A program made the position numbers and the translations under genes. Under the pieces are notes generated by a model. It was not told the DNA's origin. It made no database searches and saw nothing but the letters and a program-made list of their open reading frames with translations. DNA of 64,000 bases from Clostridia bacterium. Lineage in GTDB: Bacteria > Bacillota > Clostridia > UMGS1840. The stretch spans positions 64,192 through 128,191 of the forward strand of contig JAGBEY010000016.1 in NCBI GenBank assembly GCA_017936745.1, in the 5' to 3' direction. How positions within the stretch are numbered: the first letter of the stretch is position 1; each line of letters begins with the position of its first letter. This document shows positions 1-64,000 of this stretch, one piece after another.

Positions 1-210
1 GCCTGGGTAGTTGGTGAAGCAACCATCACTTACGGCAACTTCATTCAGAACATTATTGATTTTCTGATTATCGCGTTGTCTATCTTCTTATTTATCAAGA
101 TGATAGGAAGCTTCTCCAGAAAGAAAGAAGAAGCACCGGCTGAGCCTCCGAAAAAAGCAGACGATATCGTGCTGTTGGAAGAAATCAGAGATTTACTGAA
201 AAATAAATAA
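1..210 (+). CDS. mscL: Large-conductance mechanosensitive channel, 3' end (partial)
   Basis: Only the last 69 codons lie in the window; the 5' part is beyond the left edge. The reading frame from base 1 gives [20 protein letters not shown], then a hydrophobic segment [16 protein letters not shown], then a charged tail ending [12 protein letters not shown] before a TAA stop at 208-210. The short loop ending [11 protein letters not shown], the second transmembrane helix and a cytoplasmic amphipathic helix with the LLxEIRDLL pattern are typical of the MscL C-terminal half. MscL forms a homopentameric inner-membrane pore that opens under membrane tension and releases solutes on hypo-osmotic shock. 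The gene runs toward the hotdog gene, and the two share a bidirectional terminator. The assignment is confident, although the N-terminal helix cannot be seen. Confidence 0.9.
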
Positions 211-225
211 AAAATCTTCATTACA

Positions 226-262
226 TAAAAAAACTGTGACCAAGCTGGTCACAGTTTTTTAT
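226..262. terminator. Bidirectional intrinsic terminator between mscL and the hotdog gene
   Basis: The inverted repeat ACTGTGACC (233-241), loop AAGCT, GGTCACAGT (247-255) is a perfect 9-bp stem. It is flanked by an A-run on the left and a T-run on the right. It therefore works as a Rho-independent terminator for mscL on the plus strand, and for the long minus-strand operon that ends at 259. Confidence 0.9.
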
Positions 263-651
263 TGTTTTGAAAAACCGGTAATGGTGACATTGGCAACCAA
301 ATTCTCCAATTCATCCGTTATGCGAATCTCGTAATAGTTGGTGGAACGCCCTGATTTTATCATATTTGCAACTGCAATCAACCGTTGCCCTTTTGCAGTT
401 CCCAAAAAAGCAATCTGCGAGCTTAAGGAAACCCATTTTGGTTCTTTCCAATTAGAAGCAACTGCATAACAAAAATCTGCCAACGTGAAAGGAACGCCTC
501 CCATCACACCACCGACTGCATTTTTATGACGGTCACAAATCGTAAGGCTGCATTTCGCATAGCCTTCCCCAACTTCGTCAATTACCATTCCATTCTCGGT
601 GGCAAAGCGATCCTTTTTAAAAAACTCTCTAATTTCATCTAAGGTATTCAT
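259..651 (-). CDS. PaaI-family hotdog thioesterase-like protein
   Basis: A 130-aa single hotdog-fold domain, the usual length for PaaI/YdiI-type acyl-CoA thioesterases. The family signature covers residues 42-59: H42 and N44, then a glycine-rich GGVMGGVPFTLAD segment at the start of the central helix. In most relatives the tripeptide is HGG; here it reads MGG, so the His is Met50. The likely role is hydrolysis of a small acyl- or aryl-CoA thioester in the cytoplasm as a homotetramer, but the substrate cannot be read from sequence. It is the last gene of the minus-strand run, 15 bases after the pseudouridine synthase, with a GGAG site about 12 bases before ATG. Family assignment is secure; activity is inferred. 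Confidence 0.75.
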   Translation of the reverse strand: MNTLDEIREFFKKDRFATENGMVIDEVGEGYAKCSLTICDRHKNAVGGVMGGVPFTLADFCYAVASNWKEPKWVSLSSQIAFLGTAKGQRLIAVANMIKSGRSTNYYEIRITDELENLVANVTITGFSKQ

Positions 652-666
652 ATCGCGTAATTTCTC

Positions 667-1566
667 CTATTTTAATTTCCCAAGCACTTCCTGAAATTCT
701 TCGGGAAGTTGGGAGGTAAACTCCATATATTCTCCGCTTTCGGGATGAATAAATCCTATAGTTTTGGCGTGCAACAGCTGCCCTCTCTGAAAGAGCTTCT
801 GTTTTTTTGCACCGTATACACTGTCTCCTGTTACAGGATGCCCAAGGCTTGCCATATGGACACGAATCTGGTGTGTTCTGCCGGTTTCCAAGCGGCATTT
901 TACCAAGCAATAGCCGCTATATCGCTCCAGCACCTCATAATGGGTAACAGCGTTTCTGGAATTGTGCATGGTAATTGCCATTTTTTTACGGTCTTTTTCA
1001 CTTCTGCCGATGGGCTTGTTCACCGTGCCGCTATCATGCTTGATAACACCGTCCAACAAGGCAACATATTCCCGTTTCACTGAATGTTCTTTAATTTGCT
1101 CTGCCAGTGAAAGATGTGCCGAATCTGTTTTTGCCACCAACAGAATACCGCTGGTATCCTTGTCAATCCGATGAACAATTCCCGGCCGGATAACACCGTT
1201 AATGGAGGATAAACGCCCCTTACAATGATGCAACAAGGCATTCACCAAAGTCCCTTCCTGATTGCCGTTGGCAGGATGCACCACCATCCCCCTGGGTTTG
1301 TTCACCACAATCAGCGAGTCATCTTCATAAACAATCTCAAGCGGAATATCCTCTGCTGACACATCCAGTTCCTTTGCTTCGGGAATCTCAAACGAAACGA
1401 CATCCCCCTCTGACACTGCGGTTTTTTTTGTGCAGGGAGTTCCGTTCACCAACACCAAGCCTTCTTCTATCAGCTTTTGCATATAGCTTCTGGTAATCTC
1501 AGGATATGCCTCTGCCAGATATTTATCCACCCGTATTTTGTCGGAAACGGTAACCTTTACTTCCAC
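667..1566 (-). CDS. RluD/RluA-family 23S rRNA pseudouridine synthase
   Basis: 299 aa, normal for RluD-type enzymes. An N-terminal S4 RNA-binding domain (about residues 11-60) precedes the catalytic domain. The family motif HRIDKDTSG at 132-140 carries the catalytic Asp135, and a second block reads RLETGRTHQIRVH. It isomerises uridines to pseudouridine in rRNA, probably in 23S rRNA helix 69 as for RluD, but the exact target is not determinable. It follows lspA by 15 bases, the same order as lspA-ylyB in Bacillus. The start is GTG with a TAGGAG site about 11 bases upstream. Confidence 0.9.
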   Translation of the reverse strand: MEVKVTVSDKIRVDKYLAEAYPEITRSYMQKLIEEGLVLVNGTPCTKKTAVSEGDVVSFEIPEAKELDVSAEDIPLEIVYEDDSLIVVNKPRGMVVHPANGNQEGTLVNALLHHCKGRLSSINGVIRPGIVHRIDKDTSGILLVAKTDSAHLSLAEQIKEHSVKREYVALLDGVIKHDSGTVNKPIGRSEKDRKKMAITMHNSRNAVTHYEVLERYSGYCLVKCRLETGRTHQIRVHMASLGHPVTGDSVYGAKKQKLFQRGQLLHAKTIGFIHPESGEYMEFTSQLPEEFQEVLGKLK

Positions 1567-1581
1567 AGCTTCAAAACACTC

Positions 1582-2034
1582 CTATTTCTTTTTGGAATCT
1601 GCTTTCCAAATCATAACCGCCAGCCAAATCACGCCTAACACTACACAAATATCTGCCAGATTAAAGACGGGATAGTTGATGCACTGCACATCAATATAAT
1701 CCACCACGAAACCAAAACGAAGGCGGTCTGCCACATTGGAAATGCCTCCTCCCGCAATCATTGCAAGAGAAATCAAAAATGTGCGTTTTGCCGTTTTTCT
1801 TGTGGCAATCACATAATAGGTTACTGCCAAAAATAAAACGAGAGCCACAACAATCAAAAAGAGCTTTGCATTTTGAAAGATGCCAAAAGCGGCTCCGTAA
1901 TTTTCCACATAGGTAAGAGAAAACACCCCGGGAATGATTGTGACAGGATTTCCTTTTAAGAAGAATGCACCCCAATATGCCAGAATTCTGGTAACAAAAA
2001 CAATCAGTAATACAATGCCAAAATAAATTGCCAT
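1582..2034 (-). CDS. lspA: Lipoprotein signal peptidase (signal peptidase II)
   Basis: 150 aa with four hydrophobic stretches, as expected for this polytopic membrane aspartyl protease. It cleaves the signal peptide of prolipoproteins in front of the lipidated cysteine. The two catalytic aspartates are visible in their motifs: GGGISNVADR (Asp103) and FNLAD (Asp128). The family segment VENYGAAFGIFQ is at about residues 43-54. The N-terminus is short and reads VTRI where many homologues have DQxTK. The ATG is preceded by AAGGAG with good spacing. A lipoprotein client, the GerC-type germinant receptor subunit, is encoded in this window. Confidence 0.95.
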   Translation of the reverse strand: MAIYFGIVLLIVFVTRILAYWGAFFLKGNPVTIIPGVFSLTYVENYGAAFGIFQNAKLFLIVVALVLFLAVTYYVIATRKTAKRTFLISLAMIAGGGISNVADRLRFGFVVDYIDVQCINYPVFNLADICVVLGVIWLAVMIWKADSKKK

Positions 2035-2047
2035 ATTAAACTCCTTG

Positions 2048-2488
2048 TTATTGGTCTAATTCCAGAATTTCAATCTGAGATTGAATGAGGCTTCTGATTT
2101 TGGATTTATAAATGTTAAATTCCTGCTTCAAAGAGGCAATCTGCGTGCGGATTGCTTCCAACTCCTGATTTGCCTGATTGATCATTTCGTCTTTTTTTAT
2201 ATTTGCTTCCGCAACAATATTTTCCGCTTCCTTATGCGCATTTTTCTTAATTTCATCAGAAATGGAATGTGCAGTTACTACGGTATCACGCAGAGCATCC
2301 TCCATGGATTTATATTCACGGATTGCATCGGAGAGCATATTGTTTTTATCTTTTAAGGTCAGGTTATCTTTATAAAGCTTGTCGTAATCTTTGTAGATGG
2401 TTTCTACAAACTCCATAACCTCATCCTTATCATAGCCAAATGCCACTTTTTTGAAGTTGATGTTTTCCAATTCGATTGGTGTATACAT
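2048..2488 (-). CDS. divIVA: DivIVA-domain cell division/polarity protein
   Basis: 146 aa from the chosen ATG (MYTPIELENINFKK). This start fits the conserved DivIVA N-terminus (TPxDIxNxxF) and has an AAGGGGGA ribosome-binding site just upstream; a longer in-frame TTG start would add 13 unconserved residues across that site. Residues 1-35 form the lipid-binding DivIVA motif (FGYDKDEVMEFV), and the rest is heptad-rich coiled coil. DivIVA marks negatively curved membrane at septa and poles and recruits division or sporulation partners. It sits between ylmH and lspA, as in the Bacillus ylm cluster, but ileS is absent. A strong terminator lies directly upstream (2507-2540), so its transcription is of interest. 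Confidence 0.9.
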   Translation of the reverse strand: MYTPIELENINFKKVAFGYDKDEVMEFVETIYKDYDKLYKDNLTLKDKNNMLSDAIREYKSMEDALRDTVVTAHSISDEIKKNAHKEAENIVAEANIKKDEMINQANQELEAIRTQIASLKQEFNIYKSKIRSLIQSQIEILELDQ

Positions 2489-2506
2489 AAGAAAGTCCCC
2501 CTTATT

Positions 2507-2540
2507 TAAAAAAAGGCATAAGAGCACAGGCTCCTATGCC
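2507..2540 (-). terminator. Intrinsic terminator between ylmH and divIVA
   Basis: Read on the minus strand, the ylmH stop TAG is followed at once by GGCATAGGAGC, loop CTGT, GCTCTTATGCC and seven Ts. The 11-bp stem has one mismatch. The T-run ends about six bases before the divIVA Shine-Dalgarno, leaving no room for a conventional promoter between them. It probably acts as a partial terminator or attenuator. Confidence 0.85.
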
Positions 2541-3302
2541 CTATTCATATTTTTTCACCGTGATTTTCATTCTGTCTTTTTTGGTCACACCGTCTACCGA
2601 ATCAATCACAAAACGACCTACACGGACAAGAGACAGCACATCCCCTTGCTGTAGCACCCGTTTGTAGTTAGATTCCTCAAAATGGTTGACCTTAACCTTG
2701 CCGGACAAAATATAGCTTTTCGCTTTTTCTCTGGATAAACGCGCAATATCTGCTACCAGGCAATCCAGCCTGAGAGAAGAAACTGTAGTACTGCGGGAAG
2801 AAAACTGCTGTTCACGAGCTACCGAAAAGCCGTCTACCATCTGCACATTGACAGAGTATCGGCTAATTTGAGTCAACTCCTGACAAATATATTCTGCCAC
2901 TTCCTCTTTCACAGCAAACACTGCTCTGTCTCCGGTAAGAATATCCCCGATTTTTTGCCGTTTTAATCCCAATCCCATAAGAGAACCTAAAATATCGCCA
3001 TGTGCCAGCTTGGAAATATCGGAGGCGAAAACCTCAAGCAACCGAACAGGCGGTTCTCCATACTCAAAATCCAAACTGCAAATACACCGTTCTGCATTTT
3101 GGATTCCTCCGAAAAACTGCAAACGCTCTCTCCAGAACGGAAAAGTCTGCTGAACCAATATCATCTGCCTGGCATCTAAAAAATCAGAATAAACAGGATA
3201 ATTCTTTTGGTCAGACTGCTCCAGCCTATCGTACAAGGAGGCGAGAAACATTCTGTCCTCCTTGTCGGGAATTTTTTCCAGAAGTTCAGACTTCAACTGC
3301 AT
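2541..3302 (-). CDS. ylmH: YlmH-family S4-domain RNA-binding protein
   Basis: 253 aa, typical of YlmH. The N-terminal part (about residues 1-170) is the YlmH alpha/beta region; an S4 domain lies at about 180-240, with RLDCLVADIARLSREKA and the SGKVKVN hairpin. YlmH homologues bind ribosomes carrying peptidyl-tRNA after subunit splitting and take part in quality control; older work linked the cluster to division. The gene lies six bases after sepF and in front of divIVA, the conserved ylm order, though ylmG (YggT) is missing between them. No strong ribosome-binding site is seen, so translation may be coupled to sepF. Confidence 0.88.
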   Translation of the reverse strand: MQLKSELLEKIPDKEDRMFLASLYDRLEQSDQKNYPVYSDFLDARQMILVQQTFPFWRERLQFFGGIQNAERCICSLDFEYGEPPVRLLEVFASDISKLAHGDILGSLMGLGLKRQKIGDILTGDRAVFAVKEEVAEYICQELTQISRYSVNVQMVDGFSVAREQQFSSRSTTVSSLRLDCLVADIARLSREKAKSYILSGKVKVNHFEESNYKRVLQQGDVLSLVRVGRFVIDSVDGVTKKDRMKITVKKYE

Positions 3303-3308
3303 TGCCGG

Positions 3309-3776
3309 TTAAAAGGGAAATACCACTTTGTTACGAAGCTCGTCTTTAAAATCTCCCATAATGCCCATATTGTACGGAACAATCAGGAAAATTCCATTGG
3401 AAATACGCTGAATGTTACCATCTAACGCATAAACCGCTCCGGATAAAAAGTCGATAATCTGCTTTGCAATATCGCGGTCAATATTTTCTAAATTTACCAC
3501 AATGGGTTTCTTTGTTTTCAAATGGTCGGCAATTTCTTTGGAATCTTCAAAGGTGACAGGCTGCACCACAACCACCTTTAACTGGGTGGTGGTATGGATA
3601 TTTACAATTTTGCCCCGTTTCTGAAGCGGATTGGTTTCCTTAGGTTCTTTTACCTCTTTGGGTTCTTTCACCGCAGGCTCTTTATGCTTGAAGATTTTCT
3701 CAACATCTTCTTCCAGCTCATCATCGCCATCCAGAAAACCGATATCAATTAGTTTTTTCTTGATTGCACCAAACAT
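3309..3776 (-). CDS. sepF: Cell division protein SepF
   Basis: 155 aa. An N-terminal membrane-binding amphipathic helix (MFGAIKKKLIDIGFL) is followed by an acidic and Lys/Pro-rich linker (about 18-55), then the SepF core. The core contains VVNLENIDRDIAKQIIDFLSG and the dimer strand ending FLIVP. SepF tethers FtsZ filaments to the membrane and shapes the septum in Gram-positive bacteria. The ATG has a strong AGGAGG site. The gene is preceded by yggS and followed by ylmH, as in the classic cluster next to the dcw genes, although no ftsZ is in this window. Confidence 0.95.
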   Translation of the reverse strand: MFGAIKKKLIDIGFLDGDDELEEDVEKIFKHKEPAVKEPKEVKEPKETNPLQKRGKIVNIHTTTQLKVVVVQPVTFEDSKEIADHLKTKKPIVVNLENIDRDIAKQIIDFLSGAVYALDGNIQRISNGIFLIVPYNMGIMGDFKDELRNKVVFPF

Positions 3777-3830
3777 TATGTAATTCCTCCTGATTATATA
3801 ATAGAACTGCCTCCAGCTGAGGCTTGTTAT

Positions 3831-4517
3831 TTACTGATAATTTCTCGGCCCGAAAATAGCAGAGCCGACACGCACCAGGGTCGAGCCCTCCTCAATAGCA
3901 ATGGAATAATCATGGCTCATTCCCATAGATAAAATACTGATATTACAATCTTGCGCCCGATACGCTTCATAAATTCCCCGAAGTTTGGAAAACACACGCC
4001 TGAGAAACGCCTCATCAGAGCCTACCGGCGGCATCGTCATAAAGCCTTTGACACAGACATTGGAGAAAGCGGAGCTGCCCTGCAGCAGCCCATCTAAATC
4101 TTCTTCGTAAACGCCGGATTTAGAAGCTTCTCTGGTCAGATTCACTTCCAGCAAAACATCCTGAATTTTATCGTGCTTTTTTGCCTGCTTGTCAATTTCT
4201 TTCAGCAAAGACAAGGAATCCACAGAGTGAATCAGGCTGACCTTATCTATAAGATATTTCACCTTATTGGACTGCAGATGCCCTATCATATGAAACTCCT
4301 CTACATAAGGACACAACACATCGTATTTGGCAACCAGCTCCTGCACATAATTCTCACCAATTGCACGAACACCGTATTCCAATGCCGGCATTATCTCTTC
4401 GGGAGACTTTGTTTTGGTAACCGGAAGCAGCATCACCTCATCCGGATTTCTGCCTGCTTTTTTTGCACTTTCTACAATGTTATATTTTATTATATCAAGT
4501 TTTTCAGCTATTGTCAA
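3831..4517 (-). CDS. yggS: YggS/YlmE-family pyridoxal phosphate homeostasis protein
   Basis: 228 aa, the usual size for this single-domain alanine-racemase-fold protein. The PLP-binding lysine is predicted at Lys35 in LPVTKTKS. Other family blocks are AIGENYVQEL, HMIGHLQSNK, SVDSL, a GFMTMPP stretch and SMGMSHDY near the phosphate-binding end. The protein binds PLP without a known catalytic activity and buffers intracellular PLP and amino-acid pools. It starts at TTG with an AAAGGA site and lies in the ylmE position upstream of sepF. The neighbour upstream is an HlyD-like membrane adaptor. Confidence 0.92.
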   Translation of the reverse strand: MTIAEKLDIIKYNIVESAKKAGRNPDEVMLLPVTKTKSPEEIMPALEYGVRAIGENYVQELVAKYDVLCPYVEEFHMIGHLQSNKVKYLIDKVSLIHSVDSLSLLKEIDKQAKKHDKIQDVLLEVNLTREASKSGVYEEDLDGLLQGSSAFSNVCVKGFMTMPPVGSDEAFLRRVFSKLRGIYEAYRAQDCNISILSMGMSHDYSIAIEEGSTLVRVGSAIFGPRNYQ

Positions 4518-4552
4518 TCAAATTCAGTCCTTTTCTCACTTTTTTCGTAATT

Positions 4553-5785
4553 TCATCGAGGGTCTGCCACAATCATTCCCTCAGAAAGATTTTTCGATTT
4601 GGTGATTACCAAATCGTAAAGCAAAACATTGCCTGCATTCTGATTGTCCTCTTTTACAATCACAAACTCATTCTTTTCGCACAATACCTCCACGGCTCTC
4701 TTTCTGACAACGCTGTCTTTTACAATCCAGACATACTTTTCATCACCGTTTTCCAAAATGGCTTCTTTGGGAATACGAAGCCCCGCGTAGCTTTCCTTTA
4801 TGAGTTCAAATTCTGCTTTTCGTTCTGCAAACAGGGTGTCCAGATTTTTGGAAACGGTTAACGTCAGCACCACTTCCCTGCCATCCTGATTCACTTGCTT
4901 TACAGTGCAGGCAATTTTTCCTCCTGCAACATCGGGAGATTTGATGTAGATACGGTCTCCCTCCTCAATACCGGAGGCTTCCTTTTTGCTTAATTTAACC
5001 AGCACCATAGCTTCATAGTTATTCACAATTTTACCAAATACATAGTTTCCTTCGGTTTTGGAATAATCCACCGGTTTGGAGCTCCATAGGCTGTCAAACA
5101 GTTTATTGTCTGCTCCCGAAACGGTTTCTTTGTTGATGATGGTTTCAAAGCCATCTACCTTTGAATATATCACACCGGAGGTGGCGGAATAAAAGGCATC
5201 CTTCTGCCCGGTGATGGTACGTTCCACATCGTCACGCTGATTTTTCAGCTTTTCCAGTTCTTTTTCCGGGGTGTTGCCGTTTTCTCCAAGTGCCATCCCC
5301 TCAATTTCGTTACTCTCCTTTATGGCAGCGGAAAAATCTCCGTTCTGGGAATGATAGGCAACCTTTCGCATTTTTTTCAAAAGAACCGCATTGCTGCTCT
5401 CCTGGTTATTACCGTCCTGGTTCCGGTTTTTAATGCTGGTTTCCAAGGTGTTAATTTTTTCACTTAAGGTTTTAATACTCTGACTTTTCGCTTCATCAAT
5501 TTCACCGGAATACACACTGGCTACGTGGGTTCTTGCGGTGACACGGGTTCCGTCAGAATAGTTCATAACTGCCATTCCTTTGGTGGAAGAAGTAAGAAGC
5601 TCCTCGTCCCACACCATAATTCCCTTTGCCTCTACTACAACCTCTTCTTCCCCATGATAAACCACCTGGGTACTGAAGCTGGGATGAAAATACACATACA
5701 TCCCGATGGCAACTGCCGCAACAATCAAAATCAGTCCAACCTTATACACGGTAGGGATTGCAAATTTTTTCCGAGATTTTGCCAT
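4553..5785 (-). CDS. HlyD-like membrane fusion/adaptor protein
   Basis: 410 aa. A short basic cytoplasmic N-terminus is followed by one transmembrane helix (about residues 13-32), then an extracytoplasmic region. That region has a lipoyl/barrel-sandwich-like strand pair (around GIMVWDEELL and GVIYSKVDGF) interrupted by a Gln/Glu/Lys-rich coiled coil of about 100 residues, and a beta-barrel C-terminal part with RIPKEAILENGDEKYVWIV. That layout is the HlyD/periplasmic-adaptor fold. No ABC, RND or MFS exporter gene lies next to it; it sits in front of yggS-sepF, three bases after miaA in transcription order. A role at the division site or envelope is inference from position only. Confidence 0.7.
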   Translation of the reverse strand: MAKSRKKFAIPTVYKVGLILIVAAVAIGMYVYFHPSFSTQVVYHGEEEVVVEAKGIMVWDEELLTSSTKGMAVMNYSDGTRVTARTHVASVYSGEIDEAKSQSIKTLSEKINTLETSIKNRNQDGNNQESSNAVLLKKMRKVAYHSQNGDFSAAIKESNEIEGMALGENGNTPEKELEKLKNQRDDVERTITGQKDAFYSATSGVIYSKVDGFETIINKETVSGADNKLFDSLWSSKPVDYSKTEGNYVFGKIVNNYEAMVLVKLSKKEASGIEEGDRIYIKSPDVAGGKIACTVKQVNQDGREVVLTLTVSKNLDTLFAERKAEFELIKESYAGLRIPKEAILENGDEKYVWIVKDSVVRKRAVEVLCEKNEFVIVKEDNQNAGNVLLYDLVITKSKNLSEGMIVADPR

Positions 5786-5788
5786 AAT

Positions 5789-6715
5789 CTACCACCCTTT
5801 TTTTACATAATTTATTACAGTTTCAGAAAGCTCCTCTTTGGGAAGCGTCGCTTCCAGCCAATATGCTCCCTCATTCCGCCGAAACCAGGTCAACTGCCGT
5901 TTGGCGTAACGACGGGATTCCTGCTTGATTTTATCCACAGCTTCCTCCAATGTCAGGTAGCCGTCTAAATATTCTACCATTTCTTTGTAGCCGATTGCCT
6001 GCATTGCCGTGTTAGTTTTGGGAACTCCTTGCCGAAGCAGTTCTTTTACTTCCTCAATCAACCCGTTTTCAAGCATCTTGTCTACCCTCTCATTGATGCG
6101 GTTATACAGAAGGTCACGTGCAGTATCCAACACGAAAAATTTCACATCATAAGGCTTGGGCGCATTTTTGGTACGCTCCTCCTGCTGAGATATGGTGGTG
6201 CCGGAAATCCGATACACCTCCAGCGCCCGAATCAGGCGTCTGCCATTGTTAGGATGGAGTCGTTGTGCAGTTTTCGGGTCAATTTTTTGAAGCTCGGCAA
6301 GCAGATATTCGCCCCCCTTTTCCTCATACATAGCAGTCAATTCAGCTCTCACAGCATCATCGGAGGGAATGGGTGCTAAATCGTAGCCATAGACCAAAGA
6401 GTTGATATAAAGCCCGGTTCCGCCCGCAATGACAGGAATTTTTCCTTTTGCTATAATAGACTCCACACAGGTTTTTGCATCTTCAACATACTGGCTGACA
6501 TTATAATTTTCAAAAGGTGATACAATGTCTATCATATGATGAACAATGCCCTGCATTTCCTCTTGTGTCACCTTGGCAGTTCCCACATTCATATCCCGAT
6601 AAATCTGCATGGAATCGGCAGAAACAATTTCTGTATTCAGTTGTTTTGCCACCTCCACCGAAAGTCCTGTTTTGCCGGAGGCGGTGGGTCCTGCAATCAC
6701 GATAACCTGTTTCAT
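5789..6715 (-). CDS. miaA: tRNA dimethylallyltransferase
   Basis: 308 aa from ATG at 6713-6715, chosen because TAGGAG lies six bases upstream and the protein then begins MKQVIVIAGPTASGKT; a longer frame would overlap mutL. The P-loop is at residues 9-16 and is followed by the substrate motif DSMQIYRDMNVGTAK. MiaA transfers a dimethylallyl group from DMAPP to N6 of A37 in tRNAs reading UNN codons. The partner enzyme MiaB, which methylthiolates the same base, is encoded four genes away in transcription order within the same run (miaB-mutS-mutL-miaA). Seven bases separate it from mutL. Confidence 0.95.
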   Translation of the reverse strand: MKQVIVIAGPTASGKTGLSVEVAKQLNTEIVSADSMQIYRDMNVGTAKVTQEEMQGIVHHMIDIVSPFENYNVSQYVEDAKTCVESIIAKGKIPVIAGGTGLYINSLVYGYDLAPIPSDDAVRAELTAMYEEKGGEYLLAELQKIDPKTAQRLHPNNGRRLIRALEVYRISGTTISQQEERTKNAPKPYDVKFFVLDTARDLLYNRINERVDKMLENGLIEEVKELLRQGVPKTNTAMQAIGYKEMVEYLDGYLTLEEAVDKIKQESRRYAKRQLTWFRRNEGAYWLEATLPKEELSETVINYVKKGW

Positions 6716-6722
6716 ATAACTC

Positions 6723-8645
6723 CTACCGTTCAAATTTGGTTTCAATAAAGGTTTTGGAAAACGCCACAAATAAAGGTCTGCCATGAGGGCAAGTGGTTTT
6801 TCCATGTAACATAAATGCCTTCTTCGCCAGCTCTTCCATCTGATAGGAAGAAAGGTCTGTATTGGCTTTTACACTCATTTTACAAGCAACCAAAAACAAA
6901 AGCCGTTGGTTGAAATTTTCCGGAAGCACTTTCCCGCTTCTGCGGATTTCTTCCAGAATTTCGTATACTAATTTTTCAATATTTCTCTCCTTGACTTCGC
7001 AGGGAATTTCACGGATTACAATAGAATTATCCTGAAAATCGTCTGCCACAATCCCTACATTGGAGAAACACTCCAGATTTTCCAATGCCAACCGATAATC
7101 AGTGGGGGCAAGCTCCACAATTTTGGGAACCATCAGAAGCTGTGAATGAATTTCTTTTTTCTGATATTCCTGATGTATTTTCTCATAATTTAACCGTTCG
7201 TGAGCGGCGTGCTGGTCCAAAAGAAGAAGTTCTTCCCCTTTTTCAATGAGAATATAGGAAGAAAACACTTGCCCAATCACGCGAAACGGCTCGGTTTCTT
7301 CTGTTTCGTCCTCAGGTTCGGAAATTACCTCCAAAACCGGTTCTGCATTTGTTTTTTTGGGTGTCACCACTGTTATTTCGGGTTCTTTTTCAGCAATCTC
7401 GGGCTGTTCCTCCGAAACTTTTGGTTCAAACAGATTCACCACGGGAGTGGTTTGTGTTTTTTGTTTTTCTTCCTCATTGGACTCCCGTAAAAAAGTAAAC
7501 TCGGTCAGCTCATTGAAAATCGGCTCCGTTTTTTGGGATACAGGCTGTTCTTTTTTAGAAAGGAAAGACCGCTGCTCATAGACCGGTTCTTTTTTTTCTT
7601 CATATTGCACTGCTTTGGAGGCTGCAATGGAAATGGGAGCCGTTTCTTTCACAAACAATTTTTCTTCGATAGCATCTTTCACAGAGGTCAGAATTGCATC
7701 ATAGATGCTTGCTTCATCGGAAAATTTCACTTCCGCTTTCTGAGGATGCACATTCACATCACAAAGACTGTGATCCACCTCAATTTCCAAAACACAGAAC
7801 GGGTATTTCCCCTGTGCCATTTTCTGAAAATAGGCAAATTCCAGTGCGGTATATAAAATTTTTGATTTACAGATTCGTCCGTTAATGCTGAAATGCTCAA
7901 ATTTTCTGGTCGGCCGTGCCAGATTGGGAGATCCCACACAACCACTGACTTTTACACCGCCGATTTCACGGTCAACCAAAATCAGTTGTTCTGCCAGCTG
8001 ATTGCCGTATACCGAATAAACTGCAGAACGAATTTCGTTATCTCCTTTGGAATAATAAATCTGTTTCCCATCTTTTATAAATTTCACGGAAATATGCGGA
8101 TTGGCAAGAATAAGCCGTGCCACAATTTCTTCGATATATGCCCCCTCAGTGGCATCCTTTTTCAAAAATTTCAACCGTGCGGGAGTATTATAAAAAAGAT
8201 TTTCTACTGTAATTTTAGTTCCCACAGGACAACCGATATCCTCAACCGTTACCACCTCGCCGCCCTCGCACACCAGCTTTGTGCCGGAAAGACTTTCTTC
8301 TTTTCTGGTGATGATGGTAAGACGAGATACCGCACAAATGCTGGCAAGAGCCTCCCCACGGAAGCCCATGGTAGCAATGGAAAACAAATCCTCCTTGGTT
8401 TGCAGCTTACTGGTGGCATAACGAACCACCGAGAGAACTGCATCCTCACGGTCCATTCCCGAGCCGTCATCTGTGACACAAATCATAGATTTTCCGCCGT
8501 TTTGAATTTCCACAGTAATTCTGCCGGCTCCGGCATCTTTTGCATTTTCAAACAGTTCCTTTACTACAGATGCCGGGCGTTCTACAACCTCGCCTGCGGC
8601 AATCATATCAGAAAGCAACCGGTCTAATACTTTGATGGTACCCAT
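6723..8645 (-). CDS. mutL: DNA mismatch repair protein MutL
   Basis: 640 aa. The N-terminal GHKL ATPase has IAAGEVVERPASVVKE, the ELFENAKDAGA box with Glu33 and Asn34, DDGSGM, and GFRGEALASI. A Glu/Pro/Lys-rich linker of roughly 130 residues follows (about 330-460). The C-terminal dimerisation/endonuclease domain carries the metal motif DQHAAHERLNYE (around residue 476) and CPHGRPLFV near the end. This marks it as a nicking MutL, as in bacteria without MutH. It starts 10 bases after the mutS stop with a GGAG site, so MutS and MutL are made together. Confidence 0.97.
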   Translation of the reverse strand: MGTIKVLDRLLSDMIAAGEVVERPASVVKELFENAKDAGAGRITVEIQNGGKSMICVTDDGSGMDREDAVLSVVRYATSKLQTKEDLFSIATMGFRGEALASICAVSRLTIITRKEESLSGTKLVCEGGEVVTVEDIGCPVGTKITVENLFYNTPARLKFLKKDATEGAYIEEIVARLILANPHISVKFIKDGKQIYYSKGDNEIRSAVYSVYGNQLAEQLILVDREIGGVKVSGCVGSPNLARPTRKFEHFSINGRICKSKILYTALEFAYFQKMAQGKYPFCVLEIEVDHSLCDVNVHPQKAEVKFSDEASIYDAILTSVKDAIEEKLFVKETAPISIAASKAVQYEEKKEPVYEQRSFLSKKEQPVSQKTEPIFNELTEFTFLRESNEEEKQKTQTTPVVNLFEPKVSEEQPEIAEKEPEITVVTPKKTNAEPVLEVISEPEDETEETEPFRVIGQVFSSYILIEKGEELLLLDQHAAHERLNYEKIHQEYQKKEIHSQLLMVPKIVELAPTDYRLALENLECFSNVGIVADDFQDNSIVIREIPCEVKERNIEKLVYEILEEIRRSGKVLPENFNQRLLFLVACKMSVKANTDLSSYQMEELAKKAFMLHGKTTCPHGRPLFVAFSKTFIETKFER

Positions 8646-8655
8646 CTTGTTACTC

Positions 8656-11274
8656 CTATATTTTTTTCGCTTCGTTTACAATATTATTAAGATAATTGAG
8701 TGCTTCCAGCGGCGTGAGTGTAGTGACATCAATTTTTTTCAGCTCCGCCACTAAATTTGCAGATAGAATGGTTTCAAAAGATTGGTTGTCTGATTCGGGA
8801 ATGGGAGCAGAAAAGCCCCGTTCCAGAGAAATTTTATCGCCCTCTAAATCTTTTACCAACTCCTGCGCCCGCTTGATAACCTTATTCGGAATTCCTGCTA
8901 ACTTTGCAACCTCAACCCCGTAACTATCATCAGCACCGCCCTCAATAATGCGGCGGAGGAAAGTGATATCATCCCCTCGTTTTTTCACGGCAACGCAATA
9001 ATTTTTCACGCAAGCCATTTTTTCTTCCAGTTGGGTCAATTCATGATAATGGGTTGCAAACAGGGTCTTTGCCCCAATTTTTTCACAGATATATTCCACC
9101 ACTGCCCAGGCAATAGACAAACCATCATAGGTGCTTGTGCCTCGTCCGATTTCGTCTAAAATAACCAGGCTGTTTGCGGTGGCATTTTTTAAAATATTGG
9201 AAACCTCATTCATTTCCACCATAAAGGTAGACTGTCCCATCGCTAAATCATCCGATGCACCCACACGGGTGAACACCTTGTCCAGCACGGTAAGCGAGGC
9301 ATATTTTGCAGGCACAAATGACCCCATCTGCGCCATAATGCAAATCAGAGCAACCTGACGCATATAGGTGGATTTTCCAGCCATATTGGGGCCTGTGATA
9401 ATGGCAAAATGAAGCTGTTCGGTCAGCCTGGTGTCGTTGGCAACAAAGAGGATATCCTTTCGTGCCGCTTCCACCACCGGATGTCTGCCATCTAAAATTT
9501 CAATCTGATTTTGTGAATTGAATTCCGGCTTGGAGTAATTGTTTTTCATGGCAGACTCGTAGAAAGAGCAAAGCACATCTAAATAACTGATGCGGTCTGC
9601 CGCCCGCTTAATCCGCTCCGACTCGTTAAAAATCATTTCCCGGATGCTGCAGAACACCTCGTATTCCAATTCGGTCAAACGGCTTTCTGCATTTAAGAGA
9701 ACCTCTTCGATTTCTTTTAATTCCTGGGTGATATACCGCTCGCAATTTGCTAAGGTCTGCTTTCGGATAAAGTAGTCAGGAACCAACTCCTGATAGGATT
9801 TGGTAACTTCAATATAATAGCCAAATACTTTATTGTAGCCGGTTTTTAATTTTGCGATGCCGGTTTTCTCCCGTTCTCTGTTTTCCAGCTCCAAAAGCAC
9901 AGCCTTGCTGTTCTTTTTCATATCACGAATTTTATCAATTTCTTCGTTGTAGCCTTTTTTGATAATATCTCCTTCACGGATGGTAAGAGGTGCATCTTCA
10001 GAAATGGAAGCATCAATTTCGGAAAAAATATCGGACAAAGTATCCCATTCTTTACAAAGCTGCTTCAACAGGGTAGACTGATATCCTGATAAAATATCTT
10101 TAATCTCGGGAAGCACACGGAAAGAATCCCGAAGTGCCAACAAATCACGCCCGTTAACCGTTTTTAAGGAAATTTTGGAAAGAAGCCGTTCCACATCGCG
10201 GATTTCTTTTAAGAAAGCACGGATAGAATCTGTTTCCATCCGACGGGAAATCAGCTCCTCCACCCCATCTAAACGGCGTTCAATTTCAACACGGTTAACC
10301 AGCGGGCGTTCAATCATCCGCTTGAGCATACGGGCACCCATGGAGGTTTTTGTTTCATCCAACACACCAAACAAAGAGCCTGCACGCTTTTTATCCCGCA
10401 TGGTTTCGGTCAGCTCCAAATTCCGTTTGGCACAATCGTCAATTTCCAGAAAGCTCTTGGCATCGTAATAATCAAATTCGGTAATATGACGAAGCTCTGT
10501 TTTTTGGGTTTTATCAATGTAATAAAGACAGGCTGCCAAGGAAAAGTATGAATATTCATTCTTTAAAAACGAATCTTTTTTCTCACGGAACGAATCAAAC
10601 CGTTTCCATACAGTTTCTTCAATATTGGAAAAACTGTAAAATTCGTCCTCCACTGTTTCAAAACGGGTTTCTATCCGTTCTTTTACGGAGGAAACAAGAT
10701 TTTTATGTATGAGTGCACCGGAATTCACAAGAATTTCTGCCGGTGCATATTTTACAAGCTCGCTGATGATACGGGAAAGAAACTCACCATCTGTAAACTG
10801 GGTGGTGGAAACATCCCCTGTGGTAATGTCGGCAAAGGTAACCCCTGCCCCATCCCCTGTGACATACACTGATGCCAGATAGTGATTGGATTTTTCGTCC
10901 AGGGCATTGGTATCGGAAAAAGTACCCGGCGTGATAATGCGAACCACCGCACGCTCTACAATTCCCTTAGCGGCTTTGGGGTCGGTAACCTGCTCACAGA
11001 TTGCAACCTTGTAGCCTTTTTTTATGAGCCTGGAAATATAGGTCTCTGCACTGTGATACGGAACACCGCACATAGGTGCACGTTCCTCCTGACCGCAATC
11101 TCTCCCTGTCAGGGTAATTTCCAATTCCCGGGAGGCGGTAATGGCATCGGAAAAAAACATTTCGTAAAAATCACCCAGACGAAAGAACAAAAGAGTATCT
11201 TCATAATCCTTTTTGATTTTGAAATACTGTTTCATCATTGGGGATAAGTTGTCTGTTTGCATATTGGAATCCAT
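8656..11274 (-). CDS. mutS: DNA mismatch repair protein MutS
   Basis: 872 aa, full MutS1 length. The mismatch-binding domain has the Phe-x-Glu motif within GDFYEMF (Phe36, Glu38). The clamp and lever helices follow. The ATPase has Walker A GPNMAGKST at about 628-636, then DELGRGT-like DEIGRGTSTYDG and the ATHYHEL switch. It recognises mispairs and small loops and loads MutL. An alternative ATG four codons in (MQTDNLSP) is possible, because AGGATGG lies just before it. The gene follows miaB with one base between them. Confidence 0.97.
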   Translation of the reverse strand: MDSNMQTDNLSPMMKQYFKIKKDYEDTLLFFRLGDFYEMFFSDAITASRELEITLTGRDCGQEERAPMCGVPYHSAETYISRLIKKGYKVAICEQVTDPKAAKGIVERAVVRIITPGTFSDTNALDEKSNHYLASVYVTGDGAGVTFADITTGDVSTTQFTDGEFLSRIISELVKYAPAEILVNSGALIHKNLVSSVKERIETRFETVEDEFYSFSNIEETVWKRFDSFREKKDSFLKNEYSYFSLAACLYYIDKTQKTELRHITEFDYYDAKSFLEIDDCAKRNLELTETMRDKKRAGSLFGVLDETKTSMGARMLKRMIERPLVNRVEIERRLDGVEELISRRMETDSIRAFLKEIRDVERLLSKISLKTVNGRDLLALRDSFRVLPEIKDILSGYQSTLLKQLCKEWDTLSDIFSEIDASISEDAPLTIREGDIIKKGYNEEIDKIRDMKKNSKAVLLELENREREKTGIAKLKTGYNKVFGYYIEVTKSYQELVPDYFIRKQTLANCERYITQELKEIEEVLLNAESRLTELEYEVFCSIREMIFNESERIKRAADRISYLDVLCSFYESAMKNNYSKPEFNSQNQIEILDGRHPVVEAARKDILFVANDTRLTEQLHFAIITGPNMAGKSTYMRQVALICIMAQMGSFVPAKYASLTVLDKVFTRVGASDDLAMGQSTFMVEMNEVSNILKNATANSLVILDEIGRGTSTYDGLSIAWAVVEYICEKIGAKTLFATHYHELTQLEEKMACVKNYCVAVKKRGDDITFLRRIIEGGADDSYGVEVAKLAGIPNKVIKRAQELVKDLEGDKISLERGFSAPIPESDNQSFETILSANLVAELKKIDVTTLTPLEALNYLNNIVNEAKKI

Positions 11275-11275
11275 C

Positions 11276-12679
11276 CTATTCTACCTGCTCTCCCACGAGA
11301 GACCAGGACATTACTTCGGTAACCTTTACCATAACAAAATCTCCCTCCTGCACTTCACGGGCTGCCTTGTAGTTGATTACTTTATTGGTGGTGGTTCTGC
11401 CCTGACGCATTTTGGGATTGTTCTTACTGAGGCCCTCGTCTATAATTTCATACACGTTGTTTAAATATGCTTCGTTTGCTTCTCTGCAGATTTCGGTCTG
11501 CACCGCTAACAGCTCATTGAAATTTTTGAGCTTTTCTTCATAGGTTCTCGGGTCATCCATCAGGGCTGCCTTGGTATCTTTTCTGGGAGAATAAATAAAG
11601 GTGAAAAGATTATCAAAACGAACCTTTTTGATGAGAGACAAGGTATCGTAAAATTCTTCCTCGGTTTCTCCCGGAAAGCCCACGATAACATCGGAGGTCA
11701 GTGCAATATCAGGAACAGCCGCTCTGATTTTTTCAACCAATGTGAGATAATCCTCACGGGTATACCGGCGGTTCATTTCTTTTAGTACACGGTTATTCCC
11801 TGCCTGAAAGGGCAAATGTAAGCTGTTACAGATTTTTTTATTGTCCTTCATCACGCCGATTAGCTTATCGGTTAAATCCTTGGGATGTGAGGTTACAAAC
11901 CGAACTCGTTTGATTTCCTCGATTTTACAAATTTCCGAAAGCAAATCGGAGAAATCCAAATCGTCCTCCAAATCCTTACCGTAGGAATTCACATTCTGCC
12001 CCAAAAGAGTTACTTCCTTTAATCCCTTTTTCACAAGAGCATTGATTTCTGCTAAAATATCTTTTGATTTCCGGCTTCGTTCTCTGCCCCTGGTATAAGG
12101 CACAACGCAGTAGGTGCAGAAATTATTACATCCGTACATAATGGGAATAGAAGCTTTATACCACTTATCATATACCACGGGAACCCCCTCAGCAATGACG
12201 CCGTCTACGGATTCCACCTGCATCACCCGTTCCCGCTCTGTCAGCACATGATATAGCATTTCGGGGAACTGATGAATAACGTGTGTTCCAAACACCATAT
12301 CCACAAAAGGAAAGGTTTTTCGGATTCGTTCACTGGCGTGCGGCTGCTGCATCAAGCATCCGCAAACACCAATCACCATATCGGGGTTTTTCTTCTTTTT
12401 GGCTTTTAATGTGCCAACCTTACCATACACCTTAACTTCCGCATTTTCCCTGACGGAACAGGTGTTATAAATAACTAAATCCGCTCCTTTTTCATCCGTT
12501 CCTTTTTCGTAGCCCATTTCAAAGAGCATAGCATAAAGCTTGTCCGAATCGGTTTCATTCTGTGCACAGCCGTATGTAACCACAACAGCAGTTCTCTTTT
12601 TGTCTGCGTTCAACAGACGGACATGCTTCATATATTCTTTTTGTGTTTGAATGATTTCTTCCGAAATAAATGTAATCAC
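11276..12679 (-). CDS. miaB: tRNA-2-methylthio-N6-dimethylallyladenosine synthase
   Basis: 467 aa with the three MiaB domains. The N-terminal UPF0004 domain has its three cluster cysteines (TYGCAQN with Cys38, NTCSVREN, GVCGCLMQ). The radical-SAM core has CxxxCxxC as CNNFCTYC near residue 183, and a C-terminal TRAM domain ends at YKAAREVQEGDFVMVKV. It adds the methylthio group at C2 of i6A37, acting after MiaA. The usual GCQMN is GCAQN here. The GTG start overlaps the TGA of the upstream methyltransferase (GTGA) behind an AAGGAG site, indicating translational coupling. Confidence 0.95.
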   Translation of the reverse strand: MITFISEEIIQTQKEYMKHVRLLNADKKRTAVVVTYGCAQNETDSDKLYAMLFEMGYEKGTDEKGADLVIYNTCSVRENAEVKVYGKVGTLKAKKKKNPDMVIGVCGCLMQQPHASERIRKTFPFVDMVFGTHVIHQFPEMLYHVLTERERVMQVESVDGVIAEGVPVVYDKWYKASIPIMYGCNNFCTYCVVPYTRGRERSRKSKDILAEINALVKKGLKEVTLLGQNVNSYGKDLEDDLDFSDLLSEICKIEEIKRVRFVTSHPKDLTDKLIGVMKDNKKICNSLHLPFQAGNNRVLKEMNRRYTREDYLTLVEKIRAAVPDIALTSDVIVGFPGETEEEFYDTLSLIKKVRFDNLFTFIYSPRKDTKAALMDDPRTYEEKLKNFNELLAVQTEICREANEAYLNNVYEIIDEGLSKNNPKMRQGRTTTNKVINYKAAREVQEGDFVMVKVTEVMSWSLVGEQVE

Positions 12680-13407
12680 TGTTCTACGCTCCTTATTACA
12701 AAAAAGATACGGGTACTTTTGGAATGAGCAGGCAAAAAGCTGAACTCGTCATACACGGCTTCTACCCTGAAGCCGCACGCCTCTGCTGCTTTTGTAATTT
12801 CCAAAACGGTATACCCTCTTTCATAATGGGTTTCCGAAATTCTTTCATAGGTGCCGTTGTCGGTTTCGGAGAAAATATCCAGATCCATCGTCAACAAGCG
12901 GTTCTCGTAGCAGTTTTGCCACACAAACAAATCGGTTTCGGTTTCATCGGTAAAGGTTTTGTTTCCTAAAACATATCGAAATTTATAAATGGTGGAAATA
13001 TCAAAAATATAAAGTCCGTTTGGATTCAGATAGTTTTTCATCAGAAGAAAATGCTTCTTTAAATCGCCATCATCAATTAAATAATTCACACTGTCCAGGG
13101 AAGAATAGCAAGCGTCCACCGTGCCGTAAAGTTCAAAATCTGTCATAGATTGATTGAGATAGAGAATGTTCCCGTTTTTATCCTTCTCCCGTGCCACATC
13201 CAGCATTTCCCACGAGGAATCCACACCAATCATATCGTAATCCTCAGCCATTAGCGTGGTTAACGTCCCCGTGCCGCAGCACATATCCAGAACCAGCTTT
13301 GGAGACAAAGAGAACCGTTCAAATATTTTCTTGTAATACCGATAAAACTTGCCATAGTCGATATCATAGGCAAAACGGTCATAAAAATATGAAAAATCCT
13401 GATACAT
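12676..13407 (-). CDS. Class I SAM-dependent methyltransferase
   Basis: 243 aa. The N-terminus YQDFSYFYDRFAYDIDY is typical of a Clostridia/Bacilli small methyltransferase family. SAM motif I is VLDMCCGTGTLT (about 39-50), followed by the acidic residue of motif II in GVDSSWEML and the motif IV region DACYSSLDSVNYL. The substrate is unknown; the fold and the small C-terminal beta region resemble UbiE/COQ5-like and glycine-type enzymes without clear specificity. It overlaps miaB by four bases and follows the PPi-PFK gene by 11. A link to tRNA modification would rest on position only. Confidence 0.75.
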   Translation of the reverse strand: MYQDFSYFYDRFAYDIDYGKFYRYYKKIFERFSLSPKLVLDMCCGTGTLTTLMAEDYDMIGVDSSWEMLDVAREKDKNGNILYLNQSMTDFELYGTVDACYSSLDSVNYLIDDGDLKKHFLLMKNYLNPNGLYIFDISTIYKFRYVLGNKTFTDETETDLFVWQNCYENRLLTMDLDIFSETDNGTYERISETHYERGYTVLEITKAAEACGFRVEAVYDEFSFLPAHSKSTRIFFVIRSVEQ

Positions 13408-13418
13408 AAAAGTTTTTC

Positions 13419-14621
13419 CTATCTGTATAAATATTCGGGAAGCCCATCCTGACGGAACAAAATGGGTGTCTGCCCCGAAATCAGAGGTCTTAAGTATGTG
13501 ATTAAATCACTTGTAATATCATTCCCATTGATAATCCATTCTTTGGGAACACGTTTCTCCACATTGGCACTGCCGTGAATGTCAGCACTTTCTACCCTGA
13601 TAGTATAGGGCGCATCAGACACCCGGGTAAATACCATCATTTCACCGGTTTTGCCGGAGATTGCCGCCTCTACTCCCATTTCTCCGATGAGAAATGCCTC
13701 AGCAATGTCAGTTTCGGACAGCAGATGTCCTGCACACCGTTGGCAGACGTTCAACTCCACACTTCTTGCTTTGCAGCCAATTTCCTTTTTTACAAGATTC
13801 TCCAACACCTTGCCTGCTCCGCTCAGCATTGCGTGCCCGAAAGAATCAGCAGCACTGGCTTCCCCTTCGCAGATTAACGTTCCGTTTTCATCATGAATCC
13901 CTTCCGAAACTGCGATAATGATGTGATTGACCCCACGTTGAAACTGGTCCTTAACATCTTTAATAAACTGTTCTTTGGAAAAATCCACCTCCGGAAGATA
14001 TATCAATTGAGGCGCAGCTCTATGCTCGTTTCTGGCAAGCGCAGCTGCGGCTGTGAGCCAACCTGCATGACGCCCCATAATTTCCACAATGGTGACAGAT
14101 TTCAAATCATACACCAGACTGTCCTCAGTAATTTCCGAAACAGTGGTTGCCACATATTTTGCCGCAGACCCAAACCCGGGAGTATGGTCGGTATTTGCCA
14201 AATCATTGTCGATGGTTTTGGGCACACCAATGATTTTCACATCCAGATGATGCTCCGTTGCATAATCAGACAATTTGCAAACGGTATCCATCGAATCGTT
14301 ACCGCCGATATATATAAAATAACCGATATTATGCTTTGCAAAATAAGAGAAAATATCCTGGTAGGTTTGTTCATCCTTTGCAATGTCGGGTAATTTTTTC
14401 CGACAAGAACCCAAATACGCCGACGGAGTTTGTTTTAACAGTTTCAAATCCAAATTGCTTAACTCCAGTATCCTCTCGTTAAAAATCCCCTCAATGCCGT
14501 TTAGGGCACCGTAGATTTTGTCAATTTCCTTTTTTTCTTTTGCCTTGCTGATGACTCCAGCCAGGCTGGCATTGATTGCAGCGGTTGGACCGCCGGATTG
14601 TGCTACCAGTAAATTTTTCAT
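13419..14621 (-). CDS. 6-phosphofructokinase, probably PPi-dependent
   Basis: 400 aa, longer than the 320-aa ATP-PFK. It begins with the phosphate-binding QSGGPTAAIN. The motif deciding phosphoryl donor is GGNDS (Asn108, Asp109) where ATP enzymes have GGDGS; together with Lys135 in PKTIDND this is the PPi-type pattern. Asp138 is the predicted catalytic base. It interconverts fructose 6-phosphate and fructose 1,6-bisphosphate with PPi as donor and is reversible. The neighbouring upstream gene encodes a soluble pyrophosphatase, so both genes of PPi use sit together. The donor call follows from family knowledge and was not tested. A GGAAGGAG site precedes ATG. Confidence 0.85.
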   Translation of the reverse strand: MKNLLVAQSGGPTAAINASLAGVISKAKEKKEIDKIYGALNGIEGIFNERILELSNLDLKLLKQTPSAYLGSCRKKLPDIAKDEQTYQDIFSYFAKHNIGYFIYIGGNDSMDTVCKLSDYATEHHLDVKIIGVPKTIDNDLANTDHTPGFGSAAKYVATTVSEITEDSLVYDLKSVTIVEIMGRHAGWLTAAAALARNEHRAAPQLIYLPEVDFSKEQFIKDVKDQFQRGVNHIIIAVSEGIHDENGTLICEGEASAADSFGHAMLSGAGKVLENLVKKEIGCKARSVELNVCQRCAGHLLSETDIAEAFLIGEMGVEAAISGKTGEMMVFTRVSDAPYTIRVESADIHGSANVEKRVPKEWIINGNDITSDLITYLRPLISGQTPILFRQDGLPEYLYR

Positions 14622-14648
14622 TTGTGTCTCCTTCCCCTTGTTGCTAAA

Positions 14649-15179
14649 TTATTTTAAAAAATTTCTTTTGTAGGATTCCATACAATCGCGAATGACTTTT
14701 CTTGCCTCATCAGCCCCCTCCACTGTGTTTACAATGGTTTCTTTATATTCCAGCATTTTATACACCTCGTAAAAATGCTTGATTTCGTGAAATAAATGGT
14801 CCGGAAGCTCCGATACATCACGGAACGAATTGTGATAGGGATCATTATCACATACAGCAATAATTTTTTCGTCCACCGCTCCATCGTCAATCATTTTGAT
14901 AACGCCAATGGGATAACACTCCACAACGGTCATCGGTATAATCCCCTCAGTACATAAAACCAGCACATCCAGCGGGTCGCCATCCTGAGCATAAGTACGG
15001 GGGATAAACCCGTAATTTGCAGGATAATGAGTAGAGGTGTAAAGCACACGGTCCAGCTTTAAAAGACCGGTTTCTTTATCCAATTCATACTTGTTTTTTC
15101 CACCCTTTTCAATTTCAATCACGGCAGAAAATTTTTCGGGAGTGATTCTTTCGTCACTCATATCGTGCCAGATGTTCAT
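14649..15179 (-). CDS. ppa: Soluble inorganic pyrophosphatase (family I)
   Basis: 176 aa, the standard length of prokaryotic family I PPases. The signature DGDPLDVLVL gives the metal-binding Asp66, Asp68 and Asp71; upstream are the active-site residues of EIEKGGKNKYELDK. It hydrolyses PPi to two phosphates, pulling biosynthetic reactions forward. A strong GGAGG site lies before ATG. It stands between hemZ and a PPi-type phosphofructokinase, an arrangement in which one enzyme destroys the co-substrate of the next. Many Clostridia use family II (CBS/DHH) PPases instead, so a family I enzyme here is mildly notable. Confidence 0.93.
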   Translation of the reverse strand: MNIWHDMSDERITPEKFSAVIEIEKGGKNKYELDKETGLLKLDRVLYTSTHYPANYGFIPRTYAQDGDPLDVLVLCTEGIIPMTVVECYPIGVIKMIDDGAVDEKIIAVCDNDPYHNSFRDVSELPDHLFHEIKHFYEVYKMLEYKETIVNTVEGADEARKVIRDCMESYKRNFLK

Positions 15180-15202
15180 AAATTACCTCCTGCAATTCTT
15201 TT

Positions 15203-16585
15203 TTATATTCTGTGACAATTTTCACGGATAAACGCCTGCTTTTTGGGAAGTGTTAAATCTAAATCCCGGATGTAGCGCTCCGGCTGCTTATCGGTTCTGA
15301 GTTTTGCAAACGGCTTTTTGTCGGTAAAATCAATGAGCTTGGATGTGCCGCCGGCTCCAACTGCTATCACGGAGGATGCCTCCTCCATCATAAAAATATT
15401 ATACATACATTCCTTGCCGTTTTTCATAAACCCCACATTTTCCATAGAGGAAACCGCTTCCTTCTGACGGTAAATATAATACGGCTCATAAACGGGGAGC
15501 AGCATTTGATAGGCATATTCCCACATTTTTTCTACTTCCTCTGCAGTGGTTCTATCACTGGTATCTATAAGACCTGAGGTTCTTTTTTTACAAAGGGTAT
15601 GTACCGTGATATGCTCGGGAGCAAGAGAAATCACACCGTCTAAAGAATGTTTGAAATCAAGAAAGGTTTCACCTGTAAGCCCGGCAATCAGGTCGGTATT
15701 GATCGTTTCAAAACCGATTTTGCGGCAGATTTCATAAGCCCGGTAAAACTCCTCCACTGTGTGTCTGCGCCCGATTGTTTCCAATGTTTTTTGGTTTAAC
15801 GTCTGAGGATTGATGCTGACACGGCTGACACCATACTCTTTCAAAAGACGGAGCTTCGCTTCGGTCACCGTATCGGCTCTGCCTGCCTCCACCGTAAACT
15901 CCTGTGGCATGGAAAAGGCGTTGAGTGTTTGCAGCAACCGCTCCAGTTGAGCCTCTGTTAATACCGTAGGCGTTCCCCCTCCGATATAAACAGATGTGAG
16001 CTTCAGTCCACATTCCGAAATAGTTTCCAGCACACCGCGAAGCTCTGTGAGCAGTGCCTCAAGGTAACCGTCTATCAGCTGGGAATACGGCTTTAAATAT
16101 GCTAAGGTAAAGGAACAGTATTTACAACGTGACGGGCAAAAGGGAATGTGAATATATAACGAAACGGATCCCCTGAAAAGACTTTGTCTCACACTGTGAA
16201 CCCGACCGGCACACTGCTCCATTACTTCCGCTTTTTTCGGAGAAACAAAATATACTTCACCAAGATGTTTGACAATATCCTGCCGGAATTTCAATGCGGT
16301 CTGAGAGGGACGCACCCCCGTCAGCACCCCGAAGGGAAGCTTGGCGTCTGTAACACGGTACACAGTTCGCTTTAAAGTCAACAATACATCTTCACGAAGG
16401 ATTGGCTCTTCCCAAAGCTTACCATCAAAACATACGGTTACCGTGTTCTCTCCCACCGTGTAGGACAGTTCCGCATCTGCATTTTCTCCGTTTACAACAA
16501 CGGTATCGTAAGGAAAAATCATCTTCAATAAATGATAAATTCCATATCGGTATGCTTCTGTTTCGTTTTTTAGATTGATAACCAT
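15203..16585 (-). CDS. hemZ: Coproporphyrinogen III oxidase-like radical SAM protein, HemZ family
   Basis: 460 aa. An N-terminal region of about 140 residues is found in HemZ but not in HemN/HemW. It is followed by the radical-SAM core with HIPFCPSRCKYCSF; the cluster cysteines are Cys150, Cys154 and Cys157. GGGTPT and INPQTLN follow in the TIM barrel, and LIAGLTGE in the family order. Bacillus HemZ was proposed as an anaerobic coproporphyrinogen dehydrogenase, but in anaerobes without a haem pathway the true substrate is unclear. The start overlaps the end of the MBL gene by 16 bases. Confidence 0.82.
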   Translation of the reverse strand: MVINLKNETEAYRYGIYHLLKMIFPYDTVVVNGENADAELSYTVGENTVTVCFDGKLWEEPILREDVLLTLKRTVYRVTDAKLPFGVLTGVRPSQTALKFRQDIVKHLGEVYFVSPKKAEVMEQCAGRVHSVRQSLFRGSVSLYIHIPFCPSRCKYCSFTLAYLKPYSQLIDGYLEALLTELRGVLETISECGLKLTSVYIGGGTPTVLTEAQLERLLQTLNAFSMPQEFTVEAGRADTVTEAKLRLLKEYGVSRVSINPQTLNQKTLETIGRRHTVEEFYRAYEICRKIGFETINTDLIAGLTGETFLDFKHSLDGVISLAPEHITVHTLCKKRTSGLIDTSDRTTAEEVEKMWEYAYQMLLPVYEPYYIYRQKEAVSSMENVGFMKNGKECMYNIFMMEEASSVIAVGAGGTSKLIDFTDKKPFAKLRTDKQPERYIRDLDLTLPKKQAFIRENCHRI

Positions 16586-17199
16586 CGGTAAACCTCGTTA
16601 CTCACTTTTTCCTCTCCTACCGTAGTGGCAGGCCCATGACCCGAATAAATCACAGTAGAGTCGGGCAGAAGAAAAATTTTATGCAGGATAGAATGGGTCA
16701 GCTTAGATAAATCTCCCGTGGGAAAATCCCATCTGCCCAGCGTGCCGTAAAAAACGGTATCTCCGGAAAAAAGCACGCCATCAGTATAAAGGCACATTCC
16801 TCCCTGTGTATGCCCGGGCGTGTGAATCACCCGGAGGGAAATGTCTCCCGCTAAAATTTCATCCCCTTCTTTTACATAGCTGTCTACCTCGGGAACGGGA
16901 AATGCAGGGTCAACAAACATACCAAGAGAAAGATTCGGATTCTGAATCAGCTCTTTTTCCTCCTCATGTGCCACAACGCTTGCGCCGGTATATGCTTTTA
17001 GTTCATTCACAGCTCCGACATGGTCATAATGCCCGTGTGTCAGCACAATGGCTTTGACAGAAAGCTGATTGTCTGAAATTGTTTTAATGAGGGTATTCGC
17101 CTCGTCGCCCGGGTCAATCACCATTGCATTTTTTCGTTCATCAAAAATGATATGGCAGTTTTCTCCGATTGTGCCGGTAATGATTGTAATAATCTGCAT
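16570..17199 (-). CDS. Metallo-beta-lactamase-fold hydrolase (glyoxalase II-like)
   Basis: 209 aa from ATG at 17197-17199. This start has GGAAGTGAG just upstream and yields the usual N-terminus MQIITIITGTIGENCHII; the longer frame would overlap the promoter at 17260-17288. The metal motif THGHYDHVG gives His55, His57, Asp59 and His60, with HTPGHTQGG and SGDTVF further on and SGHGPATT at the end. Such short YcbL/glyoxalase-II-like proteins hydrolyse thioesters in the cytoplasm; the substrate is not known. It is the first gene behind a clear sigma-A promoter and heads the long minus-strand run to 259. Confidence 0.85.
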   Translation of the reverse strand: MQIITIITGTIGENCHIIFDERKNAMVIDPGDEANTLIKTISDNQLSVKAIVLTHGHYDHVGAVNELKAYTGASVVAHEEEKELIQNPNLSLGMFVDPAFPVPEVDSYVKEGDEILAGDISLRVIHTPGHTQGGMCLYTDGVLFSGDTVFYGTLGRWDFPTGDLSKLTHSILHKIFLLPDSTVIYSGHGPATTVGEEKVSNEVYRWLSI

Positions 17200-17259
17200 A
17201 TTTCTCACTTCCAACGGGTTTATAATAGCTGAAAAAAAGTATACAATTTTTCTTACTAT

Positions 17260-17288
17260 ATCATACACTATTTTTCGGCATTTGTCAA
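17260..17288 (-). promoter_or_regulatory. Sigma-A promoter of the MBL-hemZ-ppa-pfk run
   Basis: On the minus strand TTGACA (17288-17283) is separated by exactly 17 bases from TATGAT (17265-17260). The -35 box overlaps the clpC stop codon. The first start codon, at 17199, is about 55 bases from the expected transcription start. Confidence 0.8.
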
Positions 17289-19741
17289 TTTTTTTCCATT
17301 GAGATTTTCTGGTTTTTATAAATTATTTTCACCTTTTCTCCCACCTTCAAATTTCCCGATAAAATACTCTCTGCCAAAAAGTCCTCCACTTGTTGCCGTA
17401 CTGCCCTTTTCAGGGGGCGTGCACCGTATTTTTCCCGTTCCTCATTTGTTGCCAAAAAGCGGATTACCTCAGGAGAAAAATCCACAATGTAACCCCTTTG
17501 TTCCAGCCTGCTTTTTAAATTGTTGAGTAAAATTTTTACAATTGCCTCCAGCTCCTCGGAGCTTAGACGACTAAATACAATCACTTCATCCAGCCGGTTT
17601 AAGAATTCGGGCTGAAACGTTTTTTTCAGTTCCCGTTTTACTTTCTCACTGATTTGACGATGGATTTCCTCCGGGGTCTCATTATTTTCACGAAATCCAA
17701 CCGACGTGGTTTCCTCCGTAATATACCGGGCACCGATATTGGAGGTCATAATAATGAGTGTGTTTTTAAAATTGATTTTTCTGCCGGTTGCATCGGTCAA
17801 AATGCCCTCATCCAAAATTTGTAAAAGCAAATGAAACACGTCCGGATGTGCTTTTTCAATTTCGTCAAACAGTACCACACTATATGGATGTCGGCGAACC
17901 TTTTCACTGAGCTGACCGCCCTCAGAATATCCTACATAGCCCGGTGGTGAGCCTATCATTTTCGATACGCTGTGTTTTTCCATATATTCCGACATATCCA
18001 GCCGTATCATCGCATCACGGCTTCCGTACACCAACTCCGAAATTGCTTTGGAAAGCTCGGTTTTTCCCACTCCGGTCGGCCCTAAAAAAAGAAAACTTCC
18101 AACCGGCTTATCCGGGTCGCACAAGCCGGATTTTCCACGGCGAATCGCCTTGGAAACTGCCGTTACTGCCTGATGCTGTCCTACTATTTTTTCGTGTAGC
18201 TTTTCCTCCAGAGACAACAGCTTTTTTTGTTCATCCTCATGCAGCCGAACCAAAGGAATTCCTGTCCATTTTGAAATAATCTCCGCAATATGATCACCGG
18301 TTACCACCTGGCGTGCATTTGCATTTTTGGCTTTCCAATCCTCCAGCTCCTGCTGATACCGTTTCTGAAATGCCATTTCTTTTTCCCGCATTTGCGCTGC
18401 CCGTTCATAATCCTGTGTAGCGATTGCTTCTTCTTTCTCACGTAAAATATTTTTCAGCTTTTCCTCGGTTTCCACGATGTTTTCCGGCAAAGTGTGCAAC
18501 CGAAGCCGCACGCCCGATGCCGCTTCGTCTATTAAATCAATGGCTTTATCAGGCAGATAGCGGTCTCTTAAATAGCGGTGAGAAAGCTCTGCGGCACATT
18601 TCATCGCCTCATCGGTAATTTTTACATTGTGATGTGTTTCAAATTTATCCTTTATACCGTCCAAGATCCGTATGGTTTCCTCCACTGTGGGTTCACTGAC
18701 CACAATCGGCTGAAATCTGCGTTCCAGTGCGGCATCCCGCTCAATATGCTTGCGGTATTCCTCTAAGGTAGTTGCTCCAATCATATGAATTTCGCCGCGG
18801 CTTAAGGACGGCTTTAAAATATTTGCCGCATCAATGGCACCCTCTGCTGCCCCCGCTCCCACAATGTTATGAATTTCGTCAATAAATAATATGATATTTT
18901 CACTTTTTTTTGCTTCGTCAAGGGCTTTTTTTACCCGTTCTTCAAATTCGCCACGATACTTAGTCCCTGCTAAAACTGAAGAAATATCCAGCGAAAGCAC
19001 TCGTTTGTTCCGAAGCAGATTGGGAATGTTACGGTCTACAATTCTTTGCGCCAAGCCCTCCACAATTGCTGTTTTTCCAACACCCGGTTCCCCAATCAGA
19101 CAGGGATTGTTTTTGGTACGGCGGCATAGCACCTGAATCATACGCTCCACTTCCTCGTCTCTGCCAATCATGGGGTCAATTTTCCCCTCATAGCAAAGCC
19201 GGGTTAAATCCTTAGCACAGCTGTTCAAAATGGGAGTGTCCCCATGAAAGCGGTGAGAATATGAAGTATTTTTCGGCTTTTCTCCTAATTTTGGCGGCAG
19301 CATTCCGTTTGATACCATATCGTAAATATCATTTTTCATTTGTTCTGTGTTAACTTTTAAGGCAGATAGAATCCGCCCGGCTACCGAATCCTCCAGGGAA
19401 AGTAAGGCTAAAAGCAAATGCTCTGTTCCAATGTAATTATGCCCCATCTCTTTTGCTTCAATGAAGCTGAGTTCTATCATTTGCTTTGCCTTGGGCGTGA
19501 ATGCCACCTTACCGGTGTATGCGCCTGCAGGAGTGCCGTATACTTCGCGGATTTTTTCAATCAGCTTGTCCTCCCGTAATCCCCCTGCAATTAAAATCCG
19601 GTGGGAAATGCCATTTTTCTCCTTCAAAAGCCCGTAGAGCAAATGCTCACTTCCCAGATAGCTTTGTGAAAATTGCCGTGCCAGAGTTTCGCCGTAACGA
19701 AGTACCGATGCTGCCTTTTCGGTGAATTTTTTCTCAAACAT
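17285..19741 (-). CDS. clpC: ATP-dependent Clp protease ATP-binding subunit ClpC
   Basis: 818 aa, normal ClpC length. Two N-terminal Clp repeats (about 1-145) precede AAA+ module 1 with Walker A GEPGVGKT near 217. A middle region holds a UVR-type segment (QDYERAAQMREKE), and AAA+ module 2 has GPTGVGKTE near 553 and the Walker B block LFDEIEKAHPD. The ring unfolds proteins for ClpP and needs an adaptor of the McsB/MecA type. The usual ctsR-mcsA-mcsB partners are not beside it; it follows spoVM after a terminator. No CtsR-box-like direct repeat was recognised in the 110-base upstream gap. An AAAGGA site precedes ATG. Confidence 0.95.
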   Translation of the reverse strand: MFEKKFTEKAASVLRYGETLARQFSQSYLGSEHLLYGLLKEKNGISHRILIAGGLREDKLIEKIREVYGTPAGAYTGKVAFTPKAKQMIELSFIEAKEMGHNYIGTEHLLLALLSLEDSVAGRILSALKVNTEQMKNDIYDMVSNGMLPPKLGEKPKNTSYSHRFHGDTPILNSCAKDLTRLCYEGKIDPMIGRDEEVERMIQVLCRRTKNNPCLIGEPGVGKTAIVEGLAQRIVDRNIPNLLRNKRVLSLDISSVLAGTKYRGEFEERVKKALDEAKKSENIILFIDEIHNIVGAGAAEGAIDAANILKPSLSRGEIHMIGATTLEEYRKHIERDAALERRFQPIVVSEPTVEETIRILDGIKDKFETHHNVKITDEAMKCAAELSHRYLRDRYLPDKAIDLIDEAASGVRLRLHTLPENIVETEEKLKNILREKEEAIATQDYERAAQMREKEMAFQKRYQQELEDWKAKNANARQVVTGDHIAEIISKWTGIPLVRLHEDEQKKLLSLEEKLHEKIVGQHQAVTAVSKAIRRGKSGLCDPDKPVGSFLFLGPTGVGKTELSKAISELVYGSRDAMIRLDMSEYMEKHSVSKMIGSPPGYVGYSEGGQLSEKVRRHPYSVVLFDEIEKAHPDVFHLLLQILDEGILTDATGRKINFKNTLIIMTSNIGARYITEETTSVGFRENNETPEEIHRQISEKVKRELKKTFQPEFLNRLDEVIVFSRLSSEELEAIVKILLNNLKSRLEQRGYIVDFSPEVIRFLATNEEREKYGARPLKRAVRQQVEDFLAESILSGNLKVGEKVKIIYKNQKISMEKN

Positions 19742-19792
19742 AAAAACAATCCTTTCTCTGTTTCATTTTTGCCGAAAAAAGAAAAAGAAATT

Positions 19793-19843
19793 CAAAAAAA
19801 GAGCTGCGACAAACCCGTTTAACGTTTGTCACAGCTTTTTTTG
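19793..19843. terminator. Bidirectional terminator between spoVM and clpC
   Basis: The arms GCTGCGACAAAC (19803-19814) and GTTTGTCACAGC (19824-19835) pair at 11 of 12 positions around a 9-base loop. Seven As stand to the left and seven Ts to the right. On the minus strand it lies nine bases after the spoVM stop codon and ends the rlmN-to-spoVM transcript before clpC. Confidence 0.88.
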
Positions 19844-19851
19844 GGAACTTT

Positions 19852-19926
19852 CTAATTTTTCACCTTAAAAATCATTTTAAAAATTCCTTTTAAGAATGAC
19901 GGCGGTTTATAAACAACAATTTTCAA
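19852..19926 (-). CDS. spoVM: SpoVM-like 24-aa spore coat-anchoring peptide
   Basis: A 24-codon frame starting TTG at 19924-19926, seven bases after a near-perfect AAGGAGGGG site, and ending TAG at 19852-19854. The peptide begins MKIVVYKPPSFLKGIFK and continues MIFKVKN. Against Bacillus SpoVM (26 aa) it keeps Met1, Lys2, Lys7, Pro9, Phe11, Leu12, Gly14 and Ile15; Pro9 and the amphipathic helix are the features known to sense the convex forespore membrane. The position downstream of prpC-prkC-rsgA-rpe-thiN is exactly that of Bacillus spoVM. SpoVM recruits SpoIVA to the forespore surface and starts coat assembly. It is short enough to be missed by automated gene callers. No sigma-E promoter was identified with confidence. 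Confidence 0.88.
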   Translation of the reverse strand: MKIVVYKPPSFLKGIFKMIFKVKN

Positions 19927-19943
19927 ACGATTTCCCCTCCTTT

Positions 19944-20120
19944 TTAAAATCTTCGCTTATGGTCAGACATACAAAGACAATACCCTACCACGATTAAAAG
20001 AACAGACAGCAAAATGACGATAATGGTTGCCGGAACGGACAGAGCAATGATAATTCCGCCTCCAACAGCGGCAAGCACCAAGCCCCAGCTCAAACAAAAT
20101 AAATTGCGGATAAATTTCAT
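19944..20120 (-). CDS. Small hydrophobic membrane protein of unknown function
   Basis: 58 aa from ATG at 20118-20120, chosen for the GGAGGTGG site six bases upstream; a longer frame would add 12 residues across that site. The protein begins MKFIRNLFCLSWG, has two hydrophobic segments (about 8-26 and 28-47) separated by a glycine-rich turn, and ends with a charged CLCMSDHKRRF tail. No family was recognised. It lies between thiN and spoVM, 17 bases ahead of spoVM, so co-expression with spoVM is likely. A sporulation role would be inference from position only. The two Cys near the C-terminus do not form a recognised metal motif. Confidence 0.65.
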   Translation of the reverse strand: MKFIRNLFCLSWGLVLAAVGGGIIIALSVPATIIVILLSVLLIVVGYCLCMSDHKRRF

Positions 20121-20150
20121 AAAAACCACCTCCGGCGTATGTAATAAAAG

Positions 20151-20200
20151 AGCCATACTGAATCAAATGACATTTCTACTATCATTATATCAGTATGGCT
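20151..20200 (-). terminator. Inverted repeat/terminator-like structure at the thiN stop codon
   Basis: AGCCATACTGA (20151-20161) and TCAGTATGGCT (20190-20200) are perfect 11-base arms 28 bases apart. The minus-strand copy includes the thiN TGA stop, and the second arm is followed by CTTTTATT. The loop is long for an intrinsic terminator, so it may be a weak terminator, an attenuator or a stability element. Confidence 0.45.
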
Positions 20201-20819
20201 GATTTTTGTTACAAATAATGAGCAAATTTCCTTCCGAAACCTTAAATTCTGCAGTCTCGCTTACAAACTCATTACTGGTTCCTATGATATTGTATTTATC
20301 TAAAAAAGCGTTTTCCAGCGGATATTTCAATCCCGTCATCGTTACCCCCTCGCAGACATCGGAAAAGGCATAAACCGAAACGGTTGTTCCGATTGGCTTT
20401 TTCAATGTAAGACAAGAATCCGTGAGATACACCTCTGTCACTCCGTCTGTCACCACCATAGAAACATCACGCACCATTGCCTGCTGTAAAAGGCATACAT
20501 TGGCGTAGCTATGGTCAAACCGGCTGCCGATTCCTCCGTACAATACGATCTTCGTTGCCCCTTTGGAAAAAGCAAACCGCAACGCATATAAGCTGTCCGT
20601 TTCGTCCTTTTCCACAGGAAGCTTCACTTTTTTTATGTTATCCTCGGGTTCTTCCAAAATGGAATCAAAATCCCCCACTAAAATATCTGGCACAATTCCG
20701 CACTCGCATGCATGGTCGTAGCCTCCGTCGGCACAAATGATATAATCTGCCTCCCGGGCATAGCGGAGCAATTCCGACCGACTCCCTGAATTTCCAGATG
20801 CAATAATTAAAATATTCAC
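20190..20819 (-). CDS. thiN: Thiamine diphosphokinase
   Basis: 209 aa from GTG at 20817-20819. Rpe ends GGGGAGAATAA and this GTG follows two bases after the A of its stop, so that purine stretch is the ribosome-binding site; an upstream ATG would lie inside rpe. The N-terminal catalytic domain begins NILIIASGNSGSRSELLRYA, with CADGGYDHA and the metal/phosphate motif VGDFDSI; the C-terminal beta-sandwich binds thiamine. It transfers PPi from ATP to thiamine to make the cofactor TPP. The gene order rpe-thiN-spoVM is conserved with Bacillus, where the gene is also called thiN/yloS. Confidence 0.92.
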   Translation of the reverse strand: MNILIIASGNSGSRSELLRYAREADYIICADGGYDHACECGIVPDILVGDFDSILEEPEDNIKKVKLPVEKDETDSLYALRFAFSKGATKIVLYGGIGSRFDHSYANVCLLQQAMVRDVSMVVTDGVTEVYLTDSCLTLKKPIGTTVSVYAFSDVCEGVTMTGLKYPLENAFLDKYNIIGTSNEFVSETAEFKVSEGNLLIICNKNQPY

Positions 20820-20820
20820 G

Positions 20821-21456
20821 TTATTCTCCCCGAATCTGAGCAATTGCAGCAGCACGGTTATCTGCACCGAATACAGAGCTTCCTGCGACTGCCATAGTAA
20901 CACCGCACCGTTCCAGTGTGCGGGCGTTGTCCGCATTTACTCCTCCGTCAACCGAAAGAAGAATGTCTTTCTTTCCAATCATCTGTTTGATATTTTTTAT
21001 TTTCTCATAAGCAGTTTCAATAAATTTTTGCCCCCCAAAGCCGGGATAAACAGACATCACAGTAATCATAGAAATGCAGTCTAAATACGGAATCAGCAAG
21101 CTCACAGGCGTGTCCGGGCTGACAGCAAGCCCTGCTTTTTTCCCAAAACTCTGAATGAGACGAATACATTCTCCGATATCGTCAGGCTGCTCCACGTGAA
21201 CAGTAATATAATCAGAACCGGCTTTTGCAAATGGTTCGATATAATTCAACGGATTGTCAATCATCAAATGTGTGTCAAACGGCAAATCGGTATGGGGACG
21301 TATGGATTCAATCACACAAGGACCAATGGTCAGATTTGGCACAAAGTGACCGTCCATCACATCCAGATGCAAAAAATCTGCTGTTTTTACAGTACGGATT
21401 TCCTCTGCAAGACGGGAAAAATCTGCCGCTAATAAGGAGGGTGCAACTTTTATCAT
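20821..21456 (-). CDS. rpe: Ribulose-phosphate 3-epimerase
   Basis: 211 aa from ATG at 21454-21456, with AAAGGA upstream; this gives the canonical N-terminus MIKVAPSLLAADF, while the longer frame overlaps rsgA. It is a TIM barrel with DVMDGHFVPNLTIG, HLMIDNP, MSVYPGFGGQKF and LSVDGGVNADN, which together hold the metal-binding His and Asp residues and the phosphate site. It interconverts ribulose 5-phosphate and xylulose 5-phosphate in the pentose phosphate pathway. It follows rsgA by 13 bases and is coupled to thiN. Xylulose-5-phosphate enzymes use TPP, the product of the next gene, a plausible but unproven link. Confidence 0.96.
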   Translation of the reverse strand: MIKVAPSLLAADFSRLAEEIRTVKTADFLHLDVMDGHFVPNLTIGPCVIESIRPHTDLPFDTHLMIDNPLNYIEPFAKAGSDYITVHVEQPDDIGECIRLIQSFGKKAGLAVSPDTPVSLLIPYLDCISMITVMSVYPGFGGQKFIETAYEKIKNIKQMIGKKDILLSVDGGVNADNARTLERCGVTMAVAGSSVFGADNRAAAIAQIRGE

Positions 21457-21469
21457 AATTTTGTCCTTT

Positions 21470-22351
21470 CTACCGTTTTTTCCACGGCTTGATGTCCTTA
21501 ATTTTCTCGTAAATAGTCCGGTAGCTTTCGTATCGGGAAGATGCAATTTTTCCCTCATTCAGAAGTTTCAGTACACCGCATCCTTTTTCCTTGGTGTGAG
21601 AGCATCCCTTAAACTGACAAACAGCCTCCCGAAATTCCGGAAATAAGCTATCCAGATACGGAATGGCAAAATCAATCTCCAAAGAAGAAAAGCCCGGGGT
21701 GTCTGCTACGTAGGTATCGGGAGCAATTTCAAACAATTCACAATGGCGGGTGGTGTGTCTGCCACGGGTTAACTTACTGATTTCTCCGGTTTTCAGCTCG
21801 ACATTTTCCACCAGCAGATTCAAAATAGACGATTTTCCTGCTCCTGAAAATCCGGCAAACACATTGATGCCGCCGGAAACGGCATTTTTAATGTCGGAAA
21901 TACCTTCCCCGTTTACGGTATTTGCATATATGACATGATAGCCGATGGCTTCATATAAGCTGCCGTATTGTGTGCCCTTATCCAAATCATTTTTATTGAT
22001 AACGAGCAATGGCTCGATGTCATAAAGCTCACAGAATACTAACAGCTTATCCACAAAATATGGGTCAAAGTCGGGAGATTTGGAGGGGGCAACAATGATA
22101 AAATGGTCCACATTAGAAACAGCAGGGCGGATGAGCAGATTTTTCCGCTCATAAATTTCGTCCAGACTTCCTTTTTTCGTTTCCTCGGAAATCACTGAAA
22201 TCCGCACACGGTCTCCCACTGTGGGAATAATCTCATTTTTTCGGAATACACCGCGTGCTTTACATTCGTACCATCCGTTTTCGGTTTGCACGTAATAAAA
22301 GCCGCCAATCCCTTTTGTCAGCAATCCGTCCAACCTCTCCAGACACCTCAA
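21470..22351 (-). CDS. rsgA: Ribosome small-subunit-dependent GTPase A
   Basis: About 293 aa. An N-terminal OB fold (GFYYVQTENGWYECKARG) precedes a circularly permuted GTPase domain in which NKNDLD (G4) comes before GFSGAGKSS (G1) and DTPGF (G3). The C-terminal zinc knuckle has CQFKGCSHTKEKGC. It assists late 30S maturation. No ATG start is available: the frame opens at TTG (22349-22351), and a second TTG six codons later (giving DGLLTKGIGGFYYV) fits the usual family length better, with TTGAGGTG upstream. The exact start is therefore uncertain by a few codons. It lies three bases after prkC. Confidence 0.93.
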   Translation of the reverse strand: MRCLERLDGLLTKGIGGFYYVQTENGWYECKARGVFRKNEIIPTVGDRVRISVISEETKKGSLDEIYERKNLLIRPAVSNVDHFIIVAPSKSPDFDPYFVDKLLVFCELYDIEPLLVINKNDLDKGTQYGSLYEAIGYHVIYANTVNGEGISDIKNAVSGGINVFAGFSGAGKSSILNLLVENVELKTGEISKLTRGRHTTRHCELFEIAPDTYVADTPGFSSLEIDFAIPYLDSLFPEFREAVCQFKGCSHTKEKGCGVLKLLNEGKIASSRYESYRTIYEKIKDIKPWKKR

Positions 22352-22354
22352 TTC

Positions 22355-24358
22355 TTAGTTAAATTTAATATTCTGCGAGAAGAAGGTCTGCCCATCCAGA
22401 AGGATTTCCACCTTCTGCGTGCCGCTTCCTCTCACGGTAACGGTAATTCGTTTTTCTGAGGTATTATGGGATTTCCGATATACCTCACTGCCTGCTTTTT
22501 TTACAACAACAGTCGCCGTTTCTCTATCCTGGGGCAAATCTATGGTTAAGCTTTGCGATGCTTCCGTCTGAGGAGCAACTGTAGGTGTAATTGTGGGAGT
22601 TACCGGCTCATCCTCTTTGGCGATAATGGTAAGACGAATTGATGTTCCTTTCGAAACCAGGGTTTCTTTTTCAATGGACTGTTCGGTTACTTTTCCCACA
22701 TTTTCTGTCCCCTTCTTTTCAGAGAAGGTGATAACTAAACCGATTTCTTCTGCCTTAACCTTTGCCTGCTGCTCTGTCATACCCACAAAATTTGGAACAA
22801 AAACCTCTGCATTTTCATCGGTTTTTGCAATATGAAGCACCACCTCTGTCCCTTTTTTCGCTTGGGTGTTTCCACTGGGCTTCTGGCGGATAACAAAGCC
22901 TTCAGGGATATCTTCGGACACTTCCTCCACCATCCGTACCGTAAAGCCTGCTTTTTCCAGCTCCTGCTTTGCCTGGCGATATTCTTTATTCACCACTTTG
23001 GCAACATTGACCATAACAGAATCGGTATCGTTTTTAACAACATCCAGCTGAACAGTAGTTTTTCTTACCTTAACCATAATATTTCCGCTGGGATACTGAT
23101 TGATGATGAGACCGTCTTCACGAGAGTCATCCTCGATTTCGTTCACCTTAACCTTCAGCCCCTCAGCCTCCAGCATCGGCTGCACTTCTTCGATATTTTT
23201 CTCTACCACATTGGGAAGCAGATATTCTTTCGACTCAAACAAGGAAGAAAAATCAAGATTTGGGAAGAAAACCTTGGCAAACAAAAATAACATTAGTGCC
23301 ACAATCACTGCAGAAACGCTCACAGCTGCAATCACCGCGGTGCGTTCCTTTTTATCCTTCCAAAAAGGCACTTTTTTCTTCTTTTCTTCTTTTTCCTCTG
23401 CTTTGTTAATCGTTTTCTCCGAATGATAGTCTGATTCTTCTTTTTTTACCACCGGTTGTGACGCCTGCTTTGCAATATTTACCATTGCAATGGTTTCCTT
23501 AATAAAGGCATCCTCCTGCTCTTTGCTTGTAAGATTTTCTGCCTTTTTAAATTCGTTCAGCTCATCTGCCATTTCTTTTGCAGTCTGATAACGGTTCACC
23601 ACATCACGCTGCATTGCCTTATTTACCATCTGCACCAATGCATTGGGAACAGAAATGTTCAAATCCTTAATGGAACGGGGTTCAGAATTTAAATGCATCA
23701 ATGCTACAGACACCGCATTGGTTCCATCGTAGGGCAGCTTTCCGGTGAGCATTTCATACATAACAATCCCCAAGGAATACAAGTCGCTTCTGGCATCAAT
23801 CATAAAGCCCTTTGCCTGCTCGGGAGAAATGTAATGCACAGAACCGAGAACATCCTGCTCAATTTTTTTCGTTTCGTCTCCGTTTACAGCACGGGCAATT
23901 CCAAAATCGGTTACCTTCAAAATACCCTCATTGGTCACGATGATGTTCTGCGGCTTGATATCTCTATGTACAATACCGTTTCTGTGTGCACATTCCAATG
24001 CGCTTAAAATCTGCAAGGAAAAATTGAGTGCCACATTCCAAGCCAGCACCCCGTTTTCCTTGATGACCTCTTTTAAGGTTGCACCCTCTACATATTCCAT
24101 AACGATGTAGTAAGTGTTCGCCTCCTGCCCCACATCGTACACAGACACAATATTTGTGCTGGACAGTGAGGCAGCAGATTGTGATTCAATGTAAAAACGT
24201 TTGACAAATTCTTTATCTGCGTTATATTCTTCTTTTAAAATTTTAACGGCAACAAAACGGTTTAACATCCTACATTTTGCCTTGTATACTCTTGACATAC
24301 CGCCGGTACCGATTAACTCCAGCAGTTCGTAGCGATTGCCGAGAACTCTTCCAATCAT
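22355..24358 (-). CDS. prkC: Ser/Thr protein kinase with PASTA domains (PrkC/Stk1)
   Basis: 667 aa from ATG at 24356-24358; AAGGAG lies 12 bases upstream, inside the six extra codons of a possible TTG start. The cytoplasmic kinase domain has GTGGMSRVY, the VAVKIL lysine, HRDIKPQNII and DFGIAR. A Lys/Glu-rich juxtamembrane region leads to one transmembrane helix (roughly 340-365), then three extracellular PASTA repeats (about 380-580) and a Ser/Thr-rich end with a small beta domain. PASTA kinases sense muropeptides or lipid II and, in spore formers, trigger germination. The gene order prpC-prkC-rsgA matches Bacillus. Confidence 0.96.
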   Translation of the reverse strand: MIGRVLGNRYELLELIGTGGMSRVYKAKCRMLNRFVAVKILKEEYNADKEFVKRFYIESQSAASLSSTNIVSVYDVGQEANTYYIVMEYVEGATLKEVIKENGVLAWNVALNFSLQILSALECAHRNGIVHRDIKPQNIIVTNEGILKVTDFGIARAVNGDETKKIEQDVLGSVHYISPEQAKGFMIDARSDLYSLGIVMYEMLTGKLPYDGTNAVSVALMHLNSEPRSIKDLNISVPNALVQMVNKAMQRDVVNRYQTAKEMADELNEFKKAENLTSKEQEDAFIKETIAMVNIAKQASQPVVKKEESDYHSEKTINKAEEKEEKKKKVPFWKDKKERTAVIAAVSVSAVIVALMLFLFAKVFFPNLDFSSLFESKEYLLPNVVEKNIEEVQPMLEAEGLKVKVNEIEDDSREDGLIINQYPSGNIMVKVRKTTVQLDVVKNDTDSVMVNVAKVVNKEYRQAKQELEKAGFTVRMVEEVSEDIPEGFVIRQKPSGNTQAKKGTEVVLHIAKTDENAEVFVPNFVGMTEQQAKVKAEEIGLVITFSEKKGTENVGKVTEQSIEKETLVSKGTSIRLTIIAKEDEPVTPTITPTVAPQTEASQSLTIDLPQDRETATVVVKKAGSEVYRKSHNTSEKRITVTVRGSGTQKVEILLDGQTFFSQNIKFN

Positions 24359-24402
24359 ATCCGTAAGCTCCTTCAAAATTGATAATAATAAGATTTCGTA
24401 AA

Positions 24403-25107
24403 TTATCCGATTACAACCGTAATGTTGTCATTGCCGCCATGCTCTTTCGCCAGCCGAACCAGCTCCATGCAGGCGTTCTTTTTGTTGAATTTGGACATTA
24501 CCTCTAAAATTTCTTCATCTGATACCAGCCCCGATAAACCATCGGAACAAAGCAGTATCTTATCGGTCCGCTTTTTCTCCAGCAGGAAAATATCCGGGTA
24601 CACCTCCGGTTCAATGCCCAAGGCTTTCAGAATGATATTGCTTTTGGGGTGATTTTTTGCCTGCTCCTTGGTGATAACGCCCTTTTTTACCAGTTCATTC
24701 ACAAATGAATGGTCTTTGGTTACCTGCCGGATGTTATTTTTGGAAACAAGATATGCACGGGAATCTCCCACATTGGCAATACAAACACTTTTTTCGTTTC
24801 CAACTGCCAGAACCAAGGTGGTTCCCATTCCGGCAAGTGATTCTTTTTTGGAAGCCAGCTCATACACTGCATCATTGGCATGTTTTACAGCACGCCGAAG
24901 TGCAATCTCAGGGTCGGAAAAAATATCCTCTTGTGCCATATATTCCCGGACAGACTCTACCGCCAGCTGACTGGCAACCTCGCCGCCGTTATGACCTCCC
25001 ATCCCGTCGGCAACCATCATCACATACCCTTTCGGGGTACTTTCAAAATAGAAGCTGTCCTCATTTAAGGGTCTTACATTTCCTACATCCGTTTGTCCGT
25101 ATATCAT
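24403..25107 (-). CDS. prpC: PP2C-type Ser/Thr phosphatase (PrpC/Stp1)
   Basis: 234 aa. The PP2C metal motifs are all present: VADGMGGHNGGE, NVGDSRAYL, SDGLSGLV and GGNDNITVV. It removes phosphates from proteins phosphorylated by PrkC and from the kinase itself. Its ATG overlaps the TGA of rlmN (ATGA), so it is translationally coupled, and prkC follows after 44 bases. The kinase-phosphatase pair next to rsgA is the conserved Gram-positive arrangement. Confidence 0.96.
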   Translation of the reverse strand: MIYGQTDVGNVRPLNEDSFYFESTPKGYVMMVADGMGGHNGGEVASQLAVESVREYMAQEDIFSDPEIALRRAVKHANDAVYELASKKESLAGMGTTLVLAVGNEKSVCIANVGDSRAYLVSKNNIRQVTKDHSFVNELVKKGVITKEQAKNHPKSNIILKALGIEPEVYPDIFLLEKKRTDKILLCSDGLSGLVSDEEILEVMSKFNKKNACMELVRLAKEHGGNDNITVVIG

Positions 25108-26147
25108 ACTGTTTCACCTTCTTTCGATTTCTGAAATTCTGCTCTGCGGAGCTGCCCGCAAGCAGCATTGATATCCGTTCCTAAGGTTCTTCTTACGGTG
25201 GCATTTAAGCCTCCGGAAAGAAGCATCTCCTGAAACTGACGGATTCGTTTCAGTTCTGACGGTGCCATCGTGCCTCGTGCCGGATTAACCGGAATGAGAT
25301 TCACATGGCACAGCATCCCTTTCAAATGCTGACACAATTCACGGGCGTGCTCAGGTCTATCATTGACATCTTTAATTAAAGTATACTCAAAAGATACCCG
25401 TCGCCCTGTTTTGGCAAGATATCGTTTCACCGCTCCCAAAAGCTCGTGGTAAGGATATTTCTTAGAAACCGGCATAGTTTTATTCCGTATTCCGTCATTG
25501 GGAGCATGCAGCGAAATTGACAGTGTCAACGGCATATTTTCCTGTGCCAGACGGTCGATGCCGTCTACCAGACCGCAGGTGGACAAGGAAATATGACGGT
25601 ATCCGATATTGACGCCATGCTCGTCATTTACGTTTTTCAAAAAGCGGATAACATTGTCGTAATTGTCCAACGGCTCACCAATTCCCATCAACACAATGTT
25701 GGAAATCCGAACGCCCTCCGCCTTTGCGGTGAAAATGACCTGGTCTAAAATTTCACCTGCTTCTAAATCCCGAACCTTTCCGCCAACGGTGGAGGCACAG
25801 AAGGTGCAACCCATATTGCATCCCACCTGGGTGGAAATGCAGATGCTCATTCCATGCTTATACTGCATCAACACACTTTCTATGGTATTGCCATCCGAAA
25901 GCTCATATAAAAATTTCACCGTTTTGTCTTTGGAGGTTTCTTTCCGCAGAATTTTCAAGTCGGAAATAAAGAAATCCTCCGACAGCTCTTCTGCCATTTT
26001 CTTGGAAATATCTGTCATCTGGGCAAAGGAAGTAACCCCCAGCGAAAGCCATTTGAACACCTGCTTGGCTCTGAATTTCTGGCGGTATTTCTGAACAAAA
26101 TATTCTTCTAATTCTGTATAAAGCAAATTTTTGATATTTTGTTTCAA
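25104..26147 (-). CDS. rlmN: Dual-specificity 23S rRNA/tRNA (adenine-C2)-methyltransferase
   Basis: 347 aa from TTG at 26145-26147. GGGAGAGA seven bases upstream decides this start; it gives MKQNIKNLLYTELEEYF, the usual RlmN beginning, while the longer frame runs back into rnfB. The radical-SAM cluster motif is CNMGCTFC, preceded by STQVG and followed by CASTVGG. Conserved MGIGEPLDN and the catalytic cysteine in TDINAACGQLR are present. RlmN methylates A2503 of 23S rRNA and A37 of some tRNAs. It sits 25 bases after rnfB and overlaps prpC. Confidence 0.95.
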   Translation of the reverse strand: MKQNIKNLLYTELEEYFVQKYRQKFRAKQVFKWLSLGVTSFAQMTDISKKMAEELSEDFFISDLKILRKETSKDKTVKFLYELSDGNTIESVLMQYKHGMSICISTQVGCNMGCTFCASTVGGKVRDLEAGEILDQVIFTAKAEGVRISNIVLMGIGEPLDNYDNVIRFLKNVNDEHGVNIGYRHISLSTCGLVDGIDRLAQENMPLTLSISLHAPNDGIRNKTMPVSKKYPYHELLGAVKRYLAKTGRRVSFEYTLIKDVNDRPEHARELCQHLKGMLCHVNLIPVNPARGTMAPSELKRIRQFQEMLLSGGLNATVRRTLGTDINAACGQLRRAEFQKSKEGETV

Positions 26148-26172
26148 AATCAGATTCTCTCCCAAATACGAT

Positions 26173-26970
26173 TTATAATGCAATTTTCTTAATAATTTTC
26201 TTCGGACATTTTTCCATACAAATGCCACAACCCACACATTTTTCGGAATCAATTTCTGCCAGGAAATTGTCTACCTTCACAGCTTCTTCCGGGCAATTTT
26301 TTTCACAAAGCTTACAGCCGATACAGCCAGCCTTACATTCGTCCTTTACAACGCTTCCTTTGTCGGTATTCCGGCATTTTACCATATACCTGTCCTTAGG
26401 AGAAATAATGATAATCAGATTTTTCGGACAAGCCTGCACACATCTGCCACAGGCGGTACATTTATGAAAATCCACCACGGCGATGCCATTTTCTATCTTG
26501 ATTGCACCAAAATTACAAACCTTAACACAAGAACCGTAGCCTAAACATCCGTTGGAACAAGCTTTGTAGCCCCCGCCAATCATTTTCGCTGCGGAAACAC
26601 AATCCAAAATGCCGTCATACTGAAATTTGGTTGCGGCAACATCGGTGCATCCCTCACAGCGGACAAAGGCTGCTTTCTTCTCAAAGGCTTCTTCCTTGAC
26701 TCCTAAAATGTTGGAAATCACTTTTGCGGTTTCAGCACCGCCAACAGGACAAACATTTGGTTTTGCTTTGCCCTCTATAATTGCCTGGGCACACTGAGAA
26801 CAACCTGCATATCCGCAGCCGCCGCAATTGGCACCGGGCAATGCTTCCGTCACAAGAGGAAGTTTTTCATCTTGTTCCACATGAAATATTTTTGCCGCAA
26901 TTCCCAGCAAAGCACCAAAAATCAACCCCATTGCGGAAATTGCAATTGTTGCACTGATAATATTCTGCAT
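26173..26970 (-). CDS. rnfB: Rnf electron transport complex subunit B
   Basis: 265 aa. One N-terminal transmembrane helix (about 5-27) anchors a domain with the GANCGGCGYAGC four-cysteine 4Fe-4S motif. It is followed by ferredoxin-like clusters: CTACGRCVQACPK, CIGCKLCEKNCPE and CVGCGICMEKCPK. RnfB accepts electrons from reduced ferredoxin and passes them into the complex that reduces NAD+ while exporting Na+ or H+. It is the last gene of rnfCDGEAB, 18 bases after rnfA. Cluster count above the simplest form is usual for Clostridia. Confidence 0.96.
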   Translation of the reverse strand: MQNIISATIAISAMGLIFGALLGIAAKIFHVEQDEKLPLVTEALPGANCGGCGYAGCSQCAQAIIEGKAKPNVCPVGGAETAKVISNILGVKEEAFEKKAAFVRCEGCTDVAATKFQYDGILDCVSAAKMIGGGYKACSNGCLGYGSCVKVCNFGAIKIENGIAVVDFHKCTACGRCVQACPKNLIIIISPKDRYMVKCRNTDKGSVVKDECKAGCIGCKLCEKNCPEEAVKVDNFLAEIDSEKCVGCGICMEKCPKKIIKKIAL

Positions 26971-26988
26971 AGCTGCCTCCCCTTTTTC

Positions 26989-27576
26989 TTACAGTTTCAT
27001 ACCGGAAAATCCTAAGAACGCCATTGCAATTAAACCTGCCGACACCAAAGCGATGGGCATCCCCTTCATGAAGGAAGGAATGTTAGAGGTTTCCAACCGT
27101 TCTCTGACACCGGCAAACAGCCAGATTGCCAGCGTAAAGCTCAGCGCTGCGGCAATGCCGGAAACCAGACTTTCCAGAAAATTATAGCTTTTCTGCACAT
27201 TTAAAATTGCTACCCCCAAAACCGCACAATTTGTAGTAATCAGAGGCAGATAAATTCCCAAAGAGGAATACAGCGGTGGACTTAATTTCATAATTGCCAT
27301 TTCCACAATCTGCACCAATGCCGCAATCACCAGAATAAAGGCAATGGTTTGCAGATATTCCAGATGAAAGGGAACGAGGATATACTCATTCACAAGCCAA
27401 GACATGGCACTGGCAAGCGCCATAACAAAGGTAACCGCCATGCCCATTGCCAATGCAGTATCGGTCTTTTTAGACACCCCAAGAAACGGACAGCATCCCA
27501 AAAATTTTACCAATACAAAGTTTTCCACCAATAATGTGGTGATTAAAATAGAAAATAATTTTCCTGCATCAACCAT
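26989..27576 (-). CDS. rnfA: Rnf electron transport complex subunit A
   Basis: 195 aa, almost entirely hydrophobic with about six transmembrane helices. Family blocks include VENFVLVKFLGCCPFLGVS near the N-terminus and LGIYLPLITTNCAVLGVA, each with a conserved Cys that helps bind the buried iron-sulfur cluster shared with RnfE. It is a mirror-image relative of RnfE. It begins inside the end of rnfE (eight-base overlap) with a GGAGG site before ATG, then continues to rnfB. Confidence 0.96.
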   Translation of the reverse strand: MVDAGKLFSILITTLLVENFVLVKFLGCCPFLGVSKKTDTALAMGMAVTFVMALASAMSWLVNEYILVPFHLEYLQTIAFILVIAALVQIVEMAIMKLSPPLYSSLGIYLPLITTNCAVLGVAILNVQKSYNFLESLVSGIAAALSFTLAIWLFAGVRERLETSNIPSFMKGMPIALVSAGLIAMAFLGFSGMKL

Positions 27577-28165
27577 TTTTTGCGCCTCCTCTCGTTCTCA
27601 TCAGGTTAATAACACCGAGCACAACCCCTAAAACAATAAAGCCTCCGGGCGGCAAAATCATCATAATCGCCGGCGGATAGGAGCTGCCCAATACCGGGAA
27701 GCCAAGCAGAGTGCCGTTTCCTAATAATTCACGGATAGCGGACAAAATCACAAGTGCCGCTGTAAATCCAAGCCCCATACACAAGCCGTCGATTGCTGAC
27801 TTACCGGGGGTATTTTTAGATGCAAAGCTTTCTGCTCTTGCCAAAATAATACAATTTACAACAATCAAAGGGATAAACACGCCTAAAGATGCCGAAATCT
27901 CGGGAAGATATGCTTTCAATGCCATATCCACCGCAGTCACAAACCCTGCAATGATTACAATATAAGACGCAATTCTGATTTTTGCCGGAATAAACTTTCT
28001 TAAAATGGAAATAAAAAGGTTTGAGCAAATAAGAACCGCAGTAGCAGAAAGCCCCATCCCCAAGCCGTTAATTACAGAGGTGGAAGTTCCCAATGTGGGA
28101 CACATTCCCAAAAGCAGAACAAAAACCGGGTTTTCTGCAAACATTTTTTTGAAAAAAGCTTTCAT
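27569..28165 (-). CDS. rnfE: Rnf electron transport complex subunit E
   Basis: 198 aa with about six transmembrane helices. Characteristic segments are NPVFVLLLGMCPTLGTSTS and LGVFIPLIVVNCIILARAE, each with one conserved cysteine. RnfE forms a pseudo-symmetric membrane core with RnfA. The ATG overlaps the rnfG stop by one base (TAATG), and the gene overlaps rnfA, so the three are tightly coupled. Confidence 0.96.
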   Translation of the reverse strand: MKAFFKKMFAENPVFVLLLGMCPTLGTSTSVINGLGMGLSATAVLICSNLFISILRKFIPAKIRIASYIVIIAGFVTAVDMALKAYLPEISASLGVFIPLIVVNCIILARAESFASKNTPGKSAIDGLCMGLGFTAALVILSAIRELLGNGTLLGFPVLGSSYPPAIMMILPPGGFIVLGVVLGVINLMRTRGGAKNG

Positions 28166-28674
28166 TATTTTGCCGCCTCCTTTGCCATTTCAGACGCCTG
28201 ATTGATCGCACCGTTTACAGCTTTAGAAGTCACGGTTGCGCCGGTTAAAGCATCAATTTCTTCAAAGGCCTTTGCCTGTTGTCCTAAAAACTGAGAGGTG
28301 AAGCTCTCATCCTTTGCACGCGTTCCCAGTCCGGGAGTTTCCGACATAGAGATATATTCCATTCCGGTAATCCCAAATGCTTCATCAAACCCAATAATCA
28401 TTTCAATTGCTCCCCCGTAGCCCTCCTGGGTTACTACATTGACAGCATATCCCACGGTTTTACCGTCTTTTGTTCCAATATAGACATTCTCATTTGCTTT
28501 TTCCAAATCACAATCGGGCAAAACTGCCTCCATTGCTTCTTTTTTCGCCGTTTCGGTCAATTGAGCAATCACAGGCTCGGTCACATAGTTGAGAGCAGAC
28601 AATCCAAGAGCAATCACCAGACAAATCACAAATAATTTCAGTGCCAATACAAAAATGTTATCGTTTTGTTTCAT
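28165..28674 (-). CDS. rnfG: Rnf electron transport complex subunit G
   Basis: 169 aa from ATG at 28672-28674, behind GAGGGGAGA; an 18-codon longer frame would overlap rnfD. One N-terminal transmembrane helix (about 10-30) is followed by an extracytoplasmic FMN-binding domain. The covalent flavin attachment motif is TGATVT near the C-terminal end, where the Thr carries FMN by a phosphoester bond. It passes electrons between RnfD and the remaining subunits. The position between rnfD and rnfE follows the usual order. Confidence 0.96.
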   Translation of the reverse strand: MKQNDNIFVLALKLFVICLVIALGLSALNYVTEPVIAQLTETAKKEAMEAVLPDCDLEKANENVYIGTKDGKTVGYAVNVVTQEGYGGAIEMIIGFDEAFGITGMEYISMSETPGLGTRAKDESFTSQFLGQQAKAFEEIDALTGATVTSKAVNGAINQASEMAKEAAK

Positions 28675-28690
28675 TGGTATCTCCCCTCTC

Positions 28691-29641
28691 TTATGCACCG
28701 TATTTTTTCGGAATAACCAGTTTATCAATTTGGGGTGCTAAAATATTCACAAACAGAATGGAATAACAAACCCCTTCCGGATAGCCGCCTTTTACACGGA
28801 TAAAAATGGTGAGACAGCCAGCCAAAATTCCGGCAATTACATTGCCTGCCCGTGTGGTGGGAGAGGTAGTGTAGTCGGTCAGCATAAAGATACCGCCAAG
28901 TAAAACCCCACCGGTTAAAATGCTGGTTAAGGGGTCACCTGTCATAATCCCGTTGTATCCGAAGAACCAACCTAAAAGTGCCACGGTTGCCACATAGGAA
29001 ACCGTAATATGAGGCTGAATTATTTTTCTCGCCCATAAATAGAGAAATCCTAAAATCAGTGCCAAGGCACAAACCTCGCCTATGCATCCGCCCATATTTC
29101 CCAAAAACATATCAAGATAACCGATATCGAGAGTTTCTCCTGCTTTTAACAGCTTTAATGGGGTTGCACCGGTTACCGCCTCTACTGCACCGGTCTTGTA
29201 ATAAAAGGGCTTTGCCCAGGTGGTCATCGGTAAGGAATAGGATGCTAAAAGAAAGGCTCTTCCTGCCAGTGCCGGATTGATAAAGTTGTTCCCTAAGCCT
29301 CCGAAAAGACATTTTGCAACAATAATCGCAAAAAAGCTTCCTACAATGGGGATGTAAAGCGGAACACCAACGGGGAGGGTTAACGCCAACAGCACACCCG
29401 TAATTGCCGCACTCAAATCAAAAATGGTGGTCGGTTTTTTCATAATTATGCACCACAAATGTTCAAACAACATTGCAGAACAAACCGAAACCCCAATGAG
29501 AATCAACGCTCGGATTCCAAAAATCCACGTTGCTGCAATCACTGCAGGAATCAAGGCAATGAGGACATTTCCCATCAGTTTACTTGTTCCGTAAGAAGTT
29601 TGAATATGGGGTGAATTTGATACAATCAGTTTTTCATTCAT
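28691..29641 (-). CDS. rnfD: Rnf electron transport complex subunit D
   Basis: 316 aa, polytopic with about nine hydrophobic segments, homologous to NqrB. The flavin attachment site is TGATPL around residue 160, where Thr binds FMN covalently. FGGLGNNFINPALAGRAF is a family block. RnfD is thought to form part of the ion path. It follows rnfC after 73 bases that contain a small stem-loop (29656-29674), and precedes rnfG by 16 bases. Confidence 0.96.
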   Translation of the reverse strand: MNEKLIVSNSPHIQTSYGTSKLMGNVLIALIPAVIAATWIFGIRALILIGVSVCSAMLFEHLWCIIMKKPTTIFDLSAAITGVLLALTLPVGVPLYIPIVGSFFAIIVAKCLFGGLGNNFINPALAGRAFLLASYSLPMTTWAKPFYYKTGAVEAVTGATPLKLLKAGETLDIGYLDMFLGNMGGCIGEVCALALILGFLYLWARKIIQPHITVSYVATVALLGWFFGYNGIMTGDPLTSILTGGVLLGGIFMLTDYTTSPTTRAGNVIAGILAGCLTIFIRVKGGYPEGVCYSILFVNILAPQIDKLVIPKKYGA

Positions 29642-29714
29642 AATCTATTCCACTCAGTTACTAAAAAAGTAACTGCTTCTATCCTTTCTGAACTGAAATT
29701 TCAACCATTTCTCC

Positions 29715-31016
29715 TTATTTTTTCGGTAAACTTGCTTTTGCAATCCGGATGGTTTGAATCAGATGCCGTCTGGAGGGGCAGATATAACTGCAAGTACCGC
29801 ACTCCATACAATCCTTGAGTCCGTATTTTACCGCACCATCCAAATCATTCAACTCTGCGTGCTGCATAATTTTAAAGGGCATAAGCCGCATGGGGCAATG
29901 CTTCACACATCTTCCGCATCGGAGACAATCGGAGGGTTCATAGTGCTTATATTCCTTATCGGTAAAGAACAAGAGTCCGGAGGTGCCCTTGATAACAGGG
30001 GCATCCAGTGTATACTGTGCCGCACCCATCATGGGACCGCCTGCCAGCACTTTCTTAATGCCCTCTTTCACACCGGTCTTCTCTGCCAGATAAGAAAGTG
30101 GTGTACCGATTCTGACTAAAAAGTTGCCGGGATTTTCCACACCGCTTCCGGAAACGGTTACCACTCTTTTTACAAGGGGCATACCGGTACGCAGTGCTGT
30201 GGAAATTTCTGCTGCAGAAGCAACATTCTGCACTACAACGCCGGCATCAATAGGCAAGGCACCGGATTTCACTTCCCGTTTTAGAACAGAATCAATCAGC
30301 TGCTTTTCGCTGCCCTGCGGATATTTGGTTTTCACCAGTATCACTTCTATCTGAGGTTCATTTTTGCATTTTTCCTTAAGAAGTGCATAGGCATCTTTTT
30401 TATTATCCTCAATGGCAATATAGCCGCGGCTGACAGAAAGAATTTTCATCATAATTTTCAAACCGTCAATCACATCCTCAGGATGCTCCAGCATCACACG
30501 ATGGTCAGCTGTTAAAAACGGCTCACATTCCGCACCGTTTAAAATAACGGCGTCAGCTTTCTTACCCTCCGGCGGAGACAGCTTGATAAAAGTGGGAAAG
30601 GTTGCTCCCCCCATCCCGACAATGCCTGCTTCTTTTACGGCATCAATCAGCTCTTTCGGAGAAAGGCTATCTATATCGCGAGGTTTTACTGTTTCGCAAA
30701 CCGTGTCCTGAAAATCATTTTCAATCACAACAGATAACACAGTTCCCAGTCCGGTATGAGGACGTGGTTCCACCGCAATAACCTTCCCTGAAACCGAGGA
30801 ATGAACCGGAACAGATACAAAACCGCTTGGTTCGCCGATTTTCTGCCCGATTTTCACCTCATCTCCTATCTTCACCAAGGGGGTGCAAGGAGCACCGATA
30901 TGCTGAGACATGGGAATGGAAAGAATCGCAGGAGGAGTTAAGGTAACAATTTCTTTTTTTTCTGTTAAGTGCTTCCGTTCTTCCGGATGGAAGCCGCCCT
31001 TGAATGTTCGCGCCAT
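29715..31016 (-). CDS. rnfC: Rnf electron transport complex subunit C
   Basis: 433 aa. An N-terminal barrel-sandwich domain (GGFHPEERK) is followed by the FMN/NADH-binding region with GMGGATFPT and NGAECEPFLTADHR, then an SLBB domain. Two 4Fe-4S motifs lie near the C-terminus: CLRCGRCVKHCP and CMECGTCSYICP. RnfC is the peripheral subunit that reduces NAD+ with electrons from the membrane part. It is the first gene of rnfCDGEAB, with AAGGAGGG before ATG; no good promoter was seen in the 75 bases upstream, so read-through from the VanW gene is possible. Confidence 0.96.
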   Translation of the reverse strand: MARTFKGGFHPEERKHLTEKKEIVTLTPPAILSIPMSQHIGAPCTPLVKIGDEVKIGQKIGEPSGFVSVPVHSSVSGKVIAVEPRPHTGLGTVLSVVIENDFQDTVCETVKPRDIDSLSPKELIDAVKEAGIVGMGGATFPTFIKLSPPEGKKADAVILNGAECEPFLTADHRVMLEHPEDVIDGLKIMMKILSVSRGYIAIEDNKKDAYALLKEKCKNEPQIEVILVKTKYPQGSEKQLIDSVLKREVKSGALPIDAGVVVQNVASAAEISTALRTGMPLVKRVVTVSGSGVENPGNFLVRIGTPLSYLAEKTGVKEGIKKVLAGGPMMGAAQYTLDAPVIKGTSGLLFFTDKEYKHYEPSDCLRCGRCVKHCPMRLMPFKIMQHAELNDLDGAVKYGLKDCMECGTCSYICPSRRHLIQTIRIAKASLPKK

Positions 31017-31091
31017 ATTGAAAATACCCTCCTTAGGATTAACAGCAATGCTGTCTTTTTCTTAATATAAAAATCATCGGAATATACTGAA

Positions 31092-32867
31092 TTATAATGT
31101 AGAGTCCGGCTCGTTAGACGGATTTTCCGGTGCAATGGTTGCAACCGGCTCAGTTGTATTCTCCGGGGTTACAACGGGAGTGGGTGCTATGGTAGATTCC
31201 GGAGTTGCCTCCGGTGCAGGAGTCGCACTCGGAGTTGCACTGGGTGATACAATTTCCACGGGAGAAGTGGGTTCCGGAGTGACCGCCGGATTGTCCGACG
31301 GTACGGGAGTTTCCTCCGGATTCAGTACCGTGGGAACTCCTGTTTCGACCAGCCCTTTATCGCTGGTTTCAATAATTTTCGTAAGCGGAACATAATTGGA
31401 AACGCCCAGATTATCAGTACGAATGACGGTTCCTGCGGCATCCTTCACAATACGATATGCCTGCACCTTTACCCCGTCGTACCCTGCCTGAGTTACTTTT
31501 TCCTCACCAGGTTCAAGTGCTTCGTTATATTCATATTTTACACCGCGGGCAGTAGAACCCAACTGTTTTGTGGTAAGCTCTACGGTATTGTTGTTTTCCT
31601 TGGTTCCCCAAACTTCAACAGTCATATTCCCATTCACAGCAGAAGCTTTGATACGGATGGGGTTTTGCAGACTGTTCTGAAATTTGAAGTCAATAGAGCC
31701 ATACACAACCGTGGCATCAATCCCGTTTTTCGCATAAGATACCACGAAATTATGGTTTCTTCGTTCCACAATTTTCAAATCGCTGTATAACACTGCCGGA
31801 TAAATCGTAGAGGACACCTGACAGATACCGCCGCCTGTACCGTCTACCACTTTATCGGACAAGAAAATTTTCGCATCTTTAAATCCATTTTCGTAGGAAC
31901 GCTTTCCTACCACTTTATTAAAAGAAAAAATATCACCGGGATTCAACACCGTTCCGTTTACTTTCTTTGCTGCCAGCTTTACATTTGCCGAACGGGAAAC
32001 CTCCCCTTCGTTATATCGGGTGGTGTAAGTCGCCAGACGGTTGGGAAAAGCATCCTCTGCCAAATCATCGGTATACACCTTTGGTTTTAACACGGTAAGA
32101 GGAACCTGAAACTCGGTTTCTTCCGCGCTTAATTTGGAAAGCAACACATCTTCATCCAGAGAAAGACCAACCTGATGGGGAATCACACGGTTTTTCCCAT
32201 CCACTTTTTCCAGTTTTGCATCCATAACAGGAACATTGATTTCCGCCTTCACTTCTTCCACAGTGGGAGGAGCAGAGGGAGCCTGTTTCATAGTGTATCT
32301 CTCTGAAATTTCAGGGTATGTAGTTAAAATCTCGGTATATAACTGATTGGTGTCATAGCTTGTGACATCAGTTTTTATCACAATGGTTGCAACGTTATTT
32401 TCAATGGTATAATCAAATTTTTTTGCATTGAGATCTTTTTCGGTGAGAAGTGTGTCAATTACAGTGGCAAACATTTCCGGGTCTGATACCACAGTTGCGG
32501 TAACCGGTGTTTTGAAAAGGCGTGCTTTTAAAGCCTGAAAGAAATTGTCCTTCCCAGCTCTGCGGAGGTTTTCCATTGTTTTATCTTTATCAATGGAAAA
32601 GCCGGCAGAGTTTAAATCCAGCGTAATTTCCTGGTCGGAAACTGCTACCTGAACCACCTTCGGTTTTCCGATTTCAACATCTAACAGCTGAGAAATTTCT
32701 TCCTCGGTTTTTCCGCCCACCATAACGGAATTCAACGTAACACCGCTGGTGACCTTAGCAGAATGGTAAGCATCATAGTATGATAACCCGCTTATCATCA
32801 ACATCAACGCCCCAAGTAAGGCACAAACTGAAATGATGATGCTTTTTTTTGTGAAAAACTTTTGCAT
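31092..32867 (-). CDS. VanW-domain cell-surface protein with PG-binding-like and G5-like regions
   Basis: 591 aa from ATG at 32865-32867; AAGGGG stands upstream, and a longer TTG frame adds 11 residues over that site. A transmembrane/signal segment (about 10-28) is followed by two repeats like the PG_binding_4 domain (about 45-280). The VanW domain (about 285-420) contains GDIFSFN, GGGICQVSSTIY and RRNHNFVV, and is followed by a G5-like beta region. The last 70 residues are a Pro/Thr/Ser/Glu tail. The domain is named from vancomycin-resistance operons, but no resistance role is implied; similar YoaR-like proteins are common in Clostridia envelopes. It lies between ahcY and rnfC. Confidence 0.8.
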   Translation of the reverse strand: MQKFFTKKSIIISVCALLGALMLMISGLSYYDAYHSAKVTSGVTLNSVMVGGKTEEEISQLLDVEIGKPKVVQVAVSDQEITLDLNSAGFSIDKDKTMENLRRAGKDNFFQALKARLFKTPVTATVVSDPEMFATVIDTLLTEKDLNAKKFDYTIENNVATIVIKTDVTSYDTNQLYTEILTTYPEISERYTMKQAPSAPPTVEEVKAEINVPVMDAKLEKVDGKNRVIPHQVGLSLDEDVLLSKLSAEETEFQVPLTVLKPKVYTDDLAEDAFPNRLATYTTRYNEGEVSRSANVKLAAKKVNGTVLNPGDIFSFNKVVGKRSYENGFKDAKIFLSDKVVDGTGGGICQVSSTIYPAVLYSDLKIVERRNHNFVVSYAKNGIDATVVYGSIDFKFQNSLQNPIRIKASAVNGNMTVEVWGTKENNNTVELTTKQLGSTARGVKYEYNEALEPGEEKVTQAGYDGVKVQAYRIVKDAAGTVIRTDNLGVSNYVPLTKIIETSDKGLVETGVPTVLNPEETPVPSDNPAVTPEPTSPVEIVSPSATPSATPAPEATPESTIAPTPVVTPENTTEPVATIAPENPSNEPDSTL

Positions 32868-32889
32868 ACCTGATATCCCCTTAACAAAT

Positions 32890-34113
32890 TTATTCCCCAA
32901 AATAATATGTTTTTTGCTCCGGTGTCAAGGCATCCAGCCCGGCACCCAGTGCATTCAATTTGATACGCGCAATGCTGCGGTTAATTTCCTCCGGCAGATA
33001 AATCATACCGGGCTTCAATTTATCTTTATGCTCTTTCAAATATTGTAATGCCAACGCCTGTACGGAAAAGCTCATATCCATAATTTCCGCCGGATGTCCG
33101 TCTCCTGCTGCCAGATTTACCAATCTGCCTTCTGCAAGTAAGTGAATTTCGTTCCCGTTTTGTAAAGTATAGGTTTCGATATTCTGACGGGTTTCTTCGT
33201 GGGAAACACTTAAGGCGTTTAAGTCATCCTTGTTGATTTCCACATCGAAATGCCCTGCATTGGCGAGCACTGCACCGTTTTTCATCACTTTAAAGTGTTC
33301 TTTTGTAATAACATCCTTGCAGCCGGTTAAGGTAACAAAATAATCACCCAATCTTGCCGCATCGTCCATTTTCATCACGGTGTGACCATCCATCACTGCT
33401 TCAATTGCCTTAATTTCGTCAATTTCGGTAATAATGACCTTTGCCCCCAAGCCCTTTGCCCGGAGTGCTGCACCCCGTCCACACCAGCCATAGCCTGCAA
33501 TGACCACTGTTTTCCCTGCAACCACCAGGTTTGTAGTGCGGTTAATGCCGTCCCAAACGGACTGCCCCGTGCCATAACGGTTATCAAATAAAAATTTCAT
33601 CATAGCATCGTTCGCCGCAATGATAGGATACTTAATTTCGCCTTTTTGTGCTAAATTTTTCAAACGATTCACACCGGTAGTGGTTTCTTCTGTACCGCCA
33701 ATCAATTTGTCGGCAAGGTGAGGCATTTTATGATGAATAATATCGGTCAGGTCTCCCCCGTCGTCTAAAATCAAATCAGGGCCGTCTGATAAGGATTCCT
33801 CCAGATGCTTCTGGTATTCCTCCATAGAAACACCGTGCTTTGCACAAACACGGATACCATCATTGCGAAGTGCTTCGCAAACGTCATCCTGAGTAGATAA
33901 GGGGTTACAGCCCGTTGCTGTTACAATAGCACCCGCGTTCTGAAGCATTTTTACAAAGCAGGCGGTTTTTGCCTCCAGATGAATACAAACGGTAATTTTC
34001 AAGCCGGAAAACACCTGATTTTTTACAAAATCCTTTTCAATTTCTGTTAAAACGGGCATAAATCGTTTTGCCCATGCGATTTTTTTCTGACCGCTTAATA
34101 CCAAATCGTTCAT
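32890..34113 (-). CDS. ahcY: Adenosylhomocysteinase
   Basis: 407 aa, on the short side for this family (420-470). The Rossmann NAD-binding motif is GYGWCGRGAALRAKGLGA; other blocks are NNDG-like AANDAMMKFLFDNRYGTGQS, NAGHFDVEI and AEGRLVNLAAGDGHP. It reversibly hydrolyses S-adenosylhomocysteine to homocysteine and adenosine, removing a product inhibitor of the many methyltransferases encoded here. It follows a purine nucleoside phosphorylase gene, which can act on the nucleoside made downstream of adenosine. Spacing to that gene is 22 bases. Confidence 0.93.
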   Translation of the reverse strand: MNDLVLSGQKKIAWAKRFMPVLTEIEKDFVKNQVFSGLKITVCIHLEAKTACFVKMLQNAGAIVTATGCNPLSTQDDVCEALRNDGIRVCAKHGVSMEEYQKHLEESLSDGPDLILDDGGDLTDIIHHKMPHLADKLIGGTEETTTGVNRLKNLAQKGEIKYPIIAANDAMMKFLFDNRYGTGQSVWDGINRTTNLVVAGKTVVIAGYGWCGRGAALRAKGLGAKVIITEIDEIKAIEAVMDGHTVMKMDDAARLGDYFVTLTGCKDVITKEHFKVMKNGAVLANAGHFDVEINKDDLNALSVSHEETRQNIETYTLQNGNEIHLLAEGRLVNLAAGDGHPAEIMDMSFSVQALALQYLKEHKDKLKPGMIYLPEEINRSIARIKLNALGAGLDALTPEQKTYYFGE

Positions 34114-34135
34114 AAATTTTATCCTCTATCAAAAA

Positions 34136-34942
34136 TTATAATAACTGCATCAGTTCTCTTAACACCTTCCAGAAGGTTTCGGTGGCACGTCTGCCCTCCT
34201 CCATCACTTCCTCGTGAGAAAGGGGTGCTTTGGAAATGCCTGCCGCCAAATTGGAAATCAGGGAAATCCCCAAAACTTCCATTCCGCAGTGATTGGCTAC
34301 AATTACCTCGGGAACAGTGGACATCCCTACCATATCAGCACCTAAAATGCCAAGCGCACGGATTTCCGCCGGGGTTTCAAACTGGGGTCCTCCCATCATA
34401 GCATAAACACCGGTTTTATAAGGAAGCTGCAGTGCTTCAAAGGCTTTTTGTGCCTTTTCCCGTAATGCAAGGGAGTAGGCACAAGACATATCGTGAAAGC
34501 GAGGGCCGAAGCTGTCATCATTAGGGCCAAACAAGGGGCTTTGTAAGCCCAATTTGATATGGTCGGAAATCACAACCAGATCCCCGGCTTTAAAATCGGG
34601 GTTAATTCCACCTGTGGCATTGGTTAAAATCAGATTTTTAACACCGATAAGCTTCAGCACTCTCACATAAAAGGTAACCTCTCCCAAGGAATACCCCTCA
34701 TAAAAGTGAAATCTGCCCGAAAGAAAGACCACATTTTTCCCCATAAAAGAGGCAAACACCAGCTCTCCCTTATGCCCCGGCACCGTGGAAACGGGAAAAC
34801 CGGGGATATCGGAGTAGGATATGGTTGTTTTTTGGGGTAATTTGTCGATTAAGCTGCCATAGCCTGAGCCAAGCACCACGCAGGTGTCAAACACACCGCT
34901 CACTCGTTGGCGGATAAAATCTGCCGCCGCCTGATAGTTCAT
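34136..34942 (-). CDS. Purine nucleoside phosphorylase (trimeric PNP family)
   Basis: 268 aa from ATG at 34940-34942 with AAGGAG upstream; a longer frame would overlap purL. Family motifs are VLGSGYG with the phosphate-binding Ser, GHKGELVF, FHFYEGYS, NATGGINPDF and GGPQFETPAEIRAL. The purine-binding Asn region reads ISNLAAGIS. It splits purine ribonucleosides with phosphate to the base and ribose 1-phosphate, mainly guanosine and inosine for this family. It lies between purL and ahcY, so de novo synthesis, salvage and adenosylhomocysteine recycling share one transcript. Confidence 0.92.
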   Translation of the reverse strand: MNYQAAADFIRQRVSGVFDTCVVLGSGYGSLIDKLPQKTTISYSDIPGFPVSTVPGHKGELVFASFMGKNVVFLSGRFHFYEGYSLGEVTFYVRVLKLIGVKNLILTNATGGINPDFKAGDLVVISDHIKLGLQSPLFGPNDDSFGPRFHDMSCAYSLALREKAQKAFEALQLPYKTGVYAMMGGPQFETPAEIRALGILGADMVGMSTVPEVIVANHCGMEVLGISLISNLAAGISKAPLSHEEVMEEGRRATETFWKVLRELMQLL

Positions 34943-34958
34943 AAAAATTCTCCTTGTA

Positions 34959-37900
34959 TTATTTAAAATACGCAACGCCGGATTCAAAGAGCTTCATATC
35001 GAAAGAACCATCGATATTTTTATACAAGTTGTCTGCAATACGTTCCGAATGACCCATTTTACCGAAGATTCTGCCGTCTTTGGAGGTGATACCCTCAATG
35101 GAATACAGAGAACCGTTGGGATTATAACGGGAATCATAAGTGGGATTGCCCGCAAGGTCTACATACTGAGTTGCAATCTGCCCATTTTTGATAAGTTCAG
35201 ATAAAACTTCCTTGGGAGCAGTAAATCTGCCTTCCCCGTGGGAGATTGCAGTTTTATACACATCGCCAACCTTGGTGTTCATAAGCCAGGGAGACAAATT
35301 GGAGGTGACTTTCACATCCACCATAGTCGAAATATGACGAGGAATGGTGTTAAATGTCAAAGTAGGCCAGTTTTCGTTTGGCTCTAAAATATCACCATAA
35401 GGAACAAGGCCCAGTTTGATAAGAGCCTGGAAGCCGTTACAGATACCCAGCATCAAGCCGTCTCTCTGATAAAGAAGCTTCTGAATGGCTTCCTTGATTT
35501 TGGGGTTACGCAGAACCGCAGAAATAAACTTACCGCTTCCGTCAGGCTCGTCACCGCCGGAGAACCCACCGGGAATCATCATAATCTGAGACTGCTCGAT
35601 TTGTTTTGCCATCTGTTCTACCGATTCTTCCAGCATGGAAACGGTGAGGTTTTTAAACACCATTACATGAGGCTCTGCACCGGCTTTTTCAAAGCGTCTT
35701 GCAGAGTCGTATTCACAGTTAGAACCGGGGAATACGGGAATAAACACCTTGGGCTTTGCCACTTTTACAGAAGAAGTGACAATATTTGCGCCCTTATATT
35801 CGCAATCCGTAATTTCGCCCTCTACATTGTCTGCATAAGGCGGATATACTTTTGCAAGAGGCTTTTCAAAGGTGTCTGCCAAATCGGACAACAGATAGGT
35901 TTTACCCATACATTCGATGGTATCTCCCTCATTGGTAGAGCCAATCAATTCCAAATCCAGCTCCTGACAGGTTTCCACCACGAAAGAGCCGTAAAGTTTA
36001 TCAAACAAACCGTCATTTTTTGAGAAAGTAAAGCCGATTTTGTTACCCAAAAGCATTTTGGTAACTGCTTCTGCGACACCGCCGTAAGAAACTGCAGATG
36101 CAGAAATTACAGTTTTATTTTCAATGCTTTCTTCCAGCCATGCCACATTTTTGAGGAATGCATCTACATCTAACAATCCATTCTCCAGTACGGGAGTTTT
36201 CAAGAGATATACTTTGGAGTTTTTCTGTTTCATTTCCCGGGAAATAATGGTGTTTGCATTTACAGGAGCAATAGCAAAGGATACTAAGGTAGGCGGAACA
36301 TCCATTTCGTTAAAGGAACCGGACATAGAGTCTTTTCCGCCGATTGCCGCAATTTTTAACAATTTCTGTGCATGGTATGCACCAAGTAATGCCGCAAAGG
36401 GTTTGCCCCAACGGGTAGGTTCTTCCCGCAAGCGTTCAAAATATTCCTGGAAAGTAAGGTAAGTGTCAGACAGTTTTGCACCCGCTGCAATAATTCTTGC
36501 TACGGATTCAATTACCGCATAGTATGCACCATGGAAGGTGGAGGTGGCAGACAATTTGGAATTGTAACCATAACTCATAACAGTTGCAGTGGTGGTATCA
36601 CCGTATTCTATGGGGATTTTTGCCGCCATAACATCTTCAGGAGTCAGTTCGTATGCTCCGCCAAAGGGCATCAGCACAGTTGCCGCACCGATGGTGGAGT
36701 CGAAATTTTCAATCAAACCTTTCTGGGAACAGATATTTAAGTCGGAGAGCATTTCGGAAAGGTCAGAAAATTCTCCGCATAACGCATGTTTCAGTTCAAT
36801 TTTGGGAACAGTAACTTTTGCCTGTTTAGAAGCTCCGTTGGAGTTTAAGAAGGTTCTGGAAAGATTTACAATTTTGTTGCCTCTCCAGTACATTTCCAGA
36901 CGATTGGTATCCGTTACGTCAGCAACTAAGGTTGCTTCTAAGTTTTCTTCCTTGGCATACGCCATAAATTTTTCCACATCTTCTGCCGCTACCACAACAG
37001 CCATTCTTTCCTGAGATTCGGAAATAGCAAGCTCGGTACCGTCTAAGCCCTCATATTTTTTCGGAACTTTATCCAGCTGAATGATAAGACCGTCACACAG
37101 CTCCCCAATCGCAACAGACACACCGCCTGCACCAAAGTCGTTACACCGTTTGATTAAGGTGGTAACTTCTTTCTTTCGCATCAGGCGTTGAATTTTTCTT
37201 TCTTCCGGCGGATTTCCTTTCTGCACCTCTGCACCGCAGGATTCTAAGGATTCCATGGTGTGTGCTTTGGAGGAACCGGTTGCACCGCCGCAACCGTCAC
37301 GGCCGGTTCTGCCGCCTAAAAGAATAATTTTATCACCCGGCTGAGGACGTTCTCTCACAACATTTGCTTTTGGCACAGCACCTACAACGGCACCGATTTC
37401 CAGACGCTTTGCAACATAGCCTTCATCATACACTTCTCTTACCAGACCGGTTGCCAGACCAATCTGGTTTCCGTAGGAGCTGTAGCCTTTTGCCGCAACC
37501 TTGGATATTTTTCTCTGGGGAAGCTTTCCGGGCAGAGTTTCTTTTAAGGATTTTCTCGGGTCACCACTACCGGTAATACGCATTGCCTGATATACATAGG
37601 AACGACCGGAAAGCGGGTCACGGATTGCACCGCCTAAGCAGGTTGCCGCACCGCCAAAGGGTTCAATTTCAGTAGGATGGTTATGGGTTTCGTTTTTGAA
37701 CATAATGAGGTATGCTTCTTTTTTACCGTTTACCTCAGCTTCCACTTCAATGGAACAAGCATTGATTTCCTCGGATTCGTCGATGTTTTTTAGGTAACCC
37801 ATTTTCTTCAGCTCTTTTGCCGCAATGGTAGCAATATCCATTAAGCAAATAGGTTTCTCTGTTCTGCCCAGGGAAATTCTTGCATCGCAATAATCTTTGT

Positions 37901-38642
37901 ATACTTCGTTTACCAGCTCGTCTTCCACTTTGATATCGGTTAAATGAGTGGCAAAGGTGGTGTGACGGCAATGGTCAGACCAGTAAGTATCAATCATACG
38001 GAGCTCAGTCAGTGTAGGATCTCTCTGTTCTTCCTCTTTAAAGTATTTCTGACAGAAAGAAATATCGTCAAAATCCATAGCAAAGCCATAATCAGACAGC
38101 ATTGCTTTTAATGCCGCTTCATCTGCTGAAATGAAACCGGTAATGACTGCTACATCCTCCGGGTCTACAATGGCATCTACCAGACTTTGGGGCTTTTCGG
38201 CTTTTGCTTCTCTTGCTTCCACAGGGTTAATCAGATATTTTTTGATTTCCAGAAGCTCCTCATCAGACACATTGCCCAAAAAAGCATATACCATTGCAGT
38301 TTTTACCACGGGACGCTCTTTTCCGGTGATAACCTGCACACACTGTGCCGCAGAGTCTGCTCTCTGGTCATACTGACCGGGAAGATATTCCATCACAAAG
38401 GATTTGGCATCCCCCAAATCTACAGCTTCATCATACACAAAATCCTGCATGGGTTCGGAAAATATAACATATTTGGCTTTTTCATATTCTTCCTCTGTGA
38501 TTCCCGAAATGTCATAACGAACCAAAATTCTCACTTTTGTAAGACCTTTGATTCCTAAATTTTCTCTTAAATCCTGACAAACAGATTTTGCGCTGATGTC
38601 AAATCCTTCTTTTTTTTCTGCATAGATTCTAAAAATTTCCAT
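34959..38642 (-). CDS. purL: Phosphoribosylformylglycinamidine synthase, single-chain
   Basis: 1227 aa, the large single-chain form found in Clostridia and Proteobacteria, not the PurS-PurQ-PurL complex. Order: N-terminal PurS-like region (1-150), linker with DHCRHTTF, two AIRS-type ATPase halves with NETHNHPTEIEPFGGAATC and a GG-rich loop, then a C-terminal glutaminase. The glutaminase nucleophile is Cys in LGICNGFQ, with HGEGRF carrying the catalytic His. It converts FGAR to FGAM using ATP and glutamine. A strong AGGAG site precedes ATG. No other de novo purine gene is next to it. Confidence 0.96.
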   Translation of the reverse strand: MEIFRIYAEKKEGFDISAKSVCQDLRENLGIKGLTKVRILVRYDISGITEEEYEKAKYVIFSEPMQDFVYDEAVDLGDAKSFVMEYLPGQYDQRADSAAQCVQVITGKERPVVKTAMVYAFLGNVSDEELLEIKKYLINPVEAREAKAEKPQSLVDAIVDPEDVAVITGFISADEAALKAMLSDYGFAMDFDDISFCQKYFKEEEQRDPTLTELRMIDTYWSDHCRHTTFATHLTDIKVEDELVNEVYKDYCDARISLGRTEKPICLMDIATIAAKELKKMGYLKNIDESEEINACSIEVEAEVNGKKEAYLIMFKNETHNHPTEIEPFGGAATCLGGAIRDPLSGRSYVYQAMRITGSGDPRKSLKETLPGKLPQRKISKVAAKGYSSYGNQIGLATGLVREVYDEGYVAKRLEIGAVVGAVPKANVVRERPQPGDKIILLGGRTGRDGCGGATGSSKAHTMESLESCGAEVQKGNPPEERKIQRLMRKKEVTTLIKRCNDFGAGGVSVAIGELCDGLIIQLDKVPKKYEGLDGTELAISESQERMAVVVAAEDVEKFMAYAKEENLEATLVADVTDTNRLEMYWRGNKIVNLSRTFLNSNGASKQAKVTVPKIELKHALCGEFSDLSEMLSDLNICSQKGLIENFDSTIGAATVLMPFGGAYELTPEDVMAAKIPIEYGDTTTATVMSYGYNSKLSATSTFHGAYYAVIESVARIIAAGAKLSDTYLTFQEYFERLREEPTRWGKPFAALLGAYHAQKLLKIAAIGGKDSMSGSFNEMDVPPTLVSFAIAPVNANTIISREMKQKNSKVYLLKTPVLENGLLDVDAFLKNVAWLEESIENKTVISASAVSYGGVAEAVTKMLLGNKIGFTFSKNDGLFDKLYGSFVVETCQELDLELIGSTNEGDTIECMGKTYLLSDLADTFEKPLAKVYPPYADNVEGEITDCEYKGANIVTSSVKVAKPKVFIPVFPGSNCEYDSARRFEKAGAEPHVMVFKNLTVSMLEESVEQMAKQIEQSQIMMIPGGFSGGDEPDGSGKFISAVLRNPKIKEAIQKLLYQRDGLMLGICNGFQALIKLGLVPYGDILEPNENWPTLTFNTIPRHISTMVDVKVTSNLSPWLMNTKVGDVYKTAISHGEGRFTAPKEVLSELIKNGQIATQYVDLAGNPTYDSRYNPNGSLYSIEGITSKDGRIFGKMGHSERIADNLYKNIDGSFDMKLFESGVAYFK

Positions 38643-38667
38643 AACCTAACTCCTGACTGTATCCTTT

Positions 38668-39420
38668 CTATTGTTCTTCTGTATTGCTATTTATGCGGGT
38701 CAGCATTTCATTGACCTGCTCTTGTTTGATGGTGGTGACACCTGAAAACTCCTGCTCTAAAGAACGTTCCAACATTTGTTTTGCTTTGGCAGTATCCCCC
38801 GCTTTTTCCAACACACAGGCATAATTGTAATACGCCTCGGGGAATTTTGGTTCTTTTGCAATCAGCTCTTCATAAACGGAAATGGCAGCCTCCTGCTCTC
38901 CGAGTAAAAACAAGCTCAACCCGTAATTATCGCAAATTACCAGATTGTCTTTGTTATATTGATAGGCTTCTTCATTCACCGTTTTCAGATATTCCTGATT
39001 CCCGGTCAGAATCGCCATATAACCGTAGGTCGCATAAAAGTTTGTGGTGCGATAGCCTTTTTCGTACAGAGTCTCCAGGCTTTCTTTGGCTTCATCAAGC
39101 TCTCCCACCTGCAAACGAAGAATTGCCATCATCAGCCGTGCCTGATATTTGATATCCGGCTTCAGATTGGAGCCAAGAAGCAACAGATTGAGCTTCTCCT
39201 TTGCACGGCTTAGTTCGCCGTATTTCAACTCTGCATAGGCGGTTTGCACCTCCTGAGCGGGTGAAAGCCCTTTTTGGGATGCTTTTCGCAAAAGCTCCAG
39301 TCCTTTTTTTGGGTCTCCCGCCACAACCTCCTTCACACCGCTGCGGTACGTGAAAAAGGAACGCTTTTTGTAGCAATACCACAAAAGAAGCACCAGCAAA
39401 ATAATGAAAATCAGTTTCAT
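38668..39420 (-). CDS. Membrane-anchored tetratricopeptide-repeat protein
   Basis: 250 aa from ATG at 39418-39420, preferred because it begins with an uncleaved-anchor-like segment, MKLIFIILLVLLLWYCYKK; a GTG 19 codons upstream has no ribosome-binding site. The rest is helical with at least four TPR-like units (about 40-230), for example around KFPEAYYNYACVLEKAGDT. TPR proteins act as scaffolds; the partner is unknown. It is the first gene of the minus-strand run leading to purL, and its promoter region holds a palindrome that could be an operator. The AAGAGA site is weak. Confidence 0.7.
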   Translation of the reverse strand: MKLIFIILLVLLLWYCYKKRSFFTYRSGVKEVVAGDPKKGLELLRKASQKGLSPAQEVQTAYAELKYGELSRAKEKLNLLLLGSNLKPDIKYQARLMMAILRLQVGELDEAKESLETLYEKGYRTTNFYATYGYMAILTGNQEYLKTVNEEAYQYNKDNLVICDNYGLSLFLLGEQEAAISVYEELIAKEPKFPEAYYNYACVLEKAGDTAKAKQMLERSLEQEFSGVTTIKQEQVNEMLTRINSNTEEQ

Positions 39421-39495
39421 AATGTTTCGTCTCTTTTCTGAAATGATTTTTGTTTCAAATTCCTTGGTATTTTTCACCAGAAGAAAAAGAAGATT

Positions 39496-39533
39496 TTATG
39501 TATAAACCTATACATAACAAGATATCTTATTAT
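39496..39533 (-). promoter_or_regulatory. Extended -10 promoter and adjacent palindromes upstream of the TPR-purL run
   Basis: On the minus strand TGTTATAAT (TATAAT at 39533-39528 with an upstream TGN) forms an extended -10; no TTGACA-like -35 is seen at 17 bases. Just downstream, across the predicted start point, lie the perfect palindrome AAGATATCTT (39518-39527) and the inverted repeat TATGTATA-AACC-TATACATA (39496-39515), a candidate repressor site. Confidence 0.45.
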
Positions 39534-39566
39534 AACACAAGACATCTCGAAAGAAAAGAGTTTTTT

Positions 39567-39594
39567 TGAATTTTTTTGTTTTTTTTGCATATTT
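39567..39594 (+). promoter_or_regulatory. Possible sigma-G/F-type promoter of the ger operon
   Basis: TGAATT (39567-39572) and CATATTT (39588-39594) are 15 bases apart, resembling the forespore sigma-G pattern (TGAATA, 15 bases, CATAnTA) used by ger operons in Bacillus. The region is T-rich, so a chance match is possible. The start codon follows about 44 bases later. Confidence 0.35.
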
Positions 39595-39637
39595 TTTTGT
39601 GTTTTTTGAAAAAATAACCAAAAGGGTGACTTTTTTT

Positions 39638-41077
39638 ATGGAATTCAGTACCAATTTACAGGAAAATTTTCAGAATTTTCAAAAGATATTTCAAGGCAAC
39701 TGTATGATTGTGTTTCGCTATCTGGAAAACGCTTACGACAATAACACCAAAGCCGTAGCTATTTTCGGTGACGGGCTGGTAGGAGCCGGATTGGTCAACG
39801 ATTACGTGGTGAAGCCTTTTGTAATAAATTCTCAGATATATAAACAGGAAAATAAGCTCTCCTTTGTAAAAAACAGTGTGCTGCAATCCAATGATATTGT
39901 AGAAATCAAAGATTATTCGGATTGCATCAAACGTCTCTTTTCAGGGGATGTAATTTTTTTCCTGGACGGCTACTCCAATCCCCTTGCGGTCAATGCCCGT
40001 TTCCCGGCTACCAGAAGCATTTCCGAGCCGGAAAACGAAAAGGCATTAAAAGGTCCGCGGGAAGGCTTTTGCGAGCTGATTTTATTCAACACCGCACTGC
40101 TCATGCGGCGGTTAAAAAACGATAAATTAAAGCTGGAAAATTTCACTTTGGGAAACCGCACCAATACTCCTGTTGTAATGGCATACATCGACGGAATCTG
40201 CCATCCCGATTTAGTCAAACAAGTCCGCAGTCAATTATCCGCTCTCAACACCGACGCCATCACCGACACCAATCAGATTGCAGAGCTGGTGAAAGCAAAG
40301 CCATACTCCCCCTTTAAAACCACCGGTTCTACCGAGCGCCCCGATGTGGTGGCAAACAAGCTTTTGGAAGGCAGAATTGCCATCATTGCTGACGGAACTC
40401 CTCAGGTTATAACCATTCCCTTTTTATTCAACGAATATTTTCAGTCCACCGATGATTACAACATCAATTTTTATTTCGGAACGGCTTCCCGTCTGCTTCG
40501 GTATCTTTCATTTCTCATTTCTGTTTTTCTGCCGGCAATTTATGTTGCCTGTGTAAAATTCCAGCAGGAAATTCTGCCGGAAAAGCTGCTTTACAGTATC
40601 AGTGCAAGTCGGATGAGTGTTCCCTTTTCTGCCACGATGGAGCTGGTAGTGTTTCTTTTGTTCTTTGAAATCATCCGGGAAGCCTCCACCCGAACTCCCT
40701 CTGTCATCGGGCAAACTCTGAGCATTGCGGGAGCACTGATTTTAGGGCAAACTGCAGTGGAAGCCAACTTCATTTCCGTGCCTGCTATCATCATTGTGGC
40801 TATCAGCGGACTTTGCAGTAATGTGCTGCCCCAAATGAAAGGAGCTGTGCTTCTGATTCGGTTTGGCGTTTTATTTTTGTCCTCCGCAATCGGGATTTAC
40901 GGTGTGATTTTCGGTGCAGCGGCAATCATCATTCATCTTGCAGATATTACGGTTTCTCACACCAGTTATTTAAACGAAATGCTCCCCTCCACATCTGCAT
41001 CCCTGATGGACATTTATATCCGGGGCCCTTATCGGTTTCTGAAGCAGAAAAAAGACTATCTTTCCAAAGGAAATTAG
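39638..41077 (+). CDS. Spore germination protein, GerA family (A subunit)
   Basis: 479 aa from ATG at 39638-39640, behind AAGGGTGA; this gives the common GerA beginning (MEFSTNLQENFQNFQKIFQG), while the upstream frame is a T-run-encoded stretch of Phe. The N-terminal cytoplasmic domain (about 1-265) is followed by about five transmembrane segments, for example SFLISVFLPAIYVAC and VFLLFFEIIREASTRTPS. GerA subunits combine with GerB and GerC in the spore inner membrane to detect germinants. It is the first gene of an A-C-B operon; gerC starts eight bases after its stop. The germinant cannot be told from sequence. Confidence 0.93.
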   Translation: MEFSTNLQENFQNFQKIFQGNCMIVFRYLENAYDNNTKAVAIFGDGLVGAGLVNDYVVKPFVINSQIYKQENKLSFVKNSVLQSNDIVEIKDYSDCIKRLFSGDVIFFLDGYSNPLAVNARFPATRSISEPENEKALKGPREGFCELILFNTALLMRRLKNDKLKLENFTLGNRTNTPVVMAYIDGICHPDLVKQVRSQLSALNTDAITDTNQIAELVKAKPYSPFKTTGSTERPDVVANKLLEGRIAIIADGTPQVITIPFLFNEYFQSTDDYNINFYFGTASRLLRYLSFLISVFLPAIYVACVKFQQEILPEKLLYSISASRMSVPFSATMELVVFLLFFEIIREASTRTPSVIGQTLSIAGALILGQTAVEANFISVPAIIIVAISGLCSNVLPQMKGAVLLIRFGVLFLSSAIGIYGVIFGAAAIIIHLADITVSHTSYLNEMLPSTSASLMDIYIRGPYRFLKQKKDYLSKGN

Positions 41078-41085
41078 GTGATTTT

Positions 41086-42084
41086 TTGAAAACAGTTTTT
41101 CGCACGGTTTCTCTGGTTTTCCTCTGCCTTTTTGTTCTTTTCACGACTGGCTGTTCTCCCCGGGAGGAAGTGGGAAATTTAGCCATTGTAACAGGAATTT
41201 TCTTAAATTATTCGCCCGAATCAAACACCTATCAAATACTTGCGGAAATTGGCGACTTTTCCGAATATGAACAATCCAGCACCGTATCTGCCAAATGGGT
41301 GAAATCAAGCGGAGAAACTCTCTTTGGAGCATTTTTTAATCTGGAGAAAACTGCTCCCGTTCCGCTGTATTTCTCTCATGCAAAAATGCTGCTTCTGGGA
41401 AACGGATTTCAAACAGTCTCCACCCGGCACGCAGTGGAGTTTTTCTTAAATTCTCCACAGATTCATTCGGATATTTTGGTTTGTGCCACCACACTTTCTG
41501 AAGATGTGCTGCAAAAGTTTTCCGAAAAAACGGTATTCAAAACATTTTATGAAATCGTTTCGAAGGACTACGCCACAAATTCTTGTCAGCTGTTTCGACT
41601 GTATAACAAAGAAACCGAAGCCTTTTTTTTACCTGAAATTACGGCTGCATCAGAAGAAAGCATTTCACTCTCCACTGCAGTTTTCTACAATCATCTGTAT
41701 GTGACCACATACGAAAATAACGAAGAAATGATTTGCCGCTTACTCACCGATTCTATTCAAAATAAAACCATTTCCACTCCCGGGTTCAATGCACTCATCA
41801 AACAAGGAGATACCATTCTCACCGAACAAAACGGCACCTTATCCGCAGATTGCCGACTGACCGTGCAGCTGGCAGAAGACAAACAAAACCAAGCACTCCC
41901 TCTAACAAGAAAATCCATACAGACAGAGGTAGAAACGACCTTACAAACCCTTGCAGATTCCCTGTTTCAGGATTTGAAGCGCAGAAACCAAACCCGGATT
42001 TTATGGGAAAAATCTTCCGCAGAAGAACTGAAGCTTCGTTGCTTCGTAACAGTGGAAGAATCAACACTTCTGAAAGGACGATGA
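41086..42084 (+). CDS. Spore germination lipoprotein, GerC family (C subunit)
   Basis: 332 aa, starting TTG with AGGTGA just upstream. A lipoprotein signal peptide ends in FTTGCSPRE, so the mature protein would start with the lipidated Cys at about residue 23; the GerC N-terminus (EVGNLAIVTGIFLN) follows. The rest is a three-domain extracytoplasmic protein, at about the usual length but on the short side. GerC is part of the A-B-C germinant receptor. Lipid processing would need the LspA encoded at 1582-2034. It is seven bases before gerB. Confidence 0.85.
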   Translation: MKTVFRTVSLVFLCLFVLFTTGCSPREEVGNLAIVTGIFLNYSPESNTYQILAEIGDFSEYEQSSTVSAKWVKSSGETLFGAFFNLEKTAPVPLYFSHAKMLLLGNGFQTVSTRHAVEFFLNSPQIHSDILVCATTLSEDVLQKFSEKTVFKTFYEIVSKDYATNSCQLFRLYNKETEAFFLPEITAASEESISLSTAVFYNHLYVTTYENNEEMICRLLTDSIQNKTISTPGFNALIKQGDTILTEQNGTLSADCRLTVQLAEDKQNQALPLTRKSIQTEVETTLQTLADSLFQDLKRRNQTRILWEKSSAEELKLRCFVTVEESTLLKGR

Positions 42085-42091
42085 CAAACCA

Positions 42092-43201
42092 ATGAAGCTG
42101 ACCAGCCGACAGGGCTTTTGTCTGATGACATGTTTTTTACTCGGGAATGTTCTTTCCGGCATCGGAAGCGGAAGCGACTTAGAAAAGACCGGATATCTCA
42201 GCGTTTTTTTCAGTTTTCTTCCGCTAATCCTGCTCATTTTTATTTACCGGGAAATTCTGCGGCGAAACAACAACCGTGATTTTTTTGAACTATTTCCCCT
42301 CTTACTGGGCAGAACAGCCGGCAAAATTCTGCTGATAGTCATTGCATTTTACAGCCTGTTATCTGCATTTTTCAGTATGGCAAACCTGATTGAATTTATA
42401 GAAAAAAGCACCTTTTTCAATACCCCAAAACAACTGGTGTTATTTATATCATTGCTCCTGATTCTGTATCTTTGCTTCAGCCGGGAAAAAGCAATGGGGC
42501 GCTATGCTGAAATTGTGCTTCCCATTGTGCTTTTTGCTGTATCTATGCTGTTTATATTCGGTTGGAAACAGTTTAACCCGGGGCATATCGTGTTTATTTC
42601 CTCAAAAAAACATTTTGTGAAGCAGGGATTCAAAATCTTCCTCTCTCCCTTTAGTGAAATCATTTTTGTTTATCTGTTGTTTGATATGCTAAAAGACAAA
42701 ACCAAAATTTCAAAAATTGCCATTTCCTCCTGCACTCTGACTGTATTCTTATTTTCTGCCATGTATCTGTTCAACCTGTTGATTTTAGGAAAAAAACTAA
42801 TGGCATCCGTTCCCTTTCCTACCTTCTATGCCGCTTCGGTGGTAGAGGTGGGGACTGTAATTGAAAATGCAGAAACCCTCATTACATTTTCCTACACATT
42901 TTGTGATTTGCTCTATAGCGGTGCTTGTCTGTTTCTGCTTTCAAAATCCGTTCAGAACCTCTTTCCCCAACACCAAAACGCAAAAAAAATAACAGCATTA
43001 TCTGCTGTTATTCTCATATTTGTGTTACTGTGCATTCCGAAAACAAGCGGAAATCTACGCCAATATTATAAATGGGTTGCACCGGGAATGATTCCGCTCA
43101 CTTTAGGAATTCCTATTGTTTTATTGTTGGCAACGCTTTTCAAAAAGCCTAATACAAAAGGTCATTCTCCAAAAAGCTGTAATAACGGTGACCCGCAATA
43201 A
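42092..43201 (+). CDS. Spore germination permease, GerB family (B subunit)
   Basis: 369 aa with about ten hydrophobic segments, the APC-superfamily transporter fold of GerB proteins; it begins MKLTSRQGFCLMTCFLLGN. GerB is thought to hold the germinant-binding pocket. Its 3' end overlaps radC on the other strand by 53 bases (43149-43201). Within its coding sequence at 42980-43013 lies a hairpin with a run of As that acts on the minus strand as a terminator. AAAGGACG is the likely ribosome-binding site. The gene closes the operon; no plus-strand terminator was found after it. Confidence 0.9.
   Translation: MKLTSRQGFCLMTCFLLGNVLSGIGSGSDLEKTGYLSVFFSFLPLILLIFIYREILRRNNNRDFFELFPLLLGRTAGKILLIVIAFYSLLSAFFSMANLIEFIEKSTFFNTPKQLVLFISLLLILYLCFSREKAMGRYAEIVLPIVLFAVSMLFIFGWKQFNPGHIVFISSKKHFVKQGFKIFLSPFSEIIFVYLLFDMLKDKTKISKIAISSCTLTVFLFSAMYLFNLLILGKKLMASVPFPTFYAASVVEVGTVIENAETLITFSYTFCDLLYSGACLFLLSKSVQNLFPQHQNAKKITALSAVILIFVLLCIPKTSGNLRQYYKWVAPGMIPLTLGIPIVLLLATLFKKPNTKGHSPKSCNNGDPQ
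42981..43013 (-). terminator. Intrinsic terminator of the radC transcript, inside gerB
   Basis: On the minus strand AATAACAGCA (43012-43003), loop GATAA, TGCTGTTATT (42997-42988) is a perfect 10-bp stem followed at once by a T-tract. It stands about 136 bases after the radC stop and lies wholly within the gerB coding region of the plus strand. Read from the plus strand the stem is followed by CTCATATTTG, so it should not stop the ger transcript. Confidence 0.8.
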
Positions 43202-43856
43202 TTAAATGGTCCTTCACACGGATATCCACCGTATTCAAGGCACGGGTAATCAAACGGGTGGTATCAATATCCGAACCGCTGGGCTGAATATTTCCACTGG
43301 GATGATTATGTGTCAGGATTACTTGCTTAGTCTTGGGATATTTCAGTGCTGCCTCCAGTATTTTACGAGGCTCTACAGAAATCTCCGATATGGAGCCATC
43401 CACAATCTTTTCATAAGCAATAACTTTTCCGCCGTTGTTTAGAAAAACAGCATAAAACACTTCATTCTGATGTCCGAAAAACAGCCCGGAAACATAATCT
43501 GCCATTTCTTCCGCGGTAGTAAGAATCGGCTTTTCTTTCAGCTTTTCGTGTTCTATCTCTCGCATAATGCATTTTATCAGGGTAATCAGCGCCGCCGTGT
43601 TTTCTCCCACACCGGGAATTTTCTTCAGCTCTCCCGGAGCGGCTTCAAAAACAGCAGAAAAATTTCCGTTAAAATAATTAAGAATGTCGTGAGACAGCTC
43701 GTTCGTATCCCGTCTGGGAATGGAATAATAGGTTAAAAGCTCAATCAGTTCGTGAGGGCACAGCACGTCAAGCTGACCGGACAGAAGCTTTGCACGCATC
43801 CGTCCGCGGTGACCCTCATGCGGATTGATTGAAGTTTTTTCCTGATTATCTGTCAT
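43149..43856 (-). CDS. radC: RadC-family (JAB1/MPN-like) protein
   Basis: 235 aa from ATG at 43854-43856; a TTG eight codons upstream is an alternative start, and AAGGACGGA could serve either. The N-terminal helix-hairpin-helix is around KIPGVGENTAALI, and the JAMM metal motif is THNHPSGNIQPSGSD with the catalytic Glu upstream. Despite its name, no repair role has been firmly shown for RadC. It overlaps the end of the fumarase gene upstream and the end of gerB downstream on the other strand. Confidence 0.9.
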   Translation of the reverse strand: MTDNQEKTSINPHEGHRGRMRAKLLSGQLDVLCPHELIELLTYYSIPRRDTNELSHDILNYFNGNFSAVFEAAPGELKKIPGVGENTAALITLIKCIMREIEHEKLKEKPILTTAEEMADYVSGLFFGHQNEVFYAVFLNNGGKVIAYEKIVDGSISEISVEPRKILEAALKYPKTKQVILTHNHPSGNIQPSGSDIDTTRLITRALNTVDIRVKDHLIIAGHRYYSFLENDLLY

Positions 43857-44379
43857 ACAAATTGTTTCCGTCCTTATCAATTACTACGGTTAATGCTAAA
43901 TCCTTGATGGTAAGCTTACGGATTGCTTCAGTTCCCAAATCCTCATAGCAAACAATTTCTGCTGCAGTAATTGATTTGGAAATCAGCGCACCTGCACCGC
44001 CGATTGCTGCAAAATACACACTGCCGTTACGCTTCATAGCATCAATGACAGGCTGTTTTCTGATGCCTTTTCCAATCATACCAAGCTGACCCATATCTAA
44101 CAGAACCGGCGCATAGCGATCCATACGATAGCTGGAGGTAGGACCGCAGGAACCAATCACTTCACCCGGCTTTGCAGGAGTGGGGCCTGCATAGTAAATA
44201 ATTTTGTTTTCAATATCAAAGGGCAAGCCTTCTCCGTTTTCCAAGGATTCAGTCAATCTTTTATGTGCTGCATCTCTTGCGGTGTAAATTTCACCGGACA
44301 ACAAAATCATATCTCCGGCTTTTAAGTTTTTGATTTTTTCTACTTCAGAAGTGTGTAATTTCAATTCCATTCTACTCAT
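43846..44379 (-). CDS. Fe-S-type fumarate/tartrate hydratase, beta subunit
   Basis: 177 aa, matching the separate beta (C-terminal) subunit of class I fumarases and L(+)-tartrate dehydratase. Motifs are LSGEIYTARDAAHKRL, IIYYAGPTP, GSCGPTSSYRMD and GGAGALIS. The beta subunit completes the active site of the alpha subunit, which binds the 4Fe-4S cluster. No alpha-subunit gene lies beside it; the flanks are a HAD phosphatase and radC. The start is ATG with GGGAG close by. Which C4 acid it uses cannot be decided without the alpha subunit. Confidence 0.85.
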   Translation of the reverse strand: MSRMELKLHTSEVEKIKNLKAGDMILLSGEIYTARDAAHKRLTESLENGEGLPFDIENKIIYYAGPTPAKPGEVIGSCGPTSSYRMDRYAPVLLDMGQLGMIGKGIRKQPVIDAMKRNGSVYFAAIGGAGALISKSITAAEIVCYEDLGTEAIRKLTIKDLALTVVIDKDGNNLYDR

Positions 44380-44407
44380 TAACTCCCTTTCATCCTATTC
44401 TTTTATT

Positions 44408-45436
44408 TTATAAGATTTCCGGAAGATGTGTGGCATCCTCCAGAATATAATCTGCTTCCATATTCTCAAAAAAACCCTTGGCATCCTTACCATCCACACC
44501 AGTGAGAACTGCACAGAATTTACATCCGGCAGCTTTTGCCGCCAGCAAATCGCATAAGGCATCCCCCACAACCAGCACACGGCTTAGATCCGGCGGATTT
44601 TTGAGATATTCTGCAGTAAAGTCTTTCCCCGTTGCAGCTTTTACAAACTGAAAAGGATGAGGCTTTACCAGCTTTTTCTCCTGGGGAAGCTTTTCCTGCC
44701 AGATGAGCACATCATCATAGCTTACAATCTTGTCCTCATCAAACAAAGATAACACGCCCCAGTTAGACAAGGGCCGTTCCAGCTCTGTTTTCGGTCTGCC
44801 GCTTCCAATTCCCAGATGATAGCCTTTTTGTTTCAACGCCTGCAACATTGCAACTGTTGGCTCTAATCCTAAAAGAGCTTCCTCGGAATCCATCAGCCCG
44901 GTATCTCCTTTGGGTGTTGCTTTGGAATGGGGATAAAACGAAAAGTATTTTTTGTCTCCCAAATACCAATGCTGAAATTTCAGAACCATTTCCTCATATA
45001 ATGAGCCGCCTTTTTTTGCATATCCCTCAGGATAATTGAAAATCTCCTCGTATTCCTGAGCGAGAACCTCCAGAAGCTCCGGAGCCAAAAGGTTTTTTTC
45101 GGTGAGAAAATCAGAAACCTGAGAAAAAATTTCATCTTCCTCCTCGATTCCCTCACTTTTTAAGATATCTGTAACTAAAATCACCGCATACGCCAAATCC
45201 CAATTGGAATTGATTCCCAGCGATTTCACAGTTGTCACCGTGTTCTGGTAATCAAAAACCGTATCGGTAATAGAATCCACATTTTCGTAACAATACTCAG
45301 GATTCAGCTCCAAATCTTCACAAAAATATTCGTACACTGTGAGTGCCGCTGCTTTCCAATAGGCATATTCGCCGGTTATGACACCGTCAAGGTCAAACAA
45401 CACGGTATCAAACTGCCTAGAGTGCCCGTCGTCCAT
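44408..45436 (-). CDS. HAD-superfamily hydrolase (phosphoglycolate phosphatase-like)
   Basis: 342 aa, larger than typical 220-aa phosphatases because of a long cap insertion (about residues 25-190). HAD motif I is FDLDGVITG, motif II is GIGSGRPKTE, and the metal loop is VVGDALCDLLAAKAAG. It should dephosphorylate a small metabolite; the substrate is unknown. It follows the hisB-like gene by 29 bases, and a HAD phosphatase is fused to IGPD in enterobacterial HisB, a loose parallel only. GGAG precedes ATG. Confidence 0.75.
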   Translation of the reverse strand: MDDGHSRQFDTVLFDLDGVITGEYAYWKAAALTVYEYFCEDLELNPEYCYENVDSITDTVFDYQNTVTTVKSLGINSNWDLAYAVILVTDILKSEGIEEEDEIFSQVSDFLTEKNLLAPELLEVLAQEYEEIFNYPEGYAKKGGSLYEEMVLKFQHWYLGDKKYFSFYPHSKATPKGDTGLMDSEEALLGLEPTVAMLQALKQKGYHLGIGSGRPKTELERPLSNWGVLSLFDEDKIVSYDDVLIWQEKLPQEKKLVKPHPFQFVKAATGKDFTAEYLKNPPDLSRVLVVGDALCDLLAAKAAGCKFCAVLTGVDGKDAKGFFENMEADYILEDATHLPEIL

Positions 45437-45465
45437 AATATTTCTCCATTTCTTATATGTACTGA

Positions 45466-46092
45466 TTATTCTACTACAAAATCAATTTTACCTGCAACCC
45501 CTGCAGTTAAGCCTGCGCGGGTTTTATCACAGGTGAGTGCCTGCTTCAGGCATACCCCAAAGGCACGATAAATTGCTTCAAAAATATGATGTGCATTTTT
45601 ACCTTTTCTGAGATTGATGTGTAAGGTAGCCTGCGCTCCTTGTGCAACACCTTCCAAAAACACAAACAAATCTTCAGTAGGAACTCCTTCGGTCATTTCG
45701 GGAATTTCTCCTGCCGAATTTTCAAAATCAAAATATGCACGGTCCTCAAAGCTGATTGCCGCTTCTGCATAGGCTTCGTCGATGATTCCCACGCCATTGC
45801 CAAAGCCGATAACACCGTCTTTATAATTTTCATTCACAAAGGATTTCAATGCTTTTCCAAACGCAATTCCCAAATCCTCAAACACAACGTGAGACAGCAC
45901 AAATGTATTTAACTTCACATCGGTTTCCACGGTAAAGCCCCCACGGTATGCAATGTGTTCTATCATATGATTTAAAAAAGGATAAGGGGTATTGATTTTT
46001 GCACGGTAATCAGCCGAAAGTTCTGAAAAATCACACAAAATCTTCATTTCCGACTCTGTTGTGGTGCGAGTAACCTTTACAGTTTGTTTCAT
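45466..46092 (-). CDS. HisB-like protein (imidazoleglycerol-phosphate dehydratase family), divergent
   Basis: 208 aa with the IGPD fold order: TPYPFLNHMIEH, HVVFEDLGIAFG, IDEAYAE, ATLHINL and KNAHHIFEAIYRAF. The last motif and the Asp-Glu pair are as in true IGPD. However, FLDHM reads FLNHM, the RHG after it reads YRG, and the metal motif HHTVED reads HVVFED, so one of the paired His is Val. It may be a weakened or re-purposed enzyme. No other his gene is nearby. It heads the run hisB-like-HAD-fumarase beta-radC behind a sigma-A promoter and a 5' stem-loop. Confidence 0.75.
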   Translation of the reverse strand: MKQTVKVTRTTTESEMKILCDFSELSADYRAKINTPYPFLNHMIEHIAYRGGFTVETDVKLNTFVLSHVVFEDLGIAFGKALKSFVNENYKDGVIGFGNGVGIIDEAYAEAAISFEDRAYFDFENSAGEIPEMTEGVPTEDLFVFLEGVAQGAQATLHINLRKGKNAHHIFEAIYRAFGVCLKQALTCDKTRAGLTAGVAGKIDFVVE

Positions 46093-46124
46093 AGCATATC
46101 ATTCCTTTCCGTATGAATCAAAGG

Positions 46125-46152
46125 GTGTTGTTCCGGCCATTGCCGGCAACAC
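46125..46152 (-). promoter_or_regulatory. Stem-loop in the 5' leader of the hisB-like gene
   Basis: On the minus strand GTGTTGCCGGC, loop AATG, GCCGGAACAACAC form a stem of five plus six pairs with a two-base bulge. It lies between the predicted promoter and the ribosome-binding site, and no T-run follows, so it is not a plain terminator. Confidence 0.5.
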
Positions 46153-46159
46153 AGTTAAC

Positions 46160-46188
46160 ATTGTAACACAATGTTGAGAAAAAATCAA
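46160..46188 (-). promoter_or_regulatory. Sigma-A promoter of the hisB-like operon
   Basis: On the minus strand TTGATT (46188-46183), 17 bases, TACAAT (46165-46160). The hisB-like start codon lies about 60 bases from the expected transcription start, with a stem-loop between them. Confidence 0.7.
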
Positions 46189-46192
46189 GTCC

Positions 46193-48172
<1,980 letters not shown>

Positions 48173-48184
48173 TTAAAACGCTCC

Positions 48185-48820
48185 TTACCTGCCCTGACTC
48201 AGGCTTTTATAGTTAATGAAAAAGTTGTAGTCCATAACCTCCCGCACCACGGTGGAACGGTCGATTTCTTCACAAATATTACGGGACAGCTCTGTGGTAT
48301 TGGAGGGCGGAAGCAATAACACCGCCACCAAAATAAAGCAAACGGTAATAAAGGATGCCCCCGACAAAACCATTCCGCAAAGGCGGTTGAGTGTTCCCAC
48401 TACGGGAACATGATTGATAATATTGGTAAATTTCTTCAGTATCAGTATTCCCAGTTTAATCCCCAGAATAATCAGGATAATGCTGATGATATTTAAAATG
48501 ACGGTGGTAATTCCCGATGCCATAGCGGTGGTCAGTGCATCCACATCAAACACTTTGTATTTTGAGAATAATTGCTCCATTTCCGCAGCAGTTTCATTTC
48601 GGGAAAGATACCCCTTAATCCACACAAGAACGCCATTGTTTACCCAGTTGTAAAGAGGTGTTTTCATTAGGACGGGCGTAACATAAGGATACAGAAGATA
48701 TCCGCCGATTGCAGACACAATCATCCCGAGAAATCCCACGAGGGCACGCAGAAAACCTGTTTTATATCCTACAAAAAAGGCAACTGCCAGACAAATAATA
48801 AAAATAACATCTGCAAGCAT
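48185..48820 (-). CDS. CvpA-family membrane protein
   Basis: 211 aa with about four transmembrane segments, near residues 2-20, 26-45, 105-135 and 150-170. It fits the CvpA/colicin V production family (FVGYKTGFLRALVGFLG near the N-terminus). The name comes from an Escherichia coli phenotype, and the molecular role in Clostridia is unknown. It lies 12 bases before ligA in transcription order and 25 bases after a DUF5711 protein. AAAGGAG precedes ATG. Confidence 0.8.
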   Translation of the reverse strand: MLADVIFIICLAVAFFVGYKTGFLRALVGFLGMIVSAIGGYLLYPYVTPVLMKTPLYNWVNNGVLVWIKGYLSRNETAAEMEQLFSKYKVFDVDALTTAMASGITTVILNIISIILIILGIKLGILILKKFTNIINHVPVVGTLNRLCGMVLSGASFITVCFILVAVLLLPPSNTTELSRNICEEIDRSTVVREVMDYNFFINYKSLSQGR

Positions 48821-48845
48821 TTTTCGTTCTCCTTTCCTCTGTGTA

Positions 48846-50003
48846 TTATCGTATGATCATTCGTTCCTGACCAATGACTGCGATTTTATTTCTGAAATAG
48901 TTTGCCGACTTGATTTCAAATTCCATCAGCTCGCTGTCCAGAATTTTTCCGCTTTTGGAAATGCTTAATATTTCTTTGCGTTTATATACCAAAAATCTGT
49001 CTTTGGAAATGTCTGCAATTTTGAGGAAGGAATCCACAGTAAAGCTTTCGGTTTTGCGGCCTTTTTTATCATACACTTCGCAATAATAGCTTTCGGTTGC
49101 AGTATTTTCAAAGCATAGAAGCACCGAACCGTCTGTAAAGCGGTCAAAAAACTTCAGCTTGCGATCACTCAGCTGCATAATCAGGCTCAATTCTCCATCG
49201 TCTGTCATCAGATACAAGCCGTTGGTGCATAAAATGAGTGTATAACGGTCGGTATAGGAAACCGAAATCCCCATATTGTCTCCGATTACCTGCCCTCTCA
49301 CCGGTTCTTCGGCATCCATACGGAAATAAAGCATTTTGGAGGTGATACCGCCGCCCGAAACGTCGTTAGTCAAAACTGCCATCATATCTGTTTTGGGGTT
49401 AATTTTAGCGTCCACTACATATCCTGTTCCGGAATACCAGGTGTAAAGCTCATTTCCGTATTCGTTATACACCTTGACTGCGGCTTTGGAGCCATCCTCG
49501 TGTAAAATAACAACAAACTGCCCCTTAGCATTCATATCAGCACGGATAATTTCCTTGTCAAAGCTGAGCGGTGCAATAATACCGCTTTCGTCAAACAGTA
49601 AGGCAGTTGTGCCGGAAATATCATATGCCAATATGGTTTTATCGGAGGTGAGATAGGTTGGCTCTTTCATTGCACGAATAAAAGGAGAAATGGTGGCATT
49701 CACATCATGTGCCACATCTTTTCCGGTGATATTCACCGATTTCAACCCGTCAATAGTGGTAAGGTAATATGTATTTTTTAAGCTCACACCGCCTACATAC
49801 TGCGCCGGAGTATAGTAAACCGGCTCTGCCTGCCCGGGAGACGAAATCATCCCCCCCTGTGAGAAGAAATACACCCCCACGCCCACCAGTGCCAGAACCA
49901 GCACTGCAACCAGCACTTTAACAAAAGAAAATTTCTTTTTCCGCTGGGCACGGGCTTTCCGAAGCTCTCTTCGTTCTTCTAAGCTCAGTTCTTTTTTCCG
50001 CAA
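48846..50003 (-). CDS. DUF5711-family membrane-anchored beta-propeller-like protein
   Basis: 385 aa from TTG at 50001-50003. GGAAGGAGG lies nine bases upstream and decides this start; the frame also opens at a TTG inside that site. A basic cytoplasmic N-terminus (RRELRKARAQRKKK) is followed by one transmembrane helix (about 30-50), then a repetitive beta-rich domain of about 330 residues with propeller-like strands. It matches the pattern of DUF5711, which is frequent in Clostridia next to truA or cvpA. The function is unknown. It follows truA by 21 bases. Confidence 0.7.
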   Translation of the reverse strand: MRKKELSLEERRELRKARAQRKKKFSFVKVLVAVLVLALVGVGVYFFSQGGMISSPGQAEPVYYTPAQYVGGVSLKNTYYLTTIDGLKSVNITGKDVAHDVNATISPFIRAMKEPTYLTSDKTILAYDISGTTALLFDESGIIAPLSFDKEIIRADMNAKGQFVVILHEDGSKAAVKVYNEYGNELYTWYSGTGYVVDAKINPKTDMMAVLTNDVSGGGITSKMLYFRMDAEEPVRGQVIGDNMGISVSYTDRYTLILCTNGLYLMTDDGELSLIMQLSDRKLKFFDRFTDGSVLLCFENTATESYYCEVYDKKGRKTESFTVDSFLKIADISKDRFLVYKRKEILSISKSGKILDSELMEFEIKSANYFRNKIAVIGQERMIIR

Positions 50004-50024
50004 AACAATCTGCCTCCTTCCCAA

Positions 50025-50759
50025 TCAATAATACACATCATATAAGTACAAGCCGTGAGGCGGAACGGTCATCCCTGCCTCGGTACGACATTTGCTTTTT
50101 ATAATATTTTCAAGCTCCTCAAGAGACATTTTCCCCGTTCCAATCTGAATGAGTGTGCCTGTAATAATCCGCACCATATTATATAAAAATCCGTTTGCAG
50201 AAATGCGGATTTCTACCATATCATTCTCTTTGGAAACGGTTAGCTCCGTCACATTGCGGACGGTGGTTTTTACCTGACCTCCCGATGCCATAAAGCATCG
50301 AAAATCCTTTTCTCCCACAATCAGGCCGCACGCCTCCTGCATCTTTTTTACATCCAGCAGAATGGGATAAAAATAACTGCGCTTACATTCCAGCGCGTCA
50401 GGATATCTCCGATTTAAAATGCGATACACATAAGTCTTATATTTGGGTGAAAAACGGGCGTGAAATTCTTCCGGCACTTCACGGCAAAAGCTTACCGTAA
50501 TATCAGAGGGCAGCAGAGAATTCATCGCCAGAACAAACCGGTCGCAAGGGATGGGAGAATTGGTATGCACATTGAAATAATAGCGGATAGCATGAACACC
50601 GGCATCGGTTCGACCGCAACCGGTAACACGCAATTCTTCTCCCGTTAAAGTATGAAGCACCCGCTCCAGCTCGCTCTGAATGGTAATCTGCCCGTCCTGA
50701 CACTGATACCCATGATAATTTGTGCCGTCATAGGAAATTTGAAACAATAAATTTCTCAT
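50025..50759 (-). CDS. truA: tRNA pseudouridine synthase A
   Basis: 244 aa. Motifs include FQISYDGTNYHGYQ and the catalytic Asp in TGCGRTDAGVHA (about residue 52), then DFRCFMASG and RISANGFLYNMVRIITG. TruA makes pseudouridine at positions 38-40 of the anticodon arm. Its ATG overlaps the ecfT stop (ATGA). The order ecfA1-ecfA2-ecfT-truA is widely conserved in Firmicutes, but the rplM-rpsI genes that usually follow are replaced here by DUF5711, cvpA and ligA. Confidence 0.96.
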   Translation of the reverse strand: MRNLLFQISYDGTNYHGYQCQDGQITIQSELERVLHTLTGEELRVTGCGRTDAGVHAIRYYFNVHTNSPIPCDRFVLAMNSLLPSDITVSFCREVPEEFHARFSPKYKTYVYRILNRRYPDALECKRSYFYPILLDVKKMQEACGLIVGEKDFRCFMASGGQVKTTVRNVTELTVSKENDMVEIRISANGFLYNMVRIITGTLIQIGTGKMSLEELENIIKSKCRTEAGMTVPPHGLYLYDVYY

Positions 50760-51565
50760 AATGCCGCTCCCAACAAATTACAGAGTAAAATAACGGCAAT
50801 CGCCCCGACAAACAGAATCAAGGCAATGGTATCCTTTTTCTGATATTTCAGCTCTTTGAGCTTGGTGCGGTCATTCCCACCGTGATAACAACGGGATTCC
50901 ATAGCAACCGCCAGCTCGTCGGCACGTCGGAAAGCAGAAACAAACAACGGAATCAAAATGGGAACCAGTGCTTTTGCCCGTTTTAAAATATTTCCTTCGG
51001 AAAGTGCCGCGCCTCTTGCCTTTTGTGCTGCCATAATTTTATCGGTTTCTTCAATCAGGGTAGGAATAAACCGAAGTGCAATAGACATCATCATGGCAAT
51101 TTCGTGAGCGGGTACACCGATTTTAGAAAAGGGCTTCAGCAAGCTTTCCATCCCGGAGGTCAAAGTAATTGGTGTCGTGGTGTAGGTTAAAAAGGAAGTT
51201 CCAAGCACCAAAAACACAATTCGCAGCAGCATAAATGCCGACATAACGATTCCCTCTTTGGTAACCCTTAAAACGCCCCACTTCCAAAGGATTTCTCCAT
51301 CTGTCATAAACAGGTTCAGAAGTGCGGTAATCGTCATCAAAATCAACAGAGGCTTTAACCCTTTGAGCAAAAATTTCATCGGTACTTTTGCAGCATAAGA
51401 CAACGCTATGGTCAGCCCGCCAAGCACCAGAAAGCCCCAAAAATTCTTGATGAAAAAAATGGCAACAATATAAATAAAACTAAGTACAATTTTCAAACGG
51501 GGGTCTAACTTGTGAACCACCGATTCCGACGGGTAATACTGCCCGATTGTGATATCTTTTAACAT
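50756..51565 (-). CDS. ecfT: Energy-coupling factor transporter transmembrane protein EcfT
   Basis: 269 aa with about five to six transmembrane segments. The cytoplasmic coupling region has the two Ala-Arg-Gly style motifs seen in EcfT: KARGA around residue 190, and a later SRC-type motif. It joins the two ATPases to exchangeable vitamin-binding S subunits and drives micronutrient uptake. Two bases separate it from ecfA2, and it overlaps truA by four bases. Confidence 0.94.
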   Translation of the reverse strand: MLKDITIGQYYPSESVVHKLDPRLKIVLSFIYIVAIFFIKNFWGFLVLGGLTIALSYAAKVPMKFLLKGLKPLLILMTITALLNLFMTDGEILWKWGVLRVTKEGIVMSAFMLLRIVFLVLGTSFLTYTTTPITLTSGMESLLKPFSKIGVPAHEIAMMMSIALRFIPTLIEETDKIMAAQKARGAALSEGNILKRAKALVPILIPLFVSAFRRADELAVAMESRCYHGGNDRTKLKELKYQKKDTIALILFVGAIAVILLCNLLGAAL

Positions 51566-51567
51566 AG

Positions 51568-52413
51568 TTATCCTCTCAACTGTAAAATTGCAGAAACTGC
51601 ATCCGATACGGTGAAAATATTTTCGGGAATGTCTACCCCTTTTTCCCGGAGCTTATGAACCGCTAAGGTTACCTGCGGAACACTCAGCCCGATTTCGGAA
51701 AGCCGGTCGGCATGATGAAACACCTCTGCCAATGTTCCCGTGAGTATGACTTCCCCTTCGTTCAGCACCAGAAGCTTGTCGCAATATTTTGCAACATCCT
51801 CCATACTATGAGACACCAAAATCACGGTCATATCCATTTGCTTATGAATTTTACGGATACTGTTTAAAATCTCATCTCTGCCTTTGGGGTCTAACCCTGC
51901 TGTGGGTTCGTCCAGAATAAGAACCTTCGGCTCCATCGCCAGAACCCCCGCAATGGCAACCCGTCGTTTTTGCCCGCCAGATACGGAAAATGGTGATTTT
52001 CCTGCCAGTTCGGGAGATAATCCAACCAACTCCATTGCGGTTTTTACCCGCAGATCAATTTCGGTTTGCGAAAGCCCCATATTGGACGGGCCGAATGCAA
52101 TATCCTGATAAATGGTTTCCGCAAACAGCTGTTGCTCAGGGTACTGAAACACCAGACCAACCGTAAAGCATAATCCTTTGGTATCGGCATTTTTCCCGGT
52201 AATGACGCGGTCACCGATACGAATTGTGCCGCTGGTAGGCTTTACCAGCCCGTTCAAATGCTGTACCAAGGTGGACTTTCCGCTGCCGGAATGCCCGATT
52301 AGCCCCACAAACTCCCCGCTTTCAATGGTAAAGTTAATATCCTTGAGCGCTACTTTTTCAAAGGGCGTTTCAGGGGCATAAATATATGATAAATTTTCAA
52401 CTGCAATATTCAA
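51568..52413 (-). CDS. ecfA2: Energy-coupling factor transporter ATPase 2
   Basis: 281 aa ABC ATPase. Walker A is GHSGSGKST, the Q-loop FQYPEQQLF, the signature [11 protein letters not shown], and Walker [13 protein letters not shown] followed by [17 protein letters not shown] is characteristic of EcfA. It pairs with EcfA1 to power the EcfT module. It starts at TTG with GGTGAA upstream, 15 bases after ecfA1. Confidence 0.95.
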
Positions 52414-52428
52414 TGTGATTCACCAGAT

Positions 52429-53256
52429 TTATAATACTCTTAAAATTTGTTCTACCAGCTCGTCTGCCGACAAGATACAGCTTTCCACAGGAAACCCTGC
52501 CTGATGGAGCTTGTAGGAAAGCTCGGTAATCTGCGGGACATCCAGCCCCGTCTGTTTTAACATTTCATACTGAGAAAAAATCTCCTTGGGCGTGCCGTCC
52601 AGAAGAATTTTTCCTTTCTCCATTACCACAACACGGTCAGCAAGTGCCGCTTCCTCCATATTGTGCGTGATGAGAATTGCAGTAATGCCATAATCCCGGT
52701 TAAGCCGTAGAATGGTTTCCACCACTTCTTTTCTGCCTTTGGGGTCTAACATTGCGGTCGGCTCATCCAGCACAATCACCGAGGGGCGCATTGCTACAAT
52801 TCCGGCAATGGCGACCCGTTGCTTCTGCCCTCCCGACAAATGATGGGGAGAACGAAGCCGGTATTCATACATTCCTACACATTTCAAGGCATCATCTACC
52901 CTCTCGCGAATTTCCCCGGAGGGAACTCCCAAATTTTCAGGAGCGAATGCCACATCATCCTCAATAATGGAGGCAACCAGCTGATTATCGGGATTTTGAA
53001 ACACCAATCCGCAATTTTTACGGATTTCCAGGAGCAGCTCCTCATTTTTGGTATCCATCCCCGAAACATAGACACTTCCGCCCTCGGGAAGTAAAATACC
53101 GTTAAACAGCTTTGCAAGGGAGGACTTTCCGCTGCCGTTATGCCCGAGCAGTGCGGTAAAGCTGCCTTTTTCAATTGTTAAGTGAAACTGTTCGAGAACC
53201 TTTTTTGCACTGTCCTCATAGCGAAAGGTAAGATTCTCTGCTTTGATAATTTCCAT
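52429..53256 (-). CDS. ecfA1: Energy-coupling factor transporter ATPase 1
   Basis: 275 aa ABC ATPase with Walker A GHNGSGKSS, the EcfA Q-loop VFQNPDNQLVAS, signature LSGGQKQRVAI and Walker B VIVLDEPTAMLDP, then THNMEEA. In B12-, folate- or riboflavin-type ECF systems the two ATPases share one transmembrane partner. It is 21 bases after the methyltransferase gene. No S-component gene is in the window. Confidence 0.95.
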   Translation of the reverse strand: MEIIKAENLTFRYEDSAKKVLEQFHLTIEKGSFTALLGHNGSGKSSLAKLFNGILLPEGGSVYVSGMDTKNEELLLEIRKNCGLVFQNPDNQLVASIIEDDVAFAPENLGVPSGEIRERVDDALKCVGMYEYRLRSPHHLSGGQKQRVAIAGIVAMRPSVIVLDEPTAMLDPKGRKEVVETILRLNRDYGITAILITHNMEEAALADRVVVMEKGKILLDGTPKEIFSQYEMLKQTGLDVPQITELSYKLHQAGFPVESCILSADELVEQILRVL

Positions 53257-53277
53257 ATTATTTCATTCCTCTGTTTG

Positions 53278-54147
53278 CTACTCTGCCTGCCATCTTGCAG
53301 TAGAGCCGCAAGGTAAGTATAAGCCTGAATGTCTGGCTTGAAAACCGATTTCATCTGCAGTCACCTTACCGCCGAATTTTTTTGTGACGGTTAAGTTCAG
53401 AATGTTTTCCATTACGGTATTGGACAAGCCGGTGGTGTAGCTGTTGATAATAAAAAATAACGGTTTCTCTGTTAAAATGCGGGAAGCAAGCTCCACAAGC
53501 TCAAAGATTTTGTCTTCAATCTTCCATAATTCTCCATTAGGACCTCTGCCGTATGAGGGAGGATCCATAATAATGGCATCGTAGAAATTTTGCCGTTTGA
53601 TTTCCCGTTCCACAAATTTATAGGCATCGTCCACAATGAAACGAACCTTACCGTTTTGATTCAAATTGTTTAATTCCACATTTTCCTTTGCCCAACTCAC
53701 AATGGATTTTGCCGCATCCAAATGACACACACTTGCCCCCTCTTTTAAGCAGGCAACGGTGGCACCGCCGGTGTAGGCAAACAAATTCAACACCTTAATT
53801 TCCCGATTGGAGGAGCGAATCATATCCCGTGCAAAATCCCAGTTTACCGCCTGTTCAGGAAACAACCCCGTATGCTTAAAACCGGTGGGACGCACCTTGA
53901 ATTTCAAGTCACGGTAAAGAATTTCCCAATGCTCAGGAAGCTTTTTGTAATATTTCCACTCTCCGCCGCCTTTTTTGCTTCGGAAATATTTGGCATCAAT
54001 TTTCTGAGAATATTTTTGAATGGAGCCGTGTTTCCACACTACCTGCGGGTCGGGACGAAGAAGCTTAACATCTTTCCATCGCTCCAGCTTATAGCCGTCT
54101 TCCGCCTCCAGCAGTTCAAAGTCTTCCCAATACTCGGAAATCCACAT
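53278..54147 (-). CDS. RlmI/RlmK-like class I SAM rRNA methyltransferase
   Basis: 289 aa without a PUA domain. The N-terminal part (WISEYWEDFELLEAEDG) is followed by the SAM fold with VLNLFAYTGGATVACLKEGA and the catalytic motif DPPSYGRGPNGE. Such proteins methylate cytosine or guanine in 23S rRNA, but the position here is not known. The ATG has AAGGGGA upstream, and a strong sigma-A promoter lies about 60-90 bases before it. It is the first gene of the run leading through ecfA1-A2-T and truA to ligA. Confidence 0.8.
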   Translation of the reverse strand: MWISEYWEDFELLEAEDGYKLERWKDVKLLRPDPQVVWKHGSIQKYSQKIDAKYFRSKKGGGEWKYYKKLPEHWEILYRDLKFKVRPTGFKHTGLFPEQAVNWDFARDMIRSSNREIKVLNLFAYTGGATVACLKEGASVCHLDAAKSIVSWAKENVELNNLNQNGKVRFIVDDAYKFVEREIKRQNFYDAIIMDPPSYGRGPNGELWKIEDKIFELVELASRILTEKPLFFIINSYTTGLSNTVMENILNLTVTKKFGGKVTADEIGFQARHSGLYLPCGSTARWQAE

Positions 54148-54210
54148 AATTTATCCCCTTTTTTTCTATCTAAAATCCGTAAATTGCTACAAATGGACAT
54201 ACTTTGATAT

Positions 54211-54239
54211 ATTTTATCACACCCCCACCCTTTTGTCAA
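54211..54239 (-). promoter_or_regulatory. Sigma-A promoter of the methyltransferase-ecf-ligA run
   Basis: On the minus strand TTGACA (54239-54234), 17 bases, TAAAAT (54216-54211). The -35 is a consensus match and the spacing is ideal. Confidence 0.8.
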
Positions 54240-54263
54240 GGTTTCCCGAATGGAAAATCACAT

Positions 54264-54304
54264 AAAAAAACAAAGCAAACCCTATATTTCCGCTTCGTTT
54301 TTTT
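54264..54304. terminator. Terminator-like inverted repeat in the divergent intergenic region
   Basis: AAAAAAACAAAGC (54264-54276) and GCTTCGTTTTTTT (54292-54304) pair at 12 of 13 positions around a 15-base loop. The A/T tails make it bidirectional in form. No adjacent gene end explains it. Confidence 0.5.
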
Positions 54305-54392
54305 CATAGGCTTCCCCTCTTTCCGGCAGAATCTTTCCTCATAATATCACAAGCACAAAAAAACTCTGCAGTCTTTTTATAAATACGTAAAC

Positions 54393-54420
54393 AAGATTCC
54401 TCATACATGCTTGGAATGAC
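54393..54420. repeat. Degenerate copy of an interspersed repeat (half-site)
   Basis: AAGATTCCTCATACATGC followed by TTGGAATGAC resembles the right arm of the inverted repeat at 61060-61140 (AAGATTCTTCG ... CAGAATGAC), but is six bases shorter in the middle. The matching left arm was not found, so this would be a decayed half-copy. Confidence 0.5.
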
Positions 54421-54502
54421 AATCTAAGGCAGCCCGATTTATAGAGGACAATGCCCGCTTTGTCCTCCATACGGCAAAAGTTTTATTTATAAAAAATATT
54501 TC

Positions 54503-54531
54503 TTGCTTTTTTTTCTTTTCTATGATATAAT
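54503..54531 (+). promoter_or_regulatory. Sigma-A promoter of the topoisomerase operon
   Basis: TTGCTT (54503-54508), 17 bases, TATAAT (54526-54531). The GTG start at 54565 is about 26 bases after the expected transcription start, so the leader is short. Confidence 0.75.
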
Positions 54532-54564
54532 AAAATGCAAAAATTTGTGAAGAGGTGAAACTGA

Positions 54565-56544
54565 GTGGCAGAAAAAGTTTACGACAACGACAGTCTGTCC
54601 AAACTGAAGGACGAAGAACGTGTCAGACTTCGTCCCGGTGTTATTTTTGGTTCAGACGGACTTGATGGTTGTCAACACGCCATTTTTGAAATATTATCCA
54701 ACTCTATTGACGAAGCCAGAGAAGGCTTTGGTAAAAAAATTGAGGTTACCAGATTCCGTGACCAATCGGTAGAAGTGAAGGACTATGGCCGCGGCATTCC
54801 TCTGGATTACAACTCCAAAGAGGATACCTACAACTGGCAGTTAGTATTTTGTGAATTGTATGCCGGCGGAAAATATAACAATCAGGGTGGCGAAAACTAT
54901 GAATACAGCTTAGGCTTAAACGGTCTGGGCGCTTGTGCAACCCAATATGCCTCCGAATATATGAGTGTGCGGGTTGTTCGTGACGGCTACCTTTATTCCT
55001 TAGAATTTGAAAAAGGAAAAAATGTGGGCGGGTTAAAGAAGGAGCCTACCTTAGAAAAGAAAACAGGAACGGTTATCAAGTGGCGTCCCGATTTAGAGGT
55101 ATTCACCGATATTGATGTACCTTTGGAATATTACATTAACACTTTGAAAAAGCAGGCAGTGGTAAACTCCGGCATCACCTTTCTCCTGAAGGATGAAATG
55201 GAAAACGGAAAATTCCAGGAATACACATTTCTCTACAAAGATGGGATTACCGACTATGTAAGCGAAATCACGACAGAAAAAGCACTGACCCAGATTCGCA
55301 CCGTTTCTGCAGAACGAACCGGTCGCGACAGGGCAGACAAGCCGGAATATAAGGTAAAAATGAATTTCGCTTTTTGTTTCAACAACGAAGTGAACCTCAT
55401 TGAATACTATCACAACTCCAGCTTCTTAGAGCATGGCGGTTCTCCTGAAAAAGCGGTAAAAAACGCCTTTGTGTATGCCATTGATAATTACATCAAGCAA
55501 ACCAACAAATATAAAGCCAACGAAGCAAAAATCACTTACAACGATGTGTTTGACAGCTTGATTTTAGTTTCCAGCTCCTTCTCCACCATTACTTCCTACG
55601 AAAACCAGACCAAAAAAGCAATCACCAACAAATTCATTCAGGAAGCAATGCAGGATTTCTTAAAAGAACAGCTGGAAATTTACTTCATTGAAAATAAAAC
55701 CGATGCAGAAAAAATCGCAGAACAGATTTTAGTCAACAAGCGAAGCCGTGAGCAGGCGGAAAAAGCAAAGGTCAACATCAAGAAAAAGCTGTCTCAGACG
55801 GTAGATGTTGTAAACCGTGTGCAAAAGTTTGTGGATTGCCGTACCAAGGACGCAACCCGCCGTGAGCTTTACATTGTGGAAGGTGATTCTGCATTAGGCT
55901 CCTGTAAACAGGGTCGTGATGCGGAATTTCAGGCAATTATGCCGATTCGCGGTAAAATCTTAAACTGCCTGAAAGCAGGATATGATAAAATTTTCAATTC
56001 CGAAATCATTACCGACTTAATGAGAGTGCTCGGTTGCGGTGTAGAAATCAAATTGAAAAACCAAAAAGATATGTCCGCATTTGACCTGGAAAAACTCCGT
56101 TGGGACAAAATCATTATCTGTACCGATGCCGATGTGGACGGATTCCAGATTCGTACCCTGGTTCTGACCATGCTTTATATCTTAACCCCCACCTTAATCG
56201 AAAAAGGAAAAGTGTATATTGCAGAGTCTCCCTTATACGAAATCAACTCCAAAGAAAAAGGAACTTTCTTTGCCTACGATGAAAAGGAAAAAGCTGACCA
56301 CATCTCATCCCTCGCCGGAAAGTACACTCTCCAGCGCTCCAAAGGGTTGGGTGAAAACGAACCGGAAATGATGTGGCAAACCACCATGAATCCTGAAACC
56401 CGTCGGCTCATCAAAGTAGTGCCGGAAGGGATGGTTGAAACCAAAGAAACCTTCGAATTACTGCTCGGCGACAATCTTCAGGGCAGAAAAGATTATATCC
56501 AGATGCACGGCAAAGAATATTATGAATTTTTGGATATCAGCTGA
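54565..56544 (+). CDS. Type IIA DNA topoisomerase, B/E-type subunit (divergent)
   Basis: 659 aa, close to ParE/GyrB length. The GHKL ATPase has EILSNSIDEAREGFG with the catalytic Glu and Asn, DYGRGIP and GLNGLGA; the transducer domain follows. The Toprim domain has EGDSALGSCKQGRD and TDADVDGFQIRT with the metal-binding acidic residues, then SKGLGENEPEMMW. These differ from the common EGDSAGGSAKQGRD and TDADVDGAHIRT, marking a separate clade of Clostridia topoisomerases. It starts GTG behind AGAGGTGA. The A-type partner follows 67 bases on. ATP-driven DNA strand passage is expected; whether decatenation or supercoiling dominates is unknown. Confidence 0.88.
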   Translation: MAEKVYDNDSLSKLKDEERVRLRPGVIFGSDGLDGCQHAIFEILSNSIDEAREGFGKKIEVTRFRDQSVEVKDYGRGIPLDYNSKEDTYNWQLVFCELYAGGKYNNQGGENYEYSLGLNGLGACATQYASEYMSVRVVRDGYLYSLEFEKGKNVGGLKKEPTLEKKTGTVIKWRPDLEVFTDIDVPLEYYINTLKKQAVVNSGITFLLKDEMENGKFQEYTFLYKDGITDYVSEITTEKALTQIRTVSAERTGRDRADKPEYKVKMNFAFCFNNEVNLIEYYHNSSFLEHGGSPEKAVKNAFVYAIDNYIKQTNKYKANEAKITYNDVFDSLILVSSSFSTITSYENQTKKAITNKFIQEAMQDFLKEQLEIYFIENKTDAEKIAEQILVNKRSREQAEKAKVNIKKKLSQTVDVVNRVQKFVDCRTKDATRRELYIVEGDSALGSCKQGRDAEFQAIMPIRGKILNCLKAGYDKIFNSEIITDLMRVLGCGVEIKLKNQKDMSAFDLEKLRWDKIIICTDADVDGFQIRTLVLTMLYILTPTLIEKGKVYIAESPLYEINSKEKGTFFAYDEKEKADHISSLAGKYTLQRSKGLGENEPEMMWQTTMNPETRRLIKVVPEGMVETKETFELLLGDNLQGRKDYIQMHGKEYYEFLDIS

Positions 56545-56611
56545 TGGTTGATATCTGTGCAGTGTTTTATTCTATTTTGTTATTGAGTTTTTAAAAAAGG
56601 AGTGAACCCCT

Positions 56612-58783
56612 TTGAATCATAGAGAACAGCCTATTACCGAGACCTTACGAACCAACTATATGCCCTATGCCATGAGTGTGATCATCTCTCGTGCCATTCC
56701 GGAAATAGACGGATTCAAGCCCTCTCACCGAAAGCTGTTATACACCATGTATAAAATGGGACTGATCAATTCCCAACGAATCAAGTCTGCCAATGTTGTG
56801 GGCAGAACCATGCAGTTAAACCCCCACGGGGATGCCGCCATTTATGAAACAATGGTCCGTCTGACCCGAGGCAACGAAGCGTTACTGCATCCTTTGGTGG
56901 ATTCCAAAGGTAACTTCGGGAAAGTGTACTCCCGTGATATGGCGTATGCTGCTTCCCGTTACACCGAAGTAAAATTAGACCCTATCTGCAGTGAATTGTT
57001 CCGTGATATTGATTCTGATACCGTAGACTTTGTGGATAACTATGACGGCACCATGAAAGAACCTGTTCTTCTGCCCGTCACCTTCCCCACTGTGCTGACA
57101 GGTGCCAATCAGGGAATTGCGGTTGGGATGGCATCCAACATTTGTTCTTTCAACTTAAGAGAAGTCTGTGATGCAACCATCGCTTACCTGCAGGATGAGG
57201 ATGCAGATATTTACGAGATGATTACCGCCCCCGACTTCCCCACCGGCGGAACCATTATCTGTGACCCCGAGGCAATGAAAGAAATTCTGGCAACCGGGAG
57301 AGGGTCTTTTAAAATCCGCGGTTCATACGAATACAATAAAAAAGAAAACGTAATCGAAATCAAGGAAATTCCCTACACCACCACCATTGAAGCAATCATT
57401 GACAAAATCGTGGAAAACATCAAAAGCGGAAAATTAAGCAAGGAAATTGCCGATGTCCGTGATGAAACCGACCTGAAAGGCTTAAAAATTGCCATTGATT
57501 TAAAACGTGGTGCAGACCCGGACGCCCTGATGCTGAAGCTATACAAAATGACTCCTCTGCAGGACAGCTTCGGTTGCAACTTCAACCTGATTGTGAACAA
57601 TGAACCTGATGTGTACGGTGTGGGCGGAATTATTCACGAGTGGTCCAAATTCCGTATCAAATGCGTAAGACGGAGACTGCTGCACGACATCAAAAAGAAA
57701 TCTGACAAGCTTCATCTTTTAGAAGGGCTGAAGAAAATTCTTCTGGATTTGGACAAAGCCATTGCCATTATCCGCGGCACGGAAGATGACAGTATGGTTG
57801 TCCCCAACCTGATGGCAGGCTTCCAGATTGATGAAATCCAGGCAGAATTTATTGCAGAAATCAAGTTAAGAAACTTAAATAAAAAATACATCTTAAACCG
57901 AATCGCTGACGTGGATGATTTGAAAAAAGAAATCAAAGAGTTAAAATACTCAGCAGAACATGAAGAAGAAATCAAGAAAATCATCATTGAGGAGCTGAAA
58001 AAAATCAAAGAGAAATACGGTATGGACAGAAAAACCGCCTTTGTTCCCGAGGGTGAGGTTGACCATTATGAAGCCAATGCCGCAATCGAGGACTATAACC
58101 TGAAACTCTTTGTAACCAAACAGCACTACATCAAAAAAATCCGCCTGACTTCCCTGAAGGCTGGCGGTGAGCACAAGTTAAAAGACGGCGATAAGGTAAC
58201 TATGGAAATCGACGAAACCAACTTGGGTGAAATTTTGGTGTTTACCAATCAGTTCAATGCATACAAGCTGAAAATTCACGAAATAGATGATACCAAGCTT
58301 TCCAACTTTGGGGACTATCTCCCCTCTCTTTTGGAAATGGAAAAGGATGAAGTCCCGGTTCAGCTCTTTACAACCGGCGATTACAAGGGATTCTTCCTCT
58401 TTGTGTTTGAAAACGGAAAAACCGCTAAGGTGCCTGTGTCTGCATATCAAACCAAGACCAACAGAAAACGTCTCATTAAAGCATATTCCGATGCTTCTCC
58501 CGTGGTTCGGATTTTTAAGCTCCAGGAAGATGTGGACTTAGCTCTCTTCTCCAATATGGATAAAGCATTGGTGGTAAATACCTCTCTTGTGAATTTAAAA
58601 ACAACCCGTGACACCATCGGCGTACAAACCATGCGGCTGAAAAATGCCAAAATCAAGAAAGCAGCCTTGCTTTCGGAAACCCGAATCAAGGAGCCGGAAT
58701 ATTATTTAGGAAAAACCATTCCCTTAAGCGGTTGTTCGCTCCGTATGGAGGACAAAGGCTTTAAACAACTGAAATTATTTTAG
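56612..58783 (+). CDS. Type IIA DNA topoisomerase, A/C-type subunit (divergent)
   Basis: 723 aa, shorter than GyrA (about 800-840). The winged-helix domain has RAIPEIDGFKPSHRKLLY and NPHGDAAIYETMV. The predicted active-site Tyr117 is in AASRYTE, which breaks and holds the DNA end. The usual GNFG is followed by KVYSRDMAYAASRYTE, three residues longer than the standard spacing. The C-terminal pinwheel has no GyrA box (QRRGGKG), suggesting ParC-like relaxation/decatenation. It starts at TTG behind AAAGGAG and pairs with the preceding B-type subunit. Confidence 0.88.
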   Translation: MNHREQPITETLRTNYMPYAMSVIISRAIPEIDGFKPSHRKLLYTMYKMGLINSQRIKSANVVGRTMQLNPHGDAAIYETMVRLTRGNEALLHPLVDSKGNFGKVYSRDMAYAASRYTEVKLDPICSELFRDIDSDTVDFVDNYDGTMKEPVLLPVTFPTVLTGANQGIAVGMASNICSFNLREVCDATIAYLQDEDADIYEMITAPDFPTGGTIICDPEAMKEILATGRGSFKIRGSYEYNKKENVIEIKEIPYTTTIEAIIDKIVENIKSGKLSKEIADVRDETDLKGLKIAIDLKRGADPDALMLKLYKMTPLQDSFGCNFNLIVNNEPDVYGVGGIIHEWSKFRIKCVRRRLLHDIKKKSDKLHLLEGLKKILLDLDKAIAIIRGTEDDSMVVPNLMAGFQIDEIQAEFIAEIKLRNLNKKYILNRIADVDDLKKEIKELKYSAEHEEEIKKIIIEELKKIKEKYGMDRKTAFVPEGEVDHYEANAAIEDYNLKLFVTKQHYIKKIRLTSLKAGGEHKLKDGDKVTMEIDETNLGEILVFTNQFNAYKLKIHEIDDTKLSNFGDYLPSLLEMEKDEVPVQLFTTGDYKGFFLFVFENGKTAKVPVSAYQTKTNRKRLIKAYSDASPVVRIFKLQEDVDLALFSNMDKALVVNTSLVNLKTTRDTIGVQTMRLKNAKIKKAALLSETRIKEPEYYLGKTIPLSGCSLRMEDKGFKQLKLF

Positions 58784-58803
58784 AGAAAAGGATACTAAAA
58801 CTT

Positions 58804-59898
58804 ATGAAACTTGGAATTGTCGGACTTCCCAATGTGGGAAAATCCACCTTATTTAACGCCATCACCAAAGCCGGTGCAGAAGCACAGAACTATCCGTTCT
58901 GCACCATTGAACCCAATGTGGGAATTGTTACCGTTCCGGACCCCCGTCTGGATGTATTAACAAAAATGTATAATTCAAAAAAGACCGTGCCTGCCATTAT
59001 TGAATTTGTGGATATTGCAGGTCTGGTAAAAGGAGCGAGCAAAGGCGAAGGGCTGGGAAATAAATTCTTATCCCACATTCGTGAAGTGGATGCAGTCATT
59101 CACGTGGTAAGATGCTTTGAAAACACCAACATTGTTCACGTGGAAGGCTCTGTAGACCCTGCCCGTGATATCGAAATTATCAATATGGAGCTGATTTTTG
59201 CAGATTTGGATTCTATTGATAGAAGAATTGAACGTGCTACCAAGCAGTTAAAAGGCGATAAAAAATATCAGACGGAAATTGATGTGTTAAAGCACTTGAA
59301 ATCCGAAATGGAGCAAGGCAAAACCGCCCGTGAGGTTGGTTTGTCCGAAGAAGAAAAAGAATTGCTCAAGGAATTGTCTCTTTTAACCTTAAAACCTGTA
59401 ATTTACGCGGCAAATCTTTCCGAAGAGGATTTGAAAGAAGGCGGCGAAAACAATGAATATTTCAAGCTGTTAACCGAGCTTGCAAAAAAAGAAAATGCAA
59501 GTGTTATCCCGGTTTCTGCACAGATTGAGGCAGAAATATCCGAGCTTGATGACGAGGAAAAAGCAATGTTTTTAGAAGAATTAGGCTTGGAACAGTCCGG
59601 TCTGGACCGACTGATTCAGGCAAGCTATTCTCTCTTGGGCTTAATCTCTTACTTAACTGCCGGAGAACCCGAAACCAGAGCATGGACCATTGTAAAAGGT
59701 ACGAAAGCACCCGGTGCGGCAGGTAAAATTCACTCCGATTTTGAACGGGGCTTTATCCGTGCTGAAGTTATCGGCTATGACGAGCTTATCGAAGCAGGCT
59801 CTATGACTGCTGCCAAGGAAAAAGGCTGGGTTCGCAGCGAAGGAAAAGAATATGTGGTAAAAGACGGCGACATTATTTTGTTCCGTTTCAACGTGTAA
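58804..59898 (+). CDS. ychF: Redox-regulated P-loop ATPase YchF (Obg family)
   Basis: 364 aa. The P-loop is GLPNVGKST, the switch region NYPFCTIEPNVG, and DIAGLVKGASKGEGLGNKFL follows. A helical insertion (about 120-190) precedes the C-terminal TGS domain (about 275-360), which ends in VKDGDIILFRFNV. Unlike other Obg-family members YchF prefers ATP and associates with ribosomes and stress responses. It starts 20 bases after the topoisomerase A gene, so the two may be cotranscribed. Confidence 0.96.
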   Translation: MKLGIVGLPNVGKSTLFNAITKAGAEAQNYPFCTIEPNVGIVTVPDPRLDVLTKMYNSKKTVPAIIEFVDIAGLVKGASKGEGLGNKFLSHIREVDAVIHVVRCFENTNIVHVEGSVDPARDIEIINMELIFADLDSIDRRIERATKQLKGDKKYQTEIDVLKHLKSEMEQGKTAREVGLSEEEKELLKELSLLTLKPVIYAANLSEEDLKEGGENNEYFKLLTELAKKENASVIPVSAQIEAEISELDDEEKAMFLEELGLEQSGLDRLIQASYSLLGLISYLTAGEPETRAWTIVKGTKAPGAAGKIHSDFERGFIRAEVIGYDELIEAGSMTAAKEKGWVRSEGKEYVVKDGDIILFRFNV

Positions 59899-59910
59899 AG
59901 GATTTCGTTT

Positions 59911-61047
59911 ATGTATCAGTTATTAAAACAAGAGGGGGAAGCCAGACGGGGCGAATTTAAAACCGTTCACGGCACGATTCAGACCCCGGTATTTATGAAT
60001 GTAGGAACTGCCGCAGCCATTAAGGGAGCAGTATCTGCTTTGGATTTAAAGGAGATTGGATGCCAGGTTGAGCTTTCCAACACGTATCATTTGCATCTTC
60101 GCCCCGGTGACACCGTCGTAAAACAAATGGGCGGACTTCATAAATTTATGAACTGGGACAGACCTATTTTAACCGACAGCGGCGGATTTCAGATATTTTC
60201 TCTTGCCAAGCTCCGGAAAATTCAGGAGGAAGGGGTGACCTTTGCTTCCCACATTGACGGACGTCGGATTTTTATGGGACCGGAGCAATCCATGCAGATT
60301 CAATCCAACTTAGGCTCTACCATTGCTATGGCATTTGACGAGTGTGTGGAAAATCCGTCTACTCACAGTTATGTGGAACGCTCTGCGGCGATGACAGTCC
60401 GGTGGCTGGAGCGGTGCAAAAAAGAAATGGCACGACTCAATTCCCTGCCCGATACGGTCAATCCCAATCAGTTACTCTTTGGTATCAATCAGGGCGGCAT
60501 TTACGAGGACATCCGGATAGAACATATGAAGCAGATTGCCGAAATGGGACTGGATGGTTATGCCATCGGCGGACTTGCCGTTGGAGAAACTCATGAGGAA
60601 ATGTATCGCATTATCGAAGCAGTGATGCCCTATATGCCCAAGGACAAGCCCCGTTACTTAATGGGGGTCGGCACACCCGGCAACATCTTAAATGCCGTGG
60701 CAAGAGGTGTGGACTTCTTCGACTGTGTGATGCCGGCAAGAAATGCCCGTCACGCTTCTATTTACACAAAAAACGGCATTATGCATCTGATGAATAAAAA
60801 ATATGAGACGGATGACCGTCCCATTGACGAAAACTGCAACTGCCCCACCTGCCGCAATTTTTCCAGAGCATACATCCGCCATCTGTTTAAAGCAAAGGAA
60901 ATGCTGGCAATGCGGCTTTGCGTGATGCACAATTTATATTTTTACAATGAGCTGATGGCAGATATTCGCCATCACATTGAACAAGGTACTTTTACCAAAT
61001 TTTACTTAGAAAAAGCACCTATCTATGACAATCATATTCAAGAATAG
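59911..61047 (+). CDS. tgt: tRNA-guanine transglycosylase
   Basis: 378 aa. The active-site Asp is in DSGGFQIFSL, with IDGRRIFMGPEQSM and the nucleophile region FDECVENP. The zinc site is CNCPTCRNFSRAYIRHL. It exchanges guanine for preQ1 at position 34 of tRNAs for His, Asn, Asp and Tyr in queuosine synthesis. queA and the preQ1 pathway are not in this window. AAAGGA precedes ATG. An interspersed inverted repeat follows its stop codon. Confidence 0.97.
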   Translation: MYQLLKQEGEARRGEFKTVHGTIQTPVFMNVGTAAAIKGAVSALDLKEIGCQVELSNTYHLHLRPGDTVVKQMGGLHKFMNWDRPILTDSGGFQIFSLAKLRKIQEEGVTFASHIDGRRIFMGPEQSMQIQSNLGSTIAMAFDECVENPSTHSYVERSAAMTVRWLERCKKEMARLNSLPDTVNPNQLLFGINQGGIYEDIRIEHMKQIAEMGLDGYAIGGLAVGETHEEMYRIIEAVMPYMPKDKPRYLMGVGTPGNILNAVARGVDFFDCVMPARNARHASIYTKNGIMHLMNKKYETDDRPIDENCNCPTCRNFSRAYIRHLFKAKEMLAMRLCVMHNLYFYNELMADIRHHIEQGTFTKFYLEKAPIYDNHIQE

Positions 61048-61059
61048 CTTTTTACTGTC

Positions 61060-61140
61060 GTCATTCCAAGAGGACATCACCCCGAGGAATCTTCCATTTT
61101 TTCGTTAAGATTCTTCGTCGCTTGCGCTCCTCAGAATGAC
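61060..61140. repeat. Interspersed inverted-repeat element between tgt and rlmB
   Basis: Left arm 61060-61093 (GTCATTCC ... GAGGAATCTT) and right arm 61107-61140 (AAGATTCTTCG ... CAGAATGAC) are 34-base imperfect inverted copies around a 13-base loop. The ends are perfectly complementary and the middle is not. The sequence has the look of a REP/MITE-like intergenic element that recurs in many bacteria. A likely degenerate half-copy is at 54393-54420. Confidence 0.75.
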
Positions 61141-61177
61141 AAACCAGTTAACCAAATGAAAAAAGAGGAACTCTGAT

Positions 61178-61948
61178 ATGGCAGAAATGAAAAAATTTAA
61201 CGAAAACGAGCGTATCGACGATAAAATTGAGGGCAGAAACCCTGTTTTAGAAGCTTTAAAAGCGGATACTGAAATTGATAAAATCTACGTGATGAATCAC
61301 TTCAAAGACCCTATTTTGTATCAGATTGTAAAGCTTGCCAACCAGAAGAAAATCCCCGTTTCCCGTGTGGAAAAGGGAAAGCTGGACCGTATGAGCGATG
61401 TAAAAAACCATCAAGGAGTAATCGCTTCTGTATCGCAGACCAAATATGTATCGGTAGAAGAAATTTTACAGTCTGCCTATGAGAAAGGAAAAAATCCTTT
61501 TCTTGTTATTTTAGACGGTATCGAAGATACCCACAATTTAGGTGCGATTGTCCGTTCGGCAGAATGTGCCGGCTGTGACGGTGTGATTATTCCCAAGCGA
61601 CGTGCCGCAGGAGTTAACAGTGGTGCTTATAAGGCATCTGCCGGGGCAGTAAACTATATGAAAATTGCCAGAGTCACCAACTTAAATTCCACCATTTTAG
61701 AGCTGAAGGAACAAGGCGTTCTCATTGTGGGAACCGATGCTTCTGCCAATATGTCGTACAAAGACCCTGACCTCACCGTTCCCCTCGCGATTGTCATCGG
61801 CTCGGAGGGCTATGGAATGAGCGAGCATGTGAAGCAAAAATGTGACACCCTGGTAAGCCTCCCCATTTTGGGGCAGGTAAACTCTTTAAATGCCTCGGTA
61901 TGTGCCGGCATTATGATTTACGAAGCTTTAGACCAGCGGATGAAATAA
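61178..61948 (+). CDS. rlmB: 23S rRNA (guanosine-2'-O-)-methyltransferase RlmB/TrmH family
   Basis: 256 aa. An N-terminal substrate-binding domain (about 15-85, IEGRNPVLEAL) precedes the SPOUT domain. SPOUT motifs are DGIEDTHNLGAIVRSAE, IGSEGYGMS and LGQVNSLNASVCAGIMIYE, which form the knotted SAM site. RlmB methylates G2251 of 23S rRNA; the family also holds tRNA enzymes, so the exact target is inferred. AGAGGAA precedes ATG. A strong terminator follows the gene. Confidence 0.93.
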   Translation: MAEMKKFNENERIDDKIEGRNPVLEALKADTEIDKIYVMNHFKDPILYQIVKLANQKKIPVSRVEKGKLDRMSDVKNHQGVIASVSQTKYVSVEEILQSAYEKGKNPFLVILDGIEDTHNLGAIVRSAECAGCDGVIIPKRRAAGVNSGAYKASAGAVNYMKIARVTNLNSTILELKEQGVLIVGTDASANMSYKDPDLTVPLAIVIGSEGYGMSEHVKQKCDTLVSLPILGQVNSLNASVCAGIMIYEALDQRMK

Positions 61949-61964
61949 ACCAAAAGACAATGAA

Positions 61965-62002
61965 AAAAAGGATGTAAAAGTTACCACTTTTACATCCTTT
62001 TT
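61965..62002. terminator. Bidirectional terminator between rlmB and the zinc-ribbon gene
   Basis: AAAGGATGTAAAAGT (61967-61981), loop TACC, ACTTTTACATCCTTT (61986-62000) is a perfect 15-bp stem with A and T tails. It serves both convergent transcripts; the zinc-ribbon stop codon is at 62004. Confidence 0.92.
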
Positions 62003-62003
62003 A

Positions 62004-62150
62004 TTATTTATTATTTTCCTGAAGCTCTTGGAATTTTGCTTTATCCTCTTCACCGGCTTCTGACACAGAATACTTTCCGCAATTGGGGCACTGAATGGTT
62101 TCGCCCCGTCTTTCAAAAACAAATTCGCATAAGGAACATTTATAAATCAT
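62004..62150 (-). CDS. Small zinc-ribbon protein of unknown function
   Basis: 48 aa from ATG at 62148-62150, chosen for GGAGAGCGG just upstream. It contains two CxxC pairs, CSLC and CPNC, about 17 residues apart, giving a rubredoxin/zinc-ribbon knuckle, then an acidic tail with no hydrophobic segment. Such proteins often bind zinc and act as regulators or protein-interaction modules; no specific family was recognised. It has its own promoter (62195-62223) and stands convergent with rlmB. Confidence 0.65.
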   Translation of the reverse strand: MIYKCSLCEFVFERRGETIQCPNCGKYSVSEAGEEDKAKFQELQENNK

Positions 62151-62194
62151 ACCGCTCTCCTCTGAAAACCTTCCAACATTTAAATCCAAGCGAT

Positions 62195-62223
62195 ATTGTA
62201 TCATATTTTCCTTGGAATTGCAA
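62195..62223 (-). promoter_or_regulatory. Sigma-A promoter of the zinc-ribbon gene
   Basis: On the minus strand TTGCAA (62223-62218), 17 bases, TACAAT (62200-62195). A perfect 18-bp palindrome TTTTGAAATATTTCAAAA (62229-62246) ends six bases upstream of the -35 and may be an operator or activator site. Confidence 0.65.
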
Positions 62224-62250
62224 GGCTTTTTTGAAATATTTCAAAAGAAT

Positions 62251-64000
62251 TTATTCCAAAACCTCTGCCTGTGTCACGGGAACCAGATAGCTTGTGCCGG
62301 AAGATGTCAAAACCTTCACACTATCATACTGATAAGAAGTGCTGACAGGATAAGAAAGCACATCTCCCGTATAGACCGCACCGGTAACATATACCAGCTG
62401 TTTGCCACGATAACAAGCCAATGTCACGGCAGTTCCCTCCGGCAGATTGACCGGAGTTACCGCATAGGTCTTTTTCCCGTCCACAGTGCTTACTTTTGTA
62501 TCGGTATAAACCGATTTTTGAACAACGGGATAGAGATTGGTAACGCCATTTCCCATAGTAAATGTGCTGCCATCTGCATATTTGGGAGTGGTTGCATTTT
62601 CGGTGGTTGCCCATCCTGCGAGAGTGTATCCCAACTCCGCGGGAAGTGGCTGGGTCAAGGTCACAGCCCGTTTTTTAATAGTGGGAATGGTTTTCACTGC
62701 ATTCTCACCTAAGTGGAATACCAACACAGCAGACTGGTAATTGTATGCTCTGGGAGCATTGATTAACTGGTCGTTAGAGGTAGTGCCAATGTTAATCTGA
62801 TTCCACGCAGTCTCTGTTCCGATGTAGTACACGGTTTTTAATGCACTGCATCCGCTGAATGCATAGCTTTCAACAGTTTTTAAGTTGCTTCCCAACCCGA
62901 TTTTAGCCAGTTTACTGCAGCCGCTAAAGGCATACGTTTTGATTGTTTCAAGGCTGTTTGGCAGGAAAATGTCGGTTAAACCGGTGCAGCCGCTAAACGC
63001 ATATCCATCAATTGCGGTAACACCTTCGGGAATATAAACTGTGGTTAACAGCGTACTGTTCTGGAAGCAGTTTCCTGGAATTTTTGTGATTCCGTTGGGT
63101 AATATAATCTCAGCCAGCTTACAATTGTAAAAAGCATAGCTTCCGATTTCGGTAACTGTATCTGGCAAAGAAACCGTCTTATTATAATACAGACTGTAAA
63201 ATGCGGCTTTCCCGATGGAGGTAACTCCCTCTTTTACAGTTACAGAAGTAAAGTATTTGCTGAGAGAATACCACGGTGCCCGTTTAGCAGCAACGTATGG
63301 CTCATAATCATACATTCTGCCATATCCCCAAATGGTAAGTATCTTATCGGAAGTGATGTTCCAATACACATGATCTCCGCATTGTCCGGAATAAATCACA
63401 TTGCTGTAATCCGAGAATGTCACTTTGGCATTCTGAATCGGTGTATTATTCGTGCCGACGGTGATAGCACTCCACATACCTTTAGAGCCGTTAAAATGCA
63501 CATCCGTCAGCCTGTTACAATTGTGAAACGCATAGTTTCCGATTGCAGTAACATTTTTTCCGATCGTCGCTTTCTCAAGGGAAGTACACCCGTAGAAGGT
63601 GTAAGTATTGATGGTGGTTACCCCCTCCGGCAAAGTAATATCGGTCAGAGAAGAACAATCGGAAAATGCAGCCTGTCCAACGACAGTAACAGTATCCGGA
63701 ATGGTGAGTGCGGATAAGGAAGCACACTGATAAAACATTTCTGCAGAAATCTGAGTCAGGCACTCGGGCAGTGACACAAATTCCAAAGAAGAACAATTCC
63801 GGAACATGCCTACTCCGCCATTAGTGAGTGTGTCGGGTAAAAATGCCCGTTTCAATGCAGTACAACCTGAAAACAATCTTGGTGCCACTGAAACCGAAGC
63901 GAGAATGGTTGCCTCTTCCAATGCAGTACAATCTAAAAACACATCTCCTCCCATTGTGGTAACAGATGCCGGAACGGTTACTTCTTTCAAGCCTGTATTG
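62251..64000 (-). CDS. BspA-like leucine-rich-repeat surface protein (5' end cut off)
   Basis: The frame is open to the window edge, so the N-terminus, including any signal peptide, is missing; at least 580 residues are visible. About seven LRR_5 repeats of roughly 23 residues (pattern L..v.lP..vt.Ig..aF..C) are followed by a small insert with CGDHVYWNITSDKILTIWGYGRM. About six more repeats follow, then an InlB-like GYTLAGWATTENATTPKYADG module and a beta-rich end. No LPXTG sorting signal is seen at the C-terminus. Such proteins are often secreted or cell-attached and bind host or other cells; the ligand is unknown. Confidence 0.8.
   Translation of the reverse strand, partial: NTGLKEVTVPASVTTMGGDVFLDCTALEEATILASVSVAPRLFSGCTALKRAFLPDTLTNGGVGMFRNCSSLEFVSLPECLTQISAEMFYQCASLSALTIPDTVTVVGQAAFSDCSSLTDITLPEGVTTINTYTFYGCTSLEKATIGKNVTAIGNYAFHNCNRLTDVHFNGSKGMWSAITVGTNNTPIQNAKVTFSDYSNVIYSGQCGDHVYWNITSDKILTIWGYGRMYDYEPYVAAKRAPWYSLSKYFTSVTVKEGVTSIGKAAFYSLYYNKTVSLPDTVTEIGSYAFYNCKLAEIILPNGITKIPGNCFQNSTLLTTVYIPEGVTAIDGYAFSGCTGLTDIFLPNSLETIKTYAFSGCSKLAKIGLGSNLKTVESYAFSGCSALKTVYYIGTETAWNQINIGTTSNDQLINAPRAYNYQSAVLVFHLGENAVKTIPTIKKRAVTLTQPLPAELGYTLAGWATTENATTPKYADGSTFTMGNGVTNLYPVVQKSVYTDTKVSTVDGKKTYAVTPVNLPEGTAVTLACYRGKQLVYVTGAVYTGDVLSYPVSTSYQYDSVKVLTSSGTSYLVPVTQAEVLE

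Follow-up and report, generated by a model that had tools for sequence, protein, structure and literature searches.

An overlooked 24-codon spoVM gene in a clostridial genome, its membrane-hairpin neighbour, and natural variation of the SpoVM proline

SpoVM is the textbook curvature sensor, a tiny peptide on which spore formers start building the coat. The Bacillus subtilis protein (PF08183, NF033436; PDB 2MVH/2MVJ) comprises 26 residues, and Pro9 has been reported as the only invariant residue of SpoVM (PMC5607322). According to a review (PMC12004969), the P9A variant has a longer helix and loses its localisation, and variants with proline restored at positions 7-13 show the role of a flexible N-terminus. 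In C. difficile, SpoVM is sigma-E dependent, is co-transcribed with the 50-aa gene CD25622, binds SpoIVA and is largely dispensable: losing spoVM reduces heat resistance by no more than about 3- to 5-fold, and the phenotype of a CD25622 insertion with a polar effect on spoVM is no worse than that of the spoVM mutant (PMC5607322). CD25622 has been considered unique to the Peptostreptococcaceae (PMC5607322). Whether distant SpoVMs exist in clostridia without a detected one was left as an open question by Galperin et al. 2012 (PMC3533761).

Here we analysed a spoVM locus in a 64,000-nucleotide stretch of DNA from a Clostridia bacterium (hereafter the window). The coding sequence occupies positions 19852..19926 on the minus strand (19926→19852; TTG AAA ATT ... 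AAT TAG), comprising 24 codons from a TTG start followed by a TAG stop and encoding the peptide MKIVVYKPPSFLKGIFKMIFKVKN. The original prediction of a TTG-started, 24-codon SpoVM frame at 19852-19926 was correct as to the frame and required correction as to the strand; a plus-strand gene at 19852-19926 was ruled out, as stop codons interrupt its translation. The near-ideal ribosome site that had been claimed is also seen in the sequence, where a Shine-Dalgarno element, AAGGAGGGG, lies at 19934..19942 on the minus strand, 7 nt ahead of the TTG. The TTG start, put forward as a notable trait, is uncommon but not odd, being shared by 12 of 193 surveyed spoVM genes. An Rfam search gave no match at the locus.

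The window peptide belongs to the same length class as B. subtilis SpoVM and shares with it the N-terminal MK, Lys7, Pro9, Phe11-Leu12 and Gly14-Ile15, in line with the earlier statement that Pro9, Phe11, Leu12, Gly14 and Ile15 are retained. Also shared are an amphipathic helix (residues 11-22 in the window peptide, hydrophobic moment 0.68, p=0.006 versus shuffles), a position after thiN, and the presence of SpoIVA in the genome. Conversely, the peptide is two residues shorter and carries Tyr6, Pro8, Ser10 and Lys13, the first, second and fourth of which had been listed as differences from B. subtilis. Family models reproduce the Bacillus-like gene order claimed upstream, all on the minus strand: prpC, a PP2C phosphatase (24403..25107; NF033484), prkC, a PASTA Ser/Thr kinase (22355..24376; NF033483), rsgA (21470..22351; TIGR00157), rpe (20821..21558; TIGR01163) and thiN, a thiamine pyrophosphokinase (20190..20936; TIGR01378, 160 bits; start codon uncertain). 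The synteny is nevertheless incomplete, since a small gene that we term TM50 intervenes between thiN and spoVM, and a clpC-type Clp ATPase gene (17285..19741, minus strand, assigned by family models) follows in the place occupied by rpmB in Bacillus. In the window and in related genomes, spoVM-like peptides are found 3' of thiN with TM50 interposed; their absence from this position had been named as grounds for rejecting the prediction. At the thiN of Mobilibacterium (L161), no adjoining TM50-spoVM pair was found.

TM50 occupies 19944..20120 on the minus strand (20120→19944; 58 codons, MKFIRNLFCLSWGLVLAAVGGGIIIALSVPATIIVILLSVLLIVVGYCLCMSDHKRRF), is preceded by a Shine-Dalgarno element visible in the sequence (GGAGGTGG, 20126..20133, minus strand), and ends with a stop codon 17 nt 5' of the spoVM start. 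In its product, a basic N-terminus is followed by two hydrophobic helices with a proline between them, and AlphaFold modelling from 19 sequences yielded a two-helix membrane hairpin with helices at 12-28 and 31-56 (mean pLDDT 73). In a first alignment of 24 ORFs, Gly, Gly, Pro and Gly positions were conserved in 19 to 23 rows. A profile constructed without the window's order retrieved the window TM50 as its lone match (E=1.2e-5), and a pN/pS of 0.28 indicates purifying selection. Searches of Pfam and NCBIfam found no model at cut-off for the window TM50, and matches for the family were weak and inconsistent. The TM50 profile also matches the C-terminal two-helix hairpin of two longer proteins (L310, L317), which we read from their sequences as PspC-domain-like; TM50 may therefore be related in fold to a common small membrane hairpin. 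Unlike these proteins, TM50 stands alone and has the basic N-terminus and the conserved Gly/Gly/Pro/Gly positions.

Across the survey, TM50 lies directly 5' of spoVM at 127 of 193 loci, representing 32 of 42 families. Searching 393 genomes of the class with the TM50 model identified 147 places, 95 of which sit 9-113 nt upstream of a same-strand SpoVM match; because the 19 sequences used to train the model were all taken from beside spoVM, the independent count of pairs is closer to 76. When all three frames were read by eye, a SpoVM-like peptide turned up just downstream of many of the strong unpaired matches; these SpoVMs were divergent and either outside the matches listed or missed by the model. 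Beyond the class, TM50 matches occurred in seven sampled genomes, with a SpoVM match just 3' in three (L311, L313, L316) and a doubtful one in a fourth (L312). The surroundings of the pair vary: its neighbours are thiN and clpC in the genus of the window and rpmB or rsgA in other genomes, and in family f15 (L023-L030) the pair lies divergently beside spoIVA; the latter arrangement links the pair to a gene of the coat basement. Three families (f7, f24, f47) possess SpoVM without TM50, and TM50 without SpoVM was observed in family f19 and two other genomes. As a separate observation, in f19 (L124-L126, L130, L134, L135, L143) TM50 adjoins a convergent rpmB, and most of these genomes encode SpoIVA; SpoVM was found in them neither downstream of TM50 nor elsewhere in the genome.

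The closest described arrangement is that of C. difficile, where CD25622, like TM50, is a gene of the ~50-aa class directly 5' of spoVM on the same strand. We liken the two by size and position only, and their surroundings differ (rpmB in C. difficile, thiN/clpC in the window). TM50 could be a passenger of the locus that is functionally unrelated to SpoVM, a reading favoured by the occurrence of either gene without the other and by the polar C. difficile mutant, which has no extra defect (PMC5607322). We nonetheless consider this less likely than not, given that the two genes stay adjacent while everything around them changes, that the pairing extends to 32 of 42 families and to some genomes outside the class, and that TM50 itself is under purifying selection. 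TM50 most likely aids SpoVM or SpoIVA at the forespore membrane, through retention, insertion or protection from proteolysis, the data themselves showing an association; its contribution may be small, because the CD25622 insertion in C. difficile was no worse than loss of SpoVM.

TM50 and spoVM form one terminator-bounded unit. Downstream of spoVM, a terminator hairpin with a U-tract spans 19794..19835 (minus strand, z -5.9), and upstream a terminator-like hairpin with a U-tract follows thiN (20142..20200, minus strand, z -6.5); a simple terminator scan did not pick up the thiN hairpin. Within the unit's upstream region, a candidate SigE/SigK-like mother-cell promoter, TGTAAC-N16-GATATAAT, lies at 20184..20213 on the minus strand, overlapping the thiN stop codon, and its -10 overlaps the 5' arm of the thiN hairpin. 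All four genus members have the element TGTAAC-N16-[GA]ATATAAT at the same place and with identical spacing, and a looser form, AC-N17..19-[ACG]ATATA[AC]T, occurred in 36 upstream regions of the survey, spanning 11 families, versus 1.8 in shuffles. Judged by its sequence, the element is a candidate SigE/SigK-type promoter. At the window, the textbook B. subtilis sigma-E consensus is a poor match and a TAAC / ATATAAT pattern a better one; a general promoter scan also reads the TGTAAC/ATATAAT element as sigma-70-like. We also observed that TATAATGATAG in the thiN terminator hairpin (window 20151-20200) overlaps the candidate -10 and is conserved throughout the four genus members.

The 1.5-Mb window genome encodes SpoIVA (TIGR02836, E=2.5e-215, above cut-off), a SipL-domain protein and a SigE-like sigma factor (331.8 bits, slightly under the curated 348.6), a gene set that agrees with the endospore-forming lifestyle originally proposed. 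Among 393 class genomes, SpoVM-like peptides were detected in 204 and SpoIVA in 287, with both in 197, SpoVM only in 7, SpoIVA only in 90 and neither in 99. The two co-occur with an odds ratio of 31 and p=1e-30, a p-value that overstates independence because the genomes are related to one another. As a side observation, the spoIVA of one genome (L294; G230 spoIVA) carries one in-frame TAG within the SpoIVA match, a candidate sequencing error, pseudogene or recoding event. In total, the survey comprised 193 spoVM loci encoding 173 distinct peptides in 42 families. Because the NF033436 cut-off is reached in only 8 of the 243 genomes sampled from the class, we regard this threshold as too strict for the class and not as a boundary of the family; SpoVM is badly under-annotated in the window's class.

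In a ThiN-anchored scan, the other members of the window genus proved to be ruminant-gut Clostridia MAGs. The spoVM ORF, its start position, Shine-Dalgarno element and synteny are kept in three of four congeners, and the fourth, which is 77% complete, gave no spoVM match. Start codons among the four genus copies are divided between two TTG and two ATG, each with a GGAG-type site, and the pooled within-genus pN/pS is 0.26 (codons 2-24). These data bear on the reading of the gene as a relic or side copy, out of use in coat assembly, which draws on the modest heat-resistance loss in C. difficile (PMC5607322), on some clostridia that lack SpoVM, and on the many SpoIVA-encoding genomes in which no SpoVM was detected (90 of 287). 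Set against it are the purifying selection within the genus, the single copy of spoVM in the genome, the intact ribosome-binding site and flanking terminators, and the retention of both proline hinge and amphipathic helix, all of which make disuse very improbable.

Existing models do not recover the window peptide, which scores 17.3 bits against NCBIfam NF033436, below the cut-off of 31, and gave no match in a Pfam search covering the PF08183 family. For this reason we built a leave-clade-out HMM from 165 SpoVM peptides, with the window's whole order and Bacillus excluded. When the window was translated in six frames (2,433 segments), the spoVM ORF was the sole significant frame (E=2.9e-8), with the runner-up at E=0.017. 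Furthermore, a clostridial profile of 19 peptides, from which Bacillus and the window's order were likewise left out, matched B. subtilis SpoVM in the PDB (2MVH, E=1.3e-6); PDB searches with the single window peptide or a four-genus profile did not retrieve B. subtilis SpoVM directly. SpoVM models were the only models to match the peptide family. That the frame is a short ORF arisen by chance, with a fortuitous ribosome-binding site in the thiN-clpC gap, as its mere 24 codons, TTG start and scores below every curated cut-off might suggest, is effectively excluded by the leave-clade-out E-value and the conservation and selection among congeners, together with the 173 distinct, SpoIVA-associated relatives in 42 families. 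The identification as SpoVM is upheld by the HMM, by the profile link to 2MVH and by conservation in the genus: the 24-codon frame is a real, overlooked spoVM gene.

Taken together, it is highly probable that the ORF is spoVM, the second gene of a terminator-bounded TM50-spoVM unit that is probably transcribed in the mother cell; SpoVM would dock SpoIVA, most likely with the assistance of TM50. Under this account, mother-cell transcription of the unit would probably fall within sporulation. SpoVM made there would settle on the convex outer forespore membrane through its amphipathic helix 11-22, with a proline hinge at 8-9 expected to keep the N-terminus flexible. It would then dock SpoIVA, which would polymerise and, with SipL, start the coat. 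TM50, a conserved integral membrane hairpin, is probably co-produced with SpoVM and would most likely act at that membrane. SpoVM presumably acts as in Bacillus, although it should not be assumed to be essential here.

The surveyed peptides also suggest how the hinge may have evolved. The window SpoVM has Pro8 in addition to Pro9, and Pro9 is present in 155 of the 173 distinct peptides and absent from 18. Forms with Pro8 only were found in six families (f2, f33, f41, f15, f46, f5), and an Ala8-Ser9 form without Pro9 in f16. GTDB family f58 contributes five proline-less peptides (L129, L131, L133, L147, L149), encoded downstream of TM50, with GSK, STG, GSG, SHG and CKG at positions 8-10. In a SpoIVA phylogeny, the f58 forms group in a supported clade, and Pro9 is retained by the closest relatives of that clade in the sample; further losses of Pro9 fall within f2, f15 and f16, beside Pro9-bearing relatives. 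These placements make it likely that Pro9 was lost separately at least four times. Only one of the 173 peptides lacks both proline and glycine at positions 8-10. Pro8 accompanies all 12 distinct Tyr6 peptides, compared with 22 of 161 others, an association that partly reflects shared ancestry because the Tyr6 peptides fall in four families. Thus Tyr6 and Pro8, singled out earlier as differences from Bacillus, are indeed present but represent lineage features and not the peculiarity of one peptide. The Pro8-Pro9 pair of the window resembles an intermediate in such a proline shift. Tentatively, and with a little less than even confidence, we propose that SpoVM usually works with TM50 in Clostridia, the pair forming the platform for SpoIVA, and that the hinge is the helix-breaking segment 8-10 and not Pro9 itself, a hinge that has repeatedly shifted to Pro8 or been left without a proline. 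This reading of segment 8-10 as the hinge is our own interpretation of the peptide sequences.

The SpoVM of the window adds a member to a known family; the novelty lies in its pairing and in the proline shift. SpoVM-like peptides occur in about half of the sampled class genomes, mostly under the annotation cut-off, which bears on the question of distant clostridial SpoVMs (PMC3533761). TM50 is a candidate component of the coat basement, for which, as far as we found, the literature describes a counterpart at a single C. difficile locus only. Finally, SpoVMs that naturally have Pro8 only or no proline, some of them with Pro9 forms as close relatives, provide ready variants for examining the determinants of curvature sensing.
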